64,000 nt of DNA, taken from an uncultured Bacteroidota bacterium. Its GTDB lineage: Bacteria; Bacteroidota; Bacteroidia; 2-12-FULL-35-15. Under the pieces are notes generated by a model that was given only the letters and a program-made list of their open reading frames with translations, ran no database searches and had not been told where the DNA came from. Location of the stretch: contig CAINDA010000044.1 in the NCBI GenBank assembly GCA_903847205.1, positions 124,001 to 188,000 on the forward strand. The letters run 5' to 3'. Position 1 is the stretch's first letter, and every line of letters begins with the position of its first letter. Shown piece by piece: positions 1 through 64,000 of the stretch. Made by a program: the position numbers and the translations under genes.

Positions 1-1034
1 GTACGGCAGGTTGCTAAATCGCCGAACCAGTGATGTGATAATTCATGGGCATATACGGTTTGATAATTTAATGTGCCGTCCGATAATGCAATGGGGTACG
101 ATATATTGGTTGCATGCTCCATAGCTCCTGAAGTGAAAGGCACCATGCTGTAGCCGACACGGTTCCATAAATAAGGGCCGAAATGATTTTCAAAAACAGA
201 GATTGCAAGATTTAAATTGACGAATGAATTTTTTACCGCTGTTGTATCTGTCGGCAAAGCAGCAATAATAATAGGGATGCTGCCATTCATACTGCTGTAG
301 GTTTGGTTAATCTGCGCGTAATTGGCAACAGCTACACATGCAAGATAACTCGGTATCTGTTCACGCATAATCCACCTGCGCATTCGGTTTCCATTATTGT
401 CAGTAGTATCATGAGCAAGATAACCATTGCAGTAGGAAGTTTTTCCGTTGTTGGTTGTGATATTAAATTCATACGAAGAACGCTCAACAAAATTATCGAA
501 ACATGGAAACCATACCCGCCCGTAAGTATGCGGGTTTGCCCCGAAGCCGACTCCTAAATTATAAGCGTAACCGCTGTCGAAATAAAAACCTCCCCAGCCG
601 GTTGCATCAATCTGCGGTGTGCCGTGATAATAAACGGCTAAGGTTAAAGTATCATTTGTATTATATGCTGCGGGCAGATTTACTTTAAGAAGGGTATCAT
701 TGTAAGAATAGGTAACAATTGATCCTCCAAGCATTATAGAATCCACCGTTAGTTTCAACAGATCTAAATTCAGTTTATTCACTCCGTTAATTTTCGGTGT
801 AAATTTTATCTGTGTATTGCCGCTGATTATTTTCCCTGTAAAATCTGTAATATTCAAATTGATTGTATAATTCAAAATATTAACAGTATCGCTGCGCATG
901 TTGGAAGCCTGCGCCTGAGAAACCTGAGGGTGTGATTTTTTTTGAGAAGAAGAATGAGTTTTTCCAATTGGATCCTGCGCCTGTGTTCCGCAGATTATAA
1001 ATGTGAAAACAAGAATGAATATAATTTTTTTCAT
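1..1034 (-). CDS. Secreted M1-family zinc metallopeptidase, partial (C-terminus beyond left edge)
   Basis: The reading frame opens at an ATG at 1034 and stays open to base 1, so about 344 N-terminal residues are visible. It starts with a signal peptide (MKKIIFILVFTF, cleavage probably after TQA). The M1 substrate-anchoring motif appears as GAMEH at residues 303-307 (GxMEN in classical aminopeptidases; His in the last position is common in bacterial secreted relatives). The zinc site HELSHHWFGD starts at residue 330, with His330 and His334 as ligands and Glu331 as catalytic base. The protein should cleave N-terminal residues of peptides outside the cytoplasm. Family members usually exceed 600 residues, so the second zinc-ligand Glu region, any C-terminal domain and any sorting signal are outside the window. 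The family call is firm; the substrate is unknown. Confidence 0.9.
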   Translation of the reverse strand, partial: MKKIIFILVFTFIICGTQAQDPIGKTHSSSQKKSHPQVSQAQASNMRSDTVNILNYTINLNITDFTGKIISGNTQIKFTPKINGVNKLNLDLLKLTVDSIMLGGSIVTYSYNDTLLKVNLPAAYNTNDTLTLAVYYHGTPQIDATGWGGFYFDSGYAYNLGVGFGANPHTYGRVWFPCFDNFVERSSYEFNITTNNGKTSYCNGYLAHDTTDNNGNRMRRWIMREQIPSYLACVAVANYAQINQTYSSMNGSIPIIIAALPTDTTAVKNSFVNLNLAISVFENHFGPYLWNRVGYSMVPFTSGAMEHATNISYPIALSDGTLNYQTVYAHELSHHWFGDLATCR

Positions 1035-1083
1035 AATGATAAAACAGTTGTGGTTTAGGCAGACAGCTTCAGGCGGACTATTT

Positions 1084-1551
1084 TTAAAGACCTTTCACTT
1101 TTTTAAATTCGAATTCTTTCCTGGAAGCTTTTCCCGACTTAATCCCTTCCACGTGAGCAGAAAGGGAATCACTTGACCGTTTAATATAAATTATACGCTT
1201 TGGAAAATCATGTTCCAGGTTTTCAAAAACAACAGAATCTTTATCACTCTTAATTAATTTGAATGCAATCGGGCCTGAAATTTCCGGTACAACAGCTACG
1301 TAAAACAGGCTGCCGTTTTTAATTTCCATTTTAATTTCTTCGGCAAACATAGTATCTCTATTTGAAAGCACTCCCCCGAAACCATGCATTAAATTTTCAT
1401 TTACCGGTTTCCATTCTTCAAAAGTCTGCATACCTCCATAGTCGCCTTCCCATCGGCCTTCCAGCCAATGAAACTGTTTCATATCAGTATTTACTCTGTT
1501 ACAGCCGGCAGACAAAAGTACCGCCGTAAAAATTATACTGAATTTTTTCAT
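1084..1551 (-). CDS. Lipoprotein with DUF6265-like domain
   Basis: A 155-residue protein with a lipoprotein signal peptide (LLSAGC, Cys17 to be lipidated), so probably membrane-anchored in the periplasm or outer membrane. After the signal it has the pattern of the DUF6265 family: FHWLEGRWEG near the N-terminus, an EEW motif, and FENLEHDFPKRIIY around residues 110-123. That family is a small beta-sandwich with no assigned reaction. It is followed at 1552-1652 by about 100 bases without a recognisable gene and is on the same strand as the SRPBCC gene upstream. No function is proposed. Confidence 0.75.
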   Translation of the reverse strand: MKKFSIIFTAVLLSAGCNRVNTDMKQFHWLEGRWEGDYGGMQTFEEWKPVNENLMHGFGGVLSNRDTMFAEEIKMEIKNGSLFYVAVVPEISGPIAFKLIKSDKDSVVFENLEHDFPKRIIYIKRSSDSLSAHVEGIKSGKASRKEFEFKKVKGL

Positions 1552-1652
1552 TTAATAATTGTTAGCGCCGCTGTCAGCGGATTTTAAAAAATCGAACCCT
1601 GAAACCAATGACTTAATTATAAAAAAACAATCAGACTTTTTTCAGGACAGTA

Positions 1653-2042
1653 TTATGATTTTGCTTCTTCAAACATTTCCTGCATAGCACCTAAATAATA
1701 GGCATCCCAGCCGTCTGAAATACTATTCAGCGACTTTTCTGGAACATCTTCATGAAGCAATTCAATAATAGTATTTTTTCCTTTTGCTTTAAGTGTGAAT
1801 GTTACTTTCGACGGACTCAGCCATTGATCGTACGACCATTCCTGCACCAATTTTTTATTTTTCACAACTTCTAAATTTTTACCGAACATCTGTCCGCCCC
1901 AGAGAGAAAAATCTGCACCTACCTGGGCGCTCATTTTAGCTTCGTCACCAGACCAATGCTGGATAAGATCAGGGTTTACCAATGCTTCAAATACCTCTTC
2001 AGGAGCTGCATTCATTTCGTATGTTTTTTGAATTACCGGCAT
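1653..2042 (-). CDS. SRPBCC/AHSA1-family ligand-binding protein
   Basis: A 129-residue protein of the START/Bet v1-like SRPBCC fold (AHSA1 branch). It opens with the typical beta-strand IQKTYEMNAAPEEVFEALVN, then HWSGDE, a FSLWGGQMFG strand and a C-terminal helix (GWDAYYLGAMQEMF). Members bind small hydrophobic ligands or assist chaperones; the ligand here cannot be predicted. It starts 21 bases after the end of the C1 peptidase gene on the same strand, so the two are probably co-transcribed. The length is normal for a single domain, and no signal peptide is seen, so it should be cytoplasmic. Confidence 0.85.
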   Translation of the reverse strand: MPVIQKTYEMNAAPEEVFEALVNPDLIQHWSGDEAKMSAQVGADFSLWGGQMFGKNLEVVKNKKLVQEWSYDQWLSPSKVTFTLKAKGKNTIIELLHEDVPEKSLNSISDGWDAYYLGAMQEMFEEAKS

Positions 2043-2063
2043 GTTTTTAAATTTAAAATTTGA

Positions 2064-3308
2064 TTAATTTTTTTTCTGAAATTTAGCTAAAATTTCCTTA
2101 GCTGCATCTTTATGAATGGTAAAAGTTGTCATTTTTAATTTGATAAAATCTTCGTGCATATACCAATAGCCCGGAGCAGTCTGATTATTCTGTCCTCCGC
2201 TACCTGAATCTTTAATTAAATACCATGTTCCGTTTGCCCTATCAGCATAACCGACCAAATGCATAGCATGATCATCTGTTGTGGAGCCATTGGAAAAACG
2301 CATCTGGCGCGCGTATTCATCAATATAAGCAGAAGGAATATCATAACTTGGAATCATTGCTACTCCTAATTTATTATCCATACCGCTTTCCGAAACATCG
2401 CCGCCGATAGACATTGAGTAGCCGTTTTTTGAAGCAGTTTTTATTATGCTCATAAAATCGTTCAGCGGTACATTATAATATTCGGCAGAATGCCACCAGT
2501 TGTCAGGAACTTTATATTCTGCCTGCGTCCAATACGGAGCTTCCATCAGGGACATAAAATCAACATAATCATCGGGGTTAAGCTTGGCAACATTTTTTAA
2601 ATATTCAAGAGGGCTTATTTTTTTGCCGGCAACAGTGACAGATACAGGAGGTTCGCCGATATAAAAATTCATAATTGCTTTAATGCCGGCCATTACTTCA
2701 TCAGTATTCCAGTGGCTGGAGGCTTTTATAGAAGCTAAATAATTTCTCATTTCATCCACCATTTTTTTATGATCATGGTAAGGCTGCCCCATTTTGATAC
2801 CGCTGTATGCTTCCAAAGGAACAATCCCGTATTGTTTCATGGTAATGCCTACTGCATTTGTTTCTGAACCTTCATCAAATAAGGACACTCCGCGGGTGCG
2901 GACAAACTCTTTAGCTTTTTCAACGTACTGCCAGTAAACTGTAAAAAGTTCGGACAATTGAATATCCTGGTTACTGAGGCGTTTAATTTCTGATTCATAA
3001 AATGAAGTAGTAGAAAAACACCAGCAGGTTCCTGTTTCGCCCTGTGATTCCGGCTTTTGAGCAAATACAGTTTTGAATTCTGCTGCCGATTTAGGAACAT
3101 CGATACCAGTAAAATCCATTTTCATTACAAGCGGAGTAACTTGCTTGGGCTCCTCAAAAGTCTGCAGCCCCTTTTTTATCTGTTCATAAAAATCATTTGA
3201 TTTTGGTTTAAACTGTGCTTTGTCTTTTCTCTCTACCTGTGCATTTAAATTAATGCAAAGCAGGCCTGACATTGCTATTGTACCAGTGGTTTTTAAAAAT
3301 TTGTTCAT
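2064..3308 (-). CDS. Secreted C1-family (bleomycin hydrolase-like) cysteine peptidase
   Basis: A 414-residue protein with a signal peptide (MNKFLKTTGTIAM...LNAQ), so exported. The papain-fold C1 motifs are present: oxyanion Gln89 and catalytic Cys95 in GTCWCFS, and catalytic His347 in DDHAMHLVGY. This arrangement and the spacing resemble aminopeptidase C/bleomycin hydrolase (C1B) rather than papain. The usual NSWG block that supplies the third catalytic residue reads KDSGSG here, so the Asn is replaced by Asp367. Whether it is fully active is therefore uncertain, although close Bacteroidota homologues may share the change. It lies directly upstream of the SRPBCC gene on the same strand. Confidence 0.85.
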   Translation of the reverse strand: MNKFLKTTGTIAMSGLLCINLNAQVERKDKAQFKPKSNDFYEQIKKGLQTFEEPKQVTPLVMKMDFTGIDVPKSAAEFKTVFAQKPESQGETGTCWCFSTTSFYESEIKRLSNQDIQLSELFTVYWQYVEKAKEFVRTRGVSLFDEGSETNAVGITMKQYGIVPLEAYSGIKMGQPYHDHKKMVDEMRNYLASIKASSHWNTDEVMAGIKAIMNFYIGEPPVSVTVAGKKISPLEYLKNVAKLNPDDYVDFMSLMEAPYWTQAEYKVPDNWWHSAEYYNVPLNDFMSIIKTASKNGYSMSIGGDVSESGMDNKLGVAMIPSYDIPSAYIDEYARQMRFSNGSTTDDHAMHLVGYADRANGTWYLIKDSGSGGQNNQTAPGYWYMHEDFIKLKMTTFTIHKDAAKEILAKFQKKN

Positions 3309-3360
3309 TTTTTAAAAGTATTAAGTAATTAGTATTATGTTTTAAAATTAGGTTTTAAAT

Positions 3361-4119
3361 TTAGTTTATCATCCTCTGGCTCACCGCTTCGTATAATATG
3401 ATGCCGGCAGCAACAGAAACATTCAACGAAGCAATTTTACCCATCAAAGGGATTTTCACTTTGGCATCCGATTTTTGAAGGTATTCATTTAAAATACCAT
3501 CTTCTTCCGAACCCATAATAATAGCAGTAGGTACAGTAAAATCAATCTGGAAATAATAGTCGGAAGCTTTTTCTGTGCAGGCAACAATTTGAACACCGCA
3601 TTCTTTTAAAAAATCAATAACGTTTTTTAGGTTGTCTTCGCGGCACACCGAAATTTTGTGCAGCGCTCCTGCCGAAGTTTTAATTGCATCAGCATTAACC
3701 TGCGCAGCGCCGTGTGCTGGGATAATTATTGCGTCAACACCTGAACATTCTGCAGTACGGGATATTGCGCCAAAATTACGCACGTCGGTAATTCTGTCTA
3801 AAATCAAAAGTAAGGGAGCCTTTTTTGTAATAATTTCGGGCAGTATATTTTTTATTTTTTTATACGTAATGGATGAAATATATCCTGCGGCACCCTGATG
3901 ATTTTTAGTTGTAAGCCGGTTCAATTTTTCAAGCGGAACGTATTGAAATGCTACATTATGCTGTTTCAACAGCCCCATCATTTCGCTGATTAATTCCCCT
4001 TTCAAACCGCTCTGCACAAATAGTTTGTCAATTTCTTTCCCTGCTTTTACCGCTTCAATAATCGGCCTGAGCCCGAATATTAAACTTTCTTCTTCTTTTT
4101 TTTGTTGTTTTGTCTGCAT
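3361..4119 (-). CDS. rlmB: 23S rRNA 2'-O-ribose methyltransferase, RlmB/TrmH family (SPOUT)
   Basis: A 252-residue protein with an N-terminal RNA-binding substrate domain (FGLRPIIEAVKAG) and a C-terminal SPOUT knot. The three family motifs are visible: DRITDVRNFGAISRTAEC, IIMGSEEDGI, and IPLMGKIASLNVSVAAGI, the last forming the S-adenosylmethionine pocket. By family it methylates the 2'-OH of a conserved guanosine in 23S rRNA (G2251 in E. coli). Several SpoU paralogues exist, so the exact nucleotide is inferred from similarity to RlmB in layout. It starts 14 bases after the GWxTD gene and appears to be in one operon with it and rmuC. Confidence 0.85.
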   Translation of the reverse strand: MQTKQQKKEEESLIFGLRPIIEAVKAGKEIDKLFVQSGLKGELISEMMGLLKQHNVAFQYVPLEKLNRLTTKNHQGAAGYISSITYKKIKNILPEIITKKAPLLLILDRITDVRNFGAISRTAECSGVDAIIIPAHGAAQVNADAIKTSAGALHKISVCREDNLKNVIDFLKECGVQIVACTEKASDYYFQIDFTVPTAIIMGSEEDGILNEYLQKSDAKVKIPLMGKIASLNVSVAAGIILYEAVSQRMIN

Positions 4120-4133
4120 TCTTTTTTATAAAA

Positions 4134-5396
4134 TTAATCCTGTAAATATGCTCTTCCCTGTCTCCAAATGTCCACGGCAGTATACCACGACTGCTTATAA
4201 ACATCTGAACGCTCTAATTTAAAATCGTTGTCGGTAAAGGGATTATTTACTTTTGAAAAAGAATATGTCAACGAATTGATGTTATTTTCCTCGCCGTAAA
4301 TCCATGTTTCGGAATTACCTGTGTGGTATATCACATTGGGCGAGCCGTAAATCAGGTACACCATCCCCCTGTCGGTTTTCCAGCCTTCTAAATAGGAAGT
4401 AAAATATAAATTTGCATCCTGAACACGGTTATAAAATTTACGTATCACTTCTTTTGCCCTGTCTTTATTACCAGTGCAGGTGAGCCAGAATTTTTCAATT
4501 GCAGCCTTTTTATTTGCGCTGATATTTACTTCATCGTATTCTTGTTTTGAAGTAATGAAGCGCAGCGGAGGAACCATGTCCTCTGCTTTTTTTACTTCGG
4601 GGTAAACATCCGAAAAATTAAACAGTGTGAGGCCGTCGCGTTTTGTTGTATCTAACTGAAAATGATAAAATCCTTTTTTAAAGGCGGTAAAATTTACGCT
4701 TCCTTCTGGAGACATTTGAAGTGTAAATGCGCTGTCTTGCTTGTATTGAAAAGGCCTTGGATCGGTAGTCGAAAAAGGAGGAGCAGCCAAAGGAAAATCA
4801 CGGTTATAATAACGGACAAACAATGTAACACCCATTTTTGCTTTATAAGAAATAGTGAGTTCTTCGCCCGTTTTTATATAATTACGAAACAAAGGAGAAT
4901 CGATGCCTTTTTGTTTCACGATAAAATTCTGACGGTTTAAATCATTCTCTTTTTCAATTGCAAAAGTAGCAGCATTGGATGTGTTTCTATTCAGATCAGT
5001 AGTAGTAACACGCAAAAAATAACCTCTAAGTTTTTTTGCTTTTATATTCATTTTTCCTACTAAATATTTATCTGTATTGTCGTTGCTTCCGTCAACAAGC
5101 CTCATAGAAGAGCTGTCGGTAATTACTTTTGTATCGTATGATGGGAGCAGATTATAAGAAAGAAGTACGTTGCAGGAAAAATTAATCCCGTCAGGCCGGG
5201 TATATAATAGCTCCCTGCTCCTGATTTTAAAATGAAGTTCTGAAACCGAATCGTTAATATGAAATATTTCAAACTGAGGATGGAGAATATTATCGTGCTT
5301 ATAAGCGCTTGTCTGCGTTTTATTTGTTTTACGCGGAGTTGTGCAGGCTGCTGCTGCTATGAAAAACATGAAAAATAAAACTGTTTTTTTTATCAT
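4134..5396 (-). CDS. GWxTD domain lipoprotein
   Basis: A 420-residue protein with a lipoprotein signal peptide (FFIAAAAC, Cys18). The C-terminal third carries the GWxTD signature, EGWKTDRGMVYLIYGSP near residue 340, followed by ETWIYGE, as in the GWxTD domain found in Bacteroidota and Acidobacteria proteins of unknown biochemical role. The middle part is beta-rich and unassigned. Its ATG overlaps the stop codon of rmuC by four bases (ATGA), so translation is probably coupled, and rlmB follows after 14 bases. It is likely attached to the inner or outer membrane facing the periplasm. Confidence 0.85.
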   Translation of the reverse strand: MIKKTVLFFMFFIAAAACTTPRKTNKTQTSAYKHDNILHPQFEIFHINDSVSELHFKIRSRELLYTRPDGINFSCNVLLSYNLLPSYDTKVITDSSSMRLVDGSNDNTDKYLVGKMNIKAKKLRGYFLRVTTTDLNRNTSNAATFAIEKENDLNRQNFIVKQKGIDSPLFRNYIKTGEELTISYKAKMGVTLFVRYYNRDFPLAAPPFSTTDPRPFQYKQDSAFTLQMSPEGSVNFTAFKKGFYHFQLDTTKRDGLTLFNFSDVYPEVKKAEDMVPPLRFITSKQEYDEVNISANKKAAIEKFWLTCTGNKDRAKEVIRKFYNRVQDANLYFTSYLEGWKTDRGMVYLIYGSPNVIYHTGNSETWIYGEENNINSLTYSFSKVNNPFTDNDFKLERSDVYKQSWYTAVDIWRQGRAYLQD

Positions 5397-6853
5397 GATT
5401 CTATATCTTCCAATAATTGTCCGCCTTCTTTTTTTGAAGGAGGAAGCGGAATGAGAAGCGAAGGTTCATCGCTTTCAATAAATTTTGACGATAGCTGCTT
5501 GGTTGTTTTTGCACCGAGTTTTTCAATTTCCTGAGCACGTTTCACCAGGCTGCCTGTTCCCTTGTAAAGTTTGTTAACTGCAGCATCATAAACTGTTTTA
5601 GAGGCATCCAGATTTTTGCCGATTTTATCCATGTCTTCAATAAAGCCTGCAAATTTATCATATAATGCACCGCTTTGTTTTGCAATTTCAATAGCATTTT
5701 TTGTCTGCCTTTCCTGCTTCCATACAGAAGCAATGGTCCGTAATGTGGCAAGCAGCGTCGATGGGCTTACAATTACAATTTTTCTGTCCCATGCAAAATT
5801 AAACATCTCCTGATCGGCCTGAACGGCAATGCTGAAAGATGATTCAATAGGGATGAACAAGAGCACAAAATCAGGAGTATTAAATGATGCAGCGCTTTGA
5901 TAATTTTTTTCGCTCAGGGATTTAATATGGGTGCGGACAGAGAGCAGATGCTCCTTAATAAATTTACTTTTGTCCGCCTCATTTGCTGCATTTACATAGG
6001 CTTCATAGGCGATCAAAGAAACTTTAGAGTCAACAATAATATGTTTATTATCCGGCAGGTCAATCACTGCATCGGGCTGTATACGCCTACCCTCATCATT
6101 ATTGGTGCTGAACTGCATCCGGTATTCCTGATCCTTCACCAACCCTGAACGTTCCAATACTTTTTCCAGAATAAGTTCGCCCCAGTTCCCCTGAGTTTTA
6201 TTTTCGCCTTTCAGAGCGTTCGCGAGGTTATTTGCATCTTCGCTTACCTGTTTATTTAAATCAACAAGGTTTTTTATTTCCGCCTTCAGCGTGATGCGTT
6301 CATCCGATTCGGCTTTGTATGCCTTCTCCACCTTGGCTTCAAAATCTTTGATTTTTTCTTTGAGAGGATTTAAAATACTGTCGAGGTTAGTTTTGTTTTG
6401 GTCGGTAAACTTCTGAGATTTTTCATCGAGTATTTTATTGGCTATATTCTCAAACTCGATGGAGTATTTTTTGTGAACGTTTTCAAGTTCAGATTTAAGA
6501 GTTGTGAATTTTTCTTCCTGCGATTGAAATACCTGTTCGGCCTTTGCAAGCCGGCTGTCGGCTTTACTTAACTTTTCTTTCTCAAGATTAATTTCCTTCA
6601 TGTATTTTTCACGGTCAGAAATTAATTCAGCCGACAACTGTTCTTTAACATTTTTCAATTCACCTGTAAGCCGTTGGTTTTCTTTGTCAGCATTGGTCAT
6701 ATTGGTTTGCAGCACCAGCTTCTCCCTATCCAGTTTAATAATTGCAGCATCTAATGCCGAAGTATCAGTACCTGCATTTTGTTTCGATTTTAAAAATAAA
6801 TATGCAATTACAAATCCGAAAAGGCAGCCGATTGCAATAAATAAAAAATCCAT
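5393..6853 (-). CDS. rmuC: DNA recombination protein RmuC homologue
   Basis: A 486-residue protein with an N-terminal membrane anchor (MDFLFIAIGCLFGFVIAYLFLK), a long charged coiled coil to about residue 200, and a C-terminal RmuC nuclease-like domain. The domain shows GNWGELILEKVLERSGL, RIQPDAVIDLPD, IIVDSKVSLIAYE and the downstream VSPSTLLATLRTI block. The family limits inversion and other recombination at short inverted repeats, probably as a restriction-endonuclease-like fold enzyme; the D and DSK residues fit such a site. Length and domain order are normal. It is the first gene of an operon with the GWxTD protein and rlmB. Confidence 0.9.
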   Translation of the reverse strand: MDFLFIAIGCLFGFVIAYLFLKSKQNAGTDTSALDAAIIKLDREKLVLQTNMTNADKENQRLTGELKNVKEQLSAELISDREKYMKEINLEKEKLSKADSRLAKAEQVFQSQEEKFTTLKSELENVHKKYSIEFENIANKILDEKSQKFTDQNKTNLDSILNPLKEKIKDFEAKVEKAYKAESDERITLKAEIKNLVDLNKQVSEDANNLANALKGENKTQGNWGELILEKVLERSGLVKDQEYRMQFSTNNDEGRRIQPDAVIDLPDNKHIIVDSKVSLIAYEAYVNAANEADKSKFIKEHLLSVRTHIKSLSEKNYQSAASFNTPDFVLLFIPIESSFSIAVQADQEMFNFAWDRKIVIVSPSTLLATLRTIASVWKQERQTKNAIEIAKQSGALYDKFAGFIEDMDKIGKNLDASKTVYDAAVNKLYKGTGSLVKRAQEIEKLGAKTTKQLSSKFIESDEPSLLIPLPPSKKEGGQLLEDIES

Positions 6854-6916
6854 TTTTATTGATTTTAAAGAAGGGCTAATTTAGGAATTAATTTGCTTGG
6901 TAAAGCAGCGAATTTT

Positions 6917-7021
6917 GAGGCACATATTTGTGTGATAGAACACGGATTACACGGATAAGACGGATAACTGCAGATCTTATCCGTTCAGGGCCGGATAATC
7001 CGTGTCATCCGTGTGCCTTAG
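6917..7021. repeat. Imperfect long inverted repeat built from CACGGAT units
   Basis: Between rmuC and the BamA-like gene the sequence folds back on itself. The outer arms are AGGCACA and TGTGCCT. Inside them the left arm holds repeated CACGGAT/ACGGATAA units and the right arm their complements TTATCCG and ATCCGTG, around a CTGCAGATC centre. It resembles a dispersed palindromic intergenic element rather than a simple terminator, because no T-run follows. Similar ATCCGTG-type repeats are common between genes in many genomes. Confidence 0.6.
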
Positions 7022-7028
7022 GAGGAAT

Positions 7029-8762
7029 TTAAAAATAATTTACTATCCCGAAATGAATTTTACCGTTTCTGAATTCAATAGGATTATCGAACTGCCTGCC
7101 GAGCGCGTAATTAATAGCAAATATTCCCGCCTTGGTTTGAAAGCTGATGCCTGCGCCAAAACCGATCGGGGTATCATGTACAAACCCGCTTACATTATTG
7201 TTTTCGTAATAAGCTCCATTCCCGAACAAGTAGAGATACGAATTCTGTTCAAGGATAAAACGATATTCCAACGTTAATATGGAATAGGCAGAGGCATAGA
7301 TAGATTCTTCATCAAAACCACGCAGGGATTTTAAACCGCCGATTCGGAACAGCTCATTTTGAAAAATAGTTTCGCCTGATAAAAATGCAGCCTGCATGCC
7401 CGCTTTAATAGTGCTTCTTTCACTGGTCGGAATAAATATACTCCCATCGAAATCGGCAGTGTATTCAGTTGAACTGAGCTGGATATTTTCATATACAACA
7501 GGATTAAGCTTTGCATTTTTTTTAATATTTTTTGTTCCTGCACTAGCATTTCCGAGCACAGAAAAGCCTTTCCGGGGATTCAAGCGGTAATCAAGCTTTT
7601 CGTATTTCATCCCAATACCATACATGTTATTCTGAACATCGGCATTAGGGGGCAGGGCGGTTAAATATTCCAAGCCCTTTGTTGAAAGGAGCGACGAGGA
7701 TTTATTATTATAAAATATTTTGAAATAATTACCTCCGATTAAAATATACTGCAGCCCGATGTTTTGATTTACATCTAAAAAAGAAGTATCCTTTTTATAG
7801 AGCTTTAAATTATAATCAATCCCGAAAGGGGACCTCAGAAGAAAGGGATAAACCAAACGCAGTTTTAAGTCCTGAGTCTGCGCCTGCAGGCTCCGCCAAT
7901 TCATATCAATTAACTCTCCCCTGCCTAAACCATTCTGCAGTTTTAAATTTACATCCCCTGTAAATAATATTTTTCCAGTTGTGTTATCAGGCAGAATTCC
8001 GATGATGCCGTCGAACTGGCTTGCCTGCTTTTTATCAAGATATAAAATCAGTTTGTTAAACTTATCGGTAAACCTCACAGAGGCTGGTTTTACAGGGCTT
8101 ACAAAAGGAAGTTCGGTAATCCGTGTATTCACTTTTTTCAACTGGGCTTCGTTGTATAAACTGCCCGGCTTAATTCCTAAGTAATTATAGATGAATACAG
8201 GCTCAATTTTAGCAGTTCCGCGTATTACAACGCTGTCAATTTTTTTCTGAGCATTTTTAGCGAGATAAAGCTGTGCTGCAATACTTTCTCCTGAAATCAC
8301 AATACTATCGAGCTTTACAGAAGCAAATGGATAGCCGTTATTTTCATAATATGTAATTAGTTTTTCCTGAATTCGTTTAACCTTTTTAAAATAAACAGGC
8401 TGGTTTAAGTAGAGCTTTTCGCGAAAACCTATTTCACTCAGCACCCCTTCATCAACATTTCCGTTTTTCAGAAGCGCCCATTTATACTGTGCACCGAAAG
8501 ACAGATACGCTTTCATGGAAAGAGAATCAAAAATAAGGCTGTCAAAGGAGGCCGTTAAATAAGCCTTATCGAAGCAGGAAAACAAAACGTTTCTTAATTC
8601 CTTTTCACGCTCAGCTTTATTGATAAACGTTTTTTTATAGGTGGTTTTTTTCAGAAGGACATCGTCATTTATTGATTTTATCTCTAATAGATAATTCTGC
8701 TGTGCCCTTGAAACCGTGCAGATGCATCCTAAAAAAAAAAGCAGTATTACTTGTAAACGCAT
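7029..8762 (-). CDS. BamA/TamA (Omp85)-family outer membrane protein
   Basis: The chosen start is the ATG at 8762, because it gives a clean signal peptide (MRLQVILLFFLGCICTVSRAQ); the frame is open further upstream to 8873 but those residues look unlike a leader. The 577-residue product has one or two POTRA-like segments in the first half (ENNGYPFASVKLDSI, VVIRGTAKIEPVFIYNYLGIKPG) and a C-terminal beta-barrel with FRIGGLKSLRGFDEESI, the conserved region of surface antigen D15 proteins, ending in a terminal aromatic (NYF). By family it inserts proteins in, or exports them across, the outer membrane. It is shorter than BamA, so a specialised paralogue is likely. Confidence 0.85.
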   Translation of the reverse strand: MRLQVILLFFLGCICTVSRAQQNYLLEIKSINDDVLLKKTTYKKTFINKAEREKELRNVLFSCFDKAYLTASFDSLIFDSLSMKAYLSFGAQYKWALLKNGNVDEGVLSEIGFREKLYLNQPVYFKKVKRIQEKLITYYENNGYPFASVKLDSIVISGESIAAQLYLAKNAQKKIDSVVIRGTAKIEPVFIYNYLGIKPGSLYNEAQLKKVNTRITELPFVSPVKPASVRFTDKFNKLILYLDKKQASQFDGIIGILPDNTTGKILFTGDVNLKLQNGLGRGELIDMNWRSLQAQTQDLKLRLVYPFLLRSPFGIDYNLKLYKKDTSFLDVNQNIGLQYILIGGNYFKIFYNNKSSSLLSTKGLEYLTALPPNADVQNNMYGIGMKYEKLDYRLNPRKGFSVLGNASAGTKNIKKNAKLNPVVYENIQLSSTEYTADFDGSIFIPTSERSTIKAGMQAAFLSGETIFQNELFRIGGLKSLRGFDEESIYASAYSILTLEYRFILEQNSYLYLFGNGAYYENNNVSGFVHDTPIGFGAGISFQTKAGIFAINYALGRQFDNPIEFRNGKIHFGIVNYF

Positions 8763-8892
8763 GAGATAAAGGTAAGCAAATACTGTAAACGGAAAAGATG
8801 CGTATTTATTTAAGGCTGTTATAAAAATCAGAAAAAACTCAGCTAAAAGGCGTCGTTTGATTATTTTATCCATGAAAAATTTTCAGAAGCCT

Positions 8893-8900
8893 CCCCCCCC
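8893..8900. repeat. Run of eight C bases between divergent genes
   Basis: An uninterrupted C8 tract in otherwise AT-rich DNA between the BamA-like gene and the lipoprotein gene at 9012. Homopolymeric C tracts of this length are prone to slippage and can vary promoter spacing. No such role is shown here. Confidence 0.5.
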
Positions 8901-8960
8901 TATTCTAATAGTCAATTAATTATCGGGCAGGAAAATATTTCGTCGTTTCATTAATATTAT

Positions 8961-8968
8961 TATTTTTG
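8961..8968 (+). promoter_or_regulatory. Bacteroidota-type -7 promoter element
   Basis: TATTTTTG matches the TAnnTTTG -7 consensus of the Bacteroidota primary sigma factor and lies about 43 bases upstream of the ATG at 9012. The -33 TTG-type element is poor (TTTCG around 8937-8942). Confidence 0.4.
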
Positions 8969-9011
8969 CTGGAAACAATACTATAATAGCTACTTAAAAT
9001 TATATCTGAAA

Positions 9012-9890
9012 ATGAAAAAAACAATTAAAAAGATTTCATTATTTGCTGCCCTTATTTCTTTGGTTAGCTGCGGAGGATCAGGAAAAGCTCCAAAAGAAGC
9101 ATCTGAAGATTCGGTTAATGTAACTTCCAATAATGAAAATACAAAGGATGCTGTTTTATACAATATTCCTTCACCCATTGAAACATTTACAATTCTTAAA
9201 ATTTCTGGTTCGACTTTCGATAAATCAGTTTTGAATCCTGCAAATAAAATCTCAAAGTACGTTTCAAATTTTTCAAAATCCGTGAACTTGGGAACCTATT
9301 CGGCTGATTTGGCCTTCTGTTCAATGTATAATCAAAATCAGGAAGTAAATATTTATTTGAAAAATGTAAATGAACTTACTTCAACACTTGATATTGACGG
9401 CAGTTACGGGCAGTCCATTACAAAAAGGCTTCAGGCAAACGGTGAGAATTCGGATTCGTTGAAAAAAATTATAGCCGAAGCAAGTGTAAATGCAGATATG
9501 TATTTAAAAGAAAATCAAAGAAACAATACTGCGGCTTTGATTATTGCCGGCGGCTGGGTGGAAGCAATGCACATCATTACAAACATTGCTGATAAAACCA
9601 AAAAGACAGAAATTATCAGCCTCGTAGCAGATCAAAAAATTGTTTTAAAACATCTGAATAAAATACTTGAAAAGTTTGACACTGATGAGGAAATTAAGGG
9701 CCTGTTAAATGATTTGAAAGCTATCGCGGCAATATACGATACGTTAAAAACATCTCAGGGAACTGCTAGTGCAAACGAGGATAAAAGTATGGCAAGCATC
9801 GGCAACAACAAATCTCTTGATCTGCCTGAAGCAGAATTGAAATCAATTCTTGATAAAATAGAAACATTAAGAAATAAATTAACCATCTAA
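9012..9890 (+). CDS. Lipoprotein of unknown function, helical
   Basis: A 292-residue protein with a lipoprotein signal peptide (ALISLVSCGG, Cys20). I do not recognise a domain. The mature part is predicted from its composition to be largely alpha-helical, with heptad-like stretches near the C-terminus (LPEAELKSILDKIETLRNKLTI). It is followed 14 bases later by another exported protein on the same strand, suggesting a two-gene transcript that ends at the terminator at 10384. A Bacteroidota-type promoter element sits 43 bases upstream. It may be an envelope-associated protein; the role is unknown. Confidence 0.75.
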   Translation: MKKTIKKISLFAALISLVSCGGSGKAPKEASEDSVNVTSNNENTKDAVLYNIPSPIETFTILKISGSTFDKSVLNPANKISKYVSNFSKSVNLGTYSADLAFCSMYNQNQEVNIYLKNVNELTSTLDIDGSYGQSITKRLQANGENSDSLKKIIAEASVNADMYLKENQRNNTAALIIAGGWVEAMHIITNIADKTKKTEIISLVADQKIVLKHLNKILEKFDTDEEIKGLLNDLKAIAAIYDTLKTSQGTASANEDKSMASIGNNKSLDLPEAELKSILDKIETLRNKLTI

Positions 9891-9904
9891 TTAGGAGAAG
9901 TATT

Positions 9905-10363
9905 ATGAAATCATCAATTAAGAAAACAGGCATAGCAGCTGTATTATTTATTTCTTTATTAGCACTTAATATTTCTGCATCAGCACAGTGTAATTCAGTG
10001 ACCATTGCCGGCATCAAGAAATTGGCGCCATACACTCATAACGGCCAGATAAATAATGCAACCATAAAAGCCGGAAAAACAGTTGAAGTGCACCTTAGTT
10101 TTTATAAGGGCTTGTATTATAAACTGCAGATCAGCTCTGAGGATGCCGTGGGAAAGGTAAGTTTCAGGGTGCTTGACGAAAACAAAACAGAAGTATATAA
10201 CAGCAGCGGTGCATCTCAGCCGGACAGCTGGAATTTTTATTCCAACTCATCTCAGGAATTAACAATTGAAGTGAAATCAGCCGAAAACTCTAAAAAAGGC
10301 TGTGTGGCAGTTGTTGTGGGCATGCAGGTTCCTAAAAATAATAATCCGATCAGAAATTTATAA
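9905..10363 (+). CDS. Small secreted protein of unknown function
   Basis: A 152-residue protein with a clear signal peptide (MKSSIKKTGIAAVLFISLLALNISASAQ) and a compact beta-rich mature domain of about 124 residues. Two cysteines (Cys29 and one in KKGCVAVVVGM) could form a disulphide. I recognise no family motif. It follows the lipoprotein gene by 14 bases with an AGGAG-like ribosome binding site (TTAGGAGAAG), one of the few obvious ones in this window, and is followed by a strong terminator. The two genes probably form one operon. Confidence 0.7.
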   Translation: MKSSIKKTGIAAVLFISLLALNISASAQCNSVTIAGIKKLAPYTHNGQINNATIKAGKTVEVHLSFYKGLYYKLQISSEDAVGKVSFRVLDENKTEVYNSSGASQPDSWNFYSNSSQELTIEVKSAENSKKGCVAVVVGMQVPKNNNPIRNL

Positions 10364-10383
10364 TTTTTATTTACTTTATCTGG

Positions 10384-10412
10384 CCCCGCATTTTTATTGA
10401 TGCGGGGTTTTT
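10384..10412 (+). terminator. Rho-independent terminator
   Basis: Seven-base perfect stem CCCCGCA/TGCGGGG with a ten-base loop, followed by a T-run. It lies 20 bases after the end of the secreted-protein gene. Confidence 0.9.
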
Positions 10413-10580
10413 AATTTTCATCCTTTAAGATTAAGCGAAAGCTCGAAAATATGAATGGCAGTTAACATTTTTCAAGACGAGCTGCTTTTCAAATTACTTT
10501 TATATGAAGATTATTTTTGAAACTATTTTTATTAATTAATAAATCAGCAGAACCAATTGAACTCCATTTGATTTTTATTC

Positions 10581-10588
10581 TAAATTTG
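10581..10588 (+). promoter_or_regulatory. Bacteroidota-type -7 promoter element for the UspA gene
   Basis: TAAATTTG is an exact match to TAnnTTTG, 28 bases before the ATG at 10616. A TTG lies 21 bases further upstream (within AATTGAAC), a fitting -33 element. Confidence 0.5.
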
Positions 10589-10615
10589 TGCATATAATAT
10601 TAAAACCCTCATCTC

Positions 10616-11452
10616 ATGCAAATTACTCCAGCCTCAGAAACTAGTATTCTTGTTCCGATTGATTTTTCAGAGCAATCGTTAATTGCCCTGGGGCAGTCCT
10701 ATAACCTTGCGAAACTCACCAAATCAAAATTGGTGCTGCTGCATGTACTCACAGAAAAATCGGATAAGGATATAAAAAACCTTTTGGAGAAAAGGGCTGA
10801 AAAAGTCAGATTAGAGGCAGGTGTGCAGGTTGAGGTAATGATTGAAAAAGGAAATATTTTCAAAAAAATTTTAGAAGTTTCAAACAAAATAAATCCATTA
10901 TTTATAGTAATCGGTTTCAGTGCAAGTTTGGGGTTTGATAAAATTCTTGGATATAATCCATTCAGATTGGTTAGAGAATCAAATTTCCCTATCATAACAA
11001 TCAGGGGAAAGCAGCACAATAACGGCTGTAATACTATTTTGTTACCTCTTGATTTAACAAAGGAAACCAGAGAAAAAGTAGGCAAAGCAATTGAAATTGC
11101 GAAACTTTTCGGATCAACTATTAAAGTATTATCCGTTTTTTCAAGCAAACAAAGGAGTTTAGAAAATAAATTAATTTCTTATTCTCATCAAGTACGGAAT
11201 TTCATTAAAGAAAAAGGAGTTACCTGCACAATAAAAACTATTGAGGGCGATGATATCTGCGGCATTGTATTGGACTATGCTGCTAAAAACGATGCTGACT
11301 TAATAATGATTATGACTAAGGAAGAACTCAGCTTAAAAGAAATTTTTATCGGTACAACTGCCCAAAAATTATTAAATCTTTCTACTATACCAGTTTTAAG
11401 CATTAGGCCTATACAAAGGAAGGACACTACTGCTTTCGCATCTCCATATTGA
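10616..11452 (+). CDS. Tandem-domain universal stress protein (UspA family)
   Basis: A 278-residue protein made of two Usp domains of about 140 residues each. Domain 1 starts ILVPIDFSEQSLIALGQSYNLAKL and domain 2 starts ILLPLDLTKETREKVGKAIEIAKLF; domain 2 ends with GTTAQKLLNLSTIPVLSIRP, the typical C-terminal strand. The nucleotide-binding G-x2-G-x9-G(S/T) loop is not well preserved in domain 1 (GFSASLGF), so ATP binding is doubtful there. Usp proteins support survival under stress or low oxygen, and tandem forms are common in Bacteroidota. It stands alone with its own promoter, facing the membrane protein gene at 11603 on the opposite strand. Confidence 0.9.
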   Translation: MQITPASETSILVPIDFSEQSLIALGQSYNLAKLTKSKLVLLHVLTEKSDKDIKNLLEKRAEKVRLEAGVQVEVMIEKGNIFKKILEVSNKINPLFIVIGFSASLGFDKILGYNPFRLVRESNFPIITIRGKQHNNGCNTILLPLDLTKETREKVGKAIEIAKLFGSTIKVLSVFSSKQRSLENKLISYSHQVRNFIKEKGVTCTIKTIEGDDICGIVLDYAAKNDADLIMIMTKEELSLKEIFIGTTAQKLLNLSTIPVLSIRPIQRKDTTAFASPY

Positions 11453-11602
11453 TATTTTGCTCTCATTTAATCAATAATGTTTCGCAATGTTTTTTCTGTA
11501 AGATTGTTTCAAGGCAAAGAGGGAAGAAATCAATTTTCAAAAATATTTTTCCTATTCAATTTTCTCGTATTCCTGCATTCCTTTTAATCTGGAGGTGATC
11601 GA

Positions 11603-12862
11603 TTAGCCTGCTTTAAACAGTAGTGTTTTATAGAAAATTTTAAAATTTCTGATAAAAATAAAAAACAAACTAAGCGGCAAGAGAAGTGTAATTAAAAAAA
11701 GCGACTCGTAGTAGAAAGGAATAAATCCAAAGTCCATCCACAGCAGTGTTCCCTGAAAAACCAGCAGAAGCTCAATTAAAACAATTCCAATTGCAAATGT
11801 TATAACAGGAAAATCAATTTTTTTCCGGGCAGTAAGAATGTATTTTTGTTCTATTGCCCATCCAATAAAAAAAGTGCTGGCTACTCCCAAAAACATTAAA
11901 TGCAGATATGCAATGGTATAATTTCGGATACTCAATGCCAAGCCGGCAATGCGCGGAAAAATAATTATTACCTGCAGTACCAGCTTAACTAAAAAGGAAC
12001 AGAAAGAAAGTAAAAATAAAAATTTAGTGTATTTATTTAGTTTGGATTTTATTTCTAAAAAAACATTTTTAAAATCATGATAAATTATAAAAACCGAAAC
12101 CAGCTGAAGCAGCCCGCCTGTTACGGCAATAAAGAGAAAAGGGTAATGCCCGGGATAGCCCCAGTATATGGAGAGAAAATAAGTTAAGAATGCTGAAAAC
12201 ACCATCAACCATTTAAAGCGCACAAATTTTTGTGTATTAAATAAAACTCCATTGTTCTCACAAAGCCTGAAAAATAAAGCAAACAGCCCGAAAGTAAACC
12301 ATCCGTTATATTCAAAATGCAAAAAAAACTGGCTGCTTAAATAATAAAGAATACTTCGTTTTGCATTGTAAAATAATTCGATGGGAATCATCGAAAAAAC
12401 TCCTAAAAAGGAAAGAGCCAGAAAGAATAAGGCAGCTTTAATTAATCCCTCTGAAAAGGCTGCGGGGGCGTTAGAAGAAATCTTCAAATCTTTCAAAAAA
12501 GAGCGGATAAAAAACAGTACCGGTACTAAAAAGCCGATATCGAAACCAATTGAGATTACTGAATATCCATTGATCAGAATCATTATTACCATTGCAAAAA
12601 TAAAAGCCTGGTTGAACAAAAAAAGCAGTTTGTATTTTTTCTGTTCCTGCTGCGGGGGCGTTAGAAATGCTCCAATTATAAAAGAATACATTATTTGAAA
12701 TATCCATCCAAAAATTGCAAGGTGCCAATGGGCATTCTCGAAGTGAATGTAATCCATAAACTTGAGCTCTTTTATAAAAGCATATCGTAAAAATGTGCCT
12801 AGAATAGCGACAAGCAAAAAATTGAAAAGAGCAATTTTAATCCATGTATTAATCTTCATCAT
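11603..12862 (-). CDS. Polytopic membrane protein resembling haem-copper oxidase subunit I / NnrS-type proteins
   Basis: A 419-residue protein of about 12 hydrophobic helices with very little soluble loop. Several conserved-looking histidines lie in or near helices: ENAHWHLAIFGW near residue 43, FLHFEYNGW near 190, WGYPGHYPF near 235 and TIAYLHLMFLGV near 315. The AHxH...GW pattern and the helix count recall haem-binding proteins related to cytochrome oxidase subunit I and NnrS, but no copper-site motif is recognised. Possible roles are haem binding or nitric-oxide stress, both inferred. The start codon pair ATG ATG overlaps the end of a decayed permease remnant, so this was once the downstream gene of an operon. 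Confidence 0.65.
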   Translation of the reverse strand: MMKINTWIKIALFNFLLVAILGTFLRYAFIKELKFMDYIHFENAHWHLAIFGWIFQIMYSFIIGAFLTPPQQEQKKYKLLFLFNQAFIFAMVIMILINGYSVISIGFDIGFLVPVLFFIRSFLKDLKISSNAPAAFSEGLIKAALFFLALSFLGVFSMIPIELFYNAKRSILYYLSSQFFLHFEYNGWFTFGLFALFFRLCENNGVLFNTQKFVRFKWLMVFSAFLTYFLSIYWGYPGHYPFLFIAVTGGLLQLVSVFIIYHDFKNVFLEIKSKLNKYTKFLFLLSFCSFLVKLVLQVIIIFPRIAGLALSIRNYTIAYLHLMFLGVASTFFIGWAIEQKYILTARKKIDFPVITFAIGIVLIELLLVFQGTLLWMDFGFIPFYYESLFLITLLLPLSLFFIFIRNFKIFYKTLLFKAG

Positions 12863-13020
12863 AAATCTTTGATTTTAAAAATTCTCATCGCAATCAGCCA
12901 TGGCAGAACTGCCCAAAGTAATAACAAGCCGGAAGAAAATAATAATCCTTCAGGCTGTTAGGGAATGCCTCCTAGTGTATTGGTGCTAAATTTACAGGAA
13001 AAAAAGGGCTATCGCCAAAT
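12859..13020 (-). pseudogene. Remnant of an ABC-2-type permease-like membrane protein
   Basis: Directly upstream of the 12-helix membrane protein, the minus strand encodes a plausible permease C-terminus: a hydrophobic helix LLLLWAVLPWLIAMRIF ending in KIKDL and a TGA that overlaps the next start (ATGA). In the same frame, one TAA at 12958 separates it from STNTLGGIP, and further upstream a hydrophobic stretch is in another frame. ABC-2 permeases of the NosY/gliding type commonly end with a helix and a short Arg-x-Phe...Asp-Leu tail. I read this as the tail of a lost gene. The family assignment is tentative; the intact overlap with the next gene is visible. Confidence 0.4.
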
Positions 13021-13222
13021 CTGTTAATATTTTAATAGTATCCAAAATGTTTATCATTGTAATTGCTGAGCAAATTATTTGAAAGTATCGATCTGCAATG
13101 GTTTCAGGTAAACTTATTTCCAATCCTGCCTCATTAAAAGCATTGCCTTTAGGCCTTGGTTATATGCATTTTCGACATAACGTGTATTGTAAAGTCAAAT
13201 CAATTTCATAGAAAGCACGAAA

Positions 13223-13236
13223 ATGATTTATATCAT
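13223..13236. promoter_or_regulatory. ATGAT-TTAT-ATCAT palindrome upstream of thioesterase gene
   Basis: Inverted repeat ATGAT-N4-ATCAT, extended by two further A/T pairs, 35 bases upstream of the ATG at 13271. The core TGAT-N4-ATCA is that of CRP/FNR-family operators (FNR: TTGAT-N4-ATCAA). Two further copies occur at 13825 and 16797, each also just upstream of a start codon. Confidence 0.5.
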
Positions 13237-13270
13237 TTTTATAAATGATGAAAATATGTCACTTTGAAAA

Positions 13271-13765
13271 ATGAAATTAACACTGAAACCAAAATCACCG
13301 GAAGAGTCAAAAGTTATAATGACAGAGGTAGTTTTCCCTAATGATACCAATCCTTTGGGGATATTAAGAGGAGGTAAGATTTTAGATTGGATGGACACAG
13401 CCTCTGCTGTATGCGCGCAGACTCACGCAGATAAAATTGCGGTTACAGCTTCCATTGACCGCGTATCTTTCAAACAGCCTGTTAAATTAGGAGATATTGT
13501 TACCATAAATGCCAAAATCACACGAGCTTTCAATACTTCAATGGAAATTTTTGTACAGGTATCTGCAAGACGAATCCCCGGAAACAAGAACTTCCTCTCA
13601 AATGAGGCATTTTACACTTTTGTTGCGCTCGATGAAAACGCTAAGCCTTCTCCTATTCCAGCTTTAAAACCAATAACAACTGAAGAGAAAAAGAATTTTA
13701 AAGAAGCAGGCAGCAGATATGAAATACGCACTAAGACCGCAGTAATAAATCAGGCTTCTAAATAA
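13271..13765 (+). CDS. Acyl-CoA thioesterase, hotdog fold (YciA/BACH type)
   Basis: A 164-residue single hotdog-domain protein. The family core is visible: FPNDTNPLGILRGGKILDWMD at residues 22-42, with the Asn/Asp pair used for hydrolysis, then AVTASIDRVSFKQPVKLGDIV. It should hydrolyse acyl-CoA to free acid and CoA in the cytoplasm. Length is typical for a hexamer-forming YciA/cytosolic acyl-CoA hydrolase relative. A CRP/FNR-like palindrome lies 35 bases upstream of the start, suggesting control by a global regulator. The chain-length preference cannot be read from sequence. Confidence 0.9.
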   Translation: MKLTLKPKSPEESKVIMTEVVFPNDTNPLGILRGGKILDWMDTASAVCAQTHADKIAVTASIDRVSFKQPVKLGDIVTINAKITRAFNTSMEIFVQVSARRIPGNKNFLSNEAFYTFVALDENAKPSPIPALKPITTEEKKNFKEAGSRYEIRTKTAVINQASK

Positions 13766-13824
13766 TTCCGGATAGAAAAATAAGAATACGTCTAATCTTA
13801 AAGTTATCTCGAAATAATATGCAG

Positions 13825-13838
13825 ATGATTCATATCAT
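13825..13838. promoter_or_regulatory. ATGAT-TCAT-ATCAT palindrome upstream of U32 gene
   Basis: Second copy of the ATGAT-N4-ATCAT palindrome, 57 bases upstream of the ATG at 13895 in the intergenic space after the thioesterase gene. Confidence 0.5.
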
Positions 13839-13894
13839 ACTTTAAGAACCAAAAAAATCCAAATTTTGCTGTATAAACTTAATGCATATTGAAA

Positions 13895-15133
13895 ATGCAA
13901 AAAACTAAAGTTGAATTAATGGCCCCGGCAGGTTCATTTGAATCACTAATGGCGGCTATTCAAAGCGGTGCCGATTCCGTTTACTTTGGCATTGAACAGC
14001 TGAACATGCGCTCGCGCTCCAGCAATAATTTTACCATTGAGGATCTGTCTAAAATTTCTGCACTCTGCAGAGAAAATGGAATAAAGACTTATCTAACCCT
14101 TAACACTATCGTTTACGATCATGATATTTCTCTGATGAAAAATATTGTGGATGCCGCCAAAAGCAACGGCATTGATGCAGTAATTGCATCTGACCATTCG
14201 GTGTTCAATTATGCTAAAAAACAAGGTGTTAAAGTTCATGTTTCAACACAGGCCAATATTTCAAATATTGATACTGTAGAATTTTATTCTGTTTATTCCG
14301 ATGTGATGGTAATGGCGCGTGAACTAAGTTTAATGCAGGTTGCATCAATTAACCGCGAAATAAAAAGGAGAAATATTACAGGACCTTCAGGTGAGTTAGT
14401 CCGTGTCGAAATTTTCGCACACGGCGCATTGTGTATGGCCGTTTCCGGAAAGTGTTACTTGAGCCTTCATTCAAATTTTGCTTCAGCAAACAGAGGAGCC
14501 TGCATACAGAATTGCCGCAAAAGTTATATAGTTACTGATAAAGAAGATGGTGTTGAGTTTGAAATCGATAACGAATATATCATGTCTGCAAAAGATTTGT
14601 GCACCATTGATTTTATCGATAAAGTTGTTGACGCCGGTGTTTCTGTCTTTAAAATTGAAGGACGCGGCCGAAGTGCTGATTATGTTAAAACTGTTGTTAA
14701 ATGTTACCGCGAAGCAATTGATGCATATTACGACGGCACATATACACCGGATAAATTTGAGGACTGGAAAACGCGGCTCTCGACAGTTTTTAACCGCGGT
14801 TTTTGGGATGGATATTATCTCGGCCGCACCATGGGTGAATGGAGTAATGAATACGGCTCAAAAGCAACAAAGCGGAAAATTTATATCGGAAGAGGATTAA
14901 AATATTTTGAAAATGCGCGCGTCGGAGAATTTAAAATGGAAGCACAGTCATTAGCTGCCGGCGATGAAATTTTAATAACCGGGCCTACTACCGGCGTAAT
15001 ACAAGCATTCATCAATGAGCTTCGTGTAAACGGGAAATCGGCTGCTCAGGTGAAAAAAGGCGATGTTTTTTCTTTCCTGATTGAAGAGAAGATCCGGCCT
15101 TCAGATAAGCTTTACAAATTGGTTGACGCCTGA
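13895..15133 (+). CDS. trhP: U32-family tRNA hydroxylase (TrhP/YegQ-like), [4Fe-4S] protein
   Basis: The ATG at 13895 is preferred over a TTG two codons earlier. The 412-residue product has the U32 barrel: ELMAPAGSFESLMAAIQSGADSVYFG at the N-terminus and the iron-sulphur cysteines Cys180, Cys187, Cys203 and Cys207 (GALCMAVSGKC ... GACIQNC). IEGRGRSADYV near residue 255 is also a family motif, and a C-terminal beta domain follows, as in TrhP rather than in short U32 proteins. By family it uses prephenate to hydroxylate uridine 34 of tRNAs (ho5U); the older 'collagenase' label is unreliable. Its stop overlaps the start of a ferredoxin gene by one base (TGATG), so the two are translationally coupled. 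Confidence 0.85.
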   Translation: MQKTKVELMAPAGSFESLMAAIQSGADSVYFGIEQLNMRSRSSNNFTIEDLSKISALCRENGIKTYLTLNTIVYDHDISLMKNIVDAAKSNGIDAVIASDHSVFNYAKKQGVKVHVSTQANISNIDTVEFYSVYSDVMVMARELSLMQVASINREIKRRNITGPSGELVRVEIFAHGALCMAVSGKCYLSLHSNFASANRGACIQNCRKSYIVTDKEDGVEFEIDNEYIMSAKDLCTIDFIDKVVDAGVSVFKIEGRGRSADYVKTVVKCYREAIDAYYDGTYTPDKFEDWKTRLSTVFNRGFWDGYYLGRTMGEWSNEYGSKATKRKIYIGRGLKYFENARVGEFKMEAQSLAAGDEILITGPTTGVIQAFINELRVNGKSAAQVKKGDVFSFLIEEKIRPSDKLYKLVDA

Positions 15134-15360
15134 TGGTTCGGATAACGCAGCAACGCTCAAAATGCATCGGCTGCAATGCCTGTGTTGAAGCAGCAAATTT
15201 CCGCTGGCGAATTTCCAGGAAAGACGGCAAATGTACATTGGTAGGCGGAATAGAGAAGAAAGGTTTTTATACTGTATTGGCAGGTGACGATGAATATCTT
15301 GATAATCTGAACGCCGCAAAACACTGTCCGGTAAGGATAATAAAAATTGAAAAAATATAA
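15133..15360 (+). CDS. Small single-cluster [4Fe-4S] ferredoxin
   Basis: A 75-residue protein with one cluster-binding set: Cys-x2-Cys-x2-Cys in KCIGCNACVEA at residues 11-17, and the fourth Cys before Pro in AKHCPV near residue 66. That layout resembles Fdx-type one-cluster ferredoxins. It starts inside the stop codon of the U32 hydroxylase gene, so the pair are made together and the ferredoxin is a plausible electron or cluster partner for it. This partnership is inferred from coupling only. Confidence 0.85.
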   Translation: MVRITQQRSKCIGCNACVEAANFRWRISRKDGKCTLVGGIEKKGFYTVLAGDDEYLDNLNAAKHCPVRIIKIEKI

Positions 15361-15408
15361 AAAGGAACATTTTTTTCAATAATAAAATTAATAAATAAAG
15401 CACATTGT

Positions 15409-16449
15409 ATGTTTGGTTTCACGATAAATTCATTTGAAGTTAAAAACTTTTTAGTACAGCGTATCGGCAAGAGTACATTGGTATGGCGGGCTATAGAATT
15501 TTTTCAGGGAATTTCATTTACATTCAATTATTACATGTTTTATAAATTCCGGTTTATAAAAAGTAAAAGTTCTATTACAGAAATTAATATTGAATTTGTA
15601 AGTTACTGCAATCTCCGTTGCAAGCTCTGTTCACTGGATCATGAAAAAACAAAAGTTCGTATGAGTGCTGAAACGCTAAAGCATTTTTTTGAAGATTTAT
15701 TAAGTGATAGACAGTTTAGAAGTGTTAAAACCCTTCATTTATATAATGCCGGCGAAATACTGCTGCACCCAAAACTGGGTGATATGCTGGACATAATAAA
15801 AAAGTACAAAGAACAGGCAAAGCAAAAAAATATTTCTTTCCCGCAGATTGCATTGCTTACAAATGCAGCAATATTGGATGAGAAGAACTCTAAACTAATA
15901 ATAAACTCAGATGTTATAGACAATATACGTTTTAGTATGGACGGAGGCAGTAAAGAAAAATTTGAAGAAATGAGGGTACGGGCAAAGTGGGATGATTTTT
16001 CAAAACACATTGAAACCTTTTGCAGCTTAAATAAGAAAAGCGCTAAGCCGATACCAACAGGAATAATCACTTTGGTTGAATACCAGAATAAGCTGAATAC
16101 TGAATGGATGAGCGAAGATTTTAAAAAGCTATTGAATATGGTTGACGGCTATGAATTGAGATATGCACACAATTGGGGCGGTGATGTTGAAATTGAAGAA
16201 CTAAAAAACAAAAAAGTAAAAAATTATAAAATCGGATGCAGCCTTCTGATGCACCAATTAGTGCTACTTCCTAATGGAGATATTACTGTATGCTGTGCCG
16301 ATTTAAATTCAAAAGGAGTGATAGGTAATATTCTTAAAGACAAATTATTTGATATTTATAAAAAACCTATGCGTCTCGAAATGCTTGATAAATTTATGAA
16401 AGGCAAAAAGAAAGAAATTGATTTGTGTAAAGACTGCGAGACATTTTAA
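15409..16449 (+). CDS. Radical SAM/SPASM domain protein
   Basis: A 346-residue protein. The radical SAM Cys-x3-Cys-x2-Cys motif is in YCNLRCKLCSLDH near residue 67, and the C-terminal SPASM-type cysteines are in TVCCADLN and DLCKDCETF, which would hold an auxiliary iron-sulphur cluster. A predicted hydrophobic N-terminal region precedes the barrel. Radical SAM/SPASM proteins modify peptides or act in cofactor and cell-surface biosynthesis; no precursor peptide or obvious substrate gene is adjacent. It begins 48 bases after the ferredoxin gene on the same strand, so the ferredoxin could also serve this enzyme. A terminator follows its stop. Confidence 0.85.
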   Translation: MFGFTINSFEVKNFLVQRIGKSTLVWRAIEFFQGISFTFNYYMFYKFRFIKSKSSITEINIEFVSYCNLRCKLCSLDHEKTKVRMSAETLKHFFEDLLSDRQFRSVKTLHLYNAGEILLHPKLGDMLDIIKKYKEQAKQKNISFPQIALLTNAAILDEKNSKLIINSDVIDNIRFSMDGGSKEKFEEMRVRAKWDDFSKHIETFCSLNKKSAKPIPTGIITLVEYQNKLNTEWMSEDFKKLLNMVDGYELRYAHNWGGDVEIEELKNKKVKNYKIGCSLLMHQLVLLPNGDITVCCADLNSKGVIGNILKDKLFDIYKKPMRLEMLDKFMKGKKKEIDLCKDCETF

Positions 16450-16478
16450 AAATATTAAAACATTTGATGCACAAAAAA

Positions 16479-16508
16479 AGGCTGTTATTCATAACAGTCT
16501 TTTTTTTG
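16479..16508 (+). terminator. Rho-independent terminator after the radical SAM gene
   Basis: Inverted repeat GGCTGTTAT/ATAACAGTC (one G-T pair) preceded by an A-run and followed by TTTTTTTT, so it could act in both directions. It also lies just beyond the end of the minus-strand fasciclin remnant. Confidence 0.85.
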
Positions 16509-16526
16509 CTGACCACTCTGCTATTA

Positions 16527-16835
16527 CTATTTTGCAAGAGGTAATAACACCTGATCGATTAAATAAAATATCCCATTTGAAGCAGGTGCTGCTGCAAGAG
16601 TATTGGCACTATTTACCATTTATTCTCCGCCTTTACACCGATAGTAACATTGCCTCTATTCATCAGATCGATGATTTGGCAATCCTTTATATTTTTAGTT
16701 TTATAAACTCCCACTGAAACGTAGTATTCAAGGATATCCTGCAAAGCTTCTCTCTTCACCGTATGATATTATAAGGCAACGGATCAAAACCCTTTTATGA
16801 TTCGAATCATTGTTTGTTTATCGGCGTGTAAATAG
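16527..16835 (-). pseudogene. Decayed fasciclin (FAS1) domain gene
   Basis: Reading the minus strand in pieces recovers most of a FAS1 domain. ETIYTPINKQ and GFDPLPYNII are in one frame, broken by two stops. VKREALQDILEYYVSVGVY and KTKNIKD...NRGNVTIGVKAENKW follow in a second frame, then NSANTLAAAPASNGIFYLID and QVLLPLAK in a third, ending at a TAG at 16527. The order and spacing match the FAS1 H1 and H2 boxes (TIYTPxN; NGxxxxIDxVLLP). FAS1 proteins are secreted cell-adhesion domains. At least two frameshifts and two stops mean it is not functional. The two stops coincide with the palindrome at 16797, so this part may now serve as the control region of the small gene at 16861. Confidence 0.7.
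16797..16810. promoter_or_regulatory. ATGAT-TCGA-ATCAT perfect palindrome
   Basis: Third copy of the ATGAT-N4-ATCAT sequence; here the spacer TCGA makes all 14 bases a perfect palindrome. It is 51 bases upstream of the ATG at 16861 and lies inside the fasciclin remnant. Confidence 0.5.
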
Positions 16836-16860
16836 TTTCGTATTCGCAAAATCAGATCGA

Positions 16861-17040
16861 ATGGAATCCATAGAATTAGTCTCTTTAGGTATATTATGGC
16901 TTATTGCCTGTTTTGGAATAACATTAATAATTCGTTCCAGGAAAATGCAGTCTGATTTCAGGAGAGGAATGGGCCTGATACTATTTTCTTTTTTCGCCGG
17001 CTTTATTTTGCTTTGCTTTTTGTTTTTTAAGCAGCCCTAA
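16861..17040 (+). CDS. Small membrane protein, two helices, unknown
   Basis: A 59-residue protein from the ATG at 16861 (the frame is open further upstream but without a better start). It has two predicted membrane helices, LVSLGILWLIACFGITLII and GLILFSFFAGFILLCFLFF, joined by a basic loop (RSRKMQSDFRRG) that should lie in the cytoplasm. I recognise no family. The CRP/FNR-like palindrome 51 bases upstream, at the same relative place as for two nearby genes, supports this being a real and regulated gene. Confidence 0.5.
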   Translation: MESIELVSLGILWLIACFGITLIIRSRKMQSDFRRGMGLILFSFFAGFILLCFLFFKQP

Positions 17041-17111
17041 AAAACAAATGTCATCAAGTCATTTATTTTTTACTTGTTTCGAGCACAGCCTTTATTAATT
17101 CCAAAATTCTT

Positions 17112-18992
17112 TCAACTTGATTTTATTGCAGTTTCATGATAGGTTTTTACATGCGTTCCTAAAAATAACCTCGCGTAAATACGCACCAATGATATCCCTG
17201 CCATAATAAAACTAAGTGCATTAAAAAAAGCGAGAAAGAACTGATCGTCTCGTATATGGCTGTACAAAAGGTCTTCGCCCATAAATGAAAGAGTAATTGG
17301 GAAGCCCATTAAACCTAAACATGAAAGTAAAAACACGATTGAAATTTTCGGATGCTCATAGATATGGCCGTAGTATTGGTTTAAGCTGAAATAATCGGGT
17401 TCCGAATTTTTCAGTTTCTGCAAACATATAAATCCGATAAGTCCCGAAACCAATATGCCTGATAAATAAATTACAGAGTGACTGAAGCTGTACTGCTCAT
17501 TAAAAGAAACAGCAAGCGCAATCCACAAATGATTAAATATTACCAGCAGCCATGCTAAACGGGGATATTTTCTCTCAGAAAAAGATTTGAGCACCATCAG
17601 CAATGCTACGAATGAATATACATACGGAAGGTAACGGTGGATTTCAAGAGGAATTTTATTCTCTTTCAGAATAAAGAAAAAGCAACTGATAAGATAGGCC
17701 GGAATTACAAAATAAAATACATTTCGATAGGTTAAAAAGTCTAATTTTTTACCTGCTTTTTTCAACGGTGTAAAAATTAATTTATTGGTAAATGAATCTA
17801 AATTCCATTCTCTTATACCTAGCAGATAAAGAGAATATTCCACACGTTTCGGAAAAGAATCCTCCAAGGTCTGCACCCTTGGCTCATAATTGTAAAATTG
17901 TTCGCGTATCATATAGGTAACAACTGAAGGCGAAACCAGGAGCTGATACGTTCTTAAAAACGCATTACCCATAAAATGAATAAGAGCAAGGGTTTCGAAA
18001 CCTAAGGCAATTTCAACAAAAATTAATCCGATCTGAGCAATTGAAGCATAGGCAATCTGGGCTTTTATGGAAGACTGCACCCTGCTTATTTCTATCGCCA
18101 CAAGGCTTGTAGCAATACCGAGAACGCCTATAAGAATTCTTACAAAAGGCTGATGTTCCCAAAAAGGAAAAGTCCGGAGCAGCAGGAATACGCCGAAGTT
18201 TACAGAAAGAGAGCCGTAAAAAATTGCGCTTGACGGCGTGGGGCCTTCCATAGCACGGGGCAGCCATGACGAAAAAGGCAGCTGTGCGGATTTGGCAGCA
18301 GCAGCAAGCAGAATCATTACTGAAATAAAAATACCCAGCGATGTATGTGCCTGCAGGTGCTCCTGAACTAAATCATAATTCTGAAACTTCGAAAAAATAA
18401 TGTTTTCATGCCATAAATGATGGCTCGCCCACATAGCCAATAAAATGCCAACGTCGCCGATGCGGTAAATTGAAAAAACTTTTACAGCATTACGAACAGG
18501 CAGGTAACGGTCGCGGTAAAAAGAGATCAGCAGGAAAGAGGAGACGCCTAATATTTCCCATCCTATAAAAAGAGTTTCGAAATTACCGGCGAAAATTGTA
18601 ATGTTGAATCCTAAATAAAAAAATAAAATGGTATTAAAAAAACGTTTGTATCCGCTTTCGCGGTGCATGTAATAACGGCTGTAAACTGTTATGAGAAAGG
18701 TAAGCAGCGCACCGGCAAAAAGATATACTGCTGTAATTTTATCAAAGAGAAAAGCAATAACAAATTCGTATTCGCTGTTTTGATAAATACTTACATCCTT
18801 AATATCAAGCGTTGGATGCCCCTGCCAAAGCCAGAATGCAATAAAAATAAAAAAGCAAAACAGGTTACCGCCTGCGGTATAAAAGGCAATGCGGGATAGA
18901 GCCAATTCCTTTTTGTGCGGTATTAGCAGGCTGATAATAAATCCTGCTAAAGGGATGAGCAGAAAAATCTGCACAAGTATTTTAAGTTCCAT
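17112..18992 (-). CDS. dabB: DabB: NuoL-like membrane subunit of the inorganic-carbon uptake system
   Basis: The ATG at 18992 is chosen, 8 bases after the dabA stop; a TTG four codons upstream is possible. The 626-residue protein is a proton-translocating antiporter-type subunit related to NuoL/MrpA, with about 14 helices. Visible motifs are GWEILGVSSFLLISFYRDR near residue 145, SAQLPFSSWLPRAMEGPTPSSAIFYGS near 235 and IAYASIAQIGLIFVEIALGF. It lacks the long C-terminal lateral helix of respiratory NuoL and has no other complex I genes near it. With DabA it is known in other bacteria to drive energy-coupled hydration of CO2 to bicarbonate; the complex would sit in the inner membrane. Confidence 0.88.
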   Translation of the reverse strand: MELKILVQIFLLIPLAGFIISLLIPHKKELALSRIAFYTAGGNLFCFFIFIAFWLWQGHPTLDIKDVSIYQNSEYEFVIAFLFDKITAVYLFAGALLTFLITVYSRYYMHRESGYKRFFNTILFFYLGFNITIFAGNFETLFIGWEILGVSSFLLISFYRDRYLPVRNAVKVFSIYRIGDVGILLAMWASHHLWHENIIFSKFQNYDLVQEHLQAHTSLGIFISVMILLAAAAKSAQLPFSSWLPRAMEGPTPSSAIFYGSLSVNFGVFLLLRTFPFWEHQPFVRILIGVLGIATSLVAIEISRVQSSIKAQIAYASIAQIGLIFVEIALGFETLALIHFMGNAFLRTYQLLVSPSVVTYMIREQFYNYEPRVQTLEDSFPKRVEYSLYLLGIREWNLDSFTNKLIFTPLKKAGKKLDFLTYRNVFYFVIPAYLISCFFFILKENKIPLEIHRYLPYVYSFVALLMVLKSFSERKYPRLAWLLVIFNHLWIALAVSFNEQYSFSHSVIYLSGILVSGLIGFICLQKLKNSEPDYFSLNQYYGHIYEHPKISIVFLLSCLGLMGFPITLSFMGEDLLYSHIRDDQFFLAFFNALSFIMAGISLVRIYARLFLGTHVKTYHETAIKSS

Positions 18993-19000
18993 AATTAAAT

Positions 19001-21493
19001 TCAATGAAGAACAAAAGGTTCAATATTCTCCTGTTCCGTTTCAATAATTCCTTCAATATCTGTATCTGTTTTCAATACACTTTGAACGGGTGTGTACAGG
19101 CTGAAAACGCCGTCTTTTAACTTGTAAAACTTTTTTGTTTCAGGATGTATCGCCGTTAAATGAATCCATTCATTATTGAACCATTCGTAGGCTGCTTCGT
19201 TTTGCTGCAATGTTTTCAGCACAACATCCGGGAAGTGTTCAACGATAACTAATAGTCGCACAGGGTCATGTATTTCAATCATCTGCTCCGGCAGACCGGG
19301 CCGTAAGTCGCCGTCAGCGCCGTTTGCAACACCTATCAGTCCCATTACATTATGCGGCAGCTTAGAACCGGCTCCCAGCTTTTGATTATCAACACGTGAA
19401 AAATAATATTCTAAATTGATGCCTCCGCAAACAGGCGCTACGGCCTTTAAAATTCCTAATAAATATTTTCCTTCCGGATCAACGCGATAATCGAATGAAT
19501 TTAGAAACGAGCGTCTGTCTAAAAACAGATGACTGCTGAGTTCTCTTCTGCCGATGATACAAAGTGCATTGGTAGCGTGATTATATTCAGGACGGGGCTC
19601 AAACAATGACACAGAACGCAGCTTTACCTTTTCGTGAATTGCCTGTGCAGACAAGTTATGATCCATCAATGCAAATCTTCTGGCACGTTCTTTTGAATTG
19701 GAATCAAGTGCTTTCAAAAAAGTCTGCTTATTTTTTTCGTGATTAATTTTATTTATTTCTGTTAAAATAGTTTCATCAAAATAATCAATTTCGTCGCGGG
19801 TGGTATCCTGTAAAGCGCCGATAAACTGGGTAGTTTCAGTAATTTCAATTCCCCTTGTTTTTAAAATCTCTCTTACTTTTTTATGATTGCCCATGTGAGC
19901 TGCAACCCTTGCATTAACGGAGCCGGGGCGTCCGGAACAGGCGCCGCAATCATATCCTGCATAATAGGTATTGTTTACACTGCTTGCACCGTGTCCTACA
20001 ATATAAATAAGAGGCGCAAAATCTTTTACAAGGCCGATGCTCTTTAACAGACCTTCCATCCTGTCGGCCATTTCTTCAATTGTAAATCCAATCTGAAGGC
20101 CGTCAATAATATCTTCAGGAGTTTTATTTTCAATGGTAAGAGACGCTTCTTTATCCATGTGCCTGAATGAATAGCTAGTGGCTGCACTCAGCGAGGGGCG
20201 AAAAATATTGGCGGCTAATTTTATGGCCGACCAAAAACCAAAAGTCTGTGAAATAAACCAGCCTCCTGCCAGACTGTGCGTCTGCTTGTGAAAATAAACA
20301 TCTTTGCCTCTCGGACTTTTTTTGTTTTCTTCCTTAATTAAATATTTCGGGCTAACCGGAGCAGGACAAAGTTTAGTATGAAACTTGCCGCCTTCGGGCT
20401 GAAAATAAAATTCGACATTAAAAAAACCTGCTGTTGAATAGGTGCTGCAGCCTTTATCGTAATCTTCTAAATATCTTCTGAATGAACACTCCCTATCATC
20501 TATACAGAATATGCTTTGAAAAGTATCCTTTTGCAGCGGATTAATTTCTTTTGGATTAATATTCGGCATGGCTGCTAATGCATGATCGTAATAAGTCCAT
20601 TCATAGGCTTCCTGCCAGATGGCTAATGCTTCAAATAATTCATTATCATTTATTTTTTCGAAGAGAGGCTCTGGCTTTTGTTCGATTCTCATGCCCAATG
20701 GGAGCCAGTTTTCATGGAACTTGCTGTCGAGCGCATCTATTTCCAGAAGAAGTTCTAAAGCAATAAAATCATGCAGCGAAATATCTTTTTTATCAGAAAG
20801 CGAAGCGGGATTATCTTCTATAACACTCACCATTCCGCTCCAGCCGGGATGTTCGAACTGCTGATCGAATAAATAATGTTCGTATAAAAGTTCATCGCCG
20901 ATAAGAATCTGAAGCAATTTTTCAATTTTCAAATCGGGATTAAGCAATAATTCTTTCGGACGTTTGTTTTTAAATAATCCCTGGAAACTATTTTTTTCAA
21001 GCTCACGGATTGAATCTAAAAAACCTTTACCTGAAACAGGAAAATACCTAAGTGCAATGCCCTGATCGAGAAAGCCGCCGATTATTCGGAATAAAATAGG
21101 ATGTGTTTCTTTGGAGAGATTTATATGATATTTATTTTTCCATTCGTTCCGGTATTTACCAATGCGCGAATAAATATTTGTATCATATTTTTTATTTAAA
21201 AGATTTGTACGCCATGTATCAAGGCTATTTTGACCCTTTTCGGAAGTAATTGCTCTCTCCAGATTTTCAGGATTAATTTTACCTTCCTTAAAGAGCCGGC
21301 GGTATTCCTCTAACTGCAGGTAGGTTTTATATCCGAAAATTTCGGATGCTTTGTGCAGGCCGGCATGAAATTTATCATGCTGAAAAGCATGAAGAGTATT
21401 GTGATGTATAAAATCTTTGAGCGGTGCCTGTGCTGGTAAATAATGTTTGAGGCGGTGTATTACTTTGTCCTGATTATAAAGTGATTTATCCAT
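19001..21493 (-). CDS. dabA: DabA (DUF2309): zinc-dependent CO2-hydrating subunit
   Basis: An 830-residue DUF2309 protein, typical length. The beta-carbonic-anhydrase-like zinc site is intact: Cys330 and Asp332 in FCIDDRECSFR, His501 in VGHGASSVNN, and Cys516 in YDCGACSGRPGS. These correspond in spacing to the zinc ligands and catalytic residues described for DabA. The soluble protein binds DabB at the inner membrane and is thought to hydrate CO2 in the cytoplasm in an energy-coupled way, so that bicarbonate accumulates. The gene is upstream of dabB, 8 bases apart, in the order dabA-dabB. No RuBisCO or carboxysome gene is in the window, so it probably feeds anaplerotic carboxylation or helps growth at low CO2. 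Confidence 0.93.
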   Translation of the reverse strand: MDKSLYNQDKVIHRLKHYLPAQAPLKDFIHHNTLHAFQHDKFHAGLHKASEIFGYKTYLQLEEYRRLFKEGKINPENLERAITSEKGQNSLDTWRTNLLNKKYDTNIYSRIGKYRNEWKNKYHINLSKETHPILFRIIGGFLDQGIALRYFPVSGKGFLDSIRELEKNSFQGLFKNKRPKELLLNPDLKIEKLLQILIGDELLYEHYLFDQQFEHPGWSGMVSVIEDNPASLSDKKDISLHDFIALELLLEIDALDSKFHENWLPLGMRIEQKPEPLFEKINDNELFEALAIWQEAYEWTYYDHALAAMPNINPKEINPLQKDTFQSIFCIDDRECSFRRYLEDYDKGCSTYSTAGFFNVEFYFQPEGGKFHTKLCPAPVSPKYLIKEENKKSPRGKDVYFHKQTHSLAGGWFISQTFGFWSAIKLAANIFRPSLSAATSYSFRHMDKEASLTIENKTPEDIIDGLQIGFTIEEMADRMEGLLKSIGLVKDFAPLIYIVGHGASSVNNTYYAGYDCGACSGRPGSVNARVAAHMGNHKKVREILKTRGIEITETTQFIGALQDTTRDEIDYFDETILTEINKINHEKNKQTFLKALDSNSKERARRFALMDHNLSAQAIHEKVKLRSVSLFEPRPEYNHATNALCIIGRRELSSHLFLDRRSFLNSFDYRVDPEGKYLLGILKAVAPVCGGINLEYYFSRVDNQKLGAGSKLPHNVMGLIGVANGADGDLRPGLPEQMIEIHDPVRLLVIVEHFPDVVLKTLQQNEAAYEWFNNEWIHLTAIHPETKKFYKLKDGVFSLYTPVQSVLKTDTDIEGIIETEQENIEPFVLH

Positions 21494-21597
21494 TACAGAT
21501 TTAAATATATTATTTGTTGTTAAGTATATGTGCCATTGTATGCCTCTTTGCTAATCATTAAAACAAACAAGGACAGAAACGCAGCACCAATTATTTT

Positions 21598-22431
21598 CTA
21601 ATAGTATTCGTAATAATATAAAAAATGTGACTGAAAAGTTCCGTCAGAATTAGAGGAATTTTTTTGCGATAAGATATTGTTTTTACCATAATAATATTTT
21701 GTGATTTCGTGATACTTTGTACTAATTCCACAATTCCATTCCATTTCAGTCAACAACTTGTTTTTATCATAAGTGTATAAATATTCTGAAATTATTTTAT
21801 CATCTTCTGCATTCCTACATGTTGTTTCTTGTTGAATTTTACCGAAGGAATTATACTTGAATTTGGTAATATCAGAATTTGTCGAATCATTCTCGTTGTA
21901 AAATGTCTTTTCAACTAATTGCTTATTCTTATATTTATATTTATGTATGTGGGTGTAATTCCACTTGATACCAATTTCTTTAACCAAGTTTCCGTTTGAA
22001 AAAATTTGATGAACTTCTGGAAACTGCATGAAGGAGGATAACTTAGCAAATATTTCACTTTCTTGCCTTATATTGTTAGGAATGAATGAGTATTCGACCT
22101 TGTCATTTTCATATTTATATATAATATTGAAGTCGGCACCCATAATTCTCGCCAATTTGTTTTGGTCATCGTAAAAAAAGTCGAGGGATAAAGAGTCTAA
22201 AATTCGGGATTTATGTATAACGTACTTTTTTATGTTCCCGTTCGGATAATAAAACAATGTATATGTTTTAATAGTGCTTGAATCTAATTTTTTAAATTCG
22301 GTTTCTGATTTAATTTTATTTTTTTTAATGTATAATTTATTATAATTATAGTTGTCATTTTCTGGAAATATTTTTTGCGCTAATATATTTTCAGAAAGGA
22401 AAAAACAGAATATAACAAATAGTATTTTCAT
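21598..22431 (-). CDS. Secreted protein with YD-like repeats, unknown
   Basis: The ATG at 22431 gives a signal peptide (MKILFVIFCFFLSENILAQ); the frame extends nine codons further upstream without a leader. The 277-residue product has repeated short strands with Tyr/Asp and Asn/Gly, for example FYYPNGNIKKYVIH, FFYDDQNKLARIMG, FKYNSFGKIQQETTC and YTYDKNKLLTEMEW, spaced about 20-25 residues apart. These resemble YD/RHS-type or MORN-like repeats of secreted Bacteroidota proteins. The function is unknown. It lies at the edge of the accessory region and is richer in AT than its neighbours. Confidence 0.7.
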   Translation of the reverse strand: MKILFVIFCFFLSENILAQKIFPENDNYNYNKLYIKKNKIKSETEFKKLDSSTIKTYTLFYYPNGNIKKYVIHKSRILDSLSLDFFYDDQNKLARIMGADFNIIYKYENDKVEYSFIPNNIRQESEIFAKLSSFMQFPEVHQIFSNGNLVKEIGIKWNYTHIHKYKYKNKQLVEKTFYNENDSTNSDITKFKYNSFGKIQQETTCRNAEDDKIISEYLYTYDKNKLLTEMEWNCGISTKYHEITKYYYGKNNILSQKNSSNSDGTFQSHFLYYYEYY

Positions 22432-22489
22432 AATTGTCTTTATTATTAGACCGCACAAATAAACAAATTACGATTCTTTAATAAATTTG

Positions 22490-22715
22490 CGCACAACGGC
22501 AGGCTTGGCGCTGCAGCCGATTTCGTAAACGAAATTAAAAAATTACCAGTGGCAAAAACCAAATAAAAAATAAATTTCTACCGCTGCGAAAGGTTTTTGC
22601 CACGACCTATTTTCAATGCGGACTCAAATGCTCTGGCTGACTATGAGTGGCTGTAGAGCTTAGCCGATGTTGGCAGCAGGGCATTCTTTTAATTCAAATT
22701 GTCTGTCAGTCGAAA
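22490..22715. repeat. Hairpin-rich noncoding element next to the cassette boundary
   Basis: No gene is seen here. A perfect 12-base inverted repeat GTGGCAAAAACC/GGTTTTTGCCAC (about 22553-22612) and a palindrome ATTTCGTAAACGAAAT (about 22524-22539) lie inside a larger imperfect fold-back (CGGCAGGCTTGGC... against ...GGCTGTAGAGCTTAGCCG). The element ends at GATGTTGGCAGCAGGGC, whose reverse complement recurs at 23476. Such palindromic segments around GTTGGCAGC are common between unrelated accessory genes in Bacteroidota genomes. Confidence 0.5.
22667..22682. repeat. Inverted repeat, left copy (cassette boundary)
   Basis: ATGTTGGCAGCAGGGC; 15 of 16 bases match the reverse complement of 23476-23491. 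The two copies enclose about 800 bases that hold three tandem repeats and one hypothetical gene. Confidence 0.55.
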
Positions 22716-22905
22716 CACGCTCCGGTCTTAATACACACAGGTCTTACCGAAAAACTTTAAAAACCCTTCGGTCGTTACACGCTCCGGTCTTAATACACAC
22801 AGGTCTTGCCGGAAAATTTTAAAAACCATTTCGGTCATGATACGCTCCGGTCTTATTACATGCTGGTCTTGCCCTAAAACTTTAAAACCCCTGTGGTCGT
22901 GACAC
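22716..22905. repeat. Three tandem repeats of 62-63 bp
   Basis: Each unit contains CACGCTCCGGTCTTA, then a GGTCTT, then a CCGAA...TTCGG-like inverted repeat around TTTAAAA. Units start at 22716, 22778 and 22841; the third is the most diverged. The 62/63 bp period does not keep one reading frame, so the minus-strand ORF across it is not taken as a gene. The repeats follow the stop of the hypothetical gene at 22931. Confidence 0.75.
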
Positions 22906-22930
22906 GTCAAAACACTTTGCTGTCCGTGAA

Positions 22931-23434
22931 TTACCATATTACTACGGACTTTTCGGTTATTCCTAATGGTTCGTAAATTTGATTTATCTTGCTAAAAATA
23001 AATTTTCCTTTATCCATATCGAACTTTAAATATAACTGCGGGTTTGCTTTTTTAAGATTTAATTTGAAATTAAAATCATCTGATTCTGAGAACGAATTAA
23101 TTTCATTATTTAATTCATTTCTTATCGAAGAATTTTCGATATCTGATATAAATTGTATTAAAAATATTTTTTTTTCTTCAAGAGATAATTTTGGTAATGT
23201 AATAATACTTTTGTCAAAATTTTCAATTTTATGTATCTTACTTACAAAGGTATCAACTATCACAATATTATTTTCGGTAATTGTATTTCTGAAGATTGGA
23301 AGGAGTCCATTATTTTGAAATTTCAACGCAAACAATTCATCAAATTCTTTATCATAAAAATATTTATTATTACTTGTTTGGGGTTGAGTAATTGCTTTCA
23401 TTAACCAAAACGCCCATTCATCTAATTTGTTCAT
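22931..23434 (-). CDS. Hypothetical protein in accessory cassette
   Basis: A 167-residue soluble protein with no signal peptide, high in Asn, Lys, Ile and Phe, and encoded by DNA more AT-rich than the surrounding genes. I recognise no family. The N-terminus (MNKLDEWAFWLMKAI) and the rest look like a small alpha/beta cytoplasmic protein. It is the only gene between the 16-base inverted repeats at 22667 and 23476, and the tandem repeats lie just downstream. The setting suggests a recently acquired or exchangeable gene; it might be an effector, immunity or toxin-related protein, but nothing in the sequence shows this. Confidence 0.6.
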   Translation of the reverse strand: MNKLDEWAFWLMKAITQPQTSNNKYFYDKEFDELFALKFQNNGLLPIFRNTITENNIVIVDTFVSKIHKIENFDKSIITLPKLSLEEKKIFLIQFISDIENSSIRNELNNEINSFSESDDFNFKLNLKKANPQLYLKFDMDKGKFIFSKINQIYEPLGITEKSVVIW

Positions 23435-23791
23435 GTTTTTCTGAGTATAAAATCTCCACTGTGGTGTTTTTTATTGCCTTGCTGCCAACATACGATATGT
23501 GCAGCTCTGCGTGTTATTTAATTTTTTGATCGATAAACGCAGCTTTTGCATTTATTTCTTTAATATTTGCCAAACTCTTACATCTAATTTTATTTTTTTC
23601 GGCTTAGTAATGATAATTTATTGCGCAATATTGGAGTTTTGGACTAATAGGCGCAACTTGCTGCGCCTATTTCCTAAATATTACATCCGATTGTAATCGC
23701 TTACAAATAATTAAAATTGAATTTCTTAAAAATTGCTGTTTCAAAATAATGTAAATTTTTCTCTCCGCAAAGATACCCTTATAAAAAACAA
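23435..23791. other. Intergenic region without a supported gene
   Basis: This stretch holds the right inverted repeat (23476-23491) and an eight-base hairpin TAGGCGCA/TGCGCCTA (23648-23669). The short ORFs that cross it have no start signal, domain or plausible composition, so none is called. Confidence 0.6.
23476..23491. repeat. Inverted repeat, right copy (cassette boundary)
   Basis: GCCTTGCTGCCAACAT, the reverse complement (15 of 16) of 22667-22682. It is about 40 bases upstream of the start of the hypothetical gene at 23434. Confidence 0.55.
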
Positions 23792-23823
23792 ATGCGGATT
23801 CTTTAAAAAAGAATCCGCATTTA
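23792..23823 (-). terminator. Strong hairpin terminator (bidirectional)
   Basis: Perfect stem ATGCGGATTCTT/AAGAATCCGCAT with an A-rich loop; A-run on one side and T-run on the other. It lies 27 bases beyond the stop of the minus-strand gene at 23850. Confidence 0.85.
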
Positions 23824-23849
23824 TAAATCTAATTTATACTGTTTATAAT

Positions 23850-24512
23850 TTAAGGCACTATAATATCAATTTTATCGCTTGCCGGACTTTTGCCCAATTT
23901 ATTAAATCCGAAAGTTGTTACATACATTCTAACACCGCTTGGCAGCCCGCTGTAAACAGCTTTGGTTGATGATCGGGAATCTATTATAATTTTATCACCC
24001 GTGGCTGGTGTTATTGCAATACAATCACCGCTAATATCAATAGGTAATGATCCATTATTGGTTAAAATACTTACATAATTTTTTGCGCCTTTTAAGGGAG
24101 CGCCTGATTTTTTAATACAGCCCACTGCACCATGTGTTAATATAGGCGCTGCCGGTTTTGGCAATGCGGCTGCAACAACTGTAGCTGCACTTGTAGCCGG
24201 AAAACCTGCATCAGTAATTATTGTTTCGCTGCCATCGGCAACTACATCAATAAAAAGACATTGGCGGCGGATTGCTTTATTAAAAGCCGCTAAAGCCGGT
24301 TTTATAAGCACTTGATTTTTACTTGCCTCGGCTTCTGTAAAAACCGAGATAATCTCTGTCATAGAATCACCATTTGTTCCGGTTAATGGAACAAGCGGAT
24401 TGGCATATACGGGCTTATTGGTCATCTTGGGAATTGTGTTTCCCATAAATTGAATTTTTTCCGGTGCGGCCAGTGCTATTATATCACCTACGGCTACTTT
24501 GATTAGTTTCAT
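23850..24512 (-). CDS. Hypothetical protein, possibly with a C-terminal FN3-like segment
   Basis: A 220-residue protein with no signal peptide. It is rich in Ala, Ile, Thr and Gly and beta-strand prone. The last 40 residues (GLPSGVRMYVTTFGFNKLGKSPASDKIDIIVP) look like the end of a fibronectin type III domain: a tyrosine-containing strand followed by a Pro/Ser-rich loop and a final Ile/Val strand. I cannot assign a family to the first part. It stands alone between a terminator and a repeat-rich intergenic region. The role is unknown; a structural or binding protein is possible. Confidence 0.65.
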   Translation of the reverse strand: MKLIKVAVGDIIALAAPEKIQFMGNTIPKMTNKPVYANPLVPLTGTNGDSMTEIISVFTEAEASKNQVLIKPALAAFNKAIRRQCLFIDVVADGSETIITDAGFPATSAATVVAAALPKPAAPILTHGAVGCIKKSGAPLKGAKNYVSILTNNGSLPIDISGDCIAITPATGDKIIIDSRSSTKAVYSGLPSGVRMYVTTFGFNKLGKSPASDKIDIIVP

Positions 24513-24671
24513 GTTTTGCTTTTAAGGATTAATATTTTTTTACAAATCAATAAAAAATTTAATTTCGATGTTATGTTATGAATCATTTGAAATGTGATAA
24601 AAATTTTGGGTTCGTCATGCTATAATAATCGCTTAACAACTAAAACACACTACCAATCGAACATCTCTTGG

Positions 24672-24826
24672 AGTTTTCGGCTCAAAAGCTATAGCTTTTG
24701 GGTCAAAAGCTGAGATTTCGGCTTTAGTTTATAGTTTTTGTTTGAGAAGCTATAGGTTTTGGTTGAAAAGCTGAGGTTTTGGCGGAAAAGCTGAGGTTTT
24801 GGAGAAATAGCTGAGGTTTTGGAGAA
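24672..24826. repeat. Minisatellite of 20-21 bp units
   Basis: About seven copies of AAAAGCTGAGGTTTTGG with variants, spaced 20-21 bases (AAGCT core at 24686, 24707, 24747, 24768, 24788 and 24808). The last three are most alike. It is noncoding, between the hypothetical gene and the phospholipase D gene. Confidence 0.75.
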
Positions 24827-24867
24827 TTATACTATGCCTGGGATAAATTTCTGCATATTAATTATTC

Positions 24868-24934
24868 GACCCTCTCGGGGTCGGATGTTTATAGTACAAT
24901 GATTATCTATAAACATTGGACTCCGAAGGAGTCC
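24868..24934. repeat. Composite three-hairpin intergenic element
   Basis: Three nested-order hairpins: GACCC-tctcg-GGGTC type (24868-24882), ATGTTTATAG/CTATAAACAT (24885-24894 with 24907-24916), and GGACTCC-GAA-GGAGTCC (24918-24934). The same layout of GAC/GTC-type hairpins around a TTTATAG core is a familiar dispersed repeat in Bacteroidota intergenic DNA. Confidence 0.65.
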
Positions 24935-25041
24935 TGCTAAAATGAGGAAATTTATTCCATTTTAAATGTCGCTGCTTCCTTAATTTATTAAATCCTATCA
25001 AGGTTTTAATTTTCAGTATTTTTATGCGGATAAAATTTATC

Positions 25042-26574
25042 ATGAAAAAAATCTGCCAGCTATTCCTTCTTTCTTTTCTACTTTATTCCTGCACCGCAAA
25101 AACTAAAAAAGAAGCTAAGCCTGCCCCTGATTTTTGTTCATCCATACATTGTGAAACTGCGGGAGGATTATCAAAAAAACTTGATTCAATTATCAGCCTT
25201 GCTCCTAATAAAACCGGAGTTTATACTTTAGAAGACGGCGACGGCTCAATGACTGCACGTGCATGGCTCTGCGAAAACGCTGAGAAAACAATAGATATTC
25301 AATATTTTATTTTTACTGCCGATAATGTAGGGTTAATTGCTGCTGATTACCTTGTCCGTGCGGCCGACAGAGGAGTAAAAGTGAGAATTCTGGTTGATGA
25401 TATAATGGTTGAAGCCGATGAAAATAAACTGCTTACTTTAGATTCGCATAAAAACATATCCATCAAAATATATAACCCTTCAACCAATGTGGGCAAAAAT
25501 GCATTTCAAAAATTCACTTATCTCAAAACTAATTTCGCCGGGGCAAATCAGCGGATGCACAACAAAACATTTACTGTTGACGGCCGTGTGGTAATTACCG
25601 GAGGCCGCAATATTGCGGATGAGTATTTTGATTATGATCATAAATATAATTTCCGCGACCGCGATGTGCTGCTCATCGGCGGAGAAACCGATAAAGTGCA
25701 GCAGAGTTTTAATGATTTCTGGAACAGCCCTATCAGCAAACCTGTAAGAGAGCTGGTGGATACAACAAAATTTAATTTTACTGATCCGCGGCGCTTCGAA
25801 CAGCTGCATCAATATGCCTGCGATTCAACTAATTTTTGGCCGCAGGTGCGCGGGAAAATAAAAAATATCCCAGCCGCATTTAATGAAATAGAAAAATCAG
25901 GAAAACTTCAGTGGGTTGACAGCGTTGAGTTTGTCAGCGACAGTCCTGGCAAAAATGACGGTTTAAAAGGCTTGGCAGGCGGTGGCATCACAACAACAGC
26001 ATTAATTAATTTAGTGAAGCAGGCAAAAAAATCAATCATGATTCAATCGCCTTATTTAATAACTACTGCATTAGGAAAAAAACTTTTTCAGGATGCTGTA
26101 AAACGAGGTGTGAATATTAAAATTATGACAAACAGCCTCGCTTCAACAGATAACCTGGAAGCCTTCAGCGGTTACCAGCGCGACAGGGAGCTGCTATTAA
26201 TGACAGGGATGAAAATATATGAATACAAACCTGATGCAGCTGTCCGATATAAAATAATGACCGGAGCTTTGCAGCAGAAATTGAATTATAGGCCTGTTTT
26301 CGGACTGCATGCTAAGTCTATGGTGATAGATGGCATCACAACTGTAATAGGCACTTTCAATCTTGATCCGCGGAGCGCTAATTTAAATACTGAATGTGTT
26401 ACCATTATTCATTCCGAAAAAATTTCCAGGGAAGTTTTAAATGGAATGATAGAGGAACTAAAGCCTGAAAACTGCTGGGAAACCACACTGATATTTAATC
26501 CGGATTCACAAGCCGGTTTTAAAAAGAATTTAAAATTGCCGGCAATGAAATTGATTCCAAAATCGATTTTATAA
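25042..26574 (+). CDS. Phospholipase D-family lipoprotein (ClsC/YmdC-like cardiolipin synthase)
   Basis: The ATG at 25042 gives a lipoprotein leader (FLLYSC); an ATG six codons earlier is in frame. The 510-residue protein carries two HKD motifs: His173-x-Lys-x4-Asp in HNKTFTVDG followed by GGRNI, and His423 in HAKSMVIDG followed by GTFNLDPRS. The first is preceded by IDIQYFIFTADNVG, like YmdC. By family it transfers phosphatidyl groups to form cardiolipin or hydrolyses phosphodiesters; the lipid anchor puts it at the membrane outside the cytoplasm. Identity as a ClsC-type synthase is inferred from motif layout. It is a single gene among repeats. Confidence 0.87.
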   Translation: MKKICQLFLLSFLLYSCTAKTKKEAKPAPDFCSSIHCETAGGLSKKLDSIISLAPNKTGVYTLEDGDGSMTARAWLCENAEKTIDIQYFIFTADNVGLIAADYLVRAADRGVKVRILVDDIMVEADENKLLTLDSHKNISIKIYNPSTNVGKNAFQKFTYLKTNFAGANQRMHNKTFTVDGRVVITGGRNIADEYFDYDHKYNFRDRDVLLIGGETDKVQQSFNDFWNSPISKPVRELVDTTKFNFTDPRRFEQLHQYACDSTNFWPQVRGKIKNIPAAFNEIEKSGKLQWVDSVEFVSDSPGKNDGLKGLAGGGITTTALINLVKQAKKSIMIQSPYLITTALGKKLFQDAVKRGVNIKIMTNSLASTDNLEAFSGYQRDRELLLMTGMKIYEYKPDAAVRYKIMTGALQQKLNYRPVFGLHAKSMVIDGITTVIGTFNLDPRSANLNTECVTIIHSEKISREVLNGMIEELKPENCWETTLIFNPDSQAGFKKNLKLPAMKLIPKSIL

Positions 26575-26680
26575 AATAATTTTTAAGGGCTTCTTATTTG
26601 TTTCAGCAATTATTCTATTCGAAAGCAATCAGTTTCCTGAGATTAATTGTTGAGTGATAAGTATCCTTTTTATATTTAAA

Positions 26681-26867
26681 CCTCACCCCTTGCCCCTCTC
26701 CTTGAAAAAAGGAGAGGGGTTCTACACATCAAGCTTTTCAGTTTTCTTTGAGTTATGGCTCCCCTCTCCTTTCTCAATAAAAGAGGTTCGACTCCTCAAG
26801 TTTTTTTTATACTCTTCGAGTTATGGCTCCCCTCTCCTTTTTTCAAGGAGAGGGGCCGGGGGTGAGG
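26681..26867. repeat. Long inverted repeat CCTCACCCC...GGGGTGAGG element
   Basis: Left arm 26681-26719 and right arm 26829-26867 are near-identical inverted copies (36 of 39 bases). Each itself contains CCCCTCTCC...GGAGAGGGG hairpins around TTGAAAAAA. The spacer holds a direct repeat GAGTTATGGCTCCCCTCTCC. This is a MITE-like noncoding element of a type seen between genes in many bacteria. The ORF crossing it is spurious. Confidence 0.8.
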
Positions 26868-26939
26868 TCTTGAAGAAAAAATTGTATAAAAGGAAATTTG
26901 CCGTAACCCCAGATTAATTTATTTTATAATTTTTCGGCC

Positions 26940-26947
26940 TATCTTTG
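26940..26947 (+). promoter_or_regulatory. Bacteroidota-type -7 promoter element
   Basis: TATCTTTG, matching TAnnTTTG, 65 bases upstream of the ATG at 27013. Confidence 0.4.
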
Positions 26948-27012
26948 CAGATACAGAATATTTATTCTCCAGCTGAAAAAATCAAATCTCACAGCTTTGA
27001 AAAAAAATTAAT

Positions 27013-27801
27013 ATGAAAAAACTATTTTATATATTTCTTTTTTTCACTCTCACAAGTAATGCCCAAGGCAGGTTTAATCTTGCCGCGACAATTAATATCG
27101 CTGCCGATTTTTTTACTACCGATAACCAGGGCAATATATATATTGTAAAAGCTGATGAGCTCAGCAAGTATAATAAATCAGGCAGACTGCTCTATAAATA
27201 CAGCAATAATAATTTCGGGAAAATTGATTTTGTTGATGCTTCCAACATGATGCAGCTGCTGGTGTATTACAGAAATTTTATATCAGTGCTTTTTCTTGAT
27301 AATACATTAAGCTTAATCTCAGACCCTATAAGTCTTGATAAAATAGGCTTTCAGCAGACACAGCTGACATGCGCCTCCCACAATAACGGCTTATGGTTGT
27401 ACAATCAGCAGAACTCTGAACTTGTGCGGCTCTCACAAACACTTGAAACCACCCAGCAGACAGGCAACCTGAGCCTTTTATTAAATGTAGATATGAAGCC
27501 GGATTATTTATTGGAATACGATAATAAAATATATCTCAATAATCCCTCTACCGGTATTTTAATTTTTGATGTTTACGGCACCTATTATAAAACTGTTCCT
27601 GTAAAAAATGTGCAGCATTTTCAGCCCATAGGCGAATGGCTCTATTATATTATAGATAACAAGGCCAAAGCATATAATATTAAAACTACTGAAGAAATAA
27701 AATTTGAAATGCCGCCGGTTGCATTTCAAAATTTCAGATTAGAAATGGATGTTTTATTTGTGCAGACTGATAAATCAATTTCTATTTATACTGAGCAGTA
27801 A
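27013..27801 (+). CDS. Secreted beta-propeller-like protein, unknown
   Basis: A 262-residue protein with a signal peptide (MKKLFYIFLFFTLTSNAQ). The mature part consists of repeating four-strand units with Asp/Asn turns (TTDNQGNIYIVKADELSKYN, GLWLYNQQNSELVRLS, NKIYLNNPSTGILIFDVYG), suggesting a small beta-propeller. No catalytic residues are recognised. It probably acts in the periplasm or on the outer membrane. It lies upstream of the deoxynucleoside kinase gene but 245 bases away, so co-transcription is uncertain. Confidence 0.7.
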   Translation: MKKLFYIFLFFTLTSNAQGRFNLAATINIAADFFTTDNQGNIYIVKADELSKYNKSGRLLYKYSNNNFGKIDFVDASNMMQLLVYYRNFISVLFLDNTLSLISDPISLDKIGFQQTQLTCASHNNGLWLYNQQNSELVRLSQTLETTQQTGNLSLLLNVDMKPDYLLEYDNKIYLNNPSTGILIFDVYGTYYKTVPVKNVQHFQPIGEWLYYIIDNKAKAYNIKTTEEIKFEMPPVAFQNFRLEMDVLFVQTDKSISIYTEQ

Positions 27802-27896
27802 TTTCACCTTTCAGATTTCATGCTGTATAATTTTTTTAAAATCAAAAAAAATAATAACAATATGATTAACAGTAAAACTCCTCTTTTTTAAAAAAC

Positions 27897-27905
27897 TTAT
27901 CCACA
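27897..27905 (+). promoter_or_regulatory. Perfect DnaA-box sequence upstream of the kinase gene
   Basis: TTATCCACA, the consensus DnaA box, about 140 bases before the kinase ATG. It is a single copy and could be chance in AT-rich DNA. Confidence 0.3.
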
Positions 27906-28046
27906 ATTTTCATTTTTTAAATCATCCGCACACTTGTTTTTGTATTTTCGTTTGCTGATTTTTTTTAGGCAGATTATTTTTATTTCAATCTAAAAAACGC
28001 AGTAAATAGTATAGATTAAATTACTCAAAAATTATTTAATTAGATT

Positions 28047-28673
28047 ATGCACATAGCAATAGCAGGTAACATCGGCTCGGGTAAAACTACACTCACTACA
28101 CTTTTAGCAAAACATTATAAATGGCAGTCGCACTTCGAAGATGCTGATCATAATCCTTACTTAAATGATTTTTATGAGGACATGCAGCGCTGGTCGTTTA
28201 ACCTGCAGGTGTACTTTTTAAACAGCCGTTTCGGGCAGGTGCAGGATATCCGCAAAAGCGGAAAAACTGTAATTCAGGACAGAACCATTTATGAGGATGC
28301 ATACATTTTTGCACCCAATCTGCATGCAATGGGATTAATGACAACCCGCGATTTTGAAAACTACTTTGCTTTATTCAAATTGATGGAGTCCTTTATTACA
28401 CCTCCTGATTTGTTAATCTATCTTAGAGCTTCGGTTCCAACATTGGTAAACCAAATTCAAAAACGCGGTCGTGATTATGAAAATGCAATCCGTTTAGATT
28501 ATTTAAAACGTTTGAACGAGCGTTACGAAGCGTTCATTACTTCTTATGAAAAAGAAAATTCAAACGCAAAGCTTTTGATAATTGATGTTGACAATATTAA
28601 TTTCCTTGAAAAGCAGGAAGACCTCGGTCTCATCATTAATAAGATTGATGCAGAGATCAACGGATTGTTTTAA
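28047..28673 (+). CDS. Deoxynucleoside kinase (dGK/dAK type)
   Basis: A 208-residue P-loop kinase. The Walker A loop is GNIGSGKTTL at residues 7-16, the DRT motif (DRTIYEDAYIFA) is near residue 80, and a lid with RGRDYENAIRLDYLKRL is near 150-165. It phosphorylates deoxyadenosine, deoxyguanosine or deoxycytidine with ATP for nucleotide salvage in the cytoplasm; the purine form is the usual one in Bacteroidota, but specificity is inferred. Length and order are normal. A DnaA-box-like sequence lies upstream. Confidence 0.92.
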   Translation: MHIAIAGNIGSGKTTLTTLLAKHYKWQSHFEDADHNPYLNDFYEDMQRWSFNLQVYFLNSRFGQVQDIRKSGKTVIQDRTIYEDAYIFAPNLHAMGLMTTRDFENYFALFKLMESFITPPDLLIYLRASVPTLVNQIQKRGRDYENAIRLDYLKRLNERYEAFITSYEKENSNAKLLIIDVDNINFLEKQEDLGLIINKIDAEINGLF

Positions 28674-28765
28674 AAATGGATATTGGATGTTAGGTATTGG
28701 ATAAATGCTGACATCTAACATCTGCAATTCAAACTTTAAACCTACAAACTTTAAACTTATTTAAC

Positions 28766-29209
28766 ATGGCACTAGAAGAAAAAATAAATGCTGACATCAA
28801 AACAGCTATGTTAGCAAGAGATGCAGCAAAACTAGAAGCATTACGTGCTGTAAAATCAGCAATAATAATATTAAAAACTTCTCCTGAAGGATATACCGAT
28901 GATTCGGAAGTAAAGTCGCTTCAGAAAATGGTTAAACAGCGTAAAGAAACTGCTGAAATATACAAAACTCAGAACCGTGCTGATTTAGCCGATGTTGAAT
29001 TATTTCAGGCCGGCATCATTGAATCTTATTTACCGCAGCAAATGTCTGAAGATGAAATAAAGGCTGAAGTAGCTGCAATTATTGCATCGGTGGGCGCAAC
29101 ATCGCCTGCTGACATGGGAAAAGTAATGGGTGCCGCATCTAAAAAATTAGCCGGAAAAGCTGACGGTAAAATTATTTCAGGAATTGTAAAAGAACTTCTG
29201 AGTAAATAA
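28766..29209 (+). CDS. yqeY: YqeY/GatB-like tRNA-associated protein
   Basis: A 147-residue protein of the GatB/YqeY family: ALEEKINADIKTAMLARDAAKLEALRAVKSAI at the N-terminus, a helical bundle, ESYLPQQMSEDEIKAEVAAII in the middle, and the C-terminal GKVMGAASKKLAGKADGKIISGIVKELL block shared with the tail of GatB. The family is thought to help tRNA or amidotransferase function, though the reaction is not established. Length is normal and it is cytoplasmic. It follows the kinase gene by 92 bases of low-complexity sequence. Confidence 0.9.
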   Translation: MALEEKINADIKTAMLARDAAKLEALRAVKSAIIILKTSPEGYTDDSEVKSLQKMVKQRKETAEIYKTQNRADLADVELFQAGIIESYLPQQMSEDEIKAEVAAIIASVGATSPADMGKVMGAASKKLAGKADGKIISGIVKELLSK

Positions 29210-29311
29210 TCTGTCAAAAAAAAACAATCAAATAAAATCATCTGCTGATTTTAAAATTCATGCTGAAAGCATGCATAGATTATATTAACAAAAATAAAAA
29301 CAAATATAAAA

Positions 29312-29914
29312 GTGGGAAAATTGAAAAAAGTATTTTTATTCGCAGGTTTAATATTAAGTTCTAACCTCATTTTTTCCCAGGCATTCGATGATGGGAAAAA
29401 CATTATATCACTTGGCTTTGGTCTTCCTGCAACATCAAGGATCACAAATACTTTTGATCAATACAAATCTAATATTGATTATAACTCCAAAAATTACGGC
29501 ACAGTAGTTTTAAAATATGAGCACGGGTTGCAGAAATATTTTGGCATCGGCCTTAACTTTGAATATTCAAATGGTTCGGTATCCTATAAATATGATAATT
29601 CGCCTACCCTGCGCTATGAGGTAAATATAAAAAGCAGTTTGATCGGGGGCTATGCACGTTTAAATGGTCATTTCCCAATCGGCAAATCATTGGATATATT
29701 TGCCGGTGCAGGATTAGGATATATTTACAAGATCGATAATTACAACGACACCAATCCGACAAATTCAAATATCTCTCGCAAAAATACTTCTTTGGATTTT
29801 GATTATCAGCTCACTCTTGGAGTCCGCTATATGATAAAGGAACATTTCGGTTTGTTCGCCGAAGTAGGTCAGGCTTCAACAATAGCTCAGATGGGGATTT
29901 GCCTAGGATTCTAA
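29312..29914 (+). CDS. Outer-membrane beta-barrel protein (OmpW/porin-like), GTG start
   Basis: The only usable starts are a GTG at 29312 and a TTG at 29321; there is no ATG. The 200-residue product has a signal peptide (KVFLFAGLILSSNLIFSQ) and alternating beta-strands ending in a terminal Phe (QMGICLGF), the hallmark of a small eight-stranded outer-membrane barrel. The length fits OmpW- or OmpX-like proteins. No ligand is predicted. Use of GTG is inferred from the absence of ATG. Confidence 0.7.
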   Translation: MGKLKKVFLFAGLILSSNLIFSQAFDDGKNIISLGFGLPATSRITNTFDQYKSNIDYNSKNYGTVVLKYEHGLQKYFGIGLNFEYSNGSVSYKYDNSPTLRYEVNIKSSLIGGYARLNGHFPIGKSLDIFAGAGLGYIYKIDNYNDTNPTNSNISRKNTSLDFDYQLTLGVRYMIKEHFGLFAEVGQASTIAQMGICLGF

Positions 29915-30020
29915 GGTATTAGAGGAAATATACTCTTCATTTTTTAGCAGGTCTTTTTTATAAAGTATCATTTGGAAAAACTTTTGGTTCATTTTTCTCC
30001 TGCACTATTAATTTCTCTTC

Positions 30021-30590
30021 TTAAAATTTTATATTATAATTTATGCCGACCCAAGGAAGCATTTTTAAGGCATTAAATTTATAACCTCCATCTCTATAAG
30101 TAAATATTATGGGAGAAAATGCAACAGTTATAGAATTTCCCTTTTTCAAATATCTCCGCCAGCCAACTGAAGGTACTATAGACATAAGGCTGTATAAAGG
30201 CCGGTAATCCTGAAGGGAATCATTGAATTCGTTTCTTTCTTTCTGGGTCTTAGGATACGGATAAAAATCAAAAGCATTTGTCTCCGCCAAACCCAGCAGT
30301 AATTTATTTTCTTTTTCTCCAATCAAAGCGCTTATTCCAATTGGTGCAACTACCCCGTCAACTCCTGCAAACGGCTCATAACTCACATTTATTCCGGCCG
30401 CAAGTAATAGTTTTTTTGATTTGTAAAATGTTCTTTCATACCCTAAAGAATAAAATCCGGCTTTTCCAAAAAGCTCAATTGAAAAATTATTGCTGCTTAA
30501 TGTTTTATTATAAAATTGAGAGGTGTCTTTTTGAGAGAACAAGGGATTAATACCAGATAAGGTAATTAATGTAATGAGCAGGTTTTTCAT
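30021..30590 (-). CDS. Secreted or outer-membrane beta-rich protein, unknown
   Basis: The ATG at 30590 gives a signal peptide (MKNLLITLITLSGINPLFSQ); the open frame upstream to 30659 has no leader. The 189-residue mature protein is beta-strand rich with a GINYNIKF end, typical of a small outer-membrane barrel. No family motif is recognised. It faces the barrel gene at 29312 (convergent) with about 100 bases between stops. Confidence 0.65.
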   Translation of the reverse strand: MKNLLITLITLSGINPLFSQKDTSQFYNKTLSSNNFSIELFGKAGFYSLGYERTFYKSKKLLLAAGINVSYEPFAGVDGVVAPIGISALIGEKENKLLLGLAETNAFDFYPYPKTQKERNEFNDSLQDYRPLYSLMSIVPSVGWRRYLKKGNSITVAFSPIIFTYRDGGYKFNALKMLPWVGINYNIKF

Positions 30591-30911
30591 TTTTTCAAAG
30601 ATTAAAAAAAACTTTAAAGATACCGGAGAAAAAATTTTGCATTTTTTTTTATTATGCAATGCCGGCTTTTTAAATCTTTATTGAATTTCAAGTAGAATAT
30701 AGAAGATAAAAATACTGCATCAAAAGTATGAAATAATTATAGAATGCAAATTTTAATTCTCTCAATTTCAACTCAGAAATCGAATTATTTCAAACTATAA
30801 TTCGTTTGCATTTGATTATTCAAAATCATAAACATACAGTATTGCCTGATTTCTATCGAAAATCATCATAAATTTATCAATCCGATTAAGTATCTTCCAC
30901 GCAAAAATTCT
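30591..30911. other. Intergenic region upstream of superoxide dismutase
   Basis: About 320 bases of AT-rich DNA with several AATTC/GAATT-containing near-repeats (for example AACTCAGAAATCGAATTATTTC). I see no gene or strong hairpin, only promoter-like sequence near the end. Confidence 0.5.
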
Positions 30912-30919
30912 TATCTTTG
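30912..30919 (+). promoter_or_regulatory. Bacteroidota-type -7 promoter element for sod
   Basis: TATCTTTG, matching TAnnTTTG, 44 bases upstream of the superoxide dismutase ATG. Confidence 0.45.
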
Positions 30920-30963
30920 ATAAATAATTAAATCAAAAACTTAACCTAAAACCCCTAATAATA

Positions 30964-31593
30964 ATGGCTTTCGAATTACCAAAATTACCGTATGCATACA
31001 ATGCATTAGAACCTCATATTGATGCGCGCACAATGGAAATACACCATTCAAAGCATCATCAGGCGTATGTTACAAATTTAAACAATGCAATTGCAGGTAC
31101 TGATGCCGAAAAATTAAGCATCGAAGAAATTTGTAAAAACATTTCTAAATACCCGGCTGCTGTCCGCAATAATGGCGGCGGACATTTTAATCACTCTTTA
31201 TTCTGGACGCTTATGGCGCCGAATGCTGGCGGACTGCCTACTGGCGATTTAGCTGCAGCAATAAATACCGCTTTTGGTACTTTCGATGAATTTAAAAAAC
31301 AATTTGCAGCTGCTGGTACAACTCGTTTTGGTTCAGGATGGGCTTGGCTGCTTTTAAAAGACGGCAAGCTGGTTATAAGCTCTACCCCTAATCAGGATAA
31401 CCCTTTAATGGATATTGCAGAAGTAAAAGGAGCTCCTATTTTAGCTTTAGATGTTTGGGAGCATGCTTATTATTTAAATTATCAAAACAGACGCCCTGAT
31501 TATATTACTGCTTTTTGGAATGTTGTTAACTGGAGCGAAGCTTCAAGATTATACAAAAACGAAACAGCTAAATTGATGAAAGAAACCAGATAA
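30964..31593 (+). CDS. sodA: Superoxide dismutase, Mn/Fe family (Mn-type residues)
   Basis: A 209-residue protein of full length. The metal ligands are a His in [12 protein letters not shown] (near residue 27), a His in [11 protein letters not shown] (near 80), and Asp and His in [10 protein letters not shown] (near 170). The Gly in GGGHFNH together with Gln in TPNQDNPL is the Mn-type pattern, whereas Fe enzymes carry the Gln in the first block, so Mn is the likely metal. It converts superoxide to peroxide and oxygen, without a signal peptide, in the cytoplasm. A TAnnTTTG promoter precedes it and a terminator follows. Confidence 0.95.
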
Positions 31594-31670
31594 TTTTTTT
31601 CGTTTGTTCTGAATTAAAAATCACAACAACGTAAAAACTATTTATCCGGAATTAAAAAATTAATTATAAA

Positions 31671-31703
31671 GGGGATGAGATAAACTCATCCTCTTTTATT
31701 TTT
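31671..31703 (+). terminator. Rho-independent terminator after sodA
   Basis: Stem GGGGATGAG/CTCATCCTC with a five-base loop and a T-rich tail, 78 bases after the stop. Confidence 0.85.
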
Positions 31704-31707
31704 TAAA

Positions 31708-32148
31708 ATGTATAAACGTATAGTATTTATAACTTTTTTGCTCCTATCAGGATTATCTTTTACTGCAATTTCTTCAAATCTGCCTGAAGCCGAAAAAAAC
31801 AATTCAGTACCTGCTCCCAGCGATACATTATTGAAATCAAAAGCAGGTGATACTGCAGTTGTTCAATTAAATAATAAATGCTCATTAAGCGAAGTAGAAC
31901 TGCCTGCATCAGATAATCAGAAAAAGAAAAAACGGATAGCGGCCATATCTGCTTTCCCTTTTCCATTTGGATTTGTTGGAACACACCGGGTTATGCTCGG
32001 CACCAAACCCTGGGTTCCTATTATATATGCCGCCACATTCGGCGGGTGTTTCGGCCTGCTTCCTTTAATAGACTTCTGTGTAATCGTATTCAGTAATGAT
32101 ATTACCCAGTATGAAAATAATCCCAATGTTTTTATGTGGATTAAATAA
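31708..32148 (+). CDS. TM2-domain membrane protein
   Basis: A 146-residue protein with an N-terminal signal-like helix (MYKRIVFITFLLLSGLSFTAI), a 50-residue polar linker and a C-terminal TM2 domain of two helices. The FGFVGTHRVMLGTKP motif starts the domain and IDFCVIVF ends it; the Gly and His positions match the TM2 consensus. The domain's biochemical role is unknown. Its start is five bases after the T-run of the sod terminator, so the promoter must overlap it or lie upstream. Confidence 0.8.
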   Translation: MYKRIVFITFLLLSGLSFTAISSNLPEAEKNNSVPAPSDTLLKSKAGDTAVVQLNNKCSLSEVELPASDNQKKKKRIAAISAFPFPFGFVGTHRVMLGTKPWVPIIYAATFGGCFGLLPLIDFCVIVFSNDITQYENNPNVFMWIK

Positions 32149-32204
32149 ATTTAATTTTTCGCATTACAATTCGTAATTCGTTAATATTCGTAATTCGCAG
32201 TACA

Positions 32205-32804
32205 ATGAAAATTGGTTTGTTTTTCGGTTCATTTAATCCCGTTCACACAGGGCACATGGTGCTTGCTAATTACATGCTTGAATTTACTGACTTAGACCGC
32301 ATTTGGTTTGTAGTTTCTCCCCATAACCCATTGAAAAAAAAGAGCAGTCTGCTCGATGAAAAACAGCGCTTACACATGGTAAATCTTGCAATCGGGGACA
32401 ATATAAAAATGAAAGCAAGCAATATTGAATTTAAACTTCCACAGCCGTCTTATACAATAAACACGCTGACTTATCTAAAAGAAAAATACCCTTTAAACGA
32501 ATTTGCACTGATAATGGGAGAAGATAATCTTGACAGTTTTCATAAATGGAAAAACTATGAAGAAATTTTAAAACATTATCAGCTGTACGTTTACCCCCGT
32601 CAAAAACCTTTGCCAGATGGCCCTTCCGGGGATGATCTGAGAGTGAAACCGAATCAGCATCAGGTAAAATTAGTAAATGCACCATTAATGGAAATATCAT
32701 CCACCGCAATCCGGCAGGCCATTAAGGAGAAAAAAGATATGCGCTATTTTACATCAGAACCTGTATGGGAATATATTAAAGCGATGCACTTTTACGAAAA
32801 ATAA
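32205..32804 (+). CDS. nadD: Nicotinate-nucleotide adenylyltransferase NadD
   Basis: A 199-residue nucleotidyltransferase. FFGSFNPVHTGHMVLA at the N-terminus holds the GSFDP-type and HxGH motifs, and ISSTAIRQAI near residue 165 is the SSTxIR signature. It makes deamido-NAD from nicotinate mononucleotide and ATP in NAD biosynthesis. Length and motif order are normal. It follows the TM2 gene by 56 bases, and a direct repeat (ATTCGTAATTCG-like) lies just before its start. Confidence 0.94.
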   Translation: MKIGLFFGSFNPVHTGHMVLANYMLEFTDLDRIWFVVSPHNPLKKKSSLLDEKQRLHMVNLAIGDNIKMKASNIEFKLPQPSYTINTLTYLKEKYPLNEFALIMGEDNLDSFHKWKNYEEILKHYQLYVYPRQKPLPDGPSGDDLRVKPNQHQVKLVNAPLMEISSTAIRQAIKEKKDMRYFTSEPVWEYIKAMHFYEK

Positions 32805-32892
32805 AAACTCCTTTCTTCCGTTATTTATTTTTGTCAGAAACAAATTGATAAAACAAAATAAAATCTTTCCTATTTATAATTCATTTTCATCA

Positions 32893-34236
32893 ATGCTTAT
32901 CAATCATTCAATCCGCTTTAAAAATTTATTAACCCGGACGTGCGGCATCCTGCTTACGATGCTTGCAATAATAAGCTGTACTCAGCAAACTCCTCAGGAA
33001 AAAAAAACTGAAATTAAAAAAGACACAGCAAAAATTTACACTAAAGAAAAAACTTCTACTCAAAAAACTTCTACTCAAAAAAAAGAATTTGTCAGGATCT
33101 ACAATGATAATGCACGTTTCATTGCCGGCATGAAAAGCGATGAGGGAAGCGAGTTTTTAAAACTGGAAAAAAATCAAGATTGGAGAATATATGCTTCATG
33201 GTTTAATAACGGCTGGACGGCGCTTGAAGAAAGGCAGCTGAGCAAAATAAAATCATGGTCAGAAAAGGAATTAACATTCAACAACCCTGCTTCTGCCCAC
33301 TCAGAAAGCCATTCAGATATGCAGGGATATAAAACAGTTTTTTATCCTTTCAGCGGTGCTGACTTTTTATACGCGGATACTTTTTTTCCTGCTGCTGAAA
33401 ACTATATAATGATTGGCTTAGAGCCCGTCGGCAAAATTCCTGATATCCGGAAAATACCGTCTGACTTCTGGGAAAATTATTTTCTTGCTCTGCGCAAGGC
33501 TCAGAGCACTATTCTTTCCTCTTCGTTTTTTAAAACAAGGGATATGAGAACAGATTTTCAAATACAGGAACTAAAGGGCACACTGCCTTTGTTGATGGTA
33601 TATCTGGCAAGAACAGGCAATAAAATTATTACCATTGAACCGGTGCAGGTAAATGACAGCGGACAAGTTATAAAAAGTACTTTCCCCCAGATTACATGGC
33701 AGGGAGCCGGAAAAATGAACGGTGTTCAAATAACCTTTGAAGTAAACCGCGGAAATGATTCACTTTCTTCAGTTACAAAAAATTCAAATGAAACGGCTTC
33801 TGTTCAAAAAACTCTTTATTATTTTTCTTTTGATTTATCAGATAAATCTTTGCAAAAAAAGAACGGACTCGAAATTTTTCTGAACAGCTTCAGTGAAGCA
33901 GCAACTTTCATTAAGTCTGCCTCTTATTTGATGCATCAACCTAATTTTGAGACCATCCACAAAATAATTTTAAATCACAGTCAGGCTGTTTTGCAGGATG
34001 ATTCCGGCATTCCTGTTCATTTTTTCGCAGAGCAGGAAAATTGGCAGAAGGTGCAGTATTACGGCACTTACAACGGCCCTATACCAATGTTCAAAAAGTT
34101 TTATCAGACAGATTTAAAAAACGCTTTCAATGACACTTCAAAAGTGAAACCTCTCCCTTTCGGAATCGGTTACCAGCGGAAAGTAGATAAATCAAATTTA
34201 TTAATCGCGAAAAAAACATTCCCAGTTAAATCCTAA
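32893..34236 (+). CDS. Lipoprotein of unknown function
   Basis: The ATG at 32893 is chosen over a TTG at 32845 because it leaves a lipoprotein leader (ILLTMLAIISC). The 447-residue product has a Lys/Thr/Gln linker with near-identical copies of STQKTSTQK, then a large globular part. Two regions look conserved: DMQGYKTVFYPFSGADFLYADTFFP near residue 155, and WQKVQYYGTYNGPIPMF near the C-terminus. I do not recognise a domain. It is likely anchored in the membrane facing the periplasm or surface. Its neighbours do not suggest a role. Confidence 0.7.
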   Translation: MLINHSIRFKNLLTRTCGILLTMLAIISCTQQTPQEKKTEIKKDTAKIYTKEKTSTQKTSTQKKEFVRIYNDNARFIAGMKSDEGSEFLKLEKNQDWRIYASWFNNGWTALEERQLSKIKSWSEKELTFNNPASAHSESHSDMQGYKTVFYPFSGADFLYADTFFPAAENYIMIGLEPVGKIPDIRKIPSDFWENYFLALRKAQSTILSSSFFKTRDMRTDFQIQELKGTLPLLMVYLARTGNKIITIEPVQVNDSGQVIKSTFPQITWQGAGKMNGVQITFEVNRGNDSLSSVTKNSNETASVQKTLYYFSFDLSDKSLQKKNGLEIFLNSFSEAATFIKSASYLMHQPNFETIHKIILNHSQAVLQDDSGIPVHFFAEQENWQKVQYYGTYNGPIPMFKKFYQTDLKNAFNDTSKVKPLPFGIGYQRKVDKSNLLIAKKTFPVKS

Positions 34237-34406
34237 TCCTCGGATAATACAAATCATTTTGTAATACTGAAAAAACAAATAAAATTTCCTGCTGATTTTT
34301 TAATCATAAATTTTTAACGCACAAACAGAGTTTAAATAATTATTTTAATTTCAATTTTTTTTGAGGACATTTACATCTTGTAACACATACTAATCCCGAT
34401 AAAAGC

Positions 34407-36383
34407 ATGAAAAAAAACTACTTATTAATTTTGATAATTTTACTTTGCACTATAAATATTGACAAAGGCGCAGCACAAAATTGTGTTGATGCCACAATTC
34501 AGATCACAACATCCATTCAAACCTCACCTCCTTCAATTACATTCACCTGGGCTCCGATAACGGGTTCGACAAGTATTAAAATTTATAGAAAAACAAAAAC
34601 AGCATACGGCTGGGGAACAGTTGCTGCCACTTTATCCGGTACAGCAACAAGCTATTCAGATAATACCGTTGCTCTTGGAGGTGATTATGAATACAAGATT
34701 TGGAGCAGCGGAACCATTAATGCATATACCTATGTTTATGCAGGCATTAAATATCCGCAGGTAGATTACAGAGGCAAAATAATACTATTAGTTGACAATA
34801 CTTTTGCAGTTACATTAGCATCAGAACTAAAAACATTGATTTCAGATATGATCGGCGACGGCTGGCAGATTATAAGACACGATGTTTCCAGAACAGCTTC
34901 TCCGCCTGCCATTAAAGCATTAATCGGTACTGATTATAATGCTGATCCGGCAAATGTAAAGGGAGTATTTTTATTCGGCCATGTTCCTGTGCCCTATTCC
35001 GGCGATCAAAATCCTGATGGGCATCCCTCCCACCTCGGCGCTTGGCCTGCTGATGGTTATTATGTTGATTTTATTTCAACATGGACTGATACTGATATCA
35101 GCGATACCCTCGCCAGCCGGCCCGAAAATCAAAACAGAATCGGTGATGGTAAATTCGACCAGACTGGTTTAGATTATTCTCTTGGGTTGCAAATCGGCAG
35201 AGTTGACCTTTCCAATATGCCTTCTTTTTCAAGCAGTGAAGAACAGCTGTTACGGCAGTATTTAAACAAGGATCACAATTATAAACAGAAAGTTTTTAAT
35301 GCAGCAAGGCGTGCATTGATTGATGATAATTTTGGTTATTTCAGCGGAGAAGCCTTTGCTTCCAGCGGATGGAGAAATTTTACCGCGATGTTCCGGCCAG
35401 ATAGTATTAAAACCGGAGATTATTTTGGAGATATGTCAGCTCAAAGTTATCTGTGGTCGTATGGATGCGGCAGCGGCTCCTTCACCAGCTGCAACGGTAT
35501 AGGCAGCACCTCAGATTTTTCAATCAATTCTCCTAAATCTGTTTTTACAATGATGTTTGGAAGTTATTTCGGCGACTGGGACAGCCAGGATAATATCCTC
35601 AGAGCTCCATTAGCATCAAGCGGCTGGGGCCTTACATCATCCTGGTCAGGCAGACCGTATTCTATTTATCACCATATGGCTTTAGGCGAAACTGTTGGTT
35701 TTGCAGGACTTAAAACAATGCAGAATTCATTTACCTACACCTCTGGCTATTTCCCAAGCGAAGTAACAATAGGCCTTATGGGCGATCCTACATTAAGAAT
35801 GCACACAATTGCTCCGCCGGTAAATGTTGCAGCACTGCCAGCTCTTTCTCATGTAAATTTGAGCTGGACAGCGTCTTCCGACAGTGTTTTAGGGTACTGC
35901 GTTTACCGCGAAGATACAGTTAGCGGAAAGTACAACAAGATAAACAGCGGCATTATTACCGGAACAAATTATATAGATTCATTCCCTTTAAATCATGTAA
36001 ATTACTATATGGTAAGAGCTGTTAAACTCGAAATTTCAAACAGCGGTTCATATTATAACCTCAGCCAGGGCGCGTTTGACACGGCTTCAATAAACTTAAC
36101 CGGCATTACGGATTCTCATCTGTTTGATAATCGTTTCCGGGTATACCCCAACCCTGCAAAGGATTATGCTGATTTCGAATTCCGCACATCTGATAATTCC
36201 CAGGTCCGCATAACCCTGTTCGATATGATGGGTAAGGAAATAAAAACAATTGTAAACACAGCCCTTTCGCCAGGGTTTTATAAATATAATTTGAACACCA
36301 AGGAGCTGTCAAATGGTATTTATATCTGCAGTTTTAAAGTGAACGATAAAATAGAATACAAAAAATTAATTGTTTCGGAATAA
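34407..36383 (+). CDS. Type IX-secreted caspase/gingipain-like protein
   Basis: A 658-residue protein. It has a signal peptide to GAAQ, an FN3-like domain (about 25-110), and then an alpha/beta domain whose strands end in a possible catalytic pair: His192 in VFLFGHVPVPY and Cys354 in WSYGCGSGSF, arranged like the His-Cys dyad of C25 (gingipain) and other caspase-fold peptidases. A second FN3-like domain (about 470-560) follows, and the last 80 residues are a type IX sorting domain starting FRVYPNPAKDYADFEF and ending GIYICSFKVNDKIEYKKLIVSE. It should be exported through the SprA-containing system and anchored on the cell surface. Peptidase activity is inferred, not certain. Confidence 0.8.
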   Translation: MKKNYLLILIILLCTINIDKGAAQNCVDATIQITTSIQTSPPSITFTWAPITGSTSIKIYRKTKTAYGWGTVAATLSGTATSYSDNTVALGGDYEYKIWSSGTINAYTYVYAGIKYPQVDYRGKIILLVDNTFAVTLASELKTLISDMIGDGWQIIRHDVSRTASPPAIKALIGTDYNADPANVKGVFLFGHVPVPYSGDQNPDGHPSHLGAWPADGYYVDFISTWTDTDISDTLASRPENQNRIGDGKFDQTGLDYSLGLQIGRVDLSNMPSFSSSEEQLLRQYLNKDHNYKQKVFNAARRALIDDNFGYFSGEAFASSGWRNFTAMFRPDSIKTGDYFGDMSAQSYLWSYGCGSGSFTSCNGIGSTSDFSINSPKSVFTMMFGSYFGDWDSQDNILRAPLASSGWGLTSSWSGRPYSIYHHMALGETVGFAGLKTMQNSFTYTSGYFPSEVTIGLMGDPTLRMHTIAPPVNVAALPALSHVNLSWTASSDSVLGYCVYREDTVSGKYNKINSGIITGTNYIDSFPLNHVNYYMVRAVKLEISNSGSYYNLSQGAFDTASINLTGITDSHLFDNRFRVYPNPAKDYADFEFRTSDNSQVRITLFDMMGKEIKTIVNTALSPGFYKYNLNTKELSNGIYICSFKVNDKIEYKKLIVSE

Positions 36384-36412
36384 TAACTGCATCAGGATTA
36401 ATAAGCACAAAA

Positions 36413-36856
36413 ATGAAAACTCAAATAAAAAAATCATCAGAAAAAATCAGTTCAATTTTCTTTTCATCCGATAATTCTGTCACAAAAAAAACTTCTTTTC
36501 CCGCTGGCAGCATAAGAATCTTGGGCTTCTTAGTTTCAATACTTTTATTATTTGCAGTATCAGTAAAGGCGCAGGATACAGCCTCGGTATTAAAAGTTAA
36601 AACTTCAGCAGTCTGCAAAATGTGTAAAAAAACTATTGAAACAGCGCTAGCTTCTGAAAAAGGAATAAAAAAATCTGAACTGGATGTTAAATCTAAAATT
36701 GTAACAGTTAATTACAATTCAAAAGAAACAACACCTGAAAAAATCCGCAAAGCCATTGCTGAAGCAGGTTATGATGCTGATGATGTTTCCGCAGATCCGA
36801 AAGCATATAAAAAACTAGAAAAGTGCTGCCAAAAAGGAAAAGAAGTACATAAATAA
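36413..36856 (+). CDS. Exported HMA (heavy-metal-associated) domain protein
   Basis: A 147-residue protein. After a long N-terminal region a hydrophobic segment (ILGFLVSILLLFAVSVKAQ) acts as signal or anchor. It is followed by an HMA domain, whose metal-binding loop is SAVCKMCKKTI near residue 63 (Cys-x2-Cys) and whose last strand-helix ends AIAEAGYDADDV. A further CysCys pair (LEKCCQKGK) near the C-terminus could add ligands. Such domains bind Cu, Zn or similar ions. It probably traps metal in the envelope. It starts 29 bases after the type IX cargo gene. Confidence 0.85.
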   Translation: MKTQIKKSSEKISSIFFSSDNSVTKKTSFPAGSIRILGFLVSILLLFAVSVKAQDTASVLKVKTSAVCKMCKKTIETALASEKGIKKSELDVKSKIVTVNYNSKETTPEKIRKAIAEAGYDADDVSADPKAYKKLEKCCQKGKEVHK

Positions 36857-36865
36857 AAACAAAAA

Positions 36866-37381
36866 ATGGCTTTAATAAAACCTGTAAAAGGTATTTATCC
36901 GAAATTCGGGAACGACTGTTATCTGGCAGAAAATTCAACCATTGTCGGCGATGTAGATATGGGTAACCAGTGCAGTATTTGGTTTAATGCAGTGGTCCGC
37001 GGTGATGTAAATTCTATTCGCATGGGAAACAAAGTAAATGTTCAGGACGGCGCCGTAATACACTGCACGTACGAAAAAACAAAAGTATCCATCGGCAATA
37101 ATGTTTCTATCGGACACAATGCTTTGGTGCATGGATGCACCATACATGATAATGTATTAATCGGCATGGGTGCAATTGTGATGGACAATGCCGAAATAGG
37201 CAGCAATACAATTATTGCCGCAGGTGCTGTAGTGCTTGAAAACACTAAGGTACCCTCAGGTGTTATTTATGCAGGTGTTCCGGCAAAAAAAGTAAAAGAT
37301 ATTAATCCTGAATTAATCAGCGGTGAAATAAACCGCATTGCGGATAATTATATAATGTACAGCAGCTGGTTTAAAGAATAA
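36866..37381 (+). CDS. Gamma-carbonic anhydrase-family hexapeptide protein
   Basis: A 171-residue left-handed beta-helix protein with hexapeptide repeats (SIWFNAVVRGDVNSIRMGN, KVSIGNNVSIGHNALVHGC, LIGMGAIVMDNAEIGSN). The three metal-binding histidines of gamma-CA family members appear in VIHCTYEK, IGHNALVHGC and VHGC. It may hydrate CO2 or be a non-catalytic relative (YrdA/PaaY type). It follows the HMA gene by nine bases. It could share bicarbonate metabolism with the distant dabAB pair, but nothing links them directly. Confidence 0.85.
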   Translation: MALIKPVKGIYPKFGNDCYLAENSTIVGDVDMGNQCSIWFNAVVRGDVNSIRMGNKVNVQDGAVIHCTYEKTKVSIGNNVSIGHNALVHGCTIHDNVLIGMGAIVMDNAEIGSNTIIAAGAVVLENTKVPSGVIYAGVPAKKVKDINPELISGEINRIADNYIMYSSWFKE

Positions 37382-37411
37382 TTTTTCTTAGCCTCTAAAA
37401 AACATTTCAAT

Positions 37412-38098
37412 TTACTTCAACAGTTCATCAGCCAGTTTGGGCAATCCAATCCCTGCATTTTCTTTTATCACAGTAAGATTATTTATCCCGCTCACATTTA
37501 CAGCACCCGGGTCAATTAAATATTTAGGAATATTTCTTGGCAGATAATTAATCAGTCCGGCCGCAGGATATACTTCCAAAGAAGTGCCGGTAACAATAAA
37601 TATTTCCGATTGATCAGCGCATAAATAAGCATTTTCCATTTCTGGAACATTTTCTCCAAACCACACTATATGCGGGCGAAGCTGGGAACCTCGCTCACAT
37701 TTATCGCCAATATTTAATTCGCTTCCCTTAATTTTATAAATCAAAGAAGGGTCAGTTGTGCTTCTGCTCTTTAATATTTCGCCATGCAAATGAAGCACAT
37801 TTTCAGAACCGGCTCTTTCATGCAGATCATCAATGTTTTGAGTAATGATAAGTACATCATATTTTTTTTCCAATGCAGCCAAAGCATAATGAGCTTTGTT
37901 GGGTTCGGCCTCCAAAATCTGCCTGCGTCTTTTATTATAAAAATCCAAGACCAATGCGTTGTTTTTTTCCCAGCCCTGAGGTGTGGCAACATCATTAATA
38001 TTATACTCTTCCCATAAGCCGTCGCTTCCGCGGAAAGTTTTGATGCCGCTTTCTGCACTTATTCCTGCTCCGGTAAATACAACTAATTTTGTTTTCAT
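37412..38098 (-). CDS. cobB: NAD-dependent deacylase (sirtuin, CobB-like) without zinc cysteines
   Basis: A 228-residue Sir2 protein. The NAD site is TGAGISAESGIKTFRG at residues 9-24, the TQNIDDLHERAG motif follows near residue 86, and the catalytic His is in LHLHGEI. It should remove acetyl, succinyl or similar groups from protein lysines using NAD. The zinc-binding module usually has four Cys; here the region between LHGE and RPHIVWFGE contains just one (GDKCERGSQL), so no structural zinc is expected. Zinc-less class III sirtuins are known in Bacteroidota. Convergent with the gamma-CA gene, stops 30 bases apart. Confidence 0.88.
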   Translation of the reverse strand: MKTKLVVFTGAGISAESGIKTFRGSDGLWEEYNINDVATPQGWEKNNALVLDFYNKRRRQILEAEPNKAHYALAALEKKYDVLIITQNIDDLHERAGSENVLHLHGEILKSRSTTDPSLIYKIKGSELNIGDKCERGSQLRPHIVWFGENVPEMENAYLCADQSEIFIVTGTSLEVYPAAGLINYLPRNIPKYLIDPGAVNVSGINNLTVIKENAGIGLPKLADELLK

Positions 38099-38359
38099 AG
38101 CTGACTAAATTAGTGAACAATTTGAAAATGTGCAAATTTGAAAATGGACTTATTCAGTATAAATCTAGGTTGCCAGATTCGGCTGCATATTCCCATATTA
38201 ATAAATTATATTTTTAAATCCAAAAACCGGGACTGGCATATTACAGCAGGACATTATTTAATTTTCAAATTAACAAAATATCAAATTATCAAATTCGAAT
38301 TTGAATTTCGTAATCCGCTCTAAATTCTTATATTCGCAACTCACAAAATTTTAGGAAAG

Positions 38360-40702
38360 ATGTCAAAGTTCAGAAAACAGGAAGCGTTAGATTATCACTC
38401 GCAGGGAAGACCTGGGAAGATTGAAGTAATACCAACAAAACCGCACAGTTCACAGCGCGATTTATCATTAGCATATTCACCCGGCGTTGCAGAGCCTTGT
38501 TTAGAAATTGAAAAAAATCCGGATGACGTTTATAAATATACCGCAAAAGGCAATTTAGTAGCAGTAATATCCAACGGCACTGCCGTACTTGGGCTTGGTA
38601 ACATAGGTGCTTTAGCATCTAAACCTGTTATGGAAGGCAAAGGGCTCCTTTTTAAAATATTTGCAGATATTGATGTGTTTGATATTGAAGTGGACGCAAC
38701 GGATATTGATTTGTTTGTAAATACAGTGAAAGCAATTGCTCCTACATTCGGAGGAATAAATTTAGAAGACATTAAAGCCCCTGAATGTTTTGAAATCGAA
38801 CGCAGATTAAAAGAAGAATTGAATATCCCATTGATGCATGATGATCAGCATGGCACTGCCATCATTTCATCAGCAGCTTTATTGAATGCCTGCGAAATTG
38901 CGAAGAAAAAAATTGATAAAATAAAAATAGTAGTCAATGGCGCCGGGGCAGCTGCCATATCATGCGCTAAACTTTATATTGCAGTAGGCGCAAAAAAAGA
39001 AAATATTTTAATGCTCGACAGCAAAGGTGTAATAAGCATTTACCGCGACGATATTGATGACCAGAAAAAGTATTTTGCCACTACTGATAAAAAAGCAAAA
39101 ACCCTTGAAGATGCTATGAAAGGCGCCGACGTATTTATCGGGTTATCAAAAGGAAATATTGTAAATCAAGAAATGATACAATCAATGGCAAAACGCCCGA
39201 TTGTTTTTGCGTTGGCAAACCCTAACCCTGAAATTCCTTATGCGGATGCGATAGCTGCACGTCCTGATATTATCATGGCTACAGGCCGAAGCGACCATCC
39301 TAACCAGGTAAACAATGTACTTGGATTCCCTTTTATTTTCCGCGGAGCATTAGATGTTCGTGCAACTCAGATTAATGAAGAAATGAAACTGGCTGCTGTA
39401 TATGCCATTGCACAGCTTGCAAAAGAGCCGGTGCCGGACGCTGTGAACTTAGCGTATGATTCTAAAAACATAACATTCGGTCCTGAGTATATCATTCCAA
39501 AACCGATTGACTCCCGCCTAATCTATACTGTTGCGCCCGCTGTCGCGAAAGCAGCAATAGAATCAGGTGTTGCACAGCACAAAATAACTGATTGGGATGC
39601 TTACAAGCAGGAATTAATAAACCGCCTCGGCCTCGACAGCAAGCTTATCAGAAGCCTTACCAACAAAGCAAAACAGAATCCAAAACGTGTTGTGTTTGCT
39701 GAAGCCGATCATTATAAAATTTTAAAAGCCGCACAGCAGGTGGCTGACGAAGGCATTGCAAAACCAATACTATTGGGCGATGCAGTTAAAATCAGAAAAT
39801 TAATTGCTGAAAACAATTTGGATTTAAGCGGCATTCCTATCATTGACCCAAGAAGCCCTGAGGAAGAAGACCGCAGAATTTCATTCGGTGATATTTTCTT
39901 TCAAAAACGCCAGCGGAGAGGTTTTACGCTTTATGAAGCCCGAAAAATTATGCGTGAGCGTAATCACTTTGGTGCAATGATGGTAGAAACCGGAACAGCT
40001 GATGCAATGATTTCAGGGCTTACCCGCAAGTACGGCGACCCTATCAGTACTGCTCTGCAGATTATCGGTGTGCAGGAAGGCGCAAGACGTGTAGCAGGAA
40101 TGTATATTCTCAACACCAAGCAGGGACCCTTCTTTTTTGCAGACACTACTATGAATGTAAATCCTTCAGTTCAGGATTTAGTAGATATTACAGTGCTTAC
40201 AGCAAACAGCGTAAAGCAGTATAATATCATACCTCGCATCGCATTATTATCTTATTCAAATTTTGGTTCAACAGAAGGCGAACTGCCGAATAAAATGCGC
40301 GATGCAGTAGAAATTCTTCATAAAAATTATCCCGGAATGATTGTGGATGGCGACATGCAGGCCAATTTTGCTTTGAACAATGAATTATTGAAAGAACAGT
40401 TTCCTTTTTCAAGCTTAGTTGACAAAAAAGTAAATACTCTAATTTTTCCAAATTTAGCGTCCGGTAATATTGCTTACAAACTGATGCAGGAGCTTGGCAG
40501 TGCCGAAGCTATCGGCCCGGTTTTAATCGGCATGAAAAAACCTGTTCATATTCTTCAGTTAGGTAGCTCCGTTCGGGAAATTGTAAACATGGTAACAATT
40601 GCGGTGATAGATGCACAGGCAAGAAATCAAAACACACCGCCTGTCTCAGCTGCTCAGGAAAAAAAAGATCTGCTGGAAGTTAAACAGGAAAAGGCTTTTT
40701 AA
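38360..40702 (+). CDS. maeB: NADP-dependent malic enzyme with phosphotransacetylase-like domain (MaeB type)
   Basis: A 780-residue two-domain protein. Residues 1 to about 430 are the malic enzyme: [33 protein letters not shown] and the NAD(P)-binding [15 protein letters not shown]. The rest is the phosphate acetyltransferase-like domain ([25 protein letters not shown] ... [21 protein letters not shown]). It oxidatively decarboxylates malate to pyruvate with NADP; the PTA-like domain is thought to bind acetyl-CoA for regulation and not to act catalytically. Length is standard. The preceding 260 bases are low-complexity AT repeats. Confidence 0.95.
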
Positions 40703-40783
40703 AATTTGCTGATTATTTGGTGCGGTCAAATGTTGTTAGATTAATTTTCAAATCAGCACATTTTAAAATTACAAATTGAATAA

Positions 40784-41371
40784 ATGATTTATCACATACA
40801 AGGAAAATTAGTAGAAAAAACGCCCACTTATGCAGTAATTGATGCATCGGGAGTAGGTTATATTATGCAGATTTCACTGAACACCTTTACAAAACTTGGG
40901 AACAGCGAAAACTGTAAATTATTTACCGAACAAATGTATGTGCGCGATGATATGCCTAAGTTCTTTGGTTTTTATGATACGCCTGAACGCGATCTCTTCC
41001 GTCAGCTGGTTTCAGTATCAGGCGTCGGCGGTACCAGTGCATTATTAATGCTTTCTTCATTGAGTGCAGCAGAAATTCAAAATGCAATAGTGACAGGAAA
41101 TGTAGCGCTTTTGAAAAGCGTAAAAGGAATCGGCGAAAAAACAGCACAGCGAATTATTGTTGATTTAAAAGATAAAATGGGCAAAGGAGGCCTGGCTGCA
41201 GAATTTTTTGTGCCGTCAAACAATATATTAAAAGAGGAGGCGTTATCTGCGCTGGTTATGTTAGGTTTCAATAAAGCAGGGGCCGACAAAGTACTTGATA
41301 AAATTATCAGAACAGAAGGAACAGGACAAACGGTTGAACAACTTATTAAAGCGGCGCTTAAAAGCCTTTAG
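40784..41371 (+). CDS. ruvA: Holliday junction DNA helicase subunit RuvA
   Basis: A 195-residue protein with all RuvA parts: N-terminal OB fold (MIYHIQGKLVEKTPTYAVIDASGVGY), tandem helix-hairpin-helix motifs (LVSVSGVGGTSALLML and LKSVKGIGEKTAQRIIVDLKDK), and the C-terminal RuvB-binding domain (EALSALVMLGFNKAGADKVLDKII). It binds four-way junctions as a tetramer and loads RuvB during recombinational repair. ruvB is not next to it. It lies 81 bases after maeB and upstream of sprA. Confidence 0.96.
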   Translation: MIYHIQGKLVEKTPTYAVIDASGVGYIMQISLNTFTKLGNSENCKLFTEQMYVRDDMPKFFGFYDTPERDLFRQLVSVSGVGGTSALLMLSSLSAAEIQNAIVTGNVALLKSVKGIGEKTAQRIIVDLKDKMGKGGLAAEFFVPSNNILKEEALSALVMLGFNKAGADKVLDKIIRTEGTGQTVEQLIKAALKSL

Positions 41372-41639
41372 AAAAAGGAATAGTATGTGCAGCTTATTTT
41401 GATAATTTATTAAATACAAAAAATCAGATTTTTAATTGCATTTGTATATTTAAAGAATTGTCTTAAATTTTAATTTTTATTGAATGTATTAAATCTGGGC
41501 CGATCTGCCTTTGTTTTATTTTTAGCATAGGCTGGAAACAGACTTTTTTTATGCACTCAATAATTTAATAATAGTTAAACCGTTAAAATCCTTGTTTGCT
41601 TATGGAATGAAAAATTACTAAAATAGTTTTTTATAAATT

Positions 41640-44600
41640 TTGGCTATAGCAGTTACTAAATATATTGGTGTAGGTGTCCTTTCTGTGGGATTGCTGTCGC
41701 TTATCGTGAGCTCTGACGCAAAGGTCAGCTCTTACCGCCATGCCGCACAAATTGATGCTGAACTGCCCTTCGCTGAAGCCGATACACCTGTTGTTAAACT
41801 TCCTTTTAATTTCCAGGACCAGTCCACCGGAGATCCTCTGAATTACCCAAATGCAGGAGGATTGAGACTGAATAATCCATCCAATGTTAAAACCGATGTA
41901 GAGTATAATCCGGTCACGGGGAATTACGATATTAATCAAACCATGGGTGGCAGCAATTTTCGCCCGCCTACATACATGGATAATGAAGAGTATCAGAATT
42001 ACATGTTTAAAAAGCAGGTAAAAAAATACTGGAACTCCCGCACTGATGCGGAATCACAGAACAATAAGAATAAACCTATAATTCCTAAACTTAACGTCGG
42101 CGGCGAAATTTTCGATCGTATTTTCGGCGGCAACACTGTTGATATCCGTCCAAACGGTTCGGCTGAGCTGATATTTGCTTACAACGGGACAAAAACAGAC
42201 AACCCTGCTATACCGGTTTTAAACCGTAAAGTAAACACCTTCGATTTCAATGAAAAAATTCAATTAAACGTAATAGGGAAAATCGGGGATAAATTAAAAT
42301 TAACAACCAGCTATAATACCGAAGCTACCTTCGATTTCGAAAATCAAATGAAACTGGAATATACCGGTTACGAAGATGAGATTATTAAAAAAATTGAAGC
42401 TGGTAACGTGACGATGCCCTTAACAGGAACCTTAATTACCGGAAGCCAGACGCTGTTTGGGGTTAAAACACAATTGCAGTTCGGGCGCTTGTCGGTGACA
42501 GCTTTGCTGGCCCAGGAAAAAGGCAAAAAGTCGGAAGTTAATGTTACAGGCGGTGCTCAGATAAGCAAGTTTGAGGTTGCCGGTGATGCTTATGAAGCAA
42601 ACAAGCACTTTTTTCTCGGCCAGTATTTCCGCGATAATTTTGATCTCGCTTTACATGGCCTGCCTTTTATAAATTCAGGAATTAATATTAACCGCATTGA
42701 GGTCTGGATTTCCAATACAAATGCATCAACCACTGATATCCGCAGTTTAGTGGCCCTATCTGAATTGGCTGAAGACGCTGCCAATGGGCACATTCCGAAT
42801 AACCAAACCTATGTGACTGATATTTCCCCAACAAAACTTCCTTTTAATGCGCAAAATAATTTATACGGAAATTTTTCAACCGACCAGCAGGTTCGGGCTG
42901 TAAATACAACGGTTTCCAGGATTGATCAGCTTTCCAGCCATACCATGCAGCAAACGGTTAATTATGAGTTAATTGCTTCTGCCAGAAAATTACAGCCTTC
43001 AGAATTTACTCTTAATCCAAGACTCGGATATATTTCTTTAAATCAGACTTTAAATCCAGATCAGATACTTTCTGTTTCTTATCAATATACACTTGACGGG
43101 CGTGTTTATCAGGTCGGTGAATTTTCCGACGGAGGTATTGCTGCTCCATCTGCTTTATTAACAAAAATGCTGAAAAGCTCTGCCACCAATACAAAGCAGC
43201 CGATGTGGGATTTGATGATGAAAAATATATATTCAATCGGCTCTTATCAAATCAGTCCGAAAGATTTTAAATTAGATGTGTTCTACAATAATATACAAAC
43301 TGGTACTGATATCAATTATCTCCCAATCGGCGCTTCCGAACCAGGTGTTCACGGGAAACCGCTTCTCCAGGTTTTAAGTTTAGACCGGCTGAATCAGCAA
43401 GGCGATCAGACACCTGATGGTGTGTTTGATTTTATTGATGGTGTAACTATTAATGCAAATAACGGCCGCGTTATATTTCCCGTTGTTGAGCCTTTTGGAG
43501 ATTACCTGCGCTCTAAATTCGTTAGCGGCAGTACATTGGCAAACACTTATGTATTTGACCAACTCTACGATTCAACCAAAACAACAGCGCAGCAGTTCCC
43601 GCAGTTAAACCGTTTCAAATTAAAAGGTTCCTACTCTTCCTCTTCCAGTTCAGATATTTCATTAGGGGCGCCTAATGTGCCTCAGGGTTCGGTAACCGTT
43701 ACTGCAGGCGGTATTAAGCTTGTGGAAAATGTTGATTATACAGTTGATTACACATTAGGAAGAGTTAAAATTATTAATGCCGGAATTTTAAGTTCGGGCA
43801 CTCCAATAAAAATATCTTTAGAGAGCAATGCTTTGTTTGCCATCCAGCAGAAAACATTAATGGCTACCCATCTTGATTATAGAATCAATAAAGATTTTAA
43901 TATCGGCGCTACAGCAATGAATTTAACAGAGCGCCCTTTAACTCACAAAGTAAATATCGGCGAAGAGCCTATTTCAAATACCATTGTGGGCTTAGATGGT
44001 AATTACAAAACAGAAGCTCCTATGCTTACAAGGCTTGTTGATAAAATTCCGTTTATCGACACCAAAGAAATGAGCACAATTACTGCAGCTGCCGAAGCTG
44101 CTTATCTTATCCCCGGCCACAGCCAGGCCATCGGTAAAGCCGGTAATTCATATATCGATGATTTTGAAGGAAGCATGTCAACCATTGATTTAAGATCTCA
44201 GAGTTCATGGTCGCTCGCCAGTACTCCGCAGGGACAGGCTGGACCAGGAACATCAAATTTATTCCCGGAAGGAAATTTACCTGACAGTCTTCCATACGGG
44301 TTTAACCGCGCAAAGCTTGCCTGGTATGTGATTGATCCATTATTTCTGAGACAGACCGCCAACCTCACACCCCCGAGTATTACAGATGCCGACATGTCAA
44401 ATAATTTAGTCCGTGAAGTTCCGGAAACTGAAGTTTTCCCTAACAAACCCGTGCCAAACGGTTTACCGCCAAACATTGCTACGCTGGATATGGCCTATTA
44501 CCCGAATGAACGCGGGCCTTACAATTATGATGCTGCCGGCACTAGCATTTCTCATGGATTAGATGTAACCGGAAAATTAAAAAACCCGGAAACACGCTGG

Positions 44601-47600
44601 GGAGGCGTAATGCGGGCAATACAAACCAACGATTTTGAGGCTGCCAATATTGAATACATCCAGTTCTGGGTGATGGATCCTTTTAATCCTGATAATGCCA
44701 CCCTCAACCCCACTGGGCCAAGTACGAGAGGAGATTTATATTTTAATCTCGGGGATGTATCAGAAGATGTTTTGCGCGACGGTTACAAAAGTGCTGAAAA
44801 TGGATTACCTACTCCCATCCACCCTGCCACATTGGTTAACTCAGCATGGGGTTTTGCGCCAGCAGTATCTCCCTTATTAAACACATTTAATAACGATCCA
44901 ACTGAACGCCCTTATCAGGATGTGGGGTTAGACGGTTTAGCAAATACGCTGTCGCTGAGCGGTTCTAATGAACAGTCTTTTTTCAGCAGTTATTTGAATG
45001 CTGTACAGGCTATAGCTCCTACTGCTTATGCTGCAATCAGCGCTGACCCTTCCGGGGACGATTTTCATTACTTCCGCGGAAGCGATTTTGATGCGCAGAA
45101 TATTAAAACCCTTGAACGTTACAAAAATTTCAACGGTATGGAAAACAATTCGCGCACTACAGAGCAGTCGCCTGAAACCTATCCTACTTCCGCAACTTTA
45201 ACACCTAATGTTGAAGACATAAACCGTGATAATAATTTGAGTACTGTTGAAAGTTATTATCAATACCACATCAGTTTAAAACCATCTGATTTTGCATCAG
45301 GTGTGGGAACTAATTATATTACAAATGTATTTACTACAACCGGGCAGAACATTAAAGACGGGACTTCCAAGCCGATAACATGGTATCAATTTAAAATTCC
45401 GATTAGAACTCCTGAAGCAAAAGTTGGTTCAATTGAAAACTTTCAGTCCATTCGTTTTATGCGGATGTTTTTCAAAAATGTTGACAAGCCTATTGTTATG
45501 CGTTTCGCAAGGCTGGAACTTGTGAGAGACGAATGGCGTAAATACGGATTTGATTTATTGCAGCCAGGCATTTATATTCCGAATGATGATGCAACAACAC
45601 TCTTTGATATTTCTGCCGTAAGCATTGAAGTTGACGGAAGCAGGCTCCCCGTAAATTATGTGCTGCCTCCGAATATTAACCGTGAAATAAATGTTGCAAC
45701 AGCCCAGCTGCTTGCATTAAACGAGCAGTCACTGTCGCTTACTGTCTGCAACCTGAAGGACGGAGAATCAAGAGCAGCTTTTAAAAACACGAATCTGGAT
45801 GTACGTTCGTACAAAAAATTGCAAATGTATATTCATTGTGAAGGTTCGCCGAACCCCGGCAACATTTTAAATACAGGCGATTTACATGCATTTATTCGTT
45901 TGGGTACTGATTACTCTGATAATTTCTACGAGTACGAAATTCCTTTAATAGTAACTCCTGCAGGTAATTATAACGGCACCAATTCTGATGATCAGTACAA
46001 GGTTTGGCCGGACGATAATAACATGATTTTAGAATTTGCAAAACTGCAGGCAGCAAAGGTGCAGCGCAATGCTGTAATCGGCAACAGCACAACTTCTGAA
46101 TATGTGGTTATGGACGGCACCAGAAAAATTACTGTAAAAGGAAATCCCAATTTAAGCGCACTTAAAACATTGATGATCGGGATAAGAAATCCTAAGAAAA
46201 AGAATATCGGAGATGGGGACGACGGCTTAGCTAAATGCGGACAGGTATGGGTTGATGAACTGCGCTTGACCGACTTTGACGAAACAGGCGGAGGAGCTGC
46301 AACAGCACGTGTTACAGCAAAATTAGCCGATTTCGGAACCATGTCTCTTTCTGGAAATTATTACGGACCAGGATGGGGAAGCCTTGAAAACACCATCAGT
46401 CAGCGTAAGCGAGAAACATTAAAGCAGTATGATTTCACATCCAGTTTTGAACTTGGTAAGTTTTTACCGGAAGCGGCTAACATACATATCCCAATGTTTC
46501 TGGGTCAGTCTGAAACATTTATCACACCCCAGTATAATCCTCTTGATCCTGATATTCTTTTAGCACAGGAGTTAACTAATCCAAGCCTTTCAAAAGCCTA
46601 CCGAGACTCATTAAAACAGGAAACTGTAGATTACACAAGACTCAGAAGCATCAACTTCACCAATGTAAAAAAAGGCAAAGGTAAAAACGCCAAAAAGAGC
46701 CATATCTACGATATTGAAAACTTTGCAGCGTCATACTCCTATAATGAAATTTACAAACGCAACGTAAACAATGAATATGATTCAACGAGGCATTACAAAG
46801 GAGGCTTGATTTACAGTTATTCTCCGACACCTAAAAACATCAAGCCTTTTGCAAAAACAAAAATATTCCAGTCAAAATATCTGCTGTTGGTGAAGGATGT
46901 CAATTTTTACCTTTTCCCAAATAAATTAGGCTTCTCCACGGATATTGCAAGAAGTTATAACACAGTAAAAACCAGAGATGTAACAGGCGGCGAAATGTTG
47001 ATTATACCAACCTTCAATAAACAGTTTACAATGAATCGGAATTACGATTTTAAATACGATATAACAAAAGGGCTTAAACTTGATTTTACAGCAGTTAACG
47101 ATGCCCGAATTTTAGAACCTGCCGGAGCCATTGATACCAAAGAAAAGAAAGACACACTGAGAGCGAATATCCTCGGGGGAGGGAAAACAACAACATACAA
47201 TCATCAGTTAAATGTAAATTATGCTGTGCCGATTAATAAACTGCCTCTACTTGACTTTACAACAGCCTCGGTGAAATATACAGGTACATATAATTGGACG
47301 CGTGCTCCTTTCAATGCTGACAGCCTTGGAAATACTATTCAAAACTCAAGAGTTATATCTTATACGGGGCAGTTGAATATGGTTACTCTATATAATAAGC
47401 TTCCTTATTTCAAAAAAATAAATCAAAATGCCAATAAAAAAACGGAAACCAAGAAGCCGACACCATTTAAATCTAAAGTAGATCCTATGGCAAGTGATTC
47501 TGTGAAAAAATTCTTTGCCAAAATCGACAAAAGAAAAAATGATTCTATTAAAAAAGCTAACGAAAAACCATCGGTAGTATTAGAATATATTGCCAGAGTA

Positions 47601-48992
47601 GTAATGAGTTTAAAAAATGTTAATGTAACTTATTCAACCAATAACGGCATACTCCTTCCCGGCTATAGCCACTTCACAAATATGATGGGAATGGATCCTA
47701 CATTTTCCGGCCCTACCCCGGGTTTTATTTTCGGCAGCCAGCAGGATATCCGGGAGGAAGCAATTCGAAAAAACTGGCTGGTTAAAACGCAGTCAATAAA
47801 TACTCCTTATGTTACAACGAGCAGTCAAAATCTGAATATAAGAGCTAATATTGAGCCTATCCCTGATTTAAAAATTGAAGTAACAGGCGTACGCACTAAG
47901 TCATTAAGCCACAGCGAATTTTTTAAATGGAAAGTAAATGACACCCTTCGTGATGGTTCAATAGTCGATCATTTTGCACATGAATCACCTGTTGAAACAG
48001 GCAATTTCAGCATGTCATTTTTAGCTTACAGCACTTCATTTAAAAATGGCGATTTAAATTTTCAAACTTTTTTAGATGCCAGAAGAATTATATCTATTAG
48101 AACGGCAGCACAGAACCCTAATTGGAATCATACTGTAGCTCCAAGCGGCAGCGGCTTTGCTGACGGCTATAACCAGACATCACAGGATGTTTTGATTCCC
48201 GCATTTATAGCCGCTTACTCCGGTAAAAATCCTGACAAAGCCAATATAGGAGATGCAGGGACTTTCCCGGCAATACCAATGCCCAATTGGCGGATTACAT
48301 ACGATGGGTTGTCAAAAATGGAAATCGTTAAAAAATATTTCAAATCGGTTACATTCAGCTCTGCCTATCGTTCAACGTACGGCGTCAGCGGTTACACAAC
48401 AAACCTATTGTTTTACGATCCAAGTAACGACGGGTATACTGCTGTGAAGGAAGCTGTTTCAAGCATTGCCGACAATCCAAATTTTTTATCTAAATATCTG
48501 ATCAATACGGTTACAATTTCCGAAAATTGGAGTCCGCTTATTAAAGCTGAAGTTACACTCAAGAACAGTCTTTTAATAAATTTTGAATTCAAAAAAGACA
48601 GAAATTTATCTCTCGGTATAACCAGCAATACCATTACCGAAGTGGCCGGCCGCGAAATTATTGTCGGTACAGGCTATAGAATTAAGGATATCAGCTTAGG
48701 CAAAAAACTAAAAATTAAAGGTAAACCGATAAAGAGCGATTTGAATTTAAAAGTGGATTTATCATTTCGTAAAAATCAAACCGACATCAGGCGGATAGTT
48801 GAGGAGGTAAGCCAGACAACCGGCGGGACAAACATTATTTCTATTAAAACATCGGCTGATTATGTTATCAATGAACGGATCAGCTGCCGCCTATTTTACG
48901 ACCGTATTATTAACACTCCTGTAATATCAAACTCCTTCCCTACAACCAATACCAATGCTGGTCTCAGCCTGCGTTTAACACTTACTAATTAA
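41640..48992 (+). CDS. sprA: SprA/Sov: translocon protein of the type IX secretion system
   Basis: A 2,450-residue protein, close in size to SprA of Flavobacterium and Sov of Porphyromonas. A TTG is the start: an in-frame TAA lies just before it and no ATG follows for about 100 codons. The leader reads AIAVTKYIGVGVLSVGLLSLIVSSDA. It has repeated SprA N-terminal-type blocks (KLNVGGEIFDRIFGGNTVDIRPNGSAELIF, EIYKRNVNNEYD) and a long series of outer-membrane beta-strands ending in SLRLTLTN. The protein forms the giant outer-membrane channel through which type IX cargo passes. The cargo-like protein at 34407 fits this system. Flanked by ruvA and gcvH; a stand-alone gene. Confidence 0.95.
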   Translation: MAIAVTKYIGVGVLSVGLLSLIVSSDAKVSSYRHAAQIDAELPFAEADTPVVKLPFNFQDQSTGDPLNYPNAGGLRLNNPSNVKTDVEYNPVTGNYDINQTMGGSNFRPPTYMDNEEYQNYMFKKQVKKYWNSRTDAESQNNKNKPIIPKLNVGGEIFDRIFGGNTVDIRPNGSAELIFAYNGTKTDNPAIPVLNRKVNTFDFNEKIQLNVIGKIGDKLKLTTSYNTEATFDFENQMKLEYTGYEDEIIKKIEAGNVTMPLTGTLITGSQTLFGVKTQLQFGRLSVTALLAQEKGKKSEVNVTGGAQISKFEVAGDAYEANKHFFLGQYFRDNFDLALHGLPFINSGININRIEVWISNTNASTTDIRSLVALSELAEDAANGHIPNNQTYVTDISPTKLPFNAQNNLYGNFSTDQQVRAVNTTVSRIDQLSSHTMQQTVNYELIASARKLQPSEFTLNPRLGYISLNQTLNPDQILSVSYQYTLDGRVYQVGEFSDGGIAAPSALLTKMLKSSATNTKQPMWDLMMKNIYSIGSYQISPKDFKLDVFYNNIQTGTDINYLPIGASEPGVHGKPLLQVLSLDRLNQQGDQTPDGVFDFIDGVTINANNGRVIFPVVEPFGDYLRSKFVSGSTLANTYVFDQLYDSTKTTAQQFPQLNRFKLKGSYSSSSSSDISLGAPNVPQGSVTVTAGGIKLVENVDYTVDYTLGRVKIINAGILSSGTPIKISLESNALFAIQQKTLMATHLDYRINKDFNIGATAMNLTERPLTHKVNIGEEPISNTIVGLDGNYKTEAPMLTRLVDKIPFIDTKEMSTITAAAEAAYLIPGHSQAIGKAGNSYIDDFEGSMSTIDLRSQSSWSLASTPQGQAGPGTSNLFPEGNLPDSLPYGFNRAKLAWYVIDPLFLRQTANLTPPSITDADMSNNLVREVPETEVFPNKPVPNGLPPNIATLDMAYYPNERGPYNYDAAGTSISHGLDVTGKLKNPETRWGGVMRAIQTNDFEAANIEYIQFWVMDPFNPDNATLNPTGPSTRGDLYFNLGDVSEDVLRDGYKSAENGLPTPIHPATLVNSAWGFAPAVSPLLNTFNNDPTERPYQDVGLDGLANTLSLSGSNEQSFFSSYLNAVQAIAPTAYAAISADPSGDDFHYFRGSDFDAQNIKTLERYKNFNGMENNSRTTEQSPETYPTSATLTPNVEDINRDNNLSTVESYYQYHISLKPSDFASGVGTNYITNVFTTTGQNIKDGTSKPITWYQFKIPIRTPEAKVGSIENFQSIRFMRMFFKNVDKPIVMRFARLELVRDEWRKYGFDLLQPGIYIPNDDATTLFDISAVSIEVDGSRLPVNYVLPPNINREINVATAQLLALNEQSLSLTVCNLKDGESRAAFKNTNLDVRSYKKLQMYIHCEGSPNPGNILNTGDLHAFIRLGTDYSDNFYEYEIPLIVTPAGNYNGTNSDDQYKVWPDDNNMILEFAKLQAAKVQRNAVIGNSTTSEYVVMDGTRKITVKGNPNLSALKTLMIGIRNPKKKNIGDGDDGLAKCGQVWVDELRLTDFDETGGGAATARVTAKLADFGTMSLSGNYYGPGWGSLENTISQRKRETLKQYDFTSSFELGKFLPEAANIHIPMFLGQSETFITPQYNPLDPDILLAQELTNPSLSKAYRDSLKQETVDYTRLRSINFTNVKKGKGKNAKKSHIYDIENFAASYSYNEIYKRNVNNEYDSTRHYKGGLIYSYSPTPKNIKPFAKTKIFQSKYLLLVKDVNFYLFPNKLGFSTDIARSYNTVKTRDVTGGEMLIIPTFNKQFTMNRNYDFKYDITKGLKLDFTAVNDARILEPAGAIDTKEKKDTLRANILGGGKTTTYNHQLNVNYAVPINKLPLLDFTTASVKYTGTYNWTRAPFNADSLGNTIQNSRVISYTGQLNMVTLYNKLPYFKKINQNANKKTETKKPTPFKSKVDPMASDSVKKFFAKIDKRKNDSIKKANEKPSVVLEYIARVVMSLKNVNVTYSTNNGILLPGYSHFTNMMGMDPTFSGPTPGFIFGSQQDIREEAIRKNWLVKTQSINTPYVTTSSQNLNIRANIEPIPDLKIEVTGVRTKSLSHSEFFKWKVNDTLRDGSIVDHFAHESPVETGNFSMSFLAYSTSFKNGDLNFQTFLDARRIISIRTAAQNPNWNHTVAPSGSGFADGYNQTSQDVLIPAFIAAYSGKNPDKANIGDAGTFPAIPMPNWRITYDGLSKMEIVKKYFKSVTFSSAYRSTYGVSGYTTNLLFYDPSNDGYTAVKEAVSSIADNPNFLSKYLINTVTISENWSPLIKAEVTLKNSLLINFEFKKDRNLSLGITSNTITEVAGREIIVGTGYRIKDISLGKKLKIKGKPIKSDLNLKVDLSFRKNQTDIRRIVEEVSQTTGGTNIISIKTSADYVINERISCRLFYDRIINTPVISNSFPTTNTNAGLSLRLTLTN

Positions 48993-49033
48993 TTTTTTAT
49001 TATAAACTAATTTTTTTGCTGCCAAATTAAATA

Positions 49034-49041
49034 TAAATTTG
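49034..49041 (+). promoter_or_regulatory. Bacteroidota-type -7 promoter element for gcvH
   Basis: TAAATTTG, an exact TAnnTTTG match, 31 bases upstream of the gcvH ATG. Confidence 0.45.
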
Positions 49042-49071
49042 TGCTTTAATACAACTTAAAACTATTGTAAT

Positions 49072-49452
49072 ATGAATTTCCCAGAAAATTTAATGTACAC
49101 CAAAGACCACGAATGGGTGCGTACAGAAGGTAATGATGCTTATATCGGAATAACCGATTTCGCGCAGAGCGAATTAGGCGATATTGTTTATGTAGAAATA
49201 GAAACTCTCGGCGAATCAATTTCTCATGAAGAAATATTCGGTACAGTTGAAGCAGTTAAAACAGTTTCTGATTTATTTATGCCTGTTTCAGGAAAAATAT
49301 TGGAAGTTAATCCTGAATTGCTTGCCAATCCGGAAGCAGTAAATAAAGATCCTTATGGTAAAGGATGGATGATTAAAGTTGCAATGAAAGACACTTCGGA
49401 ATTAAGCAAGCTTTTGAACACTGCAGATTATAAAACTTTAATAGGTCATTAA
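49072..49452 (+). CDS. gcvH: Glycine cleavage system H protein
   Basis: A 126-residue lipoyl-domain protein. The lipoylation site is the Lys in [18 protein letters not shown] near residue 63, and [34 protein letters not shown] is the typical N-terminal half. It carries the aminomethyl group between the P and T proteins in glycine cleavage. Length is normal. The other gcv genes are not in the window. It is followed by about 155 bases of AT-rich low-complexity sequence. Confidence 0.96.
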
Positions 49453-49607
49453 AAAATGTTAATTGCCAGATTGTTTAATTGCTGAATTGTTATAATCACT
49501 ATCAGTATTACCGTTTAACATTGCTGGATAGCACTTTGATGAATTTTACAATATAACAGTTTAACAATTTAACATTATAACAGTTTAGCAATACAGCCTT
49601 TGAAATA

Positions 49608-50003
49608 ATGTTTTTAAAACACTGTAAATGGGCATTGCTATGGGCATTGGTCATTCTTATTTTATGCGGAATTCCCGGAAGGGATATTCCGCATATTTCG
49701 TTTTTAGAAGAGCTCAGCTTCGATAAATTTGTACATGCAGGCATTTTCTTTGTTCAGTTTCTATTAACCGCCAGAGGATTTTTGCTGCAGACTAATTTTA
49801 TAAAATTAAAGCAGTCTGCAAAATTAATTTCTTTTATAATAGGCTCTGTTTACGGCGGCTTACTCGAAATAATGCAGGCTACGGTAATTGAAGGACGATG
49901 CGGTGATGTGTATGATTTTATTGCTGATTCGCTTGGAGCAGCATTAGGTTTTGCAATGTATAACTGGGTAGAGAAAATATTCCTTGAAAAATTAATTAAG
50001 TAA
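49608..50003 (+). CDS. VanZ-like membrane protein
   Basis: A 131-residue protein with about four hydrophobic helices and the VanZ pattern: LCGIPGRDIPHISFLEELSFDKFVHAGIFFVQF near the N-terminus, ending with a short basic tail. The DKxxH...F motif is characteristic of this family. VanZ relatives are small membrane proteins, some giving low-level resistance to lipoglycopeptides, but the general role is not known. Start ATG is 155 bases after gcvH. Confidence 0.82.
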   Translation: MFLKHCKWALLWALVILILCGIPGRDIPHISFLEELSFDKFVHAGIFFVQFLLTARGFLLQTNFIKLKQSAKLISFIIGSVYGGLLEIMQATVIEGRCGDVYDFIADSLGAALGFAMYNWVEKIFLEKLIK

Positions 50004-50044
50004 AGACCCGTTTTTAAAAATTAATTTTTTACTTCTGAAACGCA

Positions 50045-50536
50045 ATGAAGCCGGCAAAAACAAACATGGACATTACATGGAAAATAAAATCTTTCAATGA
50101 ACTCTCTGTTGAAGAGTTATACCAGATTCTTCATCTGCGGACGGCTGTATTCATTGTTGAGCAAAACTGCCCCTACCAGGATGTTGACGGAAAAGATTCT
50201 GAATCATTCCATTTAATGGGAATAGATGAAACAGGAGGATTGGCGGCCTATGCAAGAATACTGCCTGCAGGCGCTGCTTTCAGCGAAGTTTCAATCGGAC
50301 GTGTTCTGACTTCTAAAAAAGAAAGAAAAACAGGCTTAGGAAAGGAACTGATGGAAAATGCAATTCAATTTATTTCCAGCCATTTTGGTGCAGTGCCTGT
50401 CCGCATTGGAGCCCAATATTATTTAATGAAATTTTATTCAGGTTTTGGTTTTAAAATTTCAGGCGAAGAATACTTAGAAGACGATATCAGGCATATAGAA
50501 ATGGTTCTTGAAACAGAAGAATCCAGAAGCGTTTGA
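50045..50536 (+). CDS. GNAT acetyltransferase, ElaA family
   Basis: A 163-residue GNAT-fold enzyme of the ElaA branch: WKIKSFNELSVEELYQILHLRTAVFIVEQNCPYQDVDGKDSES at the N-terminus, then the acetyl-CoA loop IGRVLTSKKERKTGLGKELM near residue 90 (R/Q-x2-G-x-G type). It should transfer an acetyl group from acetyl-CoA to an amine; the acceptor is unknown. An ATG seven codons downstream is an alternative start. It follows the VanZ gene by 41 bases. Confidence 0.87.
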   Translation: MKPAKTNMDITWKIKSFNELSVEELYQILHLRTAVFIVEQNCPYQDVDGKDSESFHLMGIDETGGLAAYARILPAGAAFSEVSIGRVLTSKKERKTGLGKELMENAIQFISSHFGAVPVRIGAQYYLMKFYSGFGFKISGEEYLEDDIRHIEMVLETEESRSV

Positions 50537-50649
50537 AGCGCATTCATTAAATTACTTTTTTTGATCGAGCTTCAAATAATCCCGCTGATTTTATCTATCA
50601 AAACTCTTCGAAACGCAGCTGTTTTTTTATCGCCGACGAGTTTTTTGAA

Positions 50650-50657
50650 TATCTTTG
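50650..50657 (+). promoter_or_regulatory. Bacteroidota-type -7 promoter element for deoC
   Basis: TATCTTTG, exact TAnnTTTG match, 24 bases upstream of the deoC ATG. Confidence 0.5.
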
Positions 50658-50681
50658 TTCACATACCGAAAAAAACAAACA

Positions 50682-51593
50682 ATGAGTACAAAAATTATAT
50701 TGCCTGATTTTAAAAACACTGCTGTAATCGATCAAGTCGGAGTAGAAGAACGTGTTGCAAGATTTACGACAAGAAGCATTAAAAAATCATCGAAACTTCA
50801 GGGGCTTAAATTAACCTTGAGTATGATTGATCTCACAACACTTGAAGGAAAAGATACTGAAGGTAAAGTAAAACAGATGTGTTATAAAGCAGTACATCTT
50901 CATGATATTATTCCCGGCCTGCCTACAGTAGCAGCAGTATGTGTTTATCCAACAATGGTAAAAACCGCTAAAGATGCTTTAAAAGGTTCCTCTGTAAAAG
51001 TTGCTTCCGTCTCTACAGCTTTTCCAAGCGGGCAGTCAACCCGCGAAATAAAAATTTCTGATACAAAATACGCTTTGGAGAATGGTGCTGATGAAATTGA
51101 TATGGTTATTTCGCGCGGTGAGTTTTTGAAAGGAAATTACAATTTCGTGTTTGATGAAATTGCTGCTATTAAAGAAGCTTGCGGCACAGCCCGCTTAAAA
51201 GTAATTTTTGAAACAGGAGAACTTTCCACATTAGATAATGTCCGTAAAGCAAGTGATATTGCTATGTATGCCGGCGCAGATTTTATTAAAACATCAACTG
51301 GTAAAATTTCACCAGCGGCTACCATGCCTGTAACTTTAGTGATGCTTGAGGCAATCCGCGATTATTATTATTCAACGGGGAGAATGGTTGGAATGAAGCC
51401 TGCAGGAGGCATCTCCACTTCTAAAGCTGCGCTGCATTATTTAGTAATGGTAAGAGAAACATTAGGCGGAGCCTGGTTAAGCAATGAATGGTTCCGCTTC
51501 GGTGCAAGCAGTTTAGCAAATGATGTATTGATGCAGATTGCAAAAGAAGCAACAGGTGTTTATCAAAGTTTAGATTATTTTTCAAAAGATTAA
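50682..51593 (+). CDS. deoC: Deoxyribose-phosphate aldolase DeoC
   Basis: The ATG at 50682 is preferred; the frame is open to 50655 but the extra residues overlap the promoter. The 303-residue class I aldolase has the DeoC barrel, with the Schiff-base Lys in ADFIKTSTGK and the second Lys in GMKPAGGIST. VAAVCVYPTMVKTAKDAL and NGADEIDMVISRGEFLKGN are typical. It splits 2-deoxyribose 5-phosphate into glyceraldehyde 3-phosphate and acetaldehyde. Two aldehyde dehydrogenase genes follow beyond the transposase, and acetaldehyde would be a natural substrate for them. A long palindrome lies 25 bases after its stop. Confidence 0.95.
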   Translation: MSTKIILPDFKNTAVIDQVGVEERVARFTTRSIKKSSKLQGLKLTLSMIDLTTLEGKDTEGKVKQMCYKAVHLHDIIPGLPTVAAVCVYPTMVKTAKDALKGSSVKVASVSTAFPSGQSTREIKISDTKYALENGADEIDMVISRGEFLKGNYNFVFDEIAAIKEACGTARLKVIFETGELSTLDNVRKASDIAMYAGADFIKTSTGKISPAATMPVTLVMLEAIRDYYYSTGRMVGMKPAGGISTSKAALHYLVMVRETLGGAWLSNEWFRFGASSLANDVLMQIAKEATGVYQSLDYFSKD

Positions 51594-51617
51594 AACTAGC
51601 AGAGTATATATACTAAA

Positions 51618-51650
51618 AGACCTGACAGGTTTTAAAAACCTGTCAGGTCT
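51618..51650. repeat. REP-like palindrome, copy 1
   Basis: Perfect 15-base arms (AGACCTGACAGGTTT and its complement) around a TAA centre, between deoC and the transposase, ending 27 bases before the transposase ATG. Three other copies of the core ACCTGACAGGT...ACCTGTCAGGT lie at 51937, 52366 and 53908. Confidence 0.88.
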
Positions 51651-51677
51651 AAAACACAAAATATTATTACTTTTCTG

Positions 51678-52358
51678 ATGTCAAAGACAATTCCATTAGA
51701 ACCAGATCATTTTTATCACATTTACAACCATTCGAATGGAAAGGATACTATTTTTATCTCAGAAAACAATTACAAATATTTTTTAGAAAAATTCAAAGAA
51801 TATATTTCGCCGATTTCTGAAACATACGCCTACTGCCTGATGCCGAATCATTTTCACTTTTTAATTAAATTAAATAGTGAAGCCGATGTATTTAAGTGGC
51901 TTAGAGAGAATGAAAAAATTGCTGATGATTCTTTAAATCTGACAGGTTTTAAAAACCTTTCAGGTTCGTCCATTGCAGGCTTTAATCCTTTTTCAGCGCA
52001 TATCAACAGACGGTTTGCTGACTTTTTTAACTCTTATTCTAAATCATTAAATAAACAAGAGAGCAGAATGGGAAGTTTGTTTGTCAGGACTTTCAAGAGA
52101 AAGCAAATATCTTCTGAGGAGGAATTACGAAATACAATATTTTATATTCATACAAATCCTATACATCATGGATTTGCAGAACGCATTACTGATTGGAAAT
52201 ATTCATCCTACCAATCATTGATCTCTGAAAAGCCGACACAGCTAAAACGATCGGAAGTAATGGCGCTGTTTGATGATATTGAAAATTTCAAATTCAGCCA
52301 TCAGAAGATAAATAAGGATTTATTACAAAAATTAGAATTAGAAATGCAGAACTTATAG
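51678..52358 (+). CDS. REP-associated tyrosine transposase (RAYT, Y1/IS200-like HUH)
   Basis: A 226-residue Y1-type transposase. The HUH motif is His58-Phe59-His60 in CLMPNHFHFLIKL, the N-terminal strand is DHFYHIYNHSN, and the catalytic Tyr is probably in FYIHTNPIHHGF near residue 160, all as in RAYT (TnpA_REP). Family members nick and move single-stranded REP palindromes. The gene sits between two copies of the palindrome and contains a third in frame (residues about 86-97, reading LTGFKNLSG) between the HUH site and the Tyr. Length is typical. It interrupts the deoC-aldehyde dehydrogenase neighbourhood and is read in the same direction. Confidence 0.92.
   Translation: MSKTIPLEPDHFYHIYNHSNGKDTIFISENNYKYFLEKFKEYISPISETYAYCLMPNHFHFLIKLNSEADVFKWLRENEKIADDSLNLTGFKNLSGSSIAGFNPFSAHINRRFADFFNSYSKSLNKQESRMGSLFVRTFKRKQISSEEELRNTIFYIHTNPIHHGFAERITDWKYSSYQSLISEKPTQLKRSEVMALFDDIENFKFSHQKINKDLLQKLELEMQNL
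51937..51965. repeat. REP-like palindrome, copy 2, inside the transposase coding sequence
   Basis: 27 of 29 bases match the core of the other copies, with two changes at 51938 and 51960. It is read through in frame, giving the residues LTGFKNLSG. Confidence 0.85.
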
Positions 52359-52365
52359 GTTTATA

Positions 52366-52396
52366 GACTTGACAGGTTTTAAAAACCTGTCAGGTC
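52366..52396. repeat. REP-like palindrome, copy 3
   Basis: Starts eight bases after the transposase stop and ends 23 bases before the aldehyde dehydrogenase ATG. One mismatch in the left arm (ACTTGACAGGT) relative to the perfect copies. Confidence 0.87.
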
Positions 52397-52419
52397 CGCA
52401 TCCCTCAAATAATAATAAC

Positions 52420-53892
52420 ATGAGCAAAAAACAAGAAAACAAAATCGGATTAGATTTCAAAACAGACTGGGCTTATGCGCCTGCCCCCGAAGATACTAAG
52501 CATATTAACCTTCAGAAGCAGTACGATCTTTTTATCGACGGAAAATTTGTAAAACCGAACAGCAAAAAATATTTCGACACTACTAATCCTGCAACCGAAC
52601 AAAAAATTGCGGAATTAGCTGAAGCTGATGAAAAAGATGTGGACAAAGCAGTGAAAGCTGCCCGCAAGGCATTTGATAAATGGAGTAAAATTTCAGCAAA
52701 AGAACGCGGTAAATATATTTACCGCATTGCAAGGCTGATGCAGGAGCGTGCCCGCGAATTTTCTGTGATTGAATCGTTGGACGGCGGTAAACCCATCCGC
52801 GAAAGCCGTGATATTGATGTGCCTTTGGCCGCCAATCACTTTTTTTATAATGCTGGCTGGGCTGATAAATTAGAATATGCTTTTCCAAATAGAACTCCCA
52901 AACCATTGGGAGTAGCCGGACAGATTATTCCTTGGAATTTCCCTTTGCTGATGGCCGCCTGGAAAATTGCTCCAGCGCTTGCAGCCGGCAATACTGTTGT
53001 TTTAAAACCCGCAGAAACAACTTCGCTTACTGCATTAAAATTAGCTGAATTAATCCGCGACAGCGGACTGCCCGATGGTGTTGTAAATATTATTACCGGT
53101 GCTGGCAGAACAGGAGCTGCAATGGTGAATCATCCCGACATAAATAAAATTGCATTTACCGGCTCTACTGATGTCGGCAAAATGATTCAAAAAGCAATTG
53201 CCGGAACAGATAAAAAACTAACACTTGAGTTAGGCGGAAAAGCTGCCAATATTATTTTTGAAGATGCACCGCTTGATCAGGCTGTTGAAGGAATTGTAAA
53301 CGGAATTTTCTTTAACCAAGGCCACGTATGCTGTGCAGGCTCCCGTTTGTTTGTGCAGGAAAGCGTTGCTGATATTGTTATCCGTAAATTAAAAGACAGG
53401 ATGGAAACGCTGATTGTAGGCGACCCGATGGATAAGAATACCGATATTGGAGCCATCAATTCAAAAGAACAGCTTCTTAAAATTCAGGAGTATATTAAGA
53501 TCGGAAAAAATGAAGGGGCTGATTTTTACCAGAGTTCATGCGCTGTTCCGGGTAAAGGATTTTTCTGCCGGCCTACTTTATTTTTAAATGCTTCGCAGTC
53601 GCACCGCATTGTGCAGGAAGAAATTTTCGGTCCGGTATTAACAGTGCAGACTTTCCGCACCATTGAAGAAGTAATTGAAAAGGCGAACAATATTGCTTAC
53701 GGCCTATCTGCCGGCATCTGGACAGATAAAGGTTCAAAAATATTTAACCTGTCGAGCAAGATGCGAGCAGGTGTTGTTTGGGCGAACACGTATAATAAAT
53801 TTGACCCTGCATCTCCTTTCGGCGGATACAAAGAAAGCGGTTTCGGCCGTGAAGGCGGACTGCATGGACTGATGCCGTATTTAAAATTTTAA
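52420..53892 (+). CDS. Aldehyde dehydrogenase (NAD-dependent, ALDH superfamily)
   Basis: The ATG at 52420 is used; an apparent start at a TTG at 52369 lies inside the palindrome and is rejected. The 490-residue enzyme has LGVAGQIIPWNFPLLMAAWK (NAD site), FTGSTDVGKMIQKA, the active-site Glu in LELGGK, and the catalytic Cys304 in NQGHVCCAGSR. PFGGYKESGFGREGG is near the C-terminus. It oxidises an aldehyde to an acid with NAD(P). Next to deoC it may handle acetaldehyde from deoxyribose, which is inferred from position only. It is full length, unlike the shorter partner downstream. Confidence 0.94.
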   Translation: MSKKQENKIGLDFKTDWAYAPAPEDTKHINLQKQYDLFIDGKFVKPNSKKYFDTTNPATEQKIAELAEADEKDVDKAVKAARKAFDKWSKISAKERGKYIYRIARLMQERAREFSVIESLDGGKPIRESRDIDVPLAANHFFYNAGWADKLEYAFPNRTPKPLGVAGQIIPWNFPLLMAAWKIAPALAAGNTVVLKPAETTSLTALKLAELIRDSGLPDGVVNIITGAGRTGAAMVNHPDINKIAFTGSTDVGKMIQKAIAGTDKKLTLELGGKAANIIFEDAPLDQAVEGIVNGIFFNQGHVCCAGSRLFVQESVADIVIRKLKDRMETLIVGDPMDKNTDIGAINSKEQLLKIQEYIKIGKNEGADFYQSSCAVPGKGFFCRPTLFLNASQSHRIVQEEIFGPVLTVQTFRTIEEVIEKANNIAYGLSAGIWTDKGSKIFNLSSKMRAGVVWANTYNKFDPASPFGGYKESGFGREGGLHGLMPYLKF

Positions 53893-53907
53893 TTTAAACA
53901 TACCTAT

Positions 53908-53940
53908 ACACCTGACAGGTTTTAAAAACCTGTCAGGTGT
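53908..53940. repeat. REP-like palindrome, copy 4
   Basis: Perfect 15-base arms (ACACCTGACAGGTTT and complement) between the two aldehyde dehydrogenase genes. The end bases are ACA/TGT, whereas copy 1 has AGA/TCT, so both keep full pairing. Confidence 0.88.
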
Positions 53941-53958
53941 TATAAATAAACTAAAAAA

Positions 53959-54843
53959 ATGGAACGATTGGAAATTCAAAAAACATACAAAATATTTATC
54001 GGCGGGCAGTTCCCAAGAACAGAATCAGGAAGATTTTATTCGCTTCAAAATAAAAAAGGAGATATCCTTGCAAACATCTGCCTTTCATCACGCAAAGATT
54101 TTCGTAATGCAGTAACAGCAGCACGCGGTGCATTCGGCGGATGGAGCGGACGTGCTGCATTTAACCGCAGCCAGATTTTATACCGAATTGCTGAAATGCT
54201 TGAGGGGCGCAAGGAGCAGTTTATTTCTGAACTTATACTGCAAGGGGCTTCTTCAAAAACAGCTTTGGAAGAAGTTACCTTGTCCATCGACCGCTTTGTT
54301 TATTATGCAGGCTGGTGCGATAAATACCAGGCATTATTCAGTTCTGTCAATCCTGTAGCATCATCGCATTTTAATTTTTCAATACCTGAACCCACTGGTG
54401 TTGTTTCGGTTATTGCTTCTGAGGAAAGTTCTCTGATTGGTTTGGTAACTGCCATAGCACCTATTATTGCAGGCGGAAATACCTGTGTAGTTCTTGCATC
54501 TGAAAGCAAACCTTTATGTGCCGTTACATTTGCGGAAGTGTTGAATACATCTGATTTACCAGGTGGAGTAGTTAATATTCTTACCGGAAAAAGCGATGAA
54601 CTGCATTCTCATTTTTCTTCTCACATGGATGTAAATGCACTCAGCTATTACCGTAAAAATAAAAGTGAAATAAAAACAATCAAGGAAAACGCTTCGCTGA
54701 ATGTGAAACGAATTTTTATTTATGATACTCTTGATATTACTTCTGACAAAGCGCAGAGCCCGTATTTAATTTTTGATACTCAGGAAATAAAAACAACATG
54801 GCACCCGATTGAAAATGTAGGTTCTGCAAAGGCGGGTTATTAA
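53959..54843 (+). CDS. Short aldehyde-dehydrogenase-family protein lacking the catalytic domain
   Basis: A 294-residue protein that matches only the N-terminal, cofactor-binding half of ALDH (QKTYKIFIGGQFPRTESGRFY, FNRSQILYRIAEMLEGRKEQF, PEPTGVVSVIASEESSL, GGVVNILTG). There is no catalytic Cys/Glu region, and the end (SAKAGY) is not a frameshift tail, so it appears to be a stable short form. The pattern resembles ALDH16-type enzymes, where a second ALDH-like domain without Cys is fused to the first; here it is a separate gene. It follows the catalytic dehydrogenase after copy 4 of the palindrome. Confidence 0.82.
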   Translation: MERLEIQKTYKIFIGGQFPRTESGRFYSLQNKKGDILANICLSSRKDFRNAVTAARGAFGGWSGRAAFNRSQILYRIAEMLEGRKEQFISELILQGASSKTALEEVTLSIDRFVYYAGWCDKYQALFSSVNPVASSHFNFSIPEPTGVVSVIASEESSLIGLVTAIAPIIAGGNTCVVLASESKPLCAVTFAEVLNTSDLPGGVVNILTGKSDELHSHFSSHMDVNALSYYRKNKSEIKTIKENASLNVKRIFIYDTLDITSDKAQSPYLIFDTQEIKTTWHPIENVGSAKAGY

Positions 54844-54859
54844 AAACGAAAGCGTTTTT
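54842..54859 (+). terminator. Short hairpin AAAAACG/CGTTTTT
   Basis: A 7-base stem with a four-base loop followed by T-rich sequence, immediately at the stop of the short dehydrogenase gene. A second hairpin follows at 54884. Confidence 0.5.
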
Positions 54860-54883
54860 GATTTTTTGAGATGTTTTGAAAAA

Positions 54884-54913
54884 GAGACTTTCCATGTCGG
54901 GAAGTCTTTTTTA
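54884..54913 (+). terminator. Rho-independent terminator between convergent genes
   Basis: Stem AGACTTTCC/GGGAAGTCT (one G-T pair) with loop ATGTC and a T6 tail; an A-run on the left allows use from the minus strand as well. Confidence 0.85.
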
Positions 54914-54915
54914 TT

Positions 54916-56031
54916 TCAAATCAGCTGCAAAATTTTTTTGCAGTTGGCGGTATTCGAGAAGTTTTCTGAAAGAATAAGTCTGCGATTTTGTTTTTCTTTC
55001 ATATCAAATTTCGTTTCAAACAATCTGGCAATTTCTTCAGCCATTTCTTCCGGCGAATTTTTCACAGAGCATAAATGCTCTAAACCTGTATTAGCCACCA
55101 TTGGAGAGTTAACAACACAATGCCTTCCATTAAACAATGCGGCAAGAAGTTTTAATTTTATTCCTGTAGCCTGAAAAGTTGGAAGAACATTTATCTGTGC
55201 CCCGCTGATTAATTTATCAATTTCTACTGTGCTCAGATTTCCTTTTATTTGTATGTTGGGATATTTCGCGGCATCCGCAATCAATTCAGCTGACGGTTTG
55301 TAACCTGCAATAATTAAAGGTGTTTTAATTTTCGAGAACACTTTATTTACAAGGTAAAGAGCTGCTTCGTTGTTTTCTCCTACTTCCAATTTACCGTGAT
55401 ACAAGCAGAATTTACCCATCCCTTCTTTTATTTTTATTTTTTCATTCGGATGAAAAGCCGTTATGTGATGCACATTTTTGTAACGTGTAGATAAGTCCGC
55501 AGCATCAGCAGCTGAAATAGCAGCAATATAATTGGCTTTATTTAAAATAGTTTCAAAGCTTTTTAATTTCTCTGCTTCTCTCCTGAAATAATTTTTTTTA
55601 AAGAAAGACTTTTCAACTTTTTCGAGGTTTTTATAATAATCGTGTTCAATATTATGCATGCGCACAATCTTTGTACGATTGCTCAAACGCCCATCATTCA
55701 GGTGATAACAGCAATGCAGTCCCTCAAATAAAATAGGGTATTCGTCCTTCAGTAAATTTTCCATTAAAATTTCCGAAGAACGTGTAACTGCAACAAACGG
55801 CAGTGAATGAAATAACTGCGTCTTATTCATTTTACGTTTGTAGTAATATACTTTTTCGCAGAAAGTTTCAAGAATCGGGGTTTCTACTCTTCCATATTCA
55901 AAACAGTGCAGTTGAATTTTCACGCCGGAAGCATGCAGCGCTTTCAATTTGTAAAAAACATCAATCACCCCGCCGTAATCAGCAGGATAAGGAATATCAA
56001 ACGAAATAATATGTAAATGTTTTGAATTCAT
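54916..56031 (-). CDS. Glycosyltransferase, GT-B fold (family 4-like)
   Basis: The second ATG at 56031 is used, one codon inside the open frame. The 371-residue protein starts HLHIISFDIPYPADYGGVIDVFYKLKAL, which is the acceptor-side N-terminal domain with the GG loop. It continues with VRMHNIEHDYYKNLE, FCLYHGKLEVGENNEAALYLV and a C-terminal donor domain around INVLPTFQATGIKLKLLAAL, where the usual E-x7-E pair is reduced. It should transfer a sugar during surface polysaccharide or glycolipid synthesis; the donor is unknown. It lies 43 bases after the second glycosyltransferase on the same strand, so the two form one operon. Confidence 0.85.
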   Translation of the reverse strand: MNSKHLHIISFDIPYPADYGGVIDVFYKLKALHASGVKIQLHCFEYGRVETPILETFCEKVYYYKRKMNKTQLFHSLPFVAVTRSSEILMENLLKDEYPILFEGLHCCYHLNDGRLSNRTKIVRMHNIEHDYYKNLEKVEKSFFKKNYFRREAEKLKSFETILNKANYIAAISAADAADLSTRYKNVHHITAFHPNEKIKIKEGMGKFCLYHGKLEVGENNEAALYLVNKVFSKIKTPLIIAGYKPSAELIADAAKYPNIQIKGNLSTVEIDKLISGAQINVLPTFQATGIKLKLLAALFNGRHCVVNSPMVANTGLEHLCSVKNSPEEMAEEIARLFETKFDMKEKQNRRLILSENFSNTANCKKILQLI

Positions 56032-56073
56032 CAATCAACCCATCCTCCCAAATAGAACGACGCGAACCGGGAT

Positions 56074-57195
56074 TTATAAAAATTGTTTGTAAACCAAGGT
56101 TAACTGTTTCTCTTCGTTTTCCCAGTTTAAATTTCGACCTGCAATTTTAGTATTTTTTTTCCACATTTGCAGCAATGCTTCATCGCTCAGTATTCGATTG
56201 ATTTTATCAGCAATATGCTGCGGGTTGTGATTATCGATGCAATCCCCGATCGAATATTCCGAAATTATTTTTTTTATCTCCGGCAGATTGGATGAAAGCA
56301 CCGGTACACCGGCATGTATGTAGTCAAACAATTTATTCGGCAGACTAAAATGATAATTGATATTTGTATCCTTATCTAGGGTTAAACCCAAATCTGCATG
56401 ACGTGTGTACTGCATCAATTTTTCAAAAGGCACTTTGCCGATAAATTTCACTTTATCATCCAGCTTAAAATCAATTACCATTTGTTTTAAAATAGCAATT
56501 ACATCGCCGCTGCCGATAATCAGCAGTACTGCATCATTAACATACTGCATTGCCGCAACAGCCTCCTCCCCTCCCCTGTCTATGTTGATTCCAGATCCTT
56601 GCAGCACAATAATTTTTTTATTTCCCGGGAGCCCTAAATCAGATTTACTCAGCAGTTTCACATTTGTTTGATCAATAGTTTTTGGAATGTTCCTTACAAC
56701 TTTCACCTCCACATTATATTCATTGCCGTAAATTTCTGCAATAGAATCATTAACAGTAAAAACAAATTTCAATTTCGGAAATATCCATCGTTCCAATCTT
56801 TTCCAGATATTTTTTTTCCTTGGATTGCCTTGCAGTTCCGGCACTTCACAAAACAGTTCGTGGCTGTCGTAAACCAGATTTGCTGATTTTAATTTTGAAA
56901 TTAAATAGTTCGGTAAGAGCGTATCCAAATCGTTTGAAACCAATACATCGGCTTTATGAAACATCAAATAAAAAAACAAACGGATTTGGTATTCAGAATA
57001 AAAAAAAACACCTTTTTCAAATAGGAGAAACATTCGTTTGGCTTTATAATCACGGCCAGCCAAGGGAAGGCTGCTGCGTTGTTTTCTTCCAACTAAGGTA
57101 ACATCATAACCAAGATTATGAAGAGTGCTGCATACTTTGTGTACACGCTGATCGGTGCTTAAATCGTTAATTACAGATACTATTGCTTTTTTCAT
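56074..57195 (-). CDS. Glycosyltransferase, GT-B fold (family 4)
   Basis: The ATG at 57195 is used because MKKAIVSVINDLSTDQRVHKVCSTL is the normal family start; the frame is open ten codons further up. The 373-residue enzyme has VYDSHELFCEVPEL, the donor-domain start IIVLQGSGINIDRGGEEAV, and NKLFDYIHAGVPVLSSNLPEI, the GT4 region before the donor site. It is upstream of the other glycosyltransferase in the same operon. Both probably build a cell-surface glycan. Divergent from purD, with about 140 bases between starts. Confidence 0.9.
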   Translation of the reverse strand: MKKAIVSVINDLSTDQRVHKVCSTLHNLGYDVTLVGRKQRSSLPLAGRDYKAKRMFLLFEKGVFFYSEYQIRLFFYLMFHKADVLVSNDLDTLLPNYLISKLKSANLVYDSHELFCEVPELQGNPRKKNIWKRLERWIFPKLKFVFTVNDSIAEIYGNEYNVEVKVVRNIPKTIDQTNVKLLSKSDLGLPGNKKIIVLQGSGINIDRGGEEAVAAMQYVNDAVLLIIGSGDVIAILKQMVIDFKLDDKVKFIGKVPFEKLMQYTRHADLGLTLDKDTNINYHFSLPNKLFDYIHAGVPVLSSNLPEIKKIISEYSIGDCIDNHNPQHIADKINRILSDEALLQMWKKNTKIAGRNLNWENEEKQLTLVYKQFL

Positions 57196-57338
57196 TTCGC
57201 AGGCTGAATCTTCTCCCCAGGGCAAAGTTTTTTACTTTATACGAAGGTAATTCAAATAATTAAAATCATAGCATTTATACTCCGATTGGATTTCAAACCC
57301 TAAGGTCTTTTTTCGTTCCTTTGCAAAAAAAATTAATG

Positions 57339-58637
57339 ATGAATATTTTAATACTTGGTTCTGGCGGCCGTGAGCACGCATTTGCATGGAAATTGTCGCA
57401 GAGTAAAAAGCTGAATAAATTATTTATAGCTCCCGGAAATGCGGGTACTGCAGGTTTCGGAACTAATGTAAATATTTCCGCTGTCGATTTTGAAGCAGTG
57501 AAAAAGCTGGTTTTGGAAAACAGCATCAATATGGTTATTGTCGGCCCTGAAGACCCCTTAGTAAAAGGAATTCATGATTTCTTTTTGGCTGACGGGCTGT
57601 TAAAAAATATTCCTGTTATCGGCCCTCAAAAGGACGGTGCTCAGTTAGAAGGAAGTAAAGATTTTTCGAAACGTTTTATGATGCGCCACAACATACCAAC
57701 AGCCCGCTACGAAACATTTACAAAAGATACCCTGCTTGAAGGTTTAGAATTTCTGAAAACACTGCAGCCGCCTTATGTGCTAAAAGCTGATGGTTTAGCC
57801 GGAGGTAAAGGGGTTGTAATTCCGGATACATTAGAAGAAGCTGAAAAGGAACTTTCTGAAATGCTTGCCAATGCTAAGTTTGGCAGCGCTTCCGCAAAAG
57901 TAGTAATTGAAGAATTTTTAAAAGGAATCGAACTTTCAGTATTTGTTTTAACAGACGGCAATTCTTATAAAATATTACCATCCGCAAAAGATTACAAACG
58001 AATCGGCGAAGGCGACACCGGTTTAAACACAGGTGGGATGGGTGCTGTATCACCTGTTCCGTTTGCAGATGAAGCATTTATAAAAAAAGTGGAAGAGCGT
58101 GTAATCATACCAACCATCAATGGATTGAAGAAGGAAGGCATTGTTTACAAAGGTTTTATTTTCATCGGATTAATGAACATCAGCGGTGAACCCTATGTAA
58201 TTGAATACAATGTGAGAATGGGCGACCCCGAAACGGAAGTGGTAATTCCAAGAATTAAATCTGACTTGATCGATTTATTTGAAGGCGTTGCAGCTGGTAA
58301 CTTAAATGAAAAAACCTTTGAGCTCGACAACCTCTTTGCTGCCACGGTAATGCTTGTTGCAGGCGGTTATCCTGAAGAATATAAAAAAGGTGACCTGATA
58401 ACAGGGCTAGAATTAGTGGAAGACAGCATTGCATTTCAGGCAGGAACCACTTCTAATTCCGAACGCCAAACTATTACTAATGGCGGCCGAGTGATTGCTC
58501 TTACGTCCTTTGGAAATACCATGGATGAAGCATTAAAAAAATCATTTATGAATGCTGAGCGAATCCAATATAAAAACAAGTATTACAGAAAAGATATCGG
58601 CAATGATTTGAAATCATATTTTATACCCCAGCCCTAA
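57339..58637 (+). CDS. purD: Phosphoribosylamine-glycine ligase PurD
   Basis: Of the two adjacent ATGs at 57336 and 57339, the second gives the usual [19 protein letters not shown] start. The 432-residue ATP-grasp enzyme contains [57 protein letters not shown] and [14 protein letters not shown]. It joins glycine to 5-phosphoribosylamine in the second step of purine synthesis. Length and motifs are complete. Other pur genes are not nearby. htpG follows after a hairpin-containing gap. Confidence 0.96.
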
Positions 58638-58641
58638 ATAA

Positions 58642-58666
58642 TGACAAGGCTTTTGCCATCTTGTCA
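58642..58666. promoter_or_regulatory. Inverted repeat TGACAAG-N11-CTTGTCA upstream of htpG
   Basis: Seven-base perfect arms in the purD-htpG gap, 13 bases upstream of a sigma-54-like -24 element. It has no T-run after it, so it is more like an operator or enhancer site than a terminator. Confidence 0.45.
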
Positions 58667-58678
58667 GGAAGAAACAGC

Positions 58679-58694
58679 TGGCACATCATTTGAA
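58679..58694 (+). promoter_or_regulatory. Sigma-54-like -24/-12 promoter for htpG
   Basis: TGGCAC-N5-TTGAA has exact spacing for sigma-54 (TGGCAC-N5-TTGCA) with a single C-to-A change in the -12 GC. It lies 28 bases before the ATG, so the transcript would begin around 58705. Confidence 0.45.
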
Positions 58695-58721
58695 TGAATC
58701 AGGCATCAAAAATAAAAAGCT

Positions 58722-60620
58722 ATGAACCCAACAAATACCAATACCATGCAAACCGGAAAAATCAATGTTCAGACAGAAAACATTTTCCCAATCATTAAAA
58801 AATTCTTATACAGCGATCACGAAATATTTTTACGCGAGCTTGTATCCAATGCAGTTGACGCAACACAAAAATTAAAAACTCTTTCTGCAATCGGCGAAGC
58901 CAAAGGTGATTTAGGGAATTTAAAGGTGGAAGTGATAATTGATAAAGAGTCCAAAACCCTTACTATTAAGGATCACGGCATCGGCATGACCGGCAAAGAC
59001 ATAGAAAAATATATTACACAGATTGCATTCAGCGGCGCTGAAGAGTTTGTTGAAAAATATAAGGATAAAACATCAGAAGTTAATGCCATTATCGGGCATT
59101 TTGGTTTAGGCTTTTATTCGGCTTTTATGGTGGCAAAAAAAGTGGAAATATTTTCACTTTCCTTTAAAGAAGACTCCAAAGCGGTGCGCTGGGAATGCGA
59201 CGGCAGCCCTGATTATAATTTAGAAGAAATTACTAAAACAGACAGGGGTACCACTATCGTATTGCATATTGCAGATGATTCTGAAGAATTTTTAGAACAA
59301 TACCGCATCCAGGAACTGCTTACCAAATATTGCAAATTTTTACCTGTTGAAATTAAATTCGGCACTAAAAAAGAAACTAAAAAAGATGGCGATAAAGAAA
59401 CAGAAGTTGAAATTGACAACATCGTTAACAATCCAAATCCTGCATGGACAAAGAAACCTGCCGATTTAACAGATGAAGACTATACTAAATTCTATCATGA
59501 GTTATATCCGATAAGTTTTGAAGATCCTTTGTTCCATATCCATTTGAATGTTGATTATCCGTTTAACCTTACCGGAATTTTATATTTCCCCAGAATAAAA
59601 AAATCGTTCGAAACTCAGAAGGATAAAATACAATTATACAGCAACCAGGTATTCGTTACCGATTCGGTAGAAAACATTGTACCGGATTTTTTAATGTTGC
59701 TTCGCGGCGTCATCGATTCTCCGGATATCCCTTTAAACGTTAGCCGGAGCTATTTACAAAGCGATGCAAGCGTTAAAAAAATATCGGGACATATCACTAA
59801 AAAAGTTGCTGATAAATTGGAAGAACTTTTCAAAAAAGACCGCACTGATTTTGAAAGTAAATGGGAAGACATCAAAATATTTGTGCAGTACGGTATGCTT
59901 TCCGATGATAAATTTTATGAGAAAGCTCAGAAGTTTGCATTACTGAAAAGCGCTGACGGCAAGTATTCTACCTTAGAAGAATATGCTGAAAAAGTAAAAC
60001 CGACACAGACCAGCACAGATAAACGTGTAATTTATTTATACACTACCAATGTTGATGAGCAGCACAGTTTTATTGAAACAGCAAAAGACCGCGGCTATGA
60101 TGTTTTAGTGTTCGACAGCCCTATTGATCCTCATTTTATTAATCAGTTAGAATCTAAATTAACCGACACTTCCTTTGTACGTGTTGATGCTGATACCATC
60201 GACAAACTAATTAAGAAGGAAGAAGCACAGCCTTCAAAGCTTTCTGAAAAAGAACAAAAGCAGTTACAGCCGATTGTTGAAGGAATGGTTCCTAAAGAAA
60301 AATTTACTGTTGTATTTGAAAGTCTGAGTGAAAAAGACGCACCAATGCTTATTACCAAACCCGAATTTATGCGCCGCATGAAAGATATGAGCGCTATGGG
60401 CGGAGGCGGAATGAGCTTTTACGGAACAATGCCCGACATGCATAATTTAATAGTAAACAGCAATCATCCCTTGATTTCAAAAATTTTAAAAGAAAAAGAC
60501 AGCACAAAACAAAAACAATTAACAAAACAGGCTGCTGATTTAGCAATGCTTTCTCAGGGTTTATTGAAAGGCGAAGAGCTTACTAAATTTATTAAGCGCA
60601 GCGTAGAGCTAATTGACTAA
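58722..60620 (+). CDS. htpG: Chaperone HtpG (bacterial Hsp90)
   Basis: A 632-residue Hsp90. The N-terminal ATPase domain has YSDHEIFLRELVSNAVDA, KDHGIGMTGKDIEKY and IGHFGLGFYSAFMVA. The middle domain contains DFLMLLRGVIDSPDIPLNVSRSYLQ with the catalytic-loop Arg, and the C-terminal dimerisation domain has MSAMGGGGMSFYG and a final ALLSQ-like helix. It refolds client proteins with ATP in the cytoplasm. An internal ATG at 58746 (MQTGKINVQTENIF) is the more usual family start. Putative sigma-54 promoter and inverted repeat upstream suggest stress control. Upstream gene is purD, same strand. Confidence 0.95.
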   Translation: MNPTNTNTMQTGKINVQTENIFPIIKKFLYSDHEIFLRELVSNAVDATQKLKTLSAIGEAKGDLGNLKVEVIIDKESKTLTIKDHGIGMTGKDIEKYITQIAFSGAEEFVEKYKDKTSEVNAIIGHFGLGFYSAFMVAKKVEIFSLSFKEDSKAVRWECDGSPDYNLEEITKTDRGTTIVLHIADDSEEFLEQYRIQELLTKYCKFLPVEIKFGTKKETKKDGDKETEVEIDNIVNNPNPAWTKKPADLTDEDYTKFYHELYPISFEDPLFHIHLNVDYPFNLTGILYFPRIKKSFETQKDKIQLYSNQVFVTDSVENIVPDFLMLLRGVIDSPDIPLNVSRSYLQSDASVKKISGHITKKVADKLEELFKKDRTDFESKWEDIKIFVQYGMLSDDKFYEKAQKFALLKSADGKYSTLEEYAEKVKPTQTSTDKRVIYLYTTNVDEQHSFIETAKDRGYDVLVFDSPIDPHFINQLESKLTDTSFVRVDADTIDKLIKKEEAQPSKLSEKEQKQLQPIVEGMVPKEKFTVVFESLSEKDAPMLITKPEFMRRMKDMSAMGGGGMSFYGTMPDMHNLIVNSNHPLISKILKEKDSTKQKQLTKQAADLAMLSQGLLKGEELTKFIKRSVELID

Positions 60621-60659
60621 TGTTTTTAACCTTTTAATATTAAACTAAAAAATAAAAAA

Positions 60660-61265
60660 ATGACAAAAAACACTATTATTTTATTGGTAATTGCCGGTTT
60701 GGTTTTACTGTTAGGTTTCAACGGATGCGGCTCATACAACTCCATGGTAACAATGGATGAAGGAGTTACTGCGCAATGGAAGCAGGTTGAAGTTGCCTAC
60801 CAGGCGCGTATGGATAAAACTAAAAATTTATTTGAAATCGTACAAAGCGCTGCTGATTTTGAAAAAACCACTCTAACACAGGTAATGGAAGCCCGCAGTA
60901 AAGCAACAAGTATACGGATTGACCCTTCCAATATAACACCTGAAAAGTTAGCTGAATTTGAAAAGGCCCAAGGTGCATTCGGCTCTTCCCTTGGCCGCTT
61001 AATGGCTGTTGCCGAAAACTATCCTCAATTACAGAGTGTTCAGGCTTTCCGCGATTTTCAAGCGCAGTACGAAGGTATGGAAAATCGCATTTCTACAGAG
61101 CGGATGCGGTTTAACGAAGCTGCACAAGGGCTCAATACCTATATCCGCAGGTTTCCAAAAAATATCTGGGCAGGAATATTCGGTATTCAAAAACGTGCAT
61201 ATTTTGAAGCGCAAGCTGGAGCTGATACAGCCCCAGATATTAAAGGTATGAGAGAGAAAAAATAA
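60660..61265 (+). CDS. lemA: LemA-family protein
   Basis: A 201-residue protein with an N-terminal membrane anchor (NTIILLVIAGLVLLLGFNGC) and the LemA helical hairpin: VTAQWKQVEVAYQARMDKTKNLFEIVQSAADFE and LMAVAENYPQLQSVQAFRDFQAQYEGMENRISTERMRFNEAAQGLN. The Cys after FNG could be lipidated, giving an outer-face anchor. LemA proteins are common next to TPM-domain proteins, as here, and are thought to act at the envelope. Two TPM genes follow at 61341 and 61790, so this is the first gene of a three-gene cluster. Confidence 0.92.
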   Translation: MTKNTIILLVIAGLVLLLGFNGCGSYNSMVTMDEGVTAQWKQVEVAYQARMDKTKNLFEIVQSAADFEKTTLTQVMEARSKATSIRIDPSNITPEKLAEFEKAQGAFGSSLGRLMAVAENYPQLQSVQAFRDFQAQYEGMENRISTERMRFNEAAQGLNTYIRRFPKNIWAGIFGIQKRAYFEAQAGADTAPDIKGMREKK

Positions 61266-61340
61266 AATAATTAAAATTAGGGATTAAGGTTTTTTAAATT
61301 GACAATCCTTAATCCTTAATTTTTTTAATGCCGAATAAAA

Positions 61341-61778
61341 ATGAGCGCAAAAAACTTTTTCACTGAAGATCAAAAACAGGCGATTGTGAAGGCAATTGCT
61401 GACGCGGAACTTAATACTTCCGGTGAAATCCGCGTGCATATTGATGATTATTGTAAAGGAGATGTGCTTGACTCAGCAACGGGTGTATTTCATAAATTAA
61501 AAATGACTGCAACCAAGCAGCGAAATGGTGTTTTGTTTTATGTAGCTGTGAAAGATCAAAAATTTGCCATACTGGGCGATAAAGGAATCAATGAAAAAGT
61601 ACCTGCCGATTTCTGGGACCACATAAAAAATACAATGCTTGCCCATTTCAAAAAGCAAGAGTTTACTGAAGGCCTGCGAAAAGGAATAGATATGGCCGGT
61701 GAAAAATTAAAAGTCCATTTTCCATTGCTGGATGATGATACCAATGAATTAATTAATGACATGAGTTTTGGAAAATAA
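61341..61778 (+). CDS. TPM-domain cytoplasmic protein
   Basis: A 145-residue TPM (TLP18.3/Psb32/MOLO-1) domain protein without a signal peptide. The family start FTEDQKQAIVKAIADAELNTSGEIRVHIDD is seen, followed by RNGVLFYVAVKDQKFAILGDKGINEKVPADFWDHIKN. Members may be phosphatases or assist membrane-complex repair, not settled. It sits between lemA and the second TPM gene, the latter starting 12 bases later, so co-transcription is likely. Confidence 0.88.
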   Translation: MSAKNFFTEDQKQAIVKAIADAELNTSGEIRVHIDDYCKGDVLDSATGVFHKLKMTATKQRNGVLFYVAVKDQKFAILGDKGINEKVPADFWDHIKNTMLAHFKKQEFTEGLRKGIDMAGEKLKVHFPLLDDDTNELINDMSFGK

Positions 61779-61789
61779 AAAAATATAAA

Positions 61790-62578
61790 TTGAAAAAACA
61801 TATCCTTCTATTCTTATTATTCATTTCTTCCTTTGCCTTTGCGCAAAGCGATAAGTACATACCTGAACGCCCAAATCCTCCCCGCTTAGTAAATAATTTA
61901 TCAAAAGAATTTCCGAATTTTCTTTCCAGCCAGGAAGAGTCACAGCTTGAAAGCAAATTAAAAAACTTTGCAAGGGAAACTTCTAATCAAATTGTAGTTA
62001 TAATTGTTGATGATTTAGGCGGTTTAGAAGCTTATGATTATGCAACCCGACTCGGGCAAAAATGGGGGGTAGGGCAGAAAAAAGAAGATAACGGTATTGT
62101 TATATTATTAAAGCCGACCCAGCCTCATGAATTATTTATAGCCCCCGGCTATGGCTTACAGGGCGCTATCCCAGACCTTACCACAAAGCAAATTCGTGAA
62201 AACGAAATGAACCCGTATTTAAAAGCGGGGCAAAATTATACGGCTCTTGATAAAGGTACCGATGTTTTAATGTCGCTGTCTAAAGGCGAATACAACTCTG
62301 ATGCTTACGGCAAAAAACATTCTAACAAAATGCCCGGCGCAGAATTTATCATTATAATAATTATCATCATCATATTTATTATAATGCGAGCAAGCAAAGG
62401 AGGCAATGGCGGCGACAGAGGCGGCTTAAGTATGGGAACCGGTTTTTTCTTAGGTTCAATGTTCGGCTCTGGGTTTGGCGGAGGCGGAGGAAGCAGCAGC
62501 AGCAGCGGAGATTCCGGAGGCTTCGGAGGTTTTGGAGGTGGCAGCTTTGGCGGCGGAGGTTCTGGCGGAAGCTGGTAA
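61790..62578 (+). CDS. TPM-domain secreted membrane protein with Gly/Ser-rich tail (YgcG type)
   Basis: The start is a TTG at 61790; the leader KKHILLFLLFISSFAFAQ follows and no ATG precedes it in frame. The 262-residue protein has a TPM domain (LSKEFPNFLSSQEESQLESKLKNFARETSNQIVVIIVDDLGGL and DNGIVILLKPTQPHELFIAPGYGLQGAIPD), one membrane helix of nearly pure Ile (EFIIIIIIIIIFIIM), and a tail of Gly, Ser and Phe (GGGSSSSSGDSGGFGGFGGG). This is the YgcG layout that occurs with LemA. It is probably an envelope protein acting with LemA. Confidence 0.88.
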   Translation: MKKHILLFLLFISSFAFAQSDKYIPERPNPPRLVNNLSKEFPNFLSSQEESQLESKLKNFARETSNQIVVIIVDDLGGLEAYDYATRLGQKWGVGQKKEDNGIVILLKPTQPHELFIAPGYGLQGAIPDLTTKQIRENEMNPYLKAGQNYTALDKGTDVLMSLSKGEYNSDAYGKKHSNKMPGAEFIIIIIIIIIFIIMRASKGGNGGDRGGLSMGTGFFLGSMFGSGFGGGGGSSSSSGDSGGFGGFGGGSFGGGGSGGSW

Positions 62579-62611
62579 GTAAATAGTTAAAAGTTTAAAG
62601 TTTGAAAGTAA

Positions 62612-62641
62612 AAAAAAGAGTTCAGCCAGGGGTGAACTTTA
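62612..62641 (+). terminator. Hairpin after the LemA/TPM cluster
   Basis: Inverted repeat AGAGTTCA...TGAACTTT around GCCAGGGG, preceded by an A-run and followed by TTTAT. It lies 34 bases after the TPM stop. Confidence 0.55.
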
Positions 62642-62690
62642 TACCATCCAACTTTTCAACTTTAAACTTTCTAACTTTAAACTTAAAAAA

Positions 62691-63620
62691 CTATTCTTTC
62701 AGCCACTTTTCCAATTCACCCTGATCTAAATCCATATAATTAACATTATGCTCTACTGTGCTGTTATTTAACAGGTAAATAGCCGGCATATTTAATCCGG
62801 CCAGATAAATAAAACTCCTTCCTAATAATATGCAATGCTGAATATCTTCTGTATGCGTATTTTCAAAAAAAGGTTTTAAATTTTCATCATCGCCATTAAG
62901 GACAAAATAGAAGGGAATCTTAGGATTTCTTTCGCGAATGATCCTGATTTTATTCGCCGCAATACGGCAATGCGGACAAGTTAAGCTCATAAATGCAATT
63001 ACATGCTTTCCCTGCGAAAGCGTTTTGGGCGGAACGTTCAGTTTTGCATTATTGTAAAGAGAATCTAATTCAATTTTAAATTTATTTTCAGGTTTAGTAA
63101 GATATGCTTCTGAATAATCGAGCTCAACAGGATTAAGTATAAAAGGCATTGCAAACGATCCTGCTAAAAGCAGCGCATTAATAATTCTCAATTTCCCATT
63201 TAACTCCCAGCCCTTATGATTTTTGTATAAAATAAAAAATACAGCAAGCATGATGACATTTTTTATTAATGCCTCCAATGGCGTCATGCGAATATATGAG
63301 CCAAAACACCCGCAATTGCCTTTATTACCAGTAAAGAACATTAACAAAATGAGGTAGACGCAAAATACCAGTAATACTGCTATCCCTAATTTATATGCAA
63401 TTTTTCGAAGACTGATATTGAATAGAAGAAAAAATCCTATCAAAAATTCAAGGCCGATTAAAATACGTGCAATGAAGGGGGCTGCCTGCCAGTTAATAAT
63501 ACCAATATCTACAAAAGTATATTCGAAAGGCTCAATGGGATATAACTTGGTATATCCCGAAACAATAAAAACGGCACCTAAAAGGGAGCACAAAAAACCG
63601 AAAAATATTTTTTTTGACAT
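62691..63620 (-). CDS. DoxX/MauE-like membrane protein fused to a thioredoxin-like domain
   Basis: A 309-residue protein. Residues 1 to about 160 form four hydrophobic helices of DoxX/MauE type (FIVSGYTKLYPIEPFEY near the start, then FFTGNKGNCGCFGSYIRMTPLEALIKN with a Cys-x-Cys pair in a loop). After a linker, the C-terminal domain has a thioredoxin-like site, LTCPHCRIAAN near residue 230 (Cys-x2-Cys), and the cis-Pro segment NMPAIYLLN. The fusion suggests a membrane thiol-disulphide relay that moves electrons across the inner membrane. Similar proteins are common in Bacteroidota; the client is unknown. Its upstream neighbour is a small lipoprotein gene. Confidence 0.85.
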   Translation of the reverse strand: MSKKIFFGFLCSLLGAVFIVSGYTKLYPIEPFEYTFVDIGIINWQAAPFIARILIGLEFLIGFFLLFNISLRKIAYKLGIAVLLVFCVYLILLMFFTGNKGNCGCFGSYIRMTPLEALIKNVIMLAVFFILYKNHKGWELNGKLRIINALLLAGSFAMPFILNPVELDYSEAYLTKPENKFKIELDSLYNNAKLNVPPKTLSQGKHVIAFMSLTCPHCRIAANKIRIIRERNPKIPFYFVLNGDDENLKPFFENTHTEDIQHCILLGRSFIYLAGLNMPAIYLLNNSTVEHNVNYMDLDQGELEKWLKE

Positions 63621-63643
63621 TCGTTAAGATGTGTATAAAATAA

Positions 63644-63675
63644 AAAAGCGCCTCTCCAAAGAAAGGCGCTTTTTA
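63644..63675 (-). terminator. Rho-independent terminator after the small lipoprotein gene
   Basis: Stem AAAAGCGCCT/AGGCGCTTTT around a ten-base loop, A-run and T-run on either side. For the minus-strand gene at 63692 it lies just beyond the stop, and before the start of the DoxX-thioredoxin gene at 63620. Confidence 0.9.
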
Positions 63676-63691
63676 ATAAATAATCAAATGA

Positions 63692-63952
63692 TTATTTTAA
63701 TGAGCATGTTCTTGTTGTGGTATAAGTAACAGCCACACCCAATATAGTTGTAGTGCCCGTCACTGTAGCATTTAAACACTTTGATTCTGCTTGACTTGCT
63801 GTTGCTTTGTTATAAGTTATAATCTGTGGATCACTTGTTTGTGTCTGTCCATTAGAAACAGTCACATCCGTACAGGTACAAACGCGGTCCTTTTTGCATG
63901 AAGCAAAAGAAAAAGCTGTAGTTACTGCAACAAATAAAATTACTTTTTTCAT
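63692..63952 (-). CDS. Small lipoprotein, unknown
   Basis: An 86-residue protein with a lipoprotein leader (TTAFSFASC, Cys19) and a mature part of about 68 residues rich in Thr and Val, with four further Cys (RVCTCTD, SKCLN and RTCSLK). The Cys pattern suggests disulphides in a small extracytoplasmic domain, but I recognise no family. A terminator follows it, so it is probably transcribed alone. The remaining bases to 64000 upstream are AT-rich and should hold its promoter. Confidence 0.7.
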   Translation of the reverse strand: MKKVILFVAVTTAFSFASCKKDRVCTCTDVTVSNGQTQTSDPQIITYNKATASQAESKCLNATVTGTTTILGVAVTYTTTRTCSLK

Positions 63953-64000
63953 TTTTTTAAAATTTTTAATTAATTAAAATAATTTATTTTAAAGTGCAGG

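Follow-up and report, generated by a model that had tools for sequence, protein, structure and literature searches.

The account of REP recognition and spread by RAYTs in the available text of PMC8266576 rests on a single co-crystal together with three biochemical models. The available text of PMC6006769 describes several tnpAREP subclasses that bear on the present locus. Subclass 2.4 (RAYT group 4), with Bacteroidetes among its hosts, has in-frame REPs inside the tnpAREP genes, between the HuH and Y motifs, and these have a GT[AG]G foot or a double foot; the paper regards the in-frame location as unique to this subclass and also gives it for some members of 2.8. Subclass 2.6 (RAYT group 5) comes mostly from Bacteroidetes, its genes being flanked by atypical structures that lack GTAG and have copies elsewhere, and for subclass 2.1 the gene is described as lacking REP-like sequences in its neighbourhood and the protein as having a C-terminal HTH-like domain. 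Both REPs lying in frame within RAYT genes and atypical REPs of Bacteroidetes are, from the same portion of that paper, already in print. REPINs, in the available parts of PMC3116915 and PMC6006769, are two inverted REP hairpins forming one larger hairpin. According to PMC3733652, which cites them, the Rickettsia palindromic elements insert in frame as palindromes into protein-coding genes, and the available part of that paper states no link to a RAYT.

The window, meaning the whole 64,000-nucleotide stretch of the uncultured Bacteroidota genome analysed here, contains a gene (51678..52358, plus strand) for a Y1 HUH tyrosine transposase of 226 aa, assigned as a RAYT from NCBIfam model NF047646, predicted fold and motifs. 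The HUH motif is H58-F59-H60 (NHFH) and the catalytic tyrosine is Y156 in YIHTNP. The match to NF047646 (REP-associated transposase) has an E-value of 3.3e-19 and scores 69.2 bits, which is under the curated cut-off of 80 bits. The structure model (pLDDT 94.7) has E. coli TnpAREP (4er8) as its closest solved fold (Foldseek top match, E 1.4e-8), with a VIA Z of 16.3 over 158 residues at 2.3 Å, the next chain reaching Z 8.4. A Pfam search of the protein returned no match of any kind. The HUH motif, the Y---NP motif and the TnpAREP fold predicted for it mark the window protein as a RAYT/TnpAREP. It is the only gene of its lineage in its own genome. A second RAYT-like gene of that genome (L017, G000:C23:33025-33477) is separate and has motifs (NHIH, LWE, YIHNNP) like those given for subclass 2.6 in the available text; the window's palindromes were not found in the stretch examined around it.

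The window RAYT resembles the E. coli enzyme in fold, in its HUH and Y motifs and in being a REP-associated gene, but both the GTAG guide and the residues that contact it are missing. E. coli residues W94, Q95, E100, H101 and R104, which contact GTAG (PMC6006769, available text), align with F135, V136, R141, K142 and S145 of the window protein, so that the GTAG-reading residues are replaced. An in-frame REP between the HuH and Y motifs is found here as in subclass 2.4, but the palindromes have no foot, the motifs are F135-V136 and YIHTNP in place of the WQ and YIxNNP described for that subclass, and its repeats, as far as the same text describes them, differ from the two mini-hairpins with complementary loops seen in the window lineage. 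YIHNNP occurs in 12 of 94 lineage rows among the matches listed, duplicates included. Flanking structures without GTAG and with copies elsewhere are common to this locus and subclass 2.6, for which the text gives the motifs NH[LIV]H, WQ and YIH[QN]NP, but the window protein has NHFH and no WQ; NHFH is present in 92 of the 94 rows, again with duplicates and among the matches listed. NHFH fits one motif described for subclass 2.1, but the window RAYT is flanked by palindromes. The window lineage shares one feature each with subclasses 2.4 and 2.6 and, judged from these motifs, falls outside the motif sets of both.

A sequence-only reading of this DNA had reported four copies of a long palindrome within 51618-53940. 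All four are present, and 100 dinucleotide shuffles yielded no match. Their 29-mer cores lie at 51620-51648 (no mismatch), 51937-51965 (two), 52367-52395 (one) and 53910-53938 (none). The palindrome itself was correctly recognised, but the repeat unit is 33 bp and not the 29-base core: among 50 genome copies, mirror pairing holds in 45-50 copies for 15 of 16 column pairs and in 41 for the remaining pair; one base beyond the 33-bp element only 7 of 50 copies still pair. The four outermost columns per side lay outside the search pattern. Copy 1 (51618..51650), an inverted repeat with a 1-nt centre, ends 27 nt upstream of the RAYT ATG, as had been stated, and copy 3 (52365..52397) starts 6 nt after the stop codon, measured from the 33-mer, rather than the eight bases given earlier. 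Copy 4 (53908..53940) is a dispersed intergenic copy between two aldehyde dehydrogenase genes; like copies 1 and 3 it is given no strand. The earlier reader overlooked that copy 2 (51935..51967, plus strand) lies inside the RAYT open reading frame, between the HUH and Tyr motifs, where it is in frame and encodes NLTGFKNLSG (over residues 86-97, LNLTGFKNLSGS). In the predicted model this peptide forms a short helix and a loop between helices 68-77 and 104-127. The reported lack of a GTAG foot is borne out, GT[AG]G being found at an end of only one of 50 genome copies and in none of the window copies. As single-stranded DNA the element is predicted to form a strong hairpin (-15.9 kcal/mol, z -8.2). 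Elsewhere in the window, an 8-bp short tandem repeat resembling AATTTAAC is present in four staggered copies between ORFs (49542-49589).

The expectation that the palindromes would be dispersed elsewhere in the genome proved right: 52 places match within three mismatches, and the reversed control gives none. Fifty of these were placed relative to genes using a simple ORF model, by which 48 are intergenic: 30 between tandem genes, 10 between convergent and 7 between divergent genes, with one left unassigned. The two coding copies are those in the RAYT gene and in hutU. Copies lie a median of 29 nt from the 3′ end of a gene. When these 50 copies are oriented by their flanks, one side favours TTT(T/C), at 3.15 bits; 100 control sets, drawn from positions 45-130 nt away in intergenic and other DNA alike, gave 1.52 (sd 0.16), and none of them was as high. 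Copy numbers are modest, that of the window's own palindrome ranging from 0 to 52 within the genus. A second, GC-rich palindrome, CCTCCCCTTNGGGGAGG, is found in 23 of 36 genus genomes with one mismatch allowed (for example at L299 in G034), and many of its listed places are close inverted pairs.

The repeat architecture is common to related Bacteroidota RAYTs, with a sequence that differs between loci. At least 80 named and 16 genus loci, less 5 duplicates and 2 broken frames, gave a set of 89, of which 83 entered the flank count, six without enough flank being left out; an inverted-repeat score of at least 12 was required. Flanking inverted repeats were found at 60 of these 83 loci, among the matches listed, versus 19 of 144 control ORFs, and on both sides at 33 of 83 versus 1 of 144; the other 23 loci had no flanking repeat at this threshold. 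Among the matches listed, the repeat is exactly 33 nt long in 46 of 99 cases and 31-35 nt long in 80, and the arms are palindromic in themselves, with a stem of at least 5 in 89 of 124 elements as against 5.1% of shuffled arms. The element consists of a 15-nt mini-hairpin, a 3-nt spacer and a second 15-nt mini-hairpin, with complementary 3-nt loops and no GTAG foot. It is built like a REPIN, as described in the available parts of the papers cited above, but the whole doublet measures 33 nt, its spacer is 3 nt long and GTAG is lacking. The loop variants CAT, TAT and CAC of the Chryseobacterium group are each paired with a matching second arm. At one site (L256 vs L289), the 33-mer is present in G072 and only a 15-nt monomer, exactly 18 nt less, in G036. 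Our search of the open-licence literature found no report of a two-mini-hairpin architecture or of the residue-118 code described below.

Internal copies recur in the lineage: an inverted repeat is found 190-310 nt after the ATG at 32 of 89 RAYT loci among the matches listed, L137 being excluded later for its other architecture. For the 27 loci among the matches listed that have both, the internal copy matches its own flanks with a mean identity of 0.886, compared with 0.597 across loci, and none of 20,000 permutations matched as well. The own flank is best or equal-best for 17 of these 27 copies; that some other locus's flank is better for the remaining 10 reflects either similar palindromes or a misplaced centre. 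Among the matches listed, the 32 internal elements use three reading frames (20, 6 and 6 copies). The internal-copy label (31 of 87 rows, among the matches listed) changes 20 times on the best tree, with at least 8 changes on well supported branches. This makes a single fossil copy less likely than insertion or conversion that has happened repeatedly, although parsimony on this weakly supported tree fits repeated insertion and loss plus conversion alike. In G026, the open frame of one RAYT (L035) runs upstream through a palindrome-encoded stretch, TAFPKFGTLEKL, that would add an N-terminal peptide.

Palindrome and RAYT go together in two genome sets. In 36 genus genomes both are present in 11, the RAYT only in 3, the palindrome only in 3 and neither in 19 (Fisher p 2.4e-4, kinship ignored). 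In 60 genomes of the Chryseobacterium group, searched with that group's own palindrome, the corresponding numbers are 36, 3, 13 and 8 (p 0.011, kinship ignored). The RAYTs of two of the three RAYT-only genus genomes (G026, G032) are flanked by other palindromes; that of the third (G025) has NHFS instead of NHFH and no flanking repeat. Together with the dispersal of 52 places versus none, these sets uphold the view that the locus is a RAYT-REP unit with its own repeat family. The suggestion of a Bacteroidota-specific class also fits, in that 74 of 80 named RAYT loci among the matches listed are titled Bacteroidota, the other six being Chlorobiota, Ignavibacteria, Chloroflexi, Balneolaceae, an unnamed bacterium and a Bifidobacterium MAG. 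The last (L134, titled Bifidobacterium breve) groups with Bacteroidota and is perhaps a mis-binned contig. Plasmids yielded only eight weak RAYT relatives. A palindrome of CTTTTCC type is present in 6 of 16 genomes, with six copies each in G021 and G026, two in G034 and one in each of three others; with only 1-6 copies per genome, it is hardly dispersed. Four RAYT paralogues of the Chryseobacterium group (L329, L331, L336, L339) are flanked by another kind of palindrome (AGGTTGTTAGAGCT... and variants).

Codon 118 (Asn; 52029..52031, plus strand) of the window RAYT has the highest excess mutual information with palindrome stem class among the columns tested. The residue is Asn at 38 of 39 loci with CC-type stems and Ser at 21 of 22 with CTTT-type stems, among the matches listed; the mutual information is 0.94 of 0.94 bits, and the excess 0.90 compared with 0.35 for the next column. 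The flanks alone were used to type stems, which succeeded for 62 of the 88 loci among the matches listed and left 26 untyped; the mixed locus L092 was dropped, and L039 was typed CTTT through its centre. Of 20 further RAYT paralogues 13 could be typed, and 12 of these obey the rule, which L337 contradicts. Among 30 Chryseobacterium-group loci, 26 have Asn with CC-type stems, two an unreadable residue, one no element and one no frame; some of these genes were already in the first set, and the group adds little. There are three independent pairs on strongly supported branches, all three in agreement (p 0.25), and 11 pairs when all branches are used. In an hhalign alignment E. coli K82, which is on helix alpha3 and contacts the REP according to the available text of PMC8266576, corresponds to window R111; residue 118 lies seven residues further in the same helix, and this alignment would place it in the DNA-binding helix. 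From the sequence correlation, the RAYT appears to tell palindrome classes apart through this single amino acid.

The coding copy outside the RAYT gene is in hutU of the same genome (L293, G000:C65), which has, in frame within a loop, exactly 11 extra codons (33 nt) that are the palindrome. The insertion is missing from all 29 aligned relatives (the alignment took 30 of 32 HutU-bearing genomes). A close pair of Chryseobacterium-group genomes, G036 and G072, with aligned stretches 91-98% identical, gives a picture of stable inheritance that speaks against recent activity: of 29 G036 copies, 28 have a counterpart at the corresponding position in G072, where the remaining one is also found, longer by one base. 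G072 has 34 copies to the 29 of G036. Two of the surplus sites look like losses in G036, one cluster has four copies versus two, a local array change with no direction assigned, and two further regions (L276, L277) may also contribute. The array consists of tandem palindromes about 145 nt apart (L270 in G072, L252 in G036). Comparison of the two genomes gave no clear case of a fresh insertion, and transposition was not observed.

Beside the observed repeat family, its RAYT link, the 15 + 3 + 15 architecture, the internal-flank match, the hutU insertion and the residue-118 correlation, we consider it probable that the locus is a GTAG-less RAYT/REP unit, in which a single-strand Y1 HUH transposase co-evolves with its cognate dispersed palindromes. 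The stable positions in G036 and G072, the modest copy numbers, the palindromes in genomes where no RAYT was detected, and the loci that lack a flanking repeat or break the residue rule weigh against it. The RAYT-REP interpretation of the sequence-only reading stands; what had escaped it were the copy inside the gene, the build from two hairpins and the link of residue 118 with the palindrome. The palindromes might instead be regulatory, acting as transcription terminators in both directions or as hairpins in mRNA, and flanking this and other genes by chance, for which the strong predicted hairpin, the short distance to gene 3′ ends and the 10 of 50 copies between convergent genes would be suitable. 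Against this, 7 of the 50 lie between divergent and 30 between tandem genes, copies are in frame inside RAYT and hutU, and a terminator role predicts no transposase residue that tracks stem sequence; we regard it as quite unlikely. Terminator and RAYT/REP roles are compatible, and it is a pure terminator role that is rated low, because of the divergent and in-frame copies.

In-frame insertion into an unrelated gene, hutU, together with palindromes in genomes without a detected RAYT (3 of 36 and 13 of 60), would also suit a selfish palindrome that is independent of RAYT and also landed in the RAYT gene, much like the Rickettsia palindromic elements. RAYT genes are, however, flanked far above control ORFs and by many different palindrome sequences, the internal copies follow the flanking copies of their own loci, and residue 118 tracks stem class, which makes such independence very unlikely; the window palindromes differ from the Rickettsia elements, as PMC3733652 in its available part presents them, by this RAYT link. 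A further alternative is a domesticated RAYT that now only binds the palindromes, in autoregulation or DNA maintenance, their dispersal being ancient. The stable inheritance in G036 and G072 and the single gene of this lineage in its own genome speak for it, but the hutU insertion absent from every aligned relative and a copy number of 0 to 52 within one genus speak against, and we hold it to be doubtful.

Under the preferred reading of a RAYT/REP unit, an element exposed as single-stranded DNA would fold into one 15-bp hairpin or into two mini-hairpins with complementary loops. Instead of a GTAG guide, the RAYT would read the stem, using its alpha3/alphaC helix with residue 118; it would cut and rejoin copies and would rarely seed new ones in intergenic DNA or tolerant protein loops. 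Its internal copy may be a repeated self-insertion, or a conversion-matched copy, in a tolerant surface loop. More tentatively, the lineage could represent a distinct RAYT/REP class. In such a class a 33-nt (11-codon) double mini-hairpin would enter protein loops, the transposase's own included, without frameshift; the GTAG guide would have given way to stem recognition, with N or S at 118 setting the accepted stem base pair; and flanking and internal copies would be repeatedly replaced together, enzyme and repeat switching specificity as a set.

The lineage offers dozens of natural enzyme-palindrome pairs and a repeat of two minimal hairpins, and residue 118 is a candidate one-residue specificity switch that can be checked by an ordinary binding test. 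The exact in-frame 33-nt insertion in a metabolic gene suggests a route by which short peptides derived from DNA palindromes may enter proteins. In three relatives (L298, L299, L310) the loop concerned in hutU, the urocanate hydratase gene, is occupied by other inserts, and so it resembles a permissive hot spot.
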